This document shows, in pieces, positions 1-32,347 of a stretch of DNA of 32,347 nucleotides. The DNA comes from Chromatiales bacterium. GTDB taxonomy: Bacteria; Pseudomonadota; Gammaproteobacteria; Chromatiales; Chromatiaceae. Numbering within the stretch: the stretch's first letter is position 1; each line of letters opens with the position of its first letter. Where the stretch lies: positions 1-32,347 of the forward strand of contig JAQYVP010000126.1 of NCBI GenBank assembly GCA_030145485.1, in the 5' to 3' direction. Under the pieces are notes generated by a model. That model searched no databases. It worked only from the letters and a program-made list of their open reading frames with translations, and was not told the DNA's origin. The position numbers and the translations under genes were made by a program.

Positions 1-276
1 GCCTACTACAGGCAGGCGAGGAACCCCTCCGATGATGACACATTGATTGAACTTGCGGAAGAACTTGGCCTTAAAGCCACGGATTTCACTGCCGCCCTGA
101 ATAGTGGCGAGACACAGCGTGAGCTATTGTCCGAGATAGAACTGACCTCACAGCTGGCGGCACGGAGCTTTCCATCACTGCTGTTGAAAATGGAAAACTC
201 AGCATGCACGATGCCCATAAATTACACGCAAAGTGATACTATGCTGCAATTGATTACCCGGATACTCGATGAATGA
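1..276 (+). CDS. DsbA-family protein-disulfide isomerase, C-terminal part (COG3531-like)
   Basis: The reading frame is open from base 1, so the gene starts upstream of the window and about 91 C-terminal residues are visible. The visible part begins AYYRQARNPSDD and contains the AEELGL and SFPSLLLKM segments. These resemble the helical insert and the last thioredoxin strands of DsbA-like oxidoreductases of the COG3531 type. The CxxC active site would lie outside the window and cannot be checked. The stop codon overlaps the next start (ATGA at 273-276), which suggests translational coupling with the OsmC-like gene. The family assignment rests on motif resemblance only. A thiol-redox role is inferred. 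Confidence 0.7.
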   Translation, partial: AYYRQARNPSDDDTLIELAEELGLKATDFTAALNSGETQRELLSEIELTSQLAARSFPSLLLKMENSACTMPINYTQSDTMLQLITRILDE

Positions 277-692
277 ATAAACACTATTTCCAGCTGCGCC
301 TCAGCGGAACCTATGAATCCAGCGACAACAAATTGCAGCAGTTGCTGGTCGAGCATGTCATCGATAGCGAGTGGCAACCACTGGCGTTGAGCGAACGCAG
401 CCCCGGATTTTTGATCTATGCCTATTCGATCTTTACCTGCCAGCATCTTTTTATGCGTAACAACTGTGCCGAAAGGGGTATCGAACTGGCGTCCGCCAGT
501 GGTGAAATGGTGCTGGTTGCGGATGCAGAGTGGAGACTCGAGCAGATGCACATCTCGTTTGATGCCAAAGCCGCGAAAGGAACGGCATCAGCGGATGACA
601 GGGAGTACATTATCTCCAGGATGGGACAGTGTCCGGTCTCAAAAAATCTTCCGGAGATAGCTGATACGCAGATACGACTGAGTTTTATCTGA
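273..692 (+). CDS. OsmC-like family protein
   Basis: This 139-aa protein looks like a member of the OsmC/Ohr fold. A Cys-containing helix (FTCQHLF, Cys56) is followed by AERGIEL and two strands. The C-terminal GQCPVSKNL (Cys120) matches the CPVS motif that carries the second redox Cys of OsmC proteins. Cys56 and Cys120 are therefore the likely peroxidatic/resolving pair. Known OsmC and Ohr proteins reduce organic peroxides or related reactive species, but many OsmC-like paralogs have no assigned substrate. The gene overlaps the upstream DsbA-like gene by 4 bp, so the two probably form a thiol-redox pair in one transcript. The N-terminal half is more divergent than usual. Confidence 0.65.
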   Translation: MNKHYFQLRLSGTYESSDNKLQQLLVEHVIDSEWQPLALSERSPGFLIYAYSIFTCQHLFMRNNCAERGIELASASGEMVLVADAEWRLEQMHISFDAKAAKGTASADDREYIISRMGQCPVSKNLPEIADTQIRLSFI

Positions 693-701
693 GAGGCTGT
701 T

Positions 702-737
702 GTTTAACCACAGATAAACACAGATAAACATAGATGT
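702..737. repeat. ACCACAGATAAACACAGAT-type repeat
   Basis: This is a short direct repeat of the unit (A)ACACAGATAA following TTAACCACAG. The same phrase recurs at 15655-15690. It is a half-arm of the palindromic ACCACxxA repeats seen many times in this window. It lies between the OsmC-like and DUF4389 genes. Confidence 0.6.
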
Positions 738-785
738 AAAAGCGTGTCATCTGAGAATGCGTCTACAAAATCACAGGATTAATCA

Positions 786-1076
786 ATGAATGACGAAATA
801 AAACAGAAAATTCTTGATACAAACACATGGTTGCGCGGGCTTTTCATGCTGCTGTTTTTCCTTATAGCCGGCGTGGCCAGGTTTGTCATCGCGGTGGTGG
901 TGCTGTTCCAGTTTTTATCAGTGCTCTTTACTGGCAATACCAATGCACAACTGCTGACGCTGGGGCAAAGTCTGAGCACCTACATCTACCAGATTACGCT
1001 GTTCCTGACATTCAACAGCGAACAACGCCCTTTCCCGTTCGATAACTGGCCGGATGGTCCGCCCCGGCATCCATGA
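786..1076 (+). CDS. DUF4389 family membrane protein
   Basis: This 96-aa protein has two predicted membrane segments, about residues 18-48 and 60-75. The C-terminal phrase FLTFNSEQRPFPFDNWPD is characteristic of DUF4389 proteins, which end in a PFPF-W motif. No biochemical function is established for the family. An AGGA about 8 bp upstream can serve as ribosome binding site. It lies downstream of a short repeat and 47 bp upstream of the symporter gene, so co-transcription with the symporter is possible. Confidence 0.7.
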   Translation: MNDEIKQKILDTNTWLRGLFMLLFFLIAGVARFVIAVVVLFQFLSVLFTGNTNAQLLTLGQSLSTYIYQITLFLTFNSEQRPFPFDNWPDGPPRHP

Positions 1077-1123
1077 GATAGCCTATACTTCGAAAAAACA
1101 ACACTTATCCTGAGGAGGAGAGT

Positions 1124-2482
1124 ATGAGCACGAATGATAAAGGAATGAGTCTGACGCTCAAGGTGCTGATTGGAATGGTCAGCGGTATCCTGGTCGGCCT
1201 GGCGATCAATCTCGGCGGCCTGAATGCAGCAGGGTCATTCATCAATGAATACATCGTTGGTGGACTGTTTCATGTTGTCGGCAAGATGTTTGTCAGCGCC
1301 CTGAAAATGCTGGTAGTACCGCTGGTGCTGCTGTCATTGATCAGTGGTGTTTGCGGTATCGGCAATCTCAGCACGTTGGGGCGCGTTGGCGGCAAGTCAT
1401 TCGCCCTCTACATGCTGACTACCGCCATTGCCATAGCTTCGGCGATCGGGCTTGCGATCATCGTGGCGCCTGGCAAAGGCATGAACGCGGTGACAGCAGC
1501 GACTTTTACCGGCAAGGAACCGCCACCGCTGACCGACGTGTTGATCAACATCGTGCCGACCAATCCGGTGCAGGCGCTTGCATCCAGTGAGATGCTGCAA
1601 ATTATTTTCTTCGCCATTCTACTCGGCATCAGCATCCTCATGGTTGGCAAAAAAGCCAAAGAGCTGATGAAGGGTGTCGAAATCGGCAATGAAGTGATGA
1701 TGAAGATGGTGCACATCATCATGAGCATTGCGCCCTATGCGGTCTTCTGCCTGATTGCCCAGTCCATGGCTGAACTGGGTCTTGATCTGCTTGGCCATCT
1801 GGCGGGTTATGTACTGGTGCTGGTCTCAGCCCTGATGCTGCACCTTTTTGTCACGCTGATGATCATATTAAAGGTTTTTTCCGGATTGAATCCCGTCATC
1901 TTTCTGAAAAAAATGCGTAGTGTGCAGGTGTTTGGATTCAGTACCGCCAGTTCGAATGCCACGATTCCCGTTACTTTGCGTACGGTTACCGAACGCCTTG
2001 GCGTAGACAACTCTGTCGCCTCCTTCACTGTTCCTTTCGGCGCTACTATCAACATGGACGGCACCGCAATCATGCAGGGCGTTGCTACAGTTTTTATCGC
2101 CAATGTCTACAACGTGGAACTGGGAGTGATGGGATACCTGACAGTCATTTTGATGTCGGTGCTGGCATCTGTCGGCACTGCCGGTGTTCCCGGTGTGGGA
2201 CTGATCATGCTCTCCATGGTCTTCACCCAGGTGGGTCTTCCTGTCGAAGGCATCGGTTTGATCCTCGGCGTGGATCGTCTGCTGGATATGATTCGCACTG
2301 CGGTCAACGTCTCGGGTGATGCTGCGGTTACCTCGATCGTTGCGAAAAGCGAGGGCAAGATGGATGTCGCTGTTTTTAACGACCCTGATGCCGGTTCAGT
2401 CGATGACGCTGATCTCGTGATCGATGCAGTCCTGGAAGTGGAGATGGCCGAAGTCATTCAGCAAACACACGATCAGCGGTAG
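1124..2482 (+). CDS. Dicarboxylate/amino acid:cation (Na+ or H+) symporter, DAACS family
   Basis: This 452-aa protein belongs to the sodium:dicarboxylate symporter (SDF/DAACS, GltP/DctA/GltPh) family. It shows the re-entrant hairpin region around ASSNATIPVT (residues 275-284) and the cation/substrate motif NMDGT (310-314). The second hairpin is VGTAGVPGVG, followed by DRLLDMIRTAVNVSGDAA in the last transport helix. About eight hydrophobic segments are visible. Family members import glutamate, aspartate or C4-dicarboxylates with Na+ or H+. The substrate cannot be chosen from sequence alone. The start is well supported by a strong GAGGAGGA ribosome binding site at about 1111-1118. The acidic C-terminal tail after residue 415 is probably cytoplasmic. 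Confidence 0.9.
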   Translation: MSTNDKGMSLTLKVLIGMVSGILVGLAINLGGLNAAGSFINEYIVGGLFHVVGKMFVSALKMLVVPLVLLSLISGVCGIGNLSTLGRVGGKSFALYMLTTAIAIASAIGLAIIVAPGKGMNAVTAATFTGKEPPPLTDVLINIVPTNPVQALASSEMLQIIFFAILLGISILMVGKKAKELMKGVEIGNEVMMKMVHIIMSIAPYAVFCLIAQSMAELGLDLLGHLAGYVLVLVSALMLHLFVTLMIILKVFSGLNPVIFLKKMRSVQVFGFSTASSNATIPVTLRTVTERLGVDNSVASFTVPFGATINMDGTAIMQGVATVFIANVYNVELGVMGYLTVILMSVLASVGTAGVPGVGLIMLSMVFTQVGLPVEGIGLILGVDRLLDMIRTAVNVSGDAAVTSIVAKSEGKMDVAVFNDPDAGSVDDADLVIDAVLEVEMAEVIQQTHDQR

Positions 2483-2646
2483 CTTAGTCATTGTCCAAAA
2501 ATAACTTCCCGATTCTGCTTGCCCTGTTGTCCGTCTTCTGCGTTCCAGCAAGAGTTACATAACGCTGCTATGCGCCCCTTGCTGCGCCTTGAAGACGAAC
2601 AACATTGCTGCGCGATATCGGCAAGTTATTTTTGGACAACTCCTTA
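2483..2646. repeat. MITE-like palindromic element, copy 1 (TTGTCC ends)
   Basis: This is a roughly 160-bp element. The left terminal repeat (2491-2507, TTGTCCAAAAATAACTT) is perfectly inverted at the right end (2623-2639). The interior has a second imperfect inverted pair (GTCTTC/GAAGAC) and the phrase CGCTGCTATGCGCC. The outer end (CTAAGGAGTTGTCC on the reverse strand) resembles the ends of the element at 9295-9460. It carries no coding capacity of its own, so it would be a non-autonomous element. It starts directly after the symporter stop codon and could also act as a transcription-terminating hairpin. Confidence 0.7.
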
Positions 2647-2652
2647 GTTGAG

Positions 2653-2870
2653 CGTAACTTCTCGATAACCCGTGTATGTGAGCAAAATGCTATCGCATTT
2701 CAATCGTGGTCAGCCGAAAAATGCTCCTGCGTATCCGGCACTTCCGCCATCCATGGCAGTCGGAAGACCACTCCCACACCATGGTCTGCCTTCGTCGTGG
2801 GAGCGGTCTTCCGGCCGCGAAGAGAAGAGATAGTAGTTAGATTTTTCGCTCGGAGTTGTTGAGAAGTTAC
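2653..2870. repeat. MITE-like element family B, divergent copy
   Basis: The left end TAACTTCTCGATAACCCGTG and the right end CTCGGAGTTGTTGAGAAGTTA are near-perfect inverted repeats of each other. They match the ends of the better-preserved family B copy at 7918-8187. The interior shares GCCGAAAAATGCTCCTGCGT and CACTTCCGCCATCCATGG with the other copies but then diverges into a TGGGAGCGGTCTTCC hairpin. No gene is seen between 2483 and 3144. The whole stretch is repeat DNA plus about 100 bp of AT-rich leader. Confidence 0.6.
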
Positions 2871-2959
2871 CGATACACATGGATTCCGGCTAAAACACTG
2901 CCGCAATGACGAGGTTTTTCGAGCGTATCCGATGATAGATATTTATGCACTCCAGTATC

Positions 2960-3041
2960 AGTTGATTCTTCGTGGTCTTCGTGTGCTTCGTGGTAAAAGT
3001 CTTTTAAGATCTCGACTCTTAACTGGTACATTGAGAATTGC
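2960..3041. repeat. Family A repeat (CACGAAG palindrome), right half only
   Basis: The stretch carries CTTCGTGGTCTTCGTGTGCT followed by GTAAAAGTCTTTTAAGAT and ends in TTGAGAATTGC. This is the right arm of the element seen whole at 22153-22301 and 28671-28820. The left arm is missing, so the copy is truncated. Confidence 0.6.
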
Positions 3042-3144
3042 TATTCGAGATGACAAAGCCTGTTATCTGTATAGAAATCGCAGCTGGGAACTAACTTCTC
3101 TTATCTTTGTCTAAAATAAAATTGCAGTAAATAATTGAAATTTT

Positions 3145-3684
3145 ATGAAAATCAAGACATTGATGAAAGCTTTCCACAATGGTTGGCGCACATATCTCCC
3201 GCTGCTGGCGGTGGTTCTATTGATAGGGGGTTGTGCAGACAGCTACCACACCAGTGAGGTGCCTTCTCCTGATACGATCGCAAAAGCAGAAAACAAGGAT
3301 CTGTTTGAACTGACGGGTATCGGTAAAAAACGCACCATGAAGGTGACCGCCTCTGCCTATAATTCACTGCGTGGTCAAACATCCGGGAATCCAGCGATTG
3401 CAGCCTGGGGGGATAGACTGCGCCCGGGTATGAAATCAATTGCCGTGTCGAGAGATTTGCAAAGAATGGGGTTGGGACACAGAGCCGAAGTCAAAATCAA
3501 GGGTCTGCCGGGAACCTATGTGGTGCTTGACAGGATGCATCACCGCTGGCATAAAAAAATCGATATCTATATGGGAACAGACCGCTCGAAGGCAATGCAG
3601 TGGGGCAAACGTAAAGTCGAGATCATCTGGTTTGAAAAGCAGAATGTTGCGGATAATGTAGAGCGAACTGCTCCTGAAAGCTGA
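3145..3684 (+). CDS. Lipoprotein with 3D (Asp-Asp-Asp) domain
   Basis: This 179-aa protein has a type II signal: positively charged N-terminus, hydrophobic stretch 17-28 and lipobox LIGGC with Cys30. Residues about 65-163 match the 3D domain, a double-psi beta-barrel related to MltA/RlpA-like cell-wall enzymes. The three characteristic aspartates are visible as Asp90 (WGDRLRPG), Asp129 (VLDRMH) and Asp140 (IDIYMG). The ending GKRKVEIIW is also typical. 3D-domain proteins are associated with peptidoglycan turnover, so a periplasm-facing murein role is inferred. No good Shine-Dalgarno sequence is seen before the ATG. The region upstream is repeat DNA. Confidence 0.75.
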   Translation: MKIKTLMKAFHNGWRTYLPLLAVVLLIGGCADSYHTSEVPSPDTIAKAENKDLFELTGIGKKRTMKVTASAYNSLRGQTSGNPAIAAWGDRLRPGMKSIAVSRDLQRMGLGHRAEVKIKGLPGTYVVLDRMHHRWHKKIDIYMGTDRSKAMQWGKRKVEIIWFEKQNVADNVERTAPES

Positions 3685-3727
3685 TCGGTATCAGCTCAAA
3701 ACATAAAAATTACAGTAAGGAGCAAAC

Positions 3728-4333
3728 ATGGGAACAATGGGTACAGTAGTTGTTGTCATTTTGGTTATCATCGCAGCAGCGGTGCTCTATATCATCAGTA
3801 TCTACAACAACCTTGTGACGCTGAAAAATCGTTACAAGAATGCATTTGCACAGATCGAGGTGCAACTGAAGCGTCGTTATGATCTGATTCCCAATCTCAT
3901 TGAAACCGCAAAATCGTATATGAAGTACGAGCAGGAGACCCTGGAGGCGGTTGTCAATGCGAGAAATACCGCTGCACAAAGTCTCAAAAAAGCCGCTGCA
4001 GATCCTGCTGATGCGGATGCCATGAAATCACTGGCAGGCGCCGAACAGCAGCTTAGCGGCGCTATTGGCAAACTCAATGTCGTCATGGAAGCCTATCCCG
4101 ACCTGAAAGCAAGCACCAACATGATGCAGTTGAGCGAAGAACTCACCAGCACCGAGAACAAAGTCTCATTTGCCCGCCAACTGTTCAATGACCAGATCAT
4201 GGCCTATAACACCTTCAGGCAATCTTTTCCTCCCATGCTGTTTGCAGCAACCTTTGGTCATCCGAATGATGCAACCCTGCTGGAATTTGAAGACAGCGAT
4301 GTGATACAGGCTGCGCCTAAAGTCTCATTCTAG
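3728..4333 (+). CDS. LemA family protein
   Basis: This 201-aa protein has one N-terminal membrane anchor (about residues 5-28) followed by the LemA helical core. LemA signatures include YNNLVTLKNRYKNAFAQIEV, RRYDLIPNLIETAKSYM and a C-terminal YNTFRQSFPPMLFA. An ideal TAAGGAG ribosome binding site precedes the ATG. LemA proteins are membrane-anchored helical bundles of unclear function. They are often encoded next to an M48 metallopeptidase, as here (19 bp gap), so the two are expected to form one operon and probably one membrane system. Confidence 0.92.
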   Translation: MGTMGTVVVVILVIIAAAVLYIISIYNNLVTLKNRYKNAFAQIEVQLKRRYDLIPNLIETAKSYMKYEQETLEAVVNARNTAAQSLKKAAADPADADAMKSLAGAEQQLSGAIGKLNVVMEAYPDLKASTNMMQLSEELTSTENKVSFARQLFNDQIMAYNTFRQSFPPMLFAATFGHPNDATLLEFEDSDVIQAAPKVSF

Positions 4334-4352
4334 ATTCCCCCGAGCCAGCACG

Positions 4353-6287
4353 ATGGACTTCTTTAGCGCCCAGGAGGCAGCGCGCAAACAAACCACGTTG
4401 ATGATTTCGCTGTTTGCACTTGCAGTGCTGCTGCTGATCGTGTTGACGAATCTGTTTCTGATGGCTGCCATGGCGATTGCCGGTGGGGAGTCGGATCCCG
4501 CATATCTCCCCGCTACAGATACTTTTCTACGGCAGTTCAGCTGGTTGCGTTTTTTTGTGATCGGCGGCGCGGTTGTCACCGTTATCCTGCTGGGTAGTCT
4601 GTTTCGCACCTGGACCATGGGCAGGGGCGGTAAAGCTGTCGCCGAGATGATGGGTGGCACGCTGGTGAGCCAGAACAGTACGGATCCCGATCATCGCAGG
4701 CTCCTGAATGTTGTCGAGGAGATTGCCATCGCCTCCGGCACACAGCTTCCGCTGGTCTATGTGATGCAGCAGGAGCCGGCGATCAACGCATTTGCCGCCG
4801 GGATCACCAGTGGAGATGCGGCGATCGTGGTTACCCGCGGTTGCCTCCTGCAGTTGAGTCGTAGTGAATTGCAGGGGATCATCGCGCATGAGTTCAGCCA
4901 TATCCTCAACGGGGATATGCGCCTCAACATGCGCCTTATCGGCATCCTTTTCGGTATCCTGATGCTGGGCCTGATCGGCCGTTTTTTGATCCGCATGTCG
5001 GGCAGTTCAGGCTCCTCCTCTAAACGGGGTAATGGCGCGCCATTGATCGCACTGGGCGCTGGCCTTTTCATCCTGGGTTATGCAGGAACCTTTATCGGTA
5101 ATCTGATCAAGGCTTCGGTCAGCCGCCAGAGGGAGTATCTTGCTGACGCATCGGCAGTACAGTTTACGCGTGATCCCGAAGGGATTGGCGGAGCACTGAT
5201 ACGCATCGGAGCTATGCACAATGGCTCTCTGTTAAGGAATGCAGATGCCGCGGAATTCAGCCATACATTTTTCAGTGAAGGTGTGCGCAACAGATTTAGC
5301 TCACTGCTCTCCACGCACCCTCCGCTGAAGCAGCGTATAGAGCGCATTCTGCCCGCCTGGGATGGTAATTTCAGCATCGACGATACGGCGTTGCCAGGAT
5401 CTTCACAACAAAACACCGGGCAGCATGCCGGCAGCGACATGCATAGAGTGCGCATGGCTACAGCAACCACTATCCTGCTGGATCTATTTCAGCGTATCGA
5501 GAACAATCCGCGCCCGGACGCAGAGACAATCGCTTATGCGGCGGATGTGGTCAGGAATATTCCTCAAGCGATCATTCAGCAAAGCCGTGATCCCTATGGT
5601 GCGCGAGCGATTCTGTTTGCGTTGCTGCTCGATGCAGATGAGGAGGCCGCAGCACGGCAGATCGGCGCATTGCGGGAGCAATCAGGCAACGGCGTAGTCC
5701 GACTGACACGACAGCTGTTACCCGTGATGCAACGATTGCCGCCACAGCAGCGCCTTGCAGTGATTGAAATGGCGGTACCGGCATTGCGAGAGCTCTCAAG
5801 CAGGCAGTTTCTGCTGTTCAGGCGGAATATCGATGCCCTTATCCGTTTTGATGCGGATGTCACCCTGTTTGAATGGACGTTGCAAAAAATTGTTATGTGC
5901 AGTCTTGCAGCCGACCATTCGAGAGGAGCTTTGCAGAGTGACAAGTCATACTTGCTGACACAGCTGCTGCCTGAGTGTGCAGTGTTGTTCGCTGTTATTG
6001 CACGCTCTGCCGGGCACAGTGATGCCGTGATCAACAAGGCATTCCTTGCAGCTGCAACGGAGCTGGATGAACAACAGCTGCAGCTGCCGGCTAGCCATGT
6101 AGCGACACTCGAAGCATTAGATGCTGCGATTGAGAAGCTGGCGCAGCTCAGACCACTGCACAAGCAACGGCTGCTCAAAGCTTGTGCCGTCTGTGTGGCT
6201 GACGATGGCAGGGTGGCGGCCGAAGAGCTGGAACTGCTGCGCGCTATCGCGCTGTTGCTGAATTGCCCTATACCTCCGATCGGTTGA
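4353..6287 (+). CDS. M48 family (HtpX-like) membrane metallopeptidase with long C-terminal region
   Basis: This 644-aa protein has two N-terminal membrane segments (about 15-44 and 64-85). The zinc motif HEFSH lies at 179-183 and the third zinc ligand is Glu261 in REYLADA. Two further membrane segments are at about 194-213 and 229-252. This order matches HtpX/M48B proteases, which cleave membrane or misfolded proteins. Unlike HtpX (about 290 aa), the protein carries about 300 extra cytoplasmic residues. The end (CAVCVADDGRVAAEELELLR) resembles the acidic ADG-x-E motif of TerB-like domains. The gene directly follows lemA, a known LemA-M48 partnership. The TerB-like call is tentative. Confidence 0.88.
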   Translation: MDFFSAQEAARKQTTLMISLFALAVLLLIVLTNLFLMAAMAIAGGESDPAYLPATDTFLRQFSWLRFFVIGGAVVTVILLGSLFRTWTMGRGGKAVAEMMGGTLVSQNSTDPDHRRLLNVVEEIAIASGTQLPLVYVMQQEPAINAFAAGITSGDAAIVVTRGCLLQLSRSELQGIIAHEFSHILNGDMRLNMRLIGILFGILMLGLIGRFLIRMSGSSGSSSKRGNGAPLIALGAGLFILGYAGTFIGNLIKASVSRQREYLADASAVQFTRDPEGIGGALIRIGAMHNGSLLRNADAAEFSHTFFSEGVRNRFSSLLSTHPPLKQRIERILPAWDGNFSIDDTALPGSSQQNTGQHAGSDMHRVRMATATTILLDLFQRIENNPRPDAETIAYAADVVRNIPQAIIQQSRDPYGARAILFALLLDADEEAAARQIGALREQSGNGVVRLTRQLLPVMQRLPPQQRLAVIEMAVPALRELSSRQFLLFRRNIDALIRFDADVTLFEWTLQKIVMCSLAADHSRGALQSDKSYLLTQLLPECAVLFAVIARSAGHSDAVINKAFLAAATELDEQQLQLPASHVATLEALDAAIEKLAQLRPLHKQRLLKACAVCVADDGRVAAEELELLRAIALLLNCPIPPIG

Positions 6288-6324
6288 TACGACCGCTCAT
6301 CTTTACTTTTTGCTGGAGAAATCG

Positions 6325-6672
6325 ATGCGTCTATCTATTATGTTGTTTGTGTTGCTGGCTGCTGCTCCGTCATGGAGTCAGAATGCCTTCCTCTATGGTT
6401 ATGGTGTTCGCAGCTGTGATGACCTTGTCGCCTCGGCCAAACAGTGGGAGTCGGAGAAGGAGGATGCCGGTGCTCTGGCCTATGTGCAGTTAAGAGAGTG
6501 GATGTCCGGGTTTATTTCGGGACTGTCGCTGGCGCTGGGAAATGATGTCACCCGTGGAGCTGGGGTCGAGGGAATGATACGGCAAGTCGTCAAGCAGTGT
6601 ACCGATCGCCGTCAGAGCGATGTCTTTACCACAACGATGGAACTCATCAGGAAGCGGGGCGGGCTGGAGTAA
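6325..6672 (+). CDS. Small periplasmic protein of unknown function
   Basis: This 115-aa protein starts with a signal peptide (MRLSIMLFVLLAAAPSWS, probable cleavage after Ser-Gln near 19). The mature part has two cysteines, in RSCDDL and VKQCTD. It also contains a WMSGFISGLSLALGNDV segment and ends TTTMELIRKRGG. The Cys-spaced helical pattern with W-xGF/YxxG recalls small secreted proteins of the Rap1a/Tai or HdeA-like type, but this is not a firm assignment. The ATG at 6325 was chosen over an in-frame TTG at 6310 because GGAG at 6315-6318 is correctly spaced for the ATG. It lies 37 bp after the M48 gene and may share its transcript. Confidence 0.6.
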   Translation: MRLSIMLFVLLAAAPSWSQNAFLYGYGVRSCDDLVASAKQWESEKEDAGALAYVQLREWMSGFISGLSLALGNDVTRGAGVEGMIRQVVKQCTDRRQSDVFTTTMELIRKRGGLE

Positions 6673-6674
6673 AA

Positions 6675-6702
6675 AGTTTGCAGTAACTGCCTACTGCAAA
6701 CT
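6675..6702 (-). terminator. Hairpin between convergent genes
   Basis: A perfect 11-bp stem (AGTTTGCAGTA, 6675-6685, with TACTGCAAACT, 6692-6702) encloses a 6-nt loop. On the minus strand the stem is followed by TTTT, so it can terminate the DsrC-like transcript. The TGCAGTA/ACTGCAAACTGACGACTGCC wording recurs at 16217, 19670, 22118 and 22305, so it may have arisen from a repeat. Confidence 0.5.
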
Positions 6703-6721
6703 GACGACTGCCAACTTTCCT

Positions 6722-7045
6722 TTACGCCACGCTGCCGAACGAGGGGTCTATGCTGCCGGCGGGAATATTCAGGCCGGCAAGTTTGCAACCCATGGCGACA
6801 GGTCCGCCTGGAATAATCTCATAAAGATATTTGACACCACCCTGGGCGTAAAATTTTTCATCCAGTGCATCCTTGATCTGACGTAGGTTCGCCCTTTCTA
6901 CCTTGCTGTAGTACTCCTGCAGGGCGCGAACCAGGTTCCAGTGGTCATCGCAGAGAGTCAGGCCCTCTTCTGCAGCTATTGACTCCGCCTGTTGAGGGTC
7001 CCAGTCACTGGGTGCATTGGGGAAAGTATCGATTGAATTGTTCAT
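6722..7045 (-). CDS. TusE/DsrC-family sulfur relay-like protein, lacking the terminal Cys
   Basis: This 107-aa protein matches the DsrC fold. It has an N-terminal AESIAAEEGL and DDHWNLVRALQEYY core, then KYLYEIIPGGPVAMGCKLAGL. DsrC normally ends in a flexible arm with CysB in the (G/A)CK(I/L)AGL motif and CysA as penultimate residue; TusE keeps only CysA. Here the CysB position is present (MGCKLAGL). The residue 11 positions later, where CysA belongs, is Ser (PAGS), and the chain continues nine residues to FGSVA. The protein is thus neither a canonical DsrC nor a TusE and probably cannot form the intramolecular CysA-CysB disulfide. A strong AAGGAG site supports the start. It stands alone, away from dsr or tus genes. 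Confidence 0.8.
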   Translation of the reverse strand: MNNSIDTFPNAPSDWDPQQAESIAAEEGLTLCDDHWNLVRALQEYYSKVERANLRQIKDALDEKFYAQGGVKYLYEIIPGGPVAMGCKLAGLNIPAGSIDPSFGSVA

Positions 7046-7100
7046 TCGTTGCTCCTTTAGAGTTTAGGTTTGGGCTACGCCCGTTGCTTATTGTCATTAA

Positions 7101-7128
7101 AGCATAGACAAGAAATCAGCAGTTTCAA
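7101..7128 (-). promoter_or_regulatory. Candidate sigma70 promoter for the DsrC-like gene
   Basis: On the minus strand TTGAAA (7128-7123) and TATGCT (7106-7101) are 16 bp apart. This places a start near 7094 and a leader of about 50 nt. The rest of the 315-bp divergent gap to the CBS gene holds no gene. It contains TATACT at 7220-7225 and an imperfect inverted stretch around 7229-7260 (CTGAATGTA ... GTAATTCAG) that could be an operator, without proof. Confidence 0.4.
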
Positions 7129-7360
7129 GGTTAGGCAGCTGCAAAATTTCTCAGCATCTGTTGGAAAAACAGATTTCCTGCTATTGAATGATACTGTAGC
7201 GGAAATTTTATTTGCTTTCTATACTTAACTGAATGTAATACATTTACACTGTAATTCAGGAAGCATTCACAGTCAATGCAGTTGAGTGAGCATCTCTCCT
7301 GCAAACACCGGACAGCCTCCTGATGCATGGTTATCTTAAATCAATAAAGAGGAATCAATA

Positions 7361-7789
7361 GTGAAACTCGTCAAAGATATTCTGGGTGAAAAAGGGGCTG
7401 ATATCTACTCCATCGGGCCGGGTGATACGGTTTTCGATGCGTTGACAATGATGTCTGACAAGAGGGTTGGAGCGCTGGTCGTGATGGAAGAGGGAGAACT
7501 CAAAGGCGTGATTTCGGAACGTGATTATGCGCGAAAGGTATTCCTGAAGGGCCGTTCATCCCCGGACACCAGTGTCAGTGAGATCATGAGCGACCGCGTC
7601 GTATGTGCGACCATGCAGCAAAGTGCAGAGGAATGTATGGCGCTGATGACCGACAAACGCGTCAGGCATTTACCCATCCTGGATCAAAACCAGGTCATAG
7701 GTGTTGTCTCTATTGGTGATCTGGTCAAGGCGATCATCTCGGATCAGCGGTTTATCATCGAGCAGCTTGAGCACTATATCAATGGATAG
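7361..7789 (+). CDS. CBS-pair domain protein
   Basis: This 142-aa protein consists of two tandem CBS motifs. The first spans about residues 10-65 and contains GALVVMEEGELKGVISERDY. The second spans about 75-130 and contains RHLPILDQNQVIGVVSIGDLV. CBS pairs bind adenosine nucleotides or S-adenosylmethionine and usually regulate another protein. No effector domain is fused here, so it would act in trans on an unknown target. The start is GTG, with AAAGAGGA about 8 bp upstream. It is flanked by a divergent DsrC-like gene and a repeat, so the neighbourhood does not reveal the partner. Confidence 0.9.
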   Translation: MKLVKDILGEKGADIYSIGPGDTVFDALTMMSDKRVGALVVMEEGELKGVISERDYARKVFLKGRSSPDTSVSEIMSDRVVCATMQQSAEECMALMTDKRVRHLPILDQNQVIGVVSIGDLVKAIISDQRFIIEQLEHYING

Positions 7790-7837
7790 CCGTGTGAACC
7801 AACAGCTTTTGATTGATCATAACTGGTGAGAGTTACA

Positions 7838-8265
7838 GCAATTCTAAGTGTAGAGAGAAACTCACCACGAAGCACACGAAGAGCACGAAGAATCAACTGG
7901 TTACAAAAACATCTTCGTAACTTCTCAATAATCCCGTGCATTAGTAGGGTTTACGCAGGGTCAGGACCATCTTTTCAGGGACGCGTGAATACACCCTGGT
8001 CGCTTCCGGCATCCTGCCTCTGGCGACATTAATACATCCATGTATGTCATAAGCTCTGATAAAACATCCCTGTTTTCGACCGCCATGGATGGCGGAAGTG
8101 CCGAAAATGCAGGAGTATTTATTCGGCGGAAGCCCTGAAAAGCAAGTCCCAACCCTGCTTTTCTGCACGGAGTTATTGAGAAATAACAGCACCTTCGTGC
8201 TCTTCGTGTGCTTCGTGGTAAAAGTTTTTTAAGATATTTGCACTTTACTGGTGCATAGAGAAATG
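7838..8265. repeat. Family A repeat interrupted by a family B element
   Basis: The left end GCAATTCTAAGTGTAGAG and arm ACCACGAAGCACACGAAGAG lead into AATCAACTGGTTACAAAAAC. The matching right arm (GTGCTCTTCGTGTGCTTCGT, then GTAAAAGTTTTTTAAGATAT) resumes only at about 8190. The uninterrupted copies at 22153-22301 and 28671-28820 show what the element looks like without the interruption. The extra 270 bp between the arms is the family B element. The right end abuts the start codon of the GDSL hydrolase. Confidence 0.75.
7918..8187. repeat. MITE-like element family B, best copy, nested in family A
   Basis: The ends are inverted repeats: AACTTCTCAATAATCCCGTG on the left and CACGGAGTTATTGAGAAATA on the right. 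Interior phrases such as AACATCCCTGTTTTCGACCG and CCATGGATGGCGGAAGTGCC recur in reverse orientation in the copy at 10517-10734. This copy has about 60 bp more in the middle. It has no credible ORF, so it is non-autonomous. Confidence 0.7.
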
Positions 8266-8267
8266 CC

Positions 8268-9263
8268 ATGAGAGTTATCAGGAAGTTGCCTTTTCTAGCT
8301 GAGGTCTGTCGCAACACACTGCTGTTGTTGGTCCTCATTCCAGGACTGAGCCATTCCGCGTGGGCATATTCAGAGCTGATCGTGTTTGGTGACAGTCTCT
8401 CTGATACCGGCAATCTTGCCAGCCTTGCGCCGGTTGATTTTCCCTGGCCCTATTATCAAAACCGCGTCAGCAACGGACTGCTGGCGGTCGATGTGCTGGC
8501 TGCAGAGAGGGGATTGTCGGCTGCAGCCTCCATGCATCTCGTCTCCGGGAGCGGTGGCGGAAATTTTGCTGTTGATGGCGCCTCTGCCGCTGGAAATGGC
8601 ACTGAGGATCTTGCTGCGCAACTGCAGGCGCACCTGCAACGTCAGGGAGGTCAGGCATTGCAAGCTGCGCTCTATGTCGTCATGATCGGAGGCAATGACG
8701 TGCGTGATGCACGCAACAAGGCATCTGCGTCAGAGGCTGAAAACATCGTTGATGAAGCGGTTGCCGCCATTTTGCAGACTCTTTCGACACTGCTTCAGAA
8801 AGGGGCTGCAAAGATTCTTGTCGTCAATGCGCCGGATATCGGCAGAATCCCGGAGACGCTCGAGAAGGCAAAGTCGGATGCAGCTATCGTGGCTCGCTCC
8901 ACGCAGCTTACCAGCCGATTCAATAGCGCGCTCGGTTCTGTGATTGCATCCCTGAAAATGCAGTATGGCGTTGCGCTTGTCGAATTTGATCTCTTCAGCT
9001 ATTTCAACCAGTTGCAGGATAATGCAGCAAGCCACGCTTTTACCAATAGCGAAGAGGGCTGTTTTGATCCGGATGACTACTCGTTTCATACCGATTGCTT
9101 TTCGCTCTTCGGCATCAAGTTTGATCGCTTCGTCTTTTTCGATGACATTCATCCAACGGCAAAAACACACCGCCTGATCGGCGAAGCCCTGCATCAGGCC
9201 TTGCAGGAGTCGGCAGCCGATGCCACTGTCATCATGCCGATCCTGTGGTATCTGTTGCGCTAA
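8268..9263 (+). CDS. Secreted GDSL/SGNH-family lipase or esterase
   Basis: This 331-aa protein has a signal peptide ending near SHSAWA (residue 33). The SGNH blocks are all present: GDSLSDTGN with nucleophile Ser43, GGND with Asn143 (block III), and DDIHP with Asp292 and His295 (block V, DxxH). A Gly-rich SGSGGGNFAVDGASA segment supplies the block II region. This is the COG3240 type of phospholipase/lecithinase/hemolysin-like hydrolase, exported across the inner membrane. No C-terminal autotransporter barrel follows, so it is probably periplasmic or secreted. Its lipid or ester substrate is unknown. Upstream DNA is the family A repeat, whose end lies 2 bp before the ATG, so its promoter or leader probably lies in repeat sequence. 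Confidence 0.88.
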   Translation: MRVIRKLPFLAEVCRNTLLLLVLIPGLSHSAWAYSELIVFGDSLSDTGNLASLAPVDFPWPYYQNRVSNGLLAVDVLAAERGLSAAASMHLVSGSGGGNFAVDGASAAGNGTEDLAAQLQAHLQRQGGQALQAALYVVMIGGNDVRDARNKASASEAENIVDEAVAAILQTLSTLLQKGAAKILVVNAPDIGRIPETLEKAKSDAAIVARSTQLTSRFNSALGSVIASLKMQYGVALVEFDLFSYFNQLQDNAASHAFTNSEEGCFDPDDYSFHTDCFSLFGIKFDRFVFFDDIHPTAKTHRLIGEALHQALQESAADATVIMPILWYLLR

Positions 9264-9294
9264 AACAAGAGGTTCGAATATGGGGCGCCTGCCT

Positions 9295-9460
9295 CTAGGA
9301 GGCTGTCCGAGAATAGAAGACCTACTACGGAAACGCCCTTTTGGCCAGATTTCCCGTCCATTATCGTTAAATAGCGCTGCTATTCGCCTCAAATGCACGA
9401 AAAATCTGACTCAAAACGGCGTCCCCTCGCTACGGCCCCTATTCTCGGACAGTCTCCTAG
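9295..9460. repeat. MITE-like palindromic element, copy 2 (CTAGGAGGCTGTCCGAGAAT ends)
   Basis: This is a 166-bp element. The left end (9295-9314, CTAGGAGGCTGTCCGAGAAT) is inverted with 19 of 20 matches at the right end (9441-9460). The interior shares the AxCGCTGCTATxCGCC phrase with the element at 2483-2646, and the outer ends agree as CTA(A)GGAG-x-(C/T)TGTCC. The two therefore belong to one family. No ORF is credible inside it. Confidence 0.75.
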
Positions 9461-9510
9461 TTGCACCAGTTGTTGCTGAAGAAAAATAGACCTTTCCATT
9501 TTTATGATAC

Positions 9511-9519
9511 TGATATAAT
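9511..9519 (+). promoter_or_regulatory. Extended -10 promoter upstream of ribF
   Basis: TGATATAAT is a perfect TGnTATAAT extended -10 element. It predicts a transcription start near 9526 and a leader of about 27 nt before the ribF start. No good -35 box is present, which fits an extended -10 promoter. Confidence 0.55.
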
Positions 9520-9552
9520 CCCCTTCTTTTCTCTGCAAGCGAGTCTTGTATT

Positions 9553-10485
9553 GTGAAACTGATTCGCGGTCTGCATAATCTGCGCGCCGAACATCATGGC
9601 TGCGTGGCGACCATCGGGAATTTTGACGGCGTGCACCTGGGGCACCAGGCTGTATTTGAAGAGTTGCGCAAGGTTGGTGATGCACTGGCATTACCCGCCA
9701 CGGTGATTACCTTCGAGCCGCAGCCGCTGGAGTATTTTCAGCCAAACAAAGCGCCTGCCAGGTTGACGCGCCTGCGTGAAAAACTGACTGTCATCGAGGC
9801 TGCGGGCATCGATTATGTGCTGCTGCTGCCGTTTGGACGCAGACTGGCAACCATGGGCGCCGAAGCCTTTATTGATGAGATTCTGGTCAGGGGGCTGGGG
9901 ATTCAGCATCTCTTTGTGGGAGATGATTTCCGTTTCGGGCGCGCGCGCTGCGGCGACGTCGGTTTGTTGCACGAAGCCGGCCGTGATCTCGGCTTTCAGG
10001 TCGATGATCTGCAGACAGTGACTTCCGCGGGCGAACGCATCAGTTCAACCCGCATTCGCAAGCTCCTGGTTGGCGGCGATCTACAGGCTGCGTCAAAACT
10101 ACTGGGGCGCTCTTATACGATCTGCGGACGGGTTTCCCACGGTGACAAACGCGGTCGCACCATCGGATTTCCCACCCTGAACATCCAGCTGCATCGCCAG
10201 GTCAGCCCGCTGCGCGGTGTGTTTGCTGTAACTGTACAAGGAGTGGATGAGAGAGCGCTGCCGGGGGTGGCCAACATAGGCAACCGGCCAACAGTGGAGG
10301 GTGATCCCCGCTTTCTGCTGGAAGTGCATCTGTTCGATTTTGATCGCAGTATCTATGGAGCGCATGTAGGGGTGGAGTTTGTCTCGCGCATCCGTGACGA
10401 GATGAAATTTGATTCATTTGACGAACTGCGTGAGCAAATCGCAATAGACTCGCAGCTTGCCCGGCGTATTCACGAGAAAAAATAA
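9553..10485 (+). CDS. ribF: Bifunctional riboflavin kinase/FMN adenylyltransferase
   Basis: This 310-aa protein makes FMN from riboflavin and then FAD from FMN. The N-terminal nucleotidyltransferase domain has IGNFDGVHLGH (residues 21-31) and LFVGDDFRFG. The ISSTRIRKLL segment follows, before the linker to the kinase domain. The C-terminal riboflavin kinase domain shows GRTIGFPTLNI, ANIGNRPTVEGD and EVHLFDFDRSIYG. Length and domain order are standard. The start is GTG with only a weak ribosome binding site. Its place upstream of ileS and lspA matches the classic gammaproteobacterial order, although a repeat is inserted between ribF and ileS here. Confidence 0.96.
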   Translation: MKLIRGLHNLRAEHHGCVATIGNFDGVHLGHQAVFEELRKVGDALALPATVITFEPQPLEYFQPNKAPARLTRLREKLTVIEAAGIDYVLLLPFGRRLATMGAEAFIDEILVRGLGIQHLFVGDDFRFGRARCGDVGLLHEAGRDLGFQVDDLQTVTSAGERISSTRIRKLLVGGDLQAASKLLGRSYTICGRVSHGDKRGRTIGFPTLNIQLHRQVSPLRGVFAVTVQGVDERALPGVANIGNRPTVEGDPRFLLEVHLFDFDRSIYGAHVGVEFVSRIRDEMKFDSFDELREQIAIDSQLARRIHEKK

Positions 10486-10516
10486 TCACGAAAGTCACGA
10501 ACAACATGAAATAGAA

Positions 10517-10734
10517 AGTTTTCAATAACTCCGTGCAGAGAAGCAGGGTTAGGATTTGCTTTTCAGGGCTTTCCGCCGAAAAATACTCCTGCATTTGCGG
10601 CACTTCCGCCTACCATGGCGGTCGAAAACAGGGATGTTTTATCAGAGCATACAGGGATGTATTCACGCGTCCCTGAAAGGCTGATCCTAACCCTGCGCTA
10701 ACTCAAATAATCTACAGGACTATTGGCAAGTTAC
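10517..10734. repeat. MITE-like element family B, forward copy
   Basis: The copy starts TTTTCAATAACTCCGTGCAG and contains TCCGCCGAAAAATACTCCTG and CGGTCGAAAACAGGGATGTT. It ends in a degenerate TACAGGACTATTGGCAAGTTAC. It matches the copy at 7918-8187 in the opposite orientation and lacks about 60 bp of that copy's centre. It fills the ribF-ileS gap and is preceded by a short TCACGAAAGTCACGAA half-repeat at 10487. Confidence 0.65.
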
Positions 10735-10759
10735 ACGAAATACAACTGGAACAGAGACA

Positions 10760-13585
10760 GTGACAAAAAGTTATAAAGAGACCCTCAATCTTCCTAAAAC
10801 TGGTTTTCCGATGAAGGCCAACCTAGCCCAGCGTGAGCCGAATATGCTGCACCAGTGGGAGCATAACGATCTCTATGGGAAAATCCGTGAAATCTGTGCA
10901 GGCCGCCCGAAATTTATTCTGCATGACGGCCCCCCCTATGCCAATGGCCAGATTCATATCGGCCATGCGGTCAACAAGGTGTTGAAAGACATCATTATCA
11001 AAAGCCGCACCCTGGATGGCTTCGATGCCCCCTATGTGCCGGGCTGGGATTGTCATGGTCTGCCGATTGAACTGCAGGTGGAGAAGAAAGTTGGCAAGCC
11101 CGGGCGGAAAGTGACTGCCGCCGAGTTTCGCAAGGCGTGCCGCACCTATGCAGGCAAGCAGGTCGATGCGCAGCGAGAAGATTTCAAACGTCTGGGGGTG
11201 CTCGGGGAGTGGAGCAATCCCTATCTCACCATGAATTATCTGTACGAAGCCAACATCATTCGTTCGCTGGGAAAGATTGTTGCCAACGGCCATCTGGAAA
11301 AAGGCTACAAGCCGGTTCACTGGTGCACCGACTGCGGATCGGCTCTGGCTGAAGCTGAGGTGGAGCATCAGGACAAGGAATCCTATGCGATCGATGTGCG
11401 CTTCGATGTCGTCGATGAAGAGGCGCTGTTTGCGGCCTGTCACTCGGTTCCTGATCATCATGGCGAAGGTCCCCTGAGTGTCGTCATCTGGACGACGACC
11501 CCCTGGACACTTCCCGCCAACCGGGCGGTGGCATTGAATCCGGGGCTCGAATATGTCGTGGTGCAGTGTCACGATGATCATGGCAAAGAGCGTCTGCTGG
11601 TTGCCGAAGGATTGCTCAAAGAGACCATGGATCGCTGGAATATCGAAAAATATCGTGTGCTCGCTTATGCCAATGGTGCGGCTTTCGAAGGTCTGCAGCT
11701 GCAGCATCCCTTCTATGCACGCCAGGTGCCGATCATTGTTGGTGAGCATGTCACCCTGGAGGCGGGTACCGGTGCGGTGCATACCGCCCCCGGCCATGGT
11801 GTCGAGGATTTTGTTGTCGGTCAGAAGTATGAGCTGGCTGTCGACAACCCGGTAGACGGCAATGGCGTCTTCGAAGAGGGAACCGAACTTTTTGCCGGCG
11901 AACATGTGTTCAAGGCGAATGAGCACGTTATCGAGGTGTTGCAGCAACACCAGGCATTGCTGCTGATGACGCGTGTCACGCACAGCTATCCGCATTGCTG
12001 GCGTCACAAGACTCCGATCATCTTCCGTGCAACGCCGCAGTGGTTTATCAGCATGGAGAAGAGCGGACTGCGGCAGGCCGCCCTGACACAGATAGGCCGG
12101 GTCGACTGGCTGCCGGAGTGGGGCAGGGCGCGAATCGAAGGCATGGTCGAGGGCCGTCCGGATTGGTGTATTTCAAGGCAGCGCACCTGGGGCGTGCCGA
12201 TTGCGCTGTTTGTTCACAAACACACGGGTGATCTGCATCCGGATTCGGCTGAGCTTATCGAGAAGGTGGCCCAGGCTGTAGAACAGGAGGGTGTCGAGGC
12301 ATGGTTTTCCATGCCGCCGGGCGAATTGCTGGGTGACGATGCCGAAAATTATGAGAAAGTGACAGATACGCTGGATGTGTGGTTTGACTCGGGTGTCTCG
12401 CATGCCTGCGTGCTCAAGCAGCGCCAGCAGTTGCGCGCTCCTGCTGATCTCTACCTGGAGGGTTCTGACCAGCATCGCGGCTGGTTTCAGTCCTCTTTGA
12501 TGACCTCCACGGCGATGTACGGGCAGGCGCCCTACAAACAGGTGCTGACGCATGGCTTCACGGTCGATGCCAAAGGACACAAGATGTCCAAGTCCATGGG
12601 AAATGTGCTGCAGCCGCAGAAGGTGATGAAAAATCTCGGCGCAGATATCATTCGCCTGTGGGTAGCCGGCACGGATTATCGTGGCGAGATGAACGTCTCA
12701 GACGAGATTCTCAAACGCACGGCGGACGCCTATCGCCGCATTCGCAACACCACGCGCTACCTGCTTTCCAACCTGCATGGATTTGATCCCGCACATAACC
12801 TGGTGGCCGCCGGGGAGATGCTGCCATTGGACCGCTGGGCCGTGGATAGCGCCACCAGACTGCAGCAGGAGATTATTGCCGCCTACAAAGAGTATCAGTT
12901 TCACCTGATCTATCAGAAGATCCAGAATTTCTGCATCAACGAGATGGGTGGTTTCTACCTGGATGTCACCAAGGACCGCCAGTACACCTGCCAGGCGGAC
13001 AGTGTGGCGCGCCGTTCCAGCCAGACTGCGATGTATCATATTGTGCAAGCACTGTTGCGCTGGTTGTCGCCGATTTTAAGTTTTACCGCCGACGAGGCTT
13101 GGCGTCACCTGCCCGGTGAGCGTGGAGAGTCAGTGTTCCTCGAGACCTGGTATGAGGAGCTGTTCGAACTGGGTGAGAGCGAGGTAATCAGCGCTGCACA
13201 GTGGCGGCTGATCATGGCCACACGCTCTGCTGTCGGCAGGGAGCTGGAGCTGCTGCGCAAGGAGGGGGCCATCGGCTCATCGCTGGATGCCGAAGTAACG
13301 CTCTACTGCGGGGGAAAACTCCATTCTGCGCTATCACAGTTAGATGATGAGCTGCGTTTTGTGCTGATTACTTCACAGGCGAGATTGCTTGGCGAGGCGC
13401 CGGATGATGCACGCGACACCGAACTCGAAGGATTGAAGGTGATGGTGACAGCCTCGCAGCAGCCGAAGTGTGAACGCTGCTGGCATCACGTGGAAGATGT
13501 GGGGAGTGATGATACGCATCCGGATCTTTGTGGCCGCTGTATTACCAATGTTGATGGTGAAGGCGAACAGCGGAAGTATGCCTGA
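10760..13585 (+). CDS. ileS: Isoleucyl-tRNA synthetase
   Basis: This 941-aa class I synthetase charges tRNA-Ile with isoleucine and edits misactivated valine. The HIGH motif is at 66-69, the class-typical [10 protein letters not shown] follows, and the editing domain contains [12 protein letters not shown]. The KMSKS loop is at 608-612. The bacterial C-terminal zinc site has four cysteines (904, 907, 924, 927). Length is that of the E. coli-type enzyme. The start is GTG with a poor ribosome binding site. The stop codon overlaps the lspA start by one base (TGATG), indicating coupling. A large antisense open frame (10823-12007) is a shadow of the codon pattern. Confidence 0.97.
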
Positions 13586-14058
13586 TGCTCAAATGGCTGT
13601 GGCTCTCAATTGCAGTGATTGTTATCGATCAGCTGACCAAAGTCTGGATCGACAGCAGTTTTCTGCTGCATGCCAGGCAGCCCGTCATCGACGGCTTCTT
13701 TGATCTGACTCTCGCCTACAATCGAGGTGCTGCATTCAGCTTTCTGGCGGATGCCGGTGGCTGGCAGCGCTGGTTCTTTACCATTCTGGCAACTGTCGTC
13801 ACGATTATCCTGGTTGTCTGGCTCAAGCGTCTGCCTGCACGCGAAAAGCTCAATGCAGCAGCCCTGTCGCTGATCATCGGTGGTGCTGTCGGCAACCTGA
13901 TCGATCGCATCGCCTACGGTCATGTGATCGATTTTCTACTGCTCTACTATCAACAATGGTCCTGGCCTGCCTTCAACGTAGCAGACAGCGCGATTAGTGT
14001 GGGCGTCGTACTGATGCTGCTGGCGATGTTTTACTCCTCACCATCTCAGCCGGAGTAG
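13585..14058 (+). CDS. lspA: Lipoprotein signal peptidase II
   Basis: This 157-aa inner-membrane aspartyl protease cleaves signal peptides from prolipoproteins after diacylglyceryl transfer. Family motifs are complete: NRGAAFSFL (46-54), GGAVGNLIDR (99-108), HVIDF with catalytic Asp116 and FNVADSAI with catalytic Asp134. Four membrane helices are evident. It is coupled to ileS through a one-base overlap. Potential substrates in this window are the lipoproteins at 3145 and 16326. Confidence 0.97.
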   Translation: MLKWLWLSIAVIVIDQLTKVWIDSSFLLHARQPVIDGFFDLTLAYNRGAAFSFLADAGGWQRWFFTILATVVTIILVVWLKRLPAREKLNAAALSLIIGGAVGNLIDRIAYGHVIDFLLLYYQQWSWPAFNVADSAISVGVVLMLLAMFYSSPSQPE

Positions 14059-14061
14059 CAG

Positions 14062-14685
14062 ATGGCGCAACTGTTCCAGATTCACCCGCAGAATCCGCAG
14101 CCGAGGTTGATTAACCAGGCAGTGGAGATCATCCATTCCGGCGGTGTCATCATCTATCCAACCGATTCCGGTTATGCGCTGGGATGCCATACCGGCGACA
14201 AGAAGGCGATGGATCGTATCCGCCGCATTCGCCAGCTGGACGACAAACATAACTTTACACTGCTGTGCCGTGATCTCTCTGAAATCTCACTCTACGCAAA
14301 AGTCAGCAATAGCCACTACCGACTCATCAAGAGTCTCACACCCGGTCCCTATACATTTATCCACAAGGCGACCAAGCAGGTGCCGCGCAGGTTGCAGCAC
14401 CCGAAACGCAAGACCATCGGCATTCGTGTTCCGGACAACCTGATTGCGCTGGCTCTACTGGAGAGGCTCAACGAACCGCTGATGAGCAGCACCCTGATGC
14501 TGCCCGGCGATGATATGCCATTGACTGACCCTTATGAGATGCGACACATTCTTGGACACCAGGTCGATCTGATCATCGACGGCGGCTACTGCGGCATCGA
14601 GCCGACCACCGTGGTGCTGATGGAGGACGAGATACCCGAGGTGGTGCGTGTAGGTCTTGGTGATATCGAGGTGTTCAAGCAGTGA
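14062..14685 (+). CDS. YciO/YrdC/Sua5-family protein (L-threonylcarbamoyladenylate synthase-like)
   Basis: This 207-aa protein has the YrdC-like fold: GGVIIYPTDSGYALGC near the start, DDKHNFTLLCRDL and the basic KRKTIGIRVPDN, plus EPLMSSTLMLPG. Length and wording match YciO rather than the shorter TsaC (YrdC) or the longer Sua5. TsaC-type enzymes make threonylcarbamoyl-AMP for the t6A modification of ANN-decoding tRNAs; the role of YciO is less certain. The gene starts 3 bp after lspA. Its stop overlaps the next start (GTGA), so it sits in the ribF-lspA co-directional block. Confidence 0.88.
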   Translation: MAQLFQIHPQNPQPRLINQAVEIIHSGGVIIYPTDSGYALGCHTGDKKAMDRIRRIRQLDDKHNFTLLCRDLSEISLYAKVSNSHYRLIKSLTPGPYTFIHKATKQVPRRLQHPKRKTIGIRVPDNLIALALLERLNEPLMSSTLMLPGDDMPLTDPYEMRHILGHQVDLIIDGGYCGIEPTTVVLMEDEIPEVVRVGLGDIEVFKQ

Positions 14686-15641
14686 GAAGAGTTCCTTATC
14701 CTGTCGGGCTGTTGCTTTTACTGCTGATGGTGATGTCGCCTTCCCAGGCTGAAATTATCTCTATTCCGACAACAATTCAATATGGTGTGGAGACGCCTGG
14801 AATCAGGCCACTGGGAGTTGTCAAACTCAATACAAAGAGTGCTGATGGTGTTCACATCACCGGAATTTCGGCGCTGGCATGGGACGAGGATGAGGGACTG
14901 CTTTATGCTGTGACGGATAAGGGGCTCCTGCATCATCTGCGACCTTCGTTTGACAAGGGGAAACTGGCTGCTGTCGATCTGCTGGCCACTCACAAGCTAC
15001 GCAATAAAAAAGGTAAACGCCTCAAGGGGAAACACAGGGATTCAGAAGGCGCCTTCGCCCTCAATGCCGACAACGGTATTCAGGGAGACTCCGGGCTGGT
15101 GGTCTCCTTTGAGAAAATTCCACGCATCATCCGCTTTACGTCGCAGGGAAAAATGATCGAACCCTATGCCCTGCCGCCGACACTCGCCAATAAGAACAAC
15201 TACCGCACCGCCAACCAGATGCTGGAGGCAGTCACTCTGCATCCTGAAAAAGGCATACTGACCATCGCCCAACGTCCGATGAAAGGCAGGAAGAATCAAC
15301 TGCTGTATGCGTTGAGCGGAGAGAGCTGGGAGTATGTCATGGAGAAGCATAAAGGTAATGGCGTGACCGCAATGGAGGCGCTCCCGGACGGCCGCATCTT
15401 GTTTATGGAGCGCGCCTGGCACTCCGTCATGAGTCCGCTGATCGTAACCCTCAAAGAGGGGCGCTTTATACAGGAGGGGACACTGGAGCTCAAAATTATC
15501 GCTTCATTGAACTCGAGTAAAGGCTGGGCGCTGGACAATTTCGAAGGTTTAACGCGCCACAGAGGAGAGCGCTTCTTCATGGTCAGTGATGACAATAATG
15601 CGCTGGTGCAGCGCACACTGCTGTTTTATTTTGAGTTGTAA
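14682..15641 (+). CDS. Exported esterase-like/phytase-like beta-propeller protein
   Basis: This 319-aa protein has a signal peptide (hydrophobic 8-20, cleavage after SQA near 23). The rest resembles the phytase-like (esterase-like activity of phytase) family PF13449: ISALAWDEDEGLLYAVTDKG at the first blade, RDSEGAF, ANQMLEAVTLHPE and the final DNFEGLTRHRGERFFMVSDD. The family is a predicted beta-propeller with little biochemistry. Phosphomonoester or ester cleavage is only suggested by the name. The start is GTG and overlaps the upstream stop by 4 bp. A possible substrate cannot be given. Confidence 0.8.
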   Translation: MRRVPYPVGLLLLLLMVMSPSQAEIISIPTTIQYGVETPGIRPLGVVKLNTKSADGVHITGISALAWDEDEGLLYAVTDKGLLHHLRPSFDKGKLAAVDLLATHKLRNKKGKRLKGKHRDSEGAFALNADNGIQGDSGLVVSFEKIPRIIRFTSQGKMIEPYALPPTLANKNNYRTANQMLEAVTLHPEKGILTIAQRPMKGRKNQLLYALSGESWEYVMEKHKGNGVTAMEALPDGRILFMERAWHSVMSPLIVTLKEGRFIQEGTLELKIIASLNSSKGWALDNFEGLTRHRGERFFMVSDDNNALVQRTLLFYFEL

Positions 15642-15651
15642 TCAACTCCTT

Positions 15652-15867
15652 TTTTAACCACAGATGCACACAGATAAACACAGATCAAAAAGCGATATCA
15701 TTCTGTGAGTGTTAAAGCTGTGGCTAATCATTCATACCAGACCCGTAGGGTGGTATAAGCGGTAGCGCATCCCACCATGACATTGGTGGTGAAATGTGCG
15801 GAGCTTATTGCGCCTTATGGCGGGCTGTTCTTTTCCGTGTATTCAGAGTGTTCCGTGGTTTCATTTT
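15652..15867. repeat. Cluster of intergenic repeats (ACAGATAA, CCGTAGGGTGG, CCGTGT half-arm)
   Basis: Three repeat types follow one another. An ACCACAGATGCACACAGATA stretch lies at about 15658-15690. A CCGTAGGGTGG element with AGCGCATCCCACC runs from 15743 to about 15825. A TTTTCCGTGTATTCAGAGTG half-arm ending GTTCCGTGG lies at about 15831-15862. The whole 15642-15887 gap holds no credible gene. Confidence 0.6.
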
Positions 15868-15887
15868 TTTAGAGATCAAAGAGATGT

Positions 15888-16175
15888 TCAGGAGTCATCT
15901 TTCCTTGATTTGGAGACTGACTGTTTACGTTTTAGCATCATCTCGCGCATTTTCTGTTCAAAGGCGGCCGCCTCCTCAGCAGTGGCAAAACCATCACCGT
16001 CGGCATCAATTGTTTTGAATGACTGATCTCCAGGAGCGCGAAACTCATCCAGACTCACCTTGCCATCTTTGTCTGCGTCAAAGTGATGAATAAAAGCGGC
16101 GCCGGAATTCCCTTCTGCTGCGGCATGAGCAGATGATCCTGCTAACAGGAAGAGAGCAGCAAACAGGGTTTTCAT
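15888..16175 (-). CDS. Exported EF-hand calcium-binding protein
   Basis: This 95-aa protein has a signal peptide (MKTLFAALFLLAGSSAHA) and two canonical EF-hand loops. Loop 1 is residues 33-44 (DADKDGKVSLDE) and loop 2 is 57-68 (DADGDGFATAEE). Each has Asp at positions 1, 3 and 5, Gly at 6 and Glu at 12, so both should bind Ca2+. The C-terminus is basic and Ser-rich. An upstream in-frame start at 16268 was rejected: GAGGA is correctly placed before the ATG at 16175 and the signal peptide starts there. The target is unknown. It is a single-gene unit, divergent from the transglycosylase gene. Confidence 0.85.
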   Translation of the reverse strand: MKTLFAALFLLAGSSAHAAAEGNSGAAFIHHFDADKDGKVSLDEFRAPGDQSFKTIDADGDGFATAEEAAAFEQKMREMMLKRKQSVSKSRKDDS

Positions 16176-16216
16176 TGTATATTTCCTCGTTGGTGAGATT
16201 GGAGTATAGCTTATTA

Positions 16217-16259
16217 AGTTTGCAGTATGCAGTATGCAGTTGGCAGTATGCAGGAAAAC
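16217..16259. repeat. GCAGTATGCAGT short tandem repeat
   Basis: GCAGTAT/GCAGTTG units follow AAGTTT in tandem, four in all. The wording is related to the TGCAGTA/CTGCCAACT stretches at 6675-6718, 19670-19706, 22118-22140 and 22303-22332. No ORF depends on it. Confidence 0.55.
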
Positions 16260-16325
16260 AAATGACATCTTTACACATCAGGGATAGACTCTTTACTTCG
16301 ATTATTCTCAGGCTCGGGACTCTTG

Positions 16326-16898
16326 ATGCTGCGACAGGTTTTTCTATCTACACTGTGCCTGCTTGTGGTTTCCGGCTGCTCATCCACACCGCCGAAAAAC
16401 CGTAATGACATCTGCAGTATCTTCGAGCAGAAGCGCGGCTGGCATGATGATGCCATGGATGCGAGTAAGCGCTGGGGCACGCCTGTACCTGTGATGATGG
16501 CGATCCTCAAACACGAGTCCTCTTTTCGGGCGGATGCCAAACCGCCAAGAAAAAAATATCTCGGCTTTATTCCCGGGGCCAGAGCATCGTCCGCCTATGG
16601 TTATCCGCAGGCGCTGGATGGCACCTGGGATGGCTACAAGCGCGATACAGGACATCGCTGGGCCGATCGCGATGATTTTGACGATGCCATCGATTTCGTC
16701 GGCTGGTACACCAGTGTTTCATCGCGCAAACTGGGGATCAAGAAAGCTGATGCTTATAGCCAATACCTGGCCTATCATGAAGGGCAGGGCGGTTATTCCA
16801 GAGGAACCTATAAACGTAAACGCTGGCTGATGAATTATGCGAAACAGGTGCAGAAGACATCAAATCGGTATGCGGCACAACTACAGCGGTGCGGATGA
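16326..16898 (+). CDS. Lytic transglycosylase (SLT domain) lipoprotein
   Basis: This 190-aa lipoprotein has a lipobox VVSGC with Cys18. The mature part carries an SLT-type catalytic core. AILKHESSF contains the probable catalytic Glu64, followed by SSAYGYPQALDGTWDGY and the late LAYHEGQGGYSRG segment. Such enzymes cleave the MurNAc-GlcNAc bond of peptidoglycan, giving 1,6-anhydro ends. The A(S/Y)GYPQAL wording with a small length is typical of compact SLT lipoproteins in gammaproteobacteria. ATG 16326 is preferred to the adjacent TTG at 16323. There is no strong ribosome binding site. Confidence 0.85.
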   Translation: MLRQVFLSTLCLLVVSGCSSTPPKNRNDICSIFEQKRGWHDDAMDASKRWGTPVPVMMAILKHESSFRADAKPPRKKYLGFIPGARASSAYGYPQALDGTWDGYKRDTGHRWADRDDFDDAIDFVGWYTSVSSRKLGIKKADAYSQYLAYHEGQGGYSRGTYKRKRWLMNYAKQVQKTSNRYAAQLQRCG

Positions 16899-16912
16899 CA
16901 GAGGACAGAGAA

Positions 16913-16986
16913 CCGTAGGGTGGCATAAGCGGAGTGCATCCCACCATTTTTCGGCGCAATGCGCTTCGCTTATTGACAGCCTACGG
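16913..16986. repeat. CCGTAGGGTGG hairpin repeat
   Basis: The element opens CCGTAGGGTGGCATAAGCGG, has GTGCATCCCACC as an inner complement to GGGTGG, and closes with CCTACGG, which is inverted to CCGTAGG. A second copy lies at 15743. Similar repeats are widespread in bacterial intergenic regions. Confidence 0.65.
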
Positions 16987-17027
16987 AGATGAGGAGTTTG
17001 TGAAACTATGATTGAGCGGGAATTCTA

Positions 17028-17153
17028 ATGGATATCAACGGGCCGATGCGTATCGGTGTATTAGAGACCGGTGGCGCCTCAGAGTGGGAACTGCATTTCG
17101 ATTTTCGTGATGAGTTCCAGGCGCTCAGGAACCTGCTCAATACGCGTCCATGA
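17028..17153 (+). CDS. Possible 41-aa small protein overlapping the rimO start
   Basis: An ATG at 17028 opens a 41-codon frame beginning [16 protein letters not shown] and ending in [10 protein letters not shown]. Its TGA stop (17151-17153) overlaps the rimO ATG (17150) in the ATGA arrangement typical of translational coupling. A GCGGGA lies about 8 bp upstream. The product is acidic, soluble and without recognised domains. It may be a real leader or small protein, or simply an overlapping frame. The coupling geometry and the absence of any other rimO ribosome binding site favour translation. Confidence 0.4.
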
Positions 17154-18466
17154 ATGATGCTCCAAAAATTGGTTTTGTCAGCCTTGGCTGTCCAAAGAAC
17201 CTGGTTGACTCCGAGCGTATACTGACCCGACTGCGAGCAGAGGGGTATGTTTTCAGTGATGACTATGCCGATGCCGATCTGGTAATCGTCAACACCTGTG
17301 GTTTTATCGATGCAGCTGTCGAGGAGTCACTCGATACCATTGGCGAAGCTCTCAGTGAGAATGGCAAGGTCATTGTGACCGGTTGCCTCGGCGTCAGGGA
17401 TGGGGAGATTCTTGATGCCCATCCCAATGTACTGGCGATCACAGGACCGCATGCCCCTGAAGAGGTCATCAGGGATGTACACCGCTATCTGCCGGCGCCA
17501 CATGACCCTTTTGTTTCGCTGCTTCCTCCGCAGGGGGTCAAGCTGACACCGAAGCACTACGCCTATGTGAAAATTTCCGAGGGGTGCAATCACCATTGCA
17601 GCTTCTGCATCATTCCTCAAATGCGGGGCAGCCTTGTCAGCCGCCCGCTTTCGGAAGTGATGCAGGATGCGGAAAACCTGGTCGCCTCCGGTGTCAGGGA
17701 ACTGCTGGTGGTGTCACAGGATACCAGCGCCTACGGCGTCGATATCAGATACCGTCCGGATTTCTGGAAAGGGCGGCCGATAGCGAGCCGCATTCGTGAG
17801 CTTGCCAGCGAACTGGGAAAGCTGCAGGCGTGGATTCGTCTGCACTATGTCTATCCCTATCCGCATGTCGATGACCTGATCCCTCTGATGGCTGATGGCC
17901 TGATTCTACCCTACTTGGATATGCCGCTGCAGCATGGCAGTGAAGCTGTGCTAAAACGCATGAAACGTCCGGCGGCGACAGAAAAGGTGTTGGAACGTAT
18001 TCACAGATGGCGGCAAAGCTGTCCGCAATTGACCCTGCGCAGTACCTTCATCGTCGGCTTTCCTGGTGAAACCGACGAGGATTTCGAACAGCTTCTTGAT
18101 TTTTTGCAGCAGGCGCAGCTCGATCGTGTCGGTTGCTTTGCATACTCACCGGTAAAGGGTGCGGCTGCCAATACTCTTCCTGAGCAGGTTCCCGAGGAGA
18201 TCAAGCAGCAACGCCTTGAGCGATTCATGCAACTGCAGGCGCACATCAGTGCACAAAAACTGCAGCGAAAAATCGGATCGACACAGATCGTGCTGGTGGA
18301 TGAGGTACACGCCGACCATGTGGTTGCGCGCAGTGAAGCCGATGCACCTGAGATCGATGGCAATGTCCTCATCAACGGCAGCTGGGATCTCGAACCCGGT
18401 GACTTCGTCGAGGTGAAGGTCACTGCAGCAACCGAGCATGATCTCTACGCACATGTCGTAGAGTAA
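17150..18466 (+). CDS. rimO: Ribosomal protein S12 methylthiotransferase (radical SAM)
   Basis: This 438-aa enzyme adds a methylthio group to the conserved Asp of ribosomal protein S12. The N-terminal UPF0004 domain supplies three cluster cysteines (Cys14 in SLGCPKN, Cys50 in NTCGF, Cys79 in TGCLG). The radical SAM core has CNHHCSFC (146-153). The [19 protein letters not shown] and [15 protein letters not shown] signatures follow, and a C-terminal TRAM domain ends the chain. The start overlaps a short upstream frame and no independent Shine-Dalgarno sequence is visible. It is followed by a palindromic repeat and the convergent prmA gene. Confidence 0.97.
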
Positions 18467-18495
18467 TATCAGGAATTATCACTATTAAAAGAAAT

Positions 18496-18578
18496 GAACC
18501 ACGGAACACACGGACCACACGGAATTATATTGGGGAAGCTTTCTTGGGTTTTTCTGTATTCAGTGTGTTCCATGGTTA
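18496..18578. repeat. ACCACGGAACACACGG palindrome between rimO and prmA
   Basis: The left arm AACCACGGAACACACGGACC and the right arm CAGTGTGTTCCATGGTT are imperfect inverted repeats. They flank a central GGGGAAGCTTTCTTGGG hairpin. The element sits between two convergent genes and may act as a bidirectional terminator. Confidence 0.6.
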
Positions 18579-18584
18579 ATGATT

Positions 18585-19490
18585 TTAATCAATTAATGGT
18601 TGAGGAAGACGCTTGCCGGTGATGAGAATCCAATCATCCAGCTGTTGCGGTGGATCAAGTGTGAACTCTTCCCGGTAGGCCTGCTGAACCATCTCTGCCT
18701 GGTCATGCAGGATTCCTGAGAGGGCAATGCTGCCGCCGGGTTTTACTATTGCGGACAGTTGCGGCGCCAGTTCAACCAGCACGCTGGCGAGGATGTTGGC
18801 GAGCAGGATGTCGCATGGCTTGCCGACCGGCTCTGCTACTGACAGCAAAGTCAGCTGTTGCATGACACCGTTTGCTACGGCATTCTGCCGGCTGGCAATC
18901 AGCGCCTGCGGATCATGGTCGATGCCCGTCACTGACTCTGCGCCAAGCAGCAGCGCGGCGATACCCAGAATGCCGGAACCACAGCCGTAGTCGATCACTG
19001 ATTGCGCGTGCCAATCGACACCATCCAGCCACTGCAGGCAGAGTGAGGTCGTTGCATGGGTGCCCGTGCCGAAGGCAAGTCCGGGATCAAGCATCAGGGA
19101 GACAGCATCCTGTGCATCGGATGGCAGTTGCCTGTCTCGAGGGACGACCCAAAGTCTTTTACCGAAACGCATGGGATGAAAATTTTCCATCCAGGCGCGC
19201 TCCCAGGGTTGATCCTGCAGGATTTCCGTGTCGATTTTCAGCTGAATATGTTGTGAGTTTGCTGTCTTCTGTACAGCTTGCCTGAGCCTGTTTTGATCAG
19301 CTGTGGCATCAAACAGGCCGGTAATGATCGTCTCACTCCACAATTTTTCCTCTCCGGGAGCTGGCTCAAGTTGAGGCTCGTCCCCTGCATCCGTGAGAGT
19401 CACGCAAAGCGCACCAACTCCCTCCAGCAGGGTTTCGATAAAGGGTGCGTCGTGCTTGCCGGCAGTGATATGTATCTGGATCCAGGGCAT
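18585..19490 (-). CDS. prmA: Ribosomal protein L11 methyltransferase
   Basis: This 301-aa SAM-dependent enzyme trimethylates ribosomal protein L11. The N-terminal substrate-recognition domain (about 1-110) is followed by DPGLAFGTGTHATT (135-148), the SAM-binding motif DYGCGSGIL (167-175) and ANILASVLVELAP. Length is normal. It follows accC downstream in the aroQ-accB-accC-prmA order. About 220 bp of repeats, including a strong hairpin and a heptamer tract, now separate it from accC, so it may have its own promoter or reduced expression. Confidence 0.95.
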   Translation of the reverse strand: MPWIQIHITAGKHDAPFIETLLEGVGALCVTLTDAGDEPQLEPAPGEEKLWSETIITGLFDATADQNRLRQAVQKTANSQHIQLKIDTEILQDQPWERAWMENFHPMRFGKRLWVVPRDRQLPSDAQDAVSLMLDPGLAFGTGTHATTSLCLQWLDGVDWHAQSVIDYGCGSGILGIAALLLGAESVTGIDHDPQALIASRQNAVANGVMQQLTLLSVAEPVGKPCDILLANILASVLVELAPQLSAIVKPGGSIALSGILHDQAEMVQQAYREEFTLDPPQQLDDWILITGKRLPQPLID

Positions 19491-19510
19491 GATAATGACG
19501 GGATTTTTTC

Positions 19511-19580
19511 ACCACGGAACACACGGAATACACGGAAAAAGATAAAAAAATAATTCCGTGTAGTCCGTGTGTTCCGTGGT
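19511..19580. repeat. Near-perfect 26-bp-arm palindrome of the ACCACGGAA family
   Basis: The left arm (19511-19536, starting ACCACGGAACACACGG) and the right arm (19555-19580, ending GTGTTCCGTGGT) match at 25 of 26 positions around an 18-nt AT-rich loop. It would form a strong hairpin in RNA or DNA. It lies 21 bp upstream of the prmA start, in the prmA leader. Confidence 0.7.
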
Positions 19581-19584
19581 TTAT

Positions 19585-19629
19585 ATTAGGTTTTAGGTTT
19601 TAGGTTTTAGGTTTTAGGTTTTAGGTTTT
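19585..19629. repeat. TTTTAGG heptamer microsatellite
   Basis: Five perfect TTTTAGG units occupy 19591-19625. An ATTAGG precedes them and a partial TTTTG unit follows. It is pure heptamer repetition with no coding frame above it. Confidence 0.8.
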
Positions 19630-19633
19630 GACT

Positions 19634-19663
19634 CTCGTTCCCACGTTGGAGCATGGGAACGAG
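19634..19663. repeat. CTCGTTCCCA hairpin repeat
   Basis: CTCGTTCCCAcg ... gcATGGGAACGAG forms a short hairpin. A related element occurs at 26930-26957 (CGTTCCCATGC ... GTGGGAATGCG). Such CGTTCCCA-type hairpins are common in gammaproteobacterial intergenic DNA. Confidence 0.6.
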
Positions 19664-19707
19664 GAATGACATTACTGCAAACTGACGTCTGCCAACTGCC
19701 AACTTTG

Positions 19708-21051
19708 TTACAAGCCGAGTTTTTTCTCCAGGTAGTGAATATTGACGCCGCCTTTTTGAAAAGCGGAGTCTTTCATGATATCGGCCTGCAGCGGAATATT
19801 GCTCTTGATGCCGTCGATGACCATCTCTGACAGGGCAATGCGCATACGCGCCATGGCGGATTCACGGGTTTCACCGTAGGCAATCAGTTTGCCGATCATG
19901 GAGTCATAGAAGGGCGGCACTGTATAGCCGTTATAGATGTGAGTTTCGACGCGAATGCCGGGGCCGCCGGGAAAGTGCAGGTTGGTGATCTTTCCCGGAC
20001 TGGGCATGAAGGTATCGGGGTCTTCGGCATTGATACGACATTCGATGGCGTGCCCCCTTATCTTGATGTGCTCCTGTTTGTAGGAGAGTTTCTCTCCGGC
20101 TGCAATGCGCAGCTGTTCCTTGACAATATCAACACCTGTTACCATTTCGGTTACCGGGTGTTCCACCTGTATGCGGGTGTTCATCTCGATGAAGTAGAAC
20201 TCACCATTTTCATACAGGAATTCAAAGGTTCCGGCGCCGCGGTAACCAATGGTGCGGCAGGCTTCGGCACAGCGTTCGCCAATCTTGTTGCGCTGCTTGT
20301 TAGTGATGCCGGGTGCAGGGGCCTCCTCCACAACTTTTTGATGACGCCGCTGCATGGAGCAGTCGCGTTCACCCAGGTGGATGGCGTTTCCATGCGTATC
20401 TGAGAGCACCTGGAATTCCACATGACGGGGGTTTTCCAGGTATTTTTCCATGTAGACAATATCATTGTTGAAAGCGGTTCTGGCTTCGCTTTTGGTCAGT
20501 GCGATCGAATTCAGCAGTGAGCCCTCGGAGTGCACCACGCGCATACCGCGGCCGCCGCCGCCGCCGGATGCCTTGATGATGACCGGATAGCCGATATCTC
20601 TGGCCATCTTCAGAGTGCCCTTTTCGTCATTTTCGTCGATCGGACCGTCTGAACCGGGAACACAGGGAACACCGGCCTCTTTCATCGCATCGATGGCTGT
20701 GATTTTGTCACCCATGAGGCGGATGGTTTCCGGCTTGGGGCCGATAAAGATGAAGCCTGAGTCTTCCACGCGTTCGGCAAAATCGGCATTTTCAGACAAA
20801 AAGCCATAACCGGGATGAATCGCCACAGTATCTGTGACTTCGGCTGCACTGATGATGTTGGGGATTTGCAGGTAACTGGCTGTAGAGGCGGCCGGGCCGA
20901 TGCAGACAGATTCGTCTGCGAGCAGCACATGTTTAAGAGTGCGATCTGCTTCAGAGTGGACTGCAACGGTGTGAATTCCCATTTCACGACAGGCGCGTAG
21001 GATGCGCAGAGCAATCTCGCCACGGTTTGCAATAAGTACTTTGCTTAACAT
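19708..21051 (-). CDS. accC: Acetyl-CoA carboxylase, biotin carboxylase subunit
   Basis: This 447-aa ATP-grasp enzyme carboxylates the biotin on AccB using ATP and bicarbonate. It is the first half-reaction of malonyl-CoA synthesis for fatty acids. Visible signatures are [14 protein letters not shown] at the N-terminus, [10 protein letters not shown] (79-88), the glycine-rich ATP loop GGGGGRGM (163-170) and [14 protein letters not shown]. Length matches AccC (about 449 aa). It starts 12 bp after accB, which gives an accB-accC transcript, the usual arrangement. Confidence 0.98.
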
Positions 21052-21063
21052 GTGATTCTCCGC

Positions 21064-21546
21064 TTATTCGATGACAAACAGAGGTTGGTTGTATTCGACA
21101 GGCTGGCCGTTCTCGACGAGAATCTTTTTCACGGTTCCAGAGGTGTCTGACTCGATCTGGTTGAGAATTTTCATCGCCTCGATGATGCACAGGGTGTCGC
21201 CTTCAGTCACGGATTGCCCGACCTCGACAAATGTGGATGATTCAGGGGATGCAGAGCGGTAGAAGGTGCCCACCATTGGCGAGTTGACAGTGTGGCCTGA
21301 GTGTGCGGCTTCCTCTTCTGTCGCTGCAGCAGCCGGTGGCTCTGCGGGGGCGGTTGCCGGCACAGCTGCAGCAGCACCTCCAGGAGGTAGCGCTGCCTGC
21401 ATCATTTGCGGCATTGTCATGACGGCTGTCTGGGCTGATCCGATACGGCTGATACGAATGGAGTCTTCACCTTCATTGATTTCGATTTCAGCCATATCAG
21501 AGGCCTCGACGAGTTCGATGAGTTTTTTGATTTTTCGAATATCCAC
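21064..21546 (-). CDS. accB: Acetyl-CoA carboxylase, biotin carboxyl carrier protein
   Basis: This 160-aa protein carries the biotin of acetyl-CoA carboxylase. The N-terminal helix region (1-45, [17 protein letters not shown]) is followed by an Ala/Pro-rich linker (about 50-85). The C-terminal biotinyl domain has the [10 protein letters not shown] motif with biotinylated Lys126. The end [12 protein letters not shown] is standard. It lies between aroQ (11 bp) and accC (12 bp) in one transcription unit. Confidence 0.98.
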
Positions 21547-21557
21547 AGATTGTCCCT

Positions 21558-21992
21558 CTAGAGATGTGTCAGTGCGGCACTCAGGGCGAGGTCATAGCCC
21601 TGACTGCCAAGACCGGCGATAACGCCAACGGCAATATCAGATAAATAGGAGTGATGACGAAATGTTTCCCGCTGATAGATATTGGAGAGATGCACCTCGA
21701 TAAAGGGGATCTCTACAGCGAGGAGGGCATCACGCAAGGCAATGCTGGTATGGGTAAATGCGGCCGGGTTGATGATGATAAAGACGGTGTCATCATCCAT
21801 GGCGGCATGAATACGTTCGATGAGTAGATGCTCGGCGTTATATTGCGAGAGTTCGAGGCTTTTCCCTGCCTGTTGTGACTGCTTTTGCAGACGTTCCCCG
21901 ATATCGTCCAGTGTCTCACGACCATAAGTCTGCGGCTCTCTTCGACCGAGAAGATTGAGATTTGGTCCGTTGAGAACGAGAATCCGAGACAT
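21558..21992 (-). CDS. aroQ: Type II 3-dehydroquinate dehydratase
   Basis: This 144-aa enzyme dehydrates 3-dehydroquinate to 3-dehydroshikimate in aromatic amino acid synthesis. Signatures are [10 protein letters not shown] at the N-terminus with the flexible-loop Tyr23 (YGRETL), [11 protein letters not shown] and IEVHLSN. It is the first gene of the aroQ-accB-accC unit, which is a common gammaproteobacterial order. A GGATAGAG sequence can serve as ribosome binding site. Confidence 0.97.
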
Positions 21993-22152
21993 TGCAACTC
22001 TATCCAGCGAAATAAATGAGATAAAACAAAGATAGACGAAGTGTGTCTAATTTGCGCACAGATGTCCAGTATTTCATGCTATTTTTCACTAAATTGCAGA
22101 AACATGCCCTGAAAAAAATTTGCAGTCGTCAGTCTGCGGCAAACCGCAAGTA

Positions 22153-22301
22153 GCAATTCTCAATGCACCAAATAGAGCGCCAACATTTTAAAAGACTTTT
22201 ACCACGAAGACCACGAAGACCACGAAGAATCAACTGGATACAAAAAAACTTCGTGCTCTTCGTGTCCTTCGTGGTGAGTATCTTTCTACTTTTAGAATTG
22301 C
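22153..22301. repeat. Family A repeat, complete copy
   Basis: The 149-bp element has terminal inverted repeats (GCAATTCT ... AGAATTGC) and inner CACGAAG arms (TTTTACCACGAAGACCACGA and the mirrored TCTTCGTGTCCTTCGTGGTG). The centre is AATCAACTGGATACAAAAAA. It lies in the 396-bp gap between aroQ and the DUF1538 operon. Apart from short GCAGTCGTCAGTCTGC/ACTGCAAGCTGACGACTG flanks the rest of this gap shows no gene. Confidence 0.7.
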
Positions 22302-22388
22302 TGAACTGCAAGCTGACGACTGACAACTTTCTCTATTCTCTGGTATGCTCGAAACAGTTTCACTTTCACTGACGGCATCGGCTCAACA

Positions 22389-23111
22389 TTGAAGGCACTC
22401 ATCAAGGCGTTCTACGAGAGTACCCGGGATCTGCTTCCGATCGTTGTAGTGATCGCCTTTTTTCAACTGCTGGTGCTGCAGCAGCCATTCCCCGGTTTAC
22501 TGAAAATGCTCGGCGGCCTGCTGATGGTGGTGCTGGGTCTGACATTGTTTGTCCACGGCCTGCGCACCGGCCTGTTCCCGATTGGAGAGACGATGGCATA
22601 CGATTTCGCTCGCAAGGGGAGTCTGCCATGGCTGCTGCTGTTTGCCTTTGCACTGGGTTTCGGCACCACTGTCGCAGAACCTGCGTTGATTGCGGTTGCC
22701 GACGAGGCAGCCGAGGTGGCGGCCAATGGCGGCATGATTGCATCGACCGACTCCGCCATGGAGAGTTATGCGCATGGCTTGAGAATGACGGTTGCAGTCT
22801 CTGTCGGTTTTGCCATCATGCTCGGTGTATTCCGCATCATAAAAGGCTGGCCAGTCCAGTATCTGATCCTTGGCGGTTATATTGGTGTGCTGGTCATGAC
22901 CATGTTTGCGCCGCAGGAGATTATTGGCATCGCCTATGATTCCGGCGGTGTTACCACCTCCACCATTACAGTGCCGCTGGTGACAGCGCTGGGCGTCGGT
23001 CTTGCCAGCAGCATCGCGGGGCGCAATCCGATGGTCGATGGTTTTGGCCTGATTGCTTTTGCATCCCTGACCCCAATGATCTTTGTCATGGCCTACGGGA
23101 TTGTATTGTGA
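22389..23111 (+). CDS. DUF1538 family integral membrane protein (first of pair)
   Basis: This 240-aa protein has about seven hydrophobic segments. Conserved DUF1538 blocks are visible: [12 protein letters not shown] (92-103), [17 protein letters not shown] (182-198) and [14 protein letters not shown] (211-224). The polar, Thr/Ser-rich blocks within membrane segments look like discontinuous helices of a transporter, but no substrate is established to my knowledge. The start is TTG; no in-frame ATG or GTG exists upstream within the open frame and no clear ribosome binding site is seen. The stop overlaps the next start (GTGA), so it is coupled to the second DUF1538 gene. Function as a transporter half is inferred. 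Confidence 0.85.
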
Positions 23112-23914
23112 CTGATTGGCTGCTTGAATTTGCCGGTATTTTTTTCGACACAGTCACCGACGTGCTACCGATTGCCACGATCCTGTTTGGTTTTCAGTTT
23201 TTGGTGATACGTCGCCAGATTCCACATCTCTATCGCATCCTGAGCGGCTTTTTCTACGTCATCCTGGGGCTGGCATTTTTTTTGATGGGGTTGGAGCAGG
23301 CGCTGTTTCCGGTGGGAAAACTGATGGCGCAGCAACTCACGGATCCTCATTTTCTTGGCATCGATGTCGAACTTTATAAAGAGACCATTGCAACCCAATG
23401 GGCTTCCTATTACTGGGTCTACCTGTTTGCCTTCGCCATTGGTTTTTCAACCACTATTGCAGAACCTTCGCTGATTGCCGTGGCGATCAAGGCAAATGAT
23501 GTTTCAGGCGGCAATATCAACCCCTGGGGGTTGCGCATTGCTGTGGCTATCGGCGTTGCACTGGGTATCTCTCTGGGCGCCTTTCGCATTATTACCGGTA
23601 CGCCGCTACACTACTATATTATCAGCGGATATATCGTGGTGATGCTGCAGACGATGTTCGCGCCGCGCTCGATAATTGCCCTCGCCTATGATTCCGGCGG
23701 GGTGACGACTTCGACCGTTACCGTGCCACTGGTAGCGGCGCTTGGACTGGGACTCTCCGCAACTGTGCCGGGACGCAATCCCATGCTGGATGGTTTTGGC
23801 CTGATCGCTTTCGCCAGTCTTTTTCCCATCATGTCGGTGATGGGGTATGCGCAGCTCGGACGCTGGTATGCACACCGTCAACAGCAAAAAACTGAATACA
23901 ACACCGAGGAGTAA
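23108..23914 (+). CDS. DUF1538 family integral membrane protein (second of pair)
   Basis: This 268-aa paralog of the preceding protein has the same blocks: [12 protein letters not shown] (114-125), [17 protein letters not shown] (193-209) and [14 protein letters not shown] (222-235). It differs by an extra stretch around residues 78-100 and a hydrophilic C-terminal tail of about 18 residues. The start is GTG, overlapping the upstream stop by 4 bp. Two adjacent, coupled paralogs suggest a heteromeric membrane complex. It is followed after 2 bp by a PII-like gene, which suggests a regulated transporter in the manner of AmtB-GlnK or SbtA-SbtB. That analogy is inference. Confidence 0.85.
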
Positions 23915-23916
23915 CG

Positions 23917-24267
23917 ATGCATTTCAAATTGATTCTGGTTCTCGTGGAGGACTCTCATACGGAGACAGTACTGGAGGCAGCGCGCGAGGCGGGCGCCACC
24001 GGCGCCACTGTCCTCAACCAGGCGCGCGGTGAGGGGGCTGAAAAGAAAAAAACCTTTTTCGGACTTACTCTGGAGACACAGCGTGACCTGGTGATGCTGC
24101 TGGTAGAGGAGCATGCCAGCCGCGCCATCCTCGAGACCATTGCAAAAAAATGCCGCTTCGATGAACAACCGGGAACCGGCATCGCCTTTCAAATCGATGT
24201 AGAAGACGCCATCGGCGTCAGTCACCAGATCAGACAACTCAGCAGCAAAGTGGAGGAGGAGATATGA
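23917..24267 (+). CDS. Divergent PII-like signalling protein
   Basis: This 116-aa protein follows the PII ferredoxin-like pattern: KLILVLVEDSHTETVLEAAREAGATGATVLNQARGEG (1-40, written here with its breaks at strand ends), a T-loop region AEKKKTFFG, then QRDLVMLLVEE and PGTGIAFQIDVEDAIGV. It lacks the uridylylated Tyr of GlnB/GlnK, and the C-terminal GDGKIF motif is replaced by PGTGIAF. It is therefore a PII-like paralog, not a classical nitrogen regulator. PII-like proteins bind nucleotides and control membrane transporters. Its position directly after two DUF1538 genes makes these the likely target. GAGGAG supports the start. The stop overlaps the CBS gene (ATGA). Confidence 0.82.
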   Translation: MHFKLILVLVEDSHTETVLEAAREAGATGATVLNQARGEGAEKKKTFFGLTLETQRDLVMLLVEEHASRAILETIAKKCRFDEQPGTGIAFQIDVEDAIGVSHQIRQLSSKVEEEI

Positions 24268-24662
24268 AGCGTAAAATTGTGCGTGTGCGTGACGTCATGA
24301 AGAAAAACTTTGATATGGTCGATGGCATGGCGACAGTTGCCGAAGCACTCGACACCATGAAACATGTCGAGACCAAGACGCTGATTATCAATAAACGTCA
24401 TGAGGATGATGTTTTCGGCATCGTGACGCTCACCGGCATCGCACGCAGTGTGCTTGCCGCTGACCGTGCGCCTGAGCGGGTTAACATCTACGAGATCATG
24501 ACCAAGCCGGCGCTGACAACCTCTCCGGAGATGGATATTCGTTACTGCGCACGCCTGTTTGACAACTTCGGCCTGAGCCGCGCTCCGGTGATCGAGCATG
24601 GCGAAATTTGCGGCATTGTCTCATTGACCGACATGGTGCTGAAGGGAGTGCTGGATAAGTAG
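24264..24662 (+). CDS. CBS-pair domain protein of the DUF1538 operon
   Basis: This 132-aa protein consists of two CBS motifs. The first has KTLIINKRHEDDVFGIVTLTGIA; the second has SRAPVIEHGEICGIVSLTDMV. CBS pairs sense adenine nucleotides. The start overlaps the PII-like stop by 4 bp, with GAGGAG a few bases upstream. It is thus the fourth member of a tightly packed operon and probably a second regulator of the DUF1538 membrane proteins. It is distinct from the stand-alone CBS protein at 7361. Confidence 0.9.
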   Translation: MKRKIVRVRDVMKKNFDMVDGMATVAEALDTMKHVETKTLIINKRHEDDVFGIVTLTGIARSVLAADRAPERVNIYEIMTKPALTTSPEMDIRYCARLFDNFGLSRAPVIEHGEICGIVSLTDMVLKGVLDK

Positions 24663-24682
24663 AGTCTGGAGAGACAGGAAAA

Positions 24683-24766
24683 TTAACCACGAAAGTCACG
24701 AAAAGTACGAAATTAGACACGTCGAGTGTTCGCGTTTTTCGTGTGGTTCGTGACTTTCGTGGTTAA
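24683..24766. repeat. Perfect 20-bp-arm palindrome of the ACCACGAA family
   Basis: The arm TTAACCACGAAAGTCACGAA (24683-24702) is exactly inverted at 24747-24766 around a 44-nt centre. It begins 20 bp after the CBS stop and could terminate the DUF1538 operon transcript. Confidence 0.7.
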
Positions 24767-24831
24767 AATCATTTGGAATTTTTCAACCAGCGTCTACACT
24801 ATACTGAAATAACAACACCAAAGGTGTCACC

Positions 24832-25215
24832 ATGAATTCAGAAAAAGTCATTTTCAATTTTTTTATCGTGCTGGCGTTGACGCTCAACTTCGGTTTTGTG
24901 CTTGGAGATGCTGAAAATCCGGTGCATCACCCGGTATATGAACTCTTTGCAGTGATTGTCGTCAACCTGATTGCAACCATACTGAAGTTCGGTGATCGCA
25001 CCCAGGTCGGGGCAATCCTGCTGTCGACAAGCCTGGTGGCGCTGTTGCAGCTGTTTGTTGCGGCCATTATCTGGTTTGTTGCGGTTTATGTAACAGGCAC
25101 AGGCCTTACGCCTGGCGTGATGGCCAGTATCGTGTCGTTATCAGCCGGTGCTGTACTCGCAAATGTGGTGTCGGTGGTATTGCTTTTGATTGAAACGGTC
25201 ATGCTGCGACGCTGA
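24832..25215 (+). CDS. DUF6394-like four-helix membrane protein
   Basis: This 127-aa protein has four hydrophobic segments (about 7-23, 36-52, 62-86 and 97-124) with little soluble sequence. The N-terminal FGFVLGDAENPVHHPVYELF segment and overall size fit the DUF6394 family, which I recall being encoded beside TrkA/K+ channel genes. The gene is 10 bp upstream of the channel gene and almost certainly co-transcribed with it, so an accessory role for the channel is inferred. The ATG is preceded by AAAGGTG, which is part of a small ACACCAAAGGTGT hairpin that might affect initiation. The family name is moderately secure. Confidence 0.65.
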   Translation: MNSEKVIFNFFIVLALTLNFGFVLGDAENPVHHPVYELFAVIVVNLIATILKFGDRTQVGAILLSTSLVALLQLFVAAIIWFVAVYVTGTGLTPGVMASIVSLSAGAVLANVVSVVLLLIETVMLRR

Positions 25216-25225
25216 ATCGTAGATC

Positions 25226-26923
25226 ATGGATAACATCGTTTATGTCGTATTTCGCAGGATGCGTCAGCCGCTGCTGACGCTGCTGCTGGCCTATTCGATT
25301 TCGATCATGGGGCTGGTTTTGATCCCCGGGCAGGATGATGCCGGTCAGCCGTGGCATATGGGTTTTTTCCACGCCTTCTATGTTGTCAGTTTCACCTCCA
25401 CCACCATCGGCTTTGGCGAGATTCCATACCCCTTTACCGACGCCCAGCGCATGTGGGTGATCTTTACCATCTATGCCACGGTCATCTCATGGATCTATGC
25501 CATTGGCACCCTGCTGGCGCTGATACAGGGCAAGGCGTTTCAGAATGCCCTGACCGTCGGTCGTTTTGGACGACGCATCAGGCGTTTAACAGACCCCTTC
25601 ATCCTGATCGTTGGCTATGGCAGCATCGGGCGCGAGCTTGTCATGGCGTTGACGGAACGTCAGCAGCATGTGGTGGTTCTCGATAGTGATCAGCAACGCA
25701 TCAATGTGATGAAATTACAGAACCTGCGTGAGAGTGTACCGGGATTTTCCGGGGATGCTGCAAATCCTGACAACCTGACGCGAGCTGGTCTGACGCATCC
25801 GCAGTGCGCAGCTGTGGTTGCGTTGACCAACAGCAACGCCGTCAATCTGAAAGTCGCGATTACCAGTAAACTGCTGAGACCTGAACTGACAGTCGTCTGC
25901 AGGGCGGACTCTGCGGAAGTTGAAAAGAATATGGAGTCATTTGGGACTGACTACATTGTCGACCCGTTTGAAACCTTTGCAATGCATCTCTCGATAGCCT
26001 TGCAATCTCCGGGGCTGCATCTGCTGGGGGAGTGGTTGGGTGGCAATGCACACGATCCGCTGGCCGAGCCCATCTATCCCCCGCAGCAGGGCAGGTGGGT
26101 GCTTTGCGGTTACGGACGTTTCGGCAAGGCCGTCTATGATCGTCTCACCAGGGAGGGAATGGATGTGGTGGTTATCGAGGCGACACCGGCTAAAACCGGT
26201 ACTCCCCAGACGGGAGTGGTGGTTGGCAAGGGCACTGAGGCTGCCACTTTGATGGAAGCGAATATCGACAATGCAGTCGGTATTGTCGCCGGCACGGACC
26301 GGGATGTGGATAATCTCTCTATCATCATGACGGCACGGGAGTTGAACCCGGATCTGTTCGTTATTCTGCGGCAGAACCAGCGCACCAACAAGACCATTGT
26401 CAAAGCTGTGCATGCCAACATGGTGATGCATCCAAGTCAGATTATTGCCAACAAGATCCGCATGCTGCTGGCAACGCCCATGCTGTCAGAGTTCATGTCA
26501 CTGGCAAAAGGAGAGGAGGATGACTGGGCCTGCGAACTGGTCAGCCGCTTGATAGCGATTTCCAGTGAGGAGGTGCCTGATGTGTGGGAGATGACAGTCG
26601 ATAAAATCCATGCTCAAGCCGTCCACACTGCCCTGACAACAATGGGGCAGGTCGTCACCATCGGCGATCTGGAGCGTAACCCGCGCGAGCGCAAGCGCCA
26701 TCTCCCGGTTATCCCATTGCTGATGAATCATCAGGATTCGTTTATTCTGCTGCCGAAGAAAGACCAGAAGGTCCATGCCGGAGACAAGATTCTATGGTGC
26801 GGGCGTTATTCGGTGCAGTCAAAAATGGCATGGACACTGCAGCACCCGGTTGCGCTGGAGTATGTCCTGCAGGGTAAGACCGAGCCGAGAAACTGGCTTT
26901 TCAGGCGTTTGACGCGCCAATGA
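25226..26923 (+). CDS. Potassium channel protein with two RCK (TrkA-N) domains
   Basis: This 565-aa protein begins with a two-helix pore module. TM1 is about 14-33, the pore helix and filter TTIGFGEIP are at 59-67, and TM2 is about 75-100. The filter reads TIGFG instead of TVGYG, a variant known among prokaryotic channels. Two Rossmann-type RCK/TrkA-N domains follow, marked by GYGSIG (130-135) and GYGRFG (295-300), each with an acidic residue after the second strand as in NAD-binding forms. The C-terminal 130 residues resemble TrkA-C-like ligand-binding parts. K+ or related cation flux controlled by nucleotides is the expected role. It forms an operon with the small membrane protein upstream. 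Confidence 0.9.
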   Translation: MDNIVYVVFRRMRQPLLTLLLAYSISIMGLVLIPGQDDAGQPWHMGFFHAFYVVSFTSTTIGFGEIPYPFTDAQRMWVIFTIYATVISWIYAIGTLLALIQGKAFQNALTVGRFGRRIRRLTDPFILIVGYGSIGRELVMALTERQQHVVVLDSDQQRINVMKLQNLRESVPGFSGDAANPDNLTRAGLTHPQCAAVVALTNSNAVNLKVAITSKLLRPELTVVCRADSAEVEKNMESFGTDYIVDPFETFAMHLSIALQSPGLHLLGEWLGGNAHDPLAEPIYPPQQGRWVLCGYGRFGKAVYDRLTREGMDVVVIEATPAKTGTPQTGVVVGKGTEAATLMEANIDNAVGIVAGTDRDVDNLSIIMTARELNPDLFVILRQNQRTNKTIVKAVHANMVMHPSQIIANKIRMLLATPMLSEFMSLAKGEEDDWACELVSRLIAISSEEVPDVWEMTVDKIHAQAVHTALTTMGQVVTIGDLERNPRERKRHLPVIPLLMNHQDSFILLPKKDQKVHAGDKILWCGRYSVQSKMAWTLQHPVALEYVLQGKTEPRNWLFRRLTRQ

Positions 26924-26929
26924 CTTCAT

Positions 26930-26957
26930 CGTTCCCATGCTCTCAAGTGGGAATGCG
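26930..26957. repeat. CGTTCCCATGC hairpin repeat
   Basis: CGTTCCCATGCTCTCAAGTG continuing GGAATGCG is an imperfect hairpin, related to the element at 19634-19663. It lies 7 bp after the channel gene stop. Confidence 0.55.
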
Positions 26958-27141
26958 CTTTGTTTGCACCAACCTGCGCTCGCAATGACGGCTCGGCAAT
27001 CTGCAGCAAATTTTTTTTTAGAAAATTTTACAAATCAAAGAACTTTTCTGATTTACCCCGGTCTATTTATTACTGCTTACCACTTTTATCGTTTTTTTCA
27101 GTGGTTATACAGTTATATGTGACTCCCCTTTGACTCAGTTA

Positions 27142-27175
27142 ACCAGCGTTTGAAACACAACGCTGGTATTTTTTT
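27142..27175 (+). terminator. Rho-independent terminator upstream of amtB
   Basis: A perfect 9-bp stem (ACCAGCGTT, 27142-27150, with AACGCTGGT, 27159-27167) and an 8-nt loop are followed by ATTTTTTT. It is 219 bp after the channel gene stop and 94 bp before the amtB start, so it probably ends the channel transcript or a short RNA made from the AT-rich stretch 26960-27140. No protein gene is supported in 26924-27268. Confidence 0.8.
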
Positions 27176-27268
27176 GCCTGTTCAAGATGCACTATCCCAA
27201 TCAGTGCTATAGAATCAAACCCTTGAAATCCTGAATATTTTAATAATCAGACAGTAAGGGGCGCATCG

Positions 27269-28573
27269 ATGTCGATTTCCATTCCAAAGAAAACTCTAAT
27301 CTTTCTACTGTTATTATCTCCCGGCGCTGTGTTTGCGGCTGAAGGCGACCTCAGTGCCGCCAATACCTCGTGAATACTGACCTCAACCGCGCTGGTGCTG
27401 CTCATGACACTGCCTGGTCTGGCGCTCTTTTATGGCGGCCTGGTGCGCTCCAAGAATGTACTCTCCATTTTGATGCAGTGCTTTGCGATTGCCGGCATCT
27501 CTTCGATTCTGTGGCTGACTGTCGGTTACAGCCTGGCTTTTGGCGAAGGAGGTCCCTGGATTGGGGATTTCAGCAAGGTGATGTTATCGGGGATTGGTCG
27601 TGACGCAGTTGCCGGCGATATCCCTGAATCACTCTTTATGCTTTTTCAGATGACCTTCGCGATCATTACGCCGGCATTGATCATTGGCGGCTATGCGGAG
27701 CGCATGAAGTTTTCGGCGATGGTGATCTTCAGCGCAGCCTGGCTGCTGCTGGTCTATGTTCCTGTTACCCACTGGGTATGGGGAGGTGGCTGGCTGCAAG
27801 AGATGGGACTCTACGACTTTGCGGGCGGAACCGTGGTGCATATCACCGCAGGTGTCGCCGCGCTGGTATCCGCACTGATGCTCGGGGAACGCAAGGGTTT
27901 TGGCACCAAGGCGATGATGCCGCACAACATGACCATGACGGTAGCCGGTGCGGGCATGCTGTGGGTCGGTTGGTTCGGCTTTAATGGCGGCAGCGCACTG
28001 GCGGCCAATGGCGATGCGGCTATGGCGATGCTGGTGACGCATATCTCTGCGGCGACGGCGGCAATTACCTGGATGGTGATCGAATGGGTCAAATATGGCA
28101 GGCCCAGTGCGCTGGGCATCGTCACCGGCATGGTGGCGGGCCTTGGCACTATCACGCCGGCTTCCGGCTTTGTTGGCCCCGGCGGCGCCCTGGTTATCGG
28201 GCTGCTTGCCGGCTCGGTCTGTTTTGTTGCAACCCTGACCCTCAAGCAGAAACTGAAGGTCGATGATTCACTCGATGTCTTCCCCGTGCATGGCGTCGGC
28301 GGTATTATGGGAACGATGCTGGCCGGCGTTTTCGCTGCGACCTCGCTGGGTGTTTTCAGTGGCTACGGTTTTGCAGAGGGCATTCAGAGCATGGCAGGGC
28401 AGATCAAAGTGCAATTTATCGGAGTTGCCGCAACCATTGTATTTACCGCAGTTGTGACCTATGCGCTGCTGAAAATTATTGACCTGGTGATTGGTCTGCG
28501 GGTATCCGAAGAGCAGGAGGTTGAAGGCCTGGATATTGCACTTCACGAAGAGCGCGGCTATGTCGATCTATAA
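27269..28573 (+). CDS. amtB: Ammonium transporter AmtB, interrupted by an in-frame TGA at codon 35
   Basis: From ATG 27269, with AAGGGG about 8 bp upstream, the frame reads a signal peptide (MSISIPKKTLIFLLL ... AVFA), then AANTS, a TGA codon (27371-27373), then ILTSTALVLLMTLPGLALFY. AmtB proteins normally have a Trp there (AW-M/I-LTSTALVL), so TGG has become TGA. The rest is intact: eleven helices and the pore His pair at His191 (VVHITAG) and His341 (PVHGVGG), counting the stop codon as one residue. The open part alone could start at GTG 27395 or ATG 27404, but would lack the signal peptide and part of TM1. It may be a recent pseudogene, a read-through gene or a base-call error. No glnK neighbour is present. 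Confidence 0.85.
27371..27373 (+). other. Nonsense codon (TGA) at the conserved Trp position of amtB
   Basis: The TGA lies in frame between the signal-peptide region and TM1 of amtB. Many genes in this window (ileS, lemA-region genes, the PII-like gene) use TGA as their normal stop, so general reassignment of TGA to Trp is unlikely. One G-to-A change from TGG explains it. Confidence 0.8.
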
Positions 28574-28670
28574 AAGCAACCGCCTGTCCAGCGCTGGAAT
28601 CCCCGTTACGGGGGTCACAGAATCCCGATAGACACCATGTAGAAAAAACCTGACGGCATGAGAAATTGTA

Positions 28671-28820
28671 GTAATTCTCAATGTGCCAATAAAAGTGGCG
28701 ATATCTTAAAAAACTTTTACCACGAAGCACATGAAGAGCACGAAGGCATTTTTGTAACCAGTTGGTTCTTCGTGGTCTTCGTGTGCTTCGTGGTGAGTAT
28801 CACTCTACATTTAGAATTGC
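28671..28820. repeat. Family A repeat, complete copy
   Basis: The terminal inverted repeats are GTAATTCTCAATGT on the left and ACATTTAGAATTGC on the right. The inner arms carry TTTTACCACGAAGCACATGA and CTTCGTGTGCTTCGTGGTGA around a GTAACCAGTTGGTT centre. It lies between convergent amtB and hda. Confidence 0.7.
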
Positions 28821-28864
28821 TGCTTTGCCAGTCTGAGACTTGATCTCGCCAGGAGTGAAGATGT

Positions 28865-29553
28865 TTACGCAATTGACTGGCGTAAAAAGGGGATTGTCAA
28901 CCTTTGCTGACGCGACAGCGAGTCATGATCTAATTTATCAATAAGTTTAGATAACTTAATGATATCACGAGAATATCTATTGATGAGATAGCGTGAAGCA
29001 GCTTCGGATAGCTGCATGCCTTTTTCATCGGCCATCTGGATCAGCAGTTGCTGCTTGTCTGCGTCATCGAGTTGCAGAAGATGGTAGCTGACCCCCCACA
29101 TCAATCTTGATGCCAGATCCGGTAGTGTCGTCGGCAGGTCGCCGGGGCTGCTGTTGGCGGCAATCACTAATTTATGCTGCTGTTGTGAGATGGCGTTATA
29201 GAGATGAAAAAGCGCCTCTTCCCATTCCTTATGCGTACACACATTCTCAACATCATCGATGCATACCAGTTCATACTGCTGCAACTCCCCTAGCATCAGC
29301 GGCGATAATTGCTGTATATCCTTTAGAGAGAGGTAGATGGCGTTGAGAGCCTGCTGTGTCATCTGCTGACACGCGGCCAGCAGCAGGTGGCTTTTACCGC
29401 ACCCGGGTGCTCCCCATAGATAGAGAGGGGCTGTGCTGTCAACCGTCCCGAGCAGTTTCAAGAGACTGTGCAGCGCCTCTTCGTTGCCGTTTGCCAGGAA
29501 GTTGTCGAATCCGGGCTGCCGGCTGTGGGAGAGTTTGAGCGGATACTGAAGTG

Positions 29554-29557
<4 letters not shown>
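28865..29557 (-). CDS. hda: DnaA regulatory inactivator Hda
   Basis: This 230-aa DnaA-homologous AAA+ protein stimulates hydrolysis of DnaA-bound ATP together with the beta clamp, limiting replication initiation. The N-terminal LQYPLKL segment (3-9) fits the short clamp-binding motif of Hda. The AAA+ core shows Walker A GAPGCGKSH (49-57) and Walker B LVCIDDVENV. Sensor-type SRLMWG and a C-terminal LSKLIDKLDHDSL region follow. The start at 29557 was chosen because an upstream in-frame extension is not Hda-like; the ATG overlaps the DUF2069 stop by 4 bp. The size matches E. coli Hda (about 233 aa). Confidence 0.93.
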
Positions 29558-30826
<1,269 letters not shown>

Positions 30827-30935
30827 ATTCGTTATAATGACTGAATTGAGAATTACCTATTTTAACCAATTCGAGCATGAATTCTACTTTGTTTGAATCT
30901 CTGCGGCGAAATGGGTTAAAACAATAACAGAGAAA

Positions 30936-31421
30936 ATGATGAAACGATTTGCATTGCTACTCTTGCTGGCGTTCACTATGCAGCCACTATTTGCCGCCAA
31001 TGCGCCCCTCAATGATCTCGACTTAAAAGATTTGGACGGTAAATTGCACAATCTGAGTGATTATCGTGGTAAATGGATCGTGGTCAACTACTGGGCTACG
31101 TGGTGTCCCCCCTGCCGTCGTGAGATTCCGGATCTGGTGGAGTTTCATGAAAAACATAAGGAGCATGATGCCGTGGTGCTCGGCGTCAATCATGAATATG
31201 CGACGCTCAAAGAGCTGAAGAATTTCAAGAAGAAGTACAACATGAGTTATCCGGTGTTGCAGGCGACGCCACGAACACCATCGATCGACCGCAAAATTCG
31301 TGGCTTGCCAACCACCTATCTGGTGAATCCGGAAGGAAAAATCGTTGCGGTTCAAAGCGGCCCCATCAGCGCCGGGATGCTTGAAAGCTATCTCAAGCGT
31401 GAAACCGGTTCCGACAAATGA
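30936..31421 (+). CDS. TlpA-like periplasmic thioredoxin
   Basis: This 161-aa protein has a signal peptide (cleavage near LFA-AN, about residue 20). The thioredoxin domain has the active site WCPPC (Cys57, Cys60) and the cis-Pro loop GLPTTYLV. TlpA/ResA-type proteins reduce periplasmic thiols, for example in cytochrome maturation. Only a weak AGAGA site precedes the adjacent ATG codons 30936 and 30939, either of which may be used. The stop overlaps the SoxW-like start (ATGA), so the two work as a pair. Confidence 0.9.
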   Translation: MMKRFALLLLLAFTMQPLFAANAPLNDLDLKDLDGKLHNLSDYRGKWIVVNYWATWCPPCRREIPDLVEFHEKHKEHDAVVLGVNHEYATLKELKNFKKKYNMSYPVLQATPRTPSIDRKIRGLPTTYLVNPEGKIVAVQSGPISAGMLESYLKRETGSDK

Positions 31422-31972
31422 TGATGCGAGTATTTACTTTTTTTTCATTACTGGTAACACTGCTGCTTCCTGCCCATGCTTTGCAGTTAAGAGATGCGGA
31501 GAGTCATTTCTTTGACGAATCTTTCGGCGACCTGCAGGAGGAGCTTGAAACTGCAAAGGAGCAGGGGAAAAAGGCGATCCTGATCATGTTCGAGATGGAT
31601 GAGTGCCCCTTCTGCAAACGCATGAAAGCGAAGGTGTTGAACCGTGATGACATTCAGGATTACTTCAGGGAGCACTTTCTGATTCTGACGATGGACGTCG
31701 AAGGAGATCTTGAGATCACTGACTTCCAGGGAGAGGCAACCACGCAGAAGGAGTTCGCGCTAAAGCAGTATCGTGTGCGCGCTACCCCGGTATTTCAGTT
31801 TGTCGATCTCGATGGCAAACCAATCAAAAAAGCCCGCTATACCGGCGCCACTTCCGATGCCGATGAGTTCATGCTGCTGGGGAAGTATGTGGTCGATGAG
31901 CATTACAAGGAGACCTCGTTCGTGCGCTACAAGCGGCAGATGAAACAACAGAAAAAGAAACTTAAAGAATGA
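31418..31972 (+). CDS. SoxW-like thioredoxin-fold protein
   Basis: This 184-aa protein has a signal peptide (cleavage near AHA, about residue 21). The active site is CPFC (Cys63, Cys66) in DECPFCKRM, and ATPVF carries the cis-Pro. This CPFC/KRM type is the thioredoxin-2-like/SoxW family found with sulfur-oxidation genes. The C-terminus is very basic (KQQKKKLKE). No sox genes are in the window, so a general periplasmic thiol role is also possible. It is coupled to the upstream TlpA-like gene by a 4-bp overlap; three ATG codons in a row (31418-31426) leave the exact start open. Confidence 0.85.
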   Translation: MMMRVFTFFSLLVTLLLPAHALQLRDAESHFFDESFGDLQEELETAKEQGKKAILIMFEMDECPFCKRMKAKVLNRDDIQDYFREHFLILTMDVEGDLEITDFQGEATTQKEFALKQYRVRATPVFQFVDLDGKPIKKARYTGATSDADEFMLLGKYVVDEHYKETSFVRYKRQMKQQKKKLKE

Positions 31973-32038
31973 ACCACGAAAAACACGAAAATGAAAATGA
32001 TCTAAAACTTTCGTGCTTTTCGTGATTTTTGTGGTTAA
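31972..32038. repeat. ACCACGAA palindrome between the thioredoxin and TolC-like genes
   Basis: The left arm AACCACGAAAAACACGAAAA and the right arm TTTCGTGCTTTTCGTGATTT with TTGTGGTT form an imperfect hairpin around an AAATGATCTAA centre. It starts at the SoxW-like stop codon. Confidence 0.65.
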
Positions 32039-32047
32039 AAAAAGAAG

Positions 32048-32347
32048 ATGGCGCTGATGGAGCAAACAGTCCGAATCTCTCTCTGCCTGATACTGGTGTT
32101 GATGACTGCTGCGCAGGCGCAGGAGTCTTCGATGCCGGACTATCTGACACTGCAGCAGGCGTTGGCATTGGTGGATGAGTCGCATCCCGGTGTGCAGCTG
32201 GCGGCAAGGCGGCAGTTGGTGGATTCCCTATTACGGTGCCAGCAGTATGAATTGCTGCTCAATGCGCCGGGATTGCTGCAGGGCAGTTGCGGCTACTGGC
32301 AGTTTATTTCGCCGCTGCTGCAGCAGAAGCTGCTGGTGATACGCCGC
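32048..32347 (+). CDS. TolC-family outer membrane protein, N-terminal part
   Basis: The frame is open to the window end, so 100 residues are visible and the gene continues beyond. It has a signal peptide (MALMEQTVRI ... MTAAQA, cleavage about residue 25). The first TolC repeat follows with LTLQQALALVDESHPGVQLAA, the usual opening of outer membrane efflux proteins. A Cys pair (RCQQYE and GSCGYW) follows. The alternative start at 32057 is possible. It probably belongs to an RND or type I efflux system encoded downstream, but nothing of this is in the window. Confidence 0.7.
   Translation, partial: MALMEQTVRISLCLILVLMTAAQAQESSMPDYLTLQQALALVDESHPGVQLAARRQLVDSLLRCQQYELLLNAPGLLQGSCGYWQFISPLLQQKLLVIRR

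Follow-up and report, generated by a model that had tools for sequence, protein, structure and literature searches.

In A. vinosum, DsrC carries a persulfide exclusively at its penultimate cysteine, Cys111 (here CysA), and its interaction with DsrEFH needs this residue together with Cys78 of DsrE (PMC3397948). The upstream cysteine, Cys100 (CysB), is found only in organisms with dsrAB, with few exceptions (PMC3397948). For the same protein, binding to the DNA that lies upstream of the dsr cluster is stated (PMC5944118), and four extra DsrC paralogs are present in A. vinosum (PMC3368242). Among viral proteins, the dsrC_1 group of SUP05 viruses was described as being without a 7-8 residue insertion (PMC4164917), and one phage DsrC was found to have only the first Cys motif (PMC8190135). 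Sulfur oxidizers of the Dsr type often have several DsrC paralogs that are still unexplained. The locus described below provides one class of them with a sequence signature.

A tailed DsrC paralog with a lone C-terminal cysteine

The window analysed is a stretch of 32,347 nucleotides from a Chromatiales bacterium (assembly GCA_030145485.1). Its minus-strand open reading frame at 6722-7045, which starts with an ATG at 7045, encodes a DsrC-family protein of 107 amino acids, referred to as the window protein, with the following features:

6722..7045, minus strand: DsrC-family paralog of the FGS-tail type, 107 aa (profiles, alignments, orthologs, dN/dS ~0.1)
7052..7058, minus strand: Shine-Dalgarno-like AAAGGAG, ending 6 nt ahead of the ATG (sequence inspection)
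6785..6787, minus strand: TGC codon of Cys87, the CysB equivalent (Cys in 25/25 close orthologs and 82/113 tailed homologs)
6752..6754, minus strand: AGC codon of Ser98 at the CysA position, the penultimate Cys of DsrC and TusE (alignments; CysA absent in 109/113 tailed homologs)
6725..6751, minus strand: C-terminal extension IDPSFGSVA past the CysA position, predicted to be flexible (tail alignments; pLDDT ~41)
6675..6702, minus strand: terminator-like hairpin directly after the stop, a 12-pair stem followed by TTTTA (terminator scan)

The window protein matches both the Pfam DsrC family PF04358 (66.1 bits, cut-off 24.9) and the NCBIfam model TIGR03342 (62.2 bits, cut-off 53.5). Its AlphaFold model (mean pLDDT 80) shows a helical core of the DsrC type and a disordered end (pLDDT ~41) and finds its best PDB matches (Foldseek) in A. 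vinosum DsrC (1yx3) and the DsrC-family protein 7syb; the protein is thus predicted to have the DsrC fold. Alignments to 1yx3 and other solved DsrC chains pair C87 with CysB and S98 with CysA and leave nine residues beyond. This arrangement, a cysteine at CysB, none at CysA and a nine-residue tail, had been proposed in an earlier note on this DNA and is confirmed by the alignment and by 25 orthologs. The only other cysteine, C32, is not conserved among relatives.

DsrC proper is defined by two C-terminal cysteines, and the window protein falls outside this group, with CysB present and serine at the CysA position. Regulatory DsrC-like proteins without cysteines go by the name RspA; the Cys-free C-terminal arm that marks them is likewise not found here, since C87 is present and invariant among close orthologs. 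What the protein does display is a D-x-(S/G)-F-G-(S/T) tail at fixed spacing, the hallmark by which an FGS-tail subfamily is defined here. The TusE equivalog model NF008562 has a cut-off of 191 bits and yields 50.5, far too little for the window protein to be called a TusE ortholog on its sequence, and CysA is also missing. The Shine-Dalgarno-like motif before the ATG and the terminator-like hairpin right after the stop (two terminator-like sites were found, compared with 0.8 expected in shuffles) suggest that the tailed dsrC gene forms a one-gene unit.

Close orthologs were drawn from genomes of the same genus, the same family and other gammaproteobacterial groups. C87 and F103-G104-S105 are invariant in 25/25 of them, all of which have Ala or Ser in place of CysA. 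A special role for the serine, which the earlier note had stressed, is not supported, the residue being Ala in most relatives. With dN/dS values of 0.08-0.14 relative to four close orthologs, synonymous changes greatly exceed non-synonymous ones, and the tailed paralog is under purifying selection. A clade of CysB-only, CysA-less proteins with an FGSV tail, whose existence the same note had raised as a question, does exist and is under purifying selection.

The tail and the cysteines in the wider family

A profile of tailed proteins was used to search 370 gammaproteobacterial genomes, and its matches were then examined as sequences; a phylum-wide draw contributed five more tailed sequences. 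The resulting 113 non-identical homologs show identical tail spacing: the phenylalanine follows the CysB position by 16 residues and the CysA position by 5, and the chain ends 3 residues past the FG. CysA is absent from 109 of them (Ala, Ser, Thr, Val or Asn at this position), and the four homologs that have it comprise two with both cysteines and the tail (L134, L150) and two with CysA only and the tail (L129, L136). The CysB position is Cys in 82 homologs; the other 31 have Ser, Leu, Met, Thr, Ala or Gly there. The tail, not the cysteine, is the most conserved feature, a comparison that holds within the tailed set, as the search profile includes the tail and favours proteins that possess it.

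In a phylogenetic tree, the window protein belongs to a clade of 64 rows (99/89) whose members have nearly always retained CysB. Cys-less tailed proteins are scattered over the tree and include single losses within this clade (L087, L102, L118), indicating several separate losses of CysB while the tail persists; the tree is built from few columns, with many open forks and no known root, and does not fix the order of gains and losses. Some members contain cysteines elsewhere: L077 (KDCGFGSVQ) and L101 (RDCGFGSVQ) have an extra one within the tail, and L118 has Ala at the CysB position but a tail ending in FGSVC, with Cys as its last residue. Moreover, the two-cysteine DsrC-like proteins L147, L148 and L155 carry a short extension after CysA (PNDCIDLS or PNDCIDFS), making them possible intermediates towards the tailed form.

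Genomic context and co-occurrence with dsr genes

The source genome is a fragmented metagenome-assembled genome (MAG) of 260 contigs, in which the tailed gene (contig C224) has no dsr neighbours. A canonical two-cysteine DsrC is encoded on another contig (C238) with dsrA and dsrB, inside a reverse-dsr cluster whose gene order fits dsrABEFHCMKL, the names beyond dsrA, dsrB and dsrC being assigned from sequence and order. Further DsrC paralogs of this genome include two Cys-less forms and one with CysA only. A search for a conserved operon partner around the tailed genes across relatives revealed none: the LemA/M48/CBS synteny common to the closest relatives is confined to the genus, and other tailed genes lie near ccm/nap, glmU/atp or rpoS/surE/ispDF-like genes (all names read by eye).

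Two recurrent gene arrangements were also observed. In several families, genes for a TlpA-like thioredoxin and for a periplasmic protein that matches no Pfam family adjoin or lie near a tailed dsrC paralog, in varying orientation (L041:4283-5430, L046:3029-4209, L068:6534-7662, L177:7470-8554, L178:4985-6117). A different cassette, divergent from dsrA, comprises a protein of ~230-330 aa and a Cas6-family protein (L052:13790-15874 on G000:C238, L173:3232-5125, L174:7511-9578, L175:7435-8950); in L174 it is located near dsrC, and in L052, L173 and L174 it contains a Cys-less DsrC paralog ending in KGGY. The Cas6 call is based on a PF09559 match of 197 bits for the L052 copy only, the other copies being recognised by position and sequence. 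The fixed presence of a Cas6-like protein beside a reverse-dsr cluster is unexpected.

Mobile elements were also considered as a source of the tailed paralog. No tailed homologs were detected in viral contigs (A1 patterns), and annotated phages and plasmids gave TusE-like matches only; a viral or plasmid origin was rejected because none of the viral contigs, phages or plasmids searched contained a tailed form.

The dsrA gene was searched with TIGR02064 in the same 370 gammaproteobacterial genomes. The tailed paralog occurs in 65 of them, and dsrA is present in 61 of these 65 carriers versus 64 of the 305 non-carriers (Fisher p ~2e-29, a value inflated by kinship, as many carriers are related). 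Viewed from the other side, 61/125 dsrA genomes are carriers versus 4/245 genomes without a dsrA match, leaving 64/125 dsrA genomes without the tailed paralog. In two of the four dsrA-less carriers, an incomplete dsrB match lies at or close to the end of a contig, in one case right at the end, as would fit a broken assembly; the remaining two are MAGs of 90-91% completeness whose genera include other members with dsrA. At the family level, carriers are present in 31 of 56 dsrA families. Within-family contrasts are few, but in one family (f120) both dsrA genomes contain the tailed paralog and the other two genomes do not. All tailed paralogs from the phylum-wide draw likewise come from dsrA genomes, including three outside the Gammaproteobacteria. 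Thus, across the gammaproteobacterial genomes and the phylum-wide draw, the tailed paralog is nearly confined to dsr genomes, and the dsr part of the co-occurrence check suggested in the earlier note finds dsr genes in the source genome and in nearly all carriers. Since the gene is situated outside the dsr operon and no neighbour of it is conserved, its link to dsr rests on this co-occurrence.

Possible role in Dsr-type sulfur oxidation

Without CysA, the tailed paralog would have no cysteine at which to receive sulfur from DsrEFH, nor would it form a CysA-CysB trisulfide of the kind used by DsrAB and DsrK. The exclusion of the usual trisulfide or disulfide chemistry in the earlier note is borne out, because the intramolecular bond is impossible without CysA; the single cysteine could at most engage in intermolecular bonds. 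As CysA-dependent sulfur acceptance and the trisulfide would both be unavailable, an accessory function comes to the fore. In our leading reading, to which we give even chances, a duplicated DsrC was repurposed as a non-carrier accessory protein, either regulatory or adaptor-like, of Dsr-type sulfur oxidation. More broadly, the tailed paralog is probably a helper or regulator of the Dsr pathway rather than an ordinary sulfur carrier. A non-carrier role is favoured because relatives lose CysB yet keep the tail. Docking may proceed through the DsrC-like core together with the FGS tail, the target being either DNA or a partner by which DsrC is handled as well; the protein would thereby modulate this target. 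The lone CysB, where present, would then be an optional thiol that could form a persulfide or link up with another protein in a mixed disulfide. A regulatory version would have a precedent in the reported DNA binding by A. vinosum DsrC (PMC5944118). The paralog most likely goes back to a two-cysteine DsrC that was duplicated in sulfur oxidizers of the reverse-Dsr type, which fits with the intermediates L134 and L150, as they have both cysteines and the tail. More tentatively, and with less than even confidence, we propose that the whole subfamily defined by the FGS tail is a dedicated non-carrier control or adaptor element of reverse-Dsr oxidation, in which the cysteine is dispensable in several lineages. 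Two points count against an accessory function: a purely structural role would leave the near-constant CysB in the clade of the window protein (25/25 close orthologs) unexplained, and the link to dsr is based on a co-occurrence that is inflated by shared ancestry.

The invariance of C87 among close orthologs, its counterpart in 82 of the 113 tailed homologs and the near-restriction of carriers to the dsr-bearing set would also suit a one-cysteine sulfur carrier, in which C87 carries a persulfide, or pairs with another thiol protein in a mixed disulfide, and sulfur is passed on to a dedicated acceptor that the tail recognises. We regard this explanation as rather unlikely. It is weakened by the replacement of CysB in sister lineages that have kept the same tail: 31 of the 113 homologs, the product of several separate losses, retain core and tail without a cysteine at this position. 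In addition, it is the missing cysteine that DsrEFH addresses in A. vinosum (PMC3397948). It is the loss of CysB with retention of the tail that leads us to rank an accessory role above both this alternative and a decoy function, which is one form of the accessory reading but is judged separately here. A decoy would compete with DsrC, its core binding DsrAB, DsrK or DsrEFH and its tailed, CysA-less arm blocking the DsrC site, thereby throttling flux. The predicted fold, which is the same as that of DsrC, the fixed length of the extension after the CysA position and the co-occurrence with dsr all agree with such a mechanism, but the residues adjacent to the arm differ from those of canonical DsrC, so that DsrC partners may not be shared, and we consider it improbable.

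A TusE-like function in tRNA thiolation or general sulfur relay, independent of Dsr, is suggested by membership of the same Pfam and TIGRFAM family, but seems very unlikely in view of the low NF008562 score, the dependence of TusE on the penultimate cysteine that the window protein lacks, and the fact that nearly all carriers are dsr-positive. As for a decaying or mis-assembled dsrC copy, the fragmentation of the source genome could make one suspect a frameshift or sequencing error that hides a terminal cysteine, which the earlier note had named as a possible refutation, along with a cysteine at the CysA position of close relatives. Neither materialised. The same residues and the same length past CysA recur in independent assemblies of many species, Ala or Ser occupies the CysA position in 25/25 orthologs, dN/dS is ~0.1, and the Shine-Dalgarno sequence and terminator-like hairpin are intact. 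This explanation is refuted by conservation, and its probability is negligible.

Collectively, these findings give the tailed class of paralogs a testable link to the Dsr pathway. They also imply that counting any PF04358 or TIGR03342 match as DsrC or TusE misannotates function. No published description of the tailed subfamily was found in a search of the literature available without subscription. Compared with known systems, the window protein shares with DsrC (A. vinosum Alvin_1256, PDB 1yx3; Desulfovibrio DsvC) the helical core, CysB within a C(K/R)xAGL motif, the flexible C-terminal arm and the presence in dsr genomes. Unlike DsrC, it lacks CysA and an N-terminal stretch equivalent to IEVDGKxxETDEEGYL, has a nine-residue D-x-S-F-G-S tail and is encoded outside the dsr cluster; residues next to the arm differ as well, with, for example, YGPAKQAC in place of the GGPVAxGC of canonical DsrC. 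The phage dsrC_1 group (PMC4164917) and the single phage DsrC (PMC8190135) similarly keep CysB and lack CysA, although the tailed form was not found among viral contigs or annotated phages. Some tailed relatives resemble RspA-type proteins in having neither cysteine, whereas CysB is retained in the window protein; the source genome's own Cys-less paralogs (L002 and L003, with the C-termini KPKGEH and STRKGGY) group apart from it in the tree. Finally, TusE (E. coli YccK) shares the family and core with the window protein, but it keeps CysA and lacks CysB, so that the two are mirror images. The tailed subfamily thus represents the opposite case, keeping the dsrAB-linked cysteine, dropping the supposedly strict one and being nearly confined to dsr genomes.
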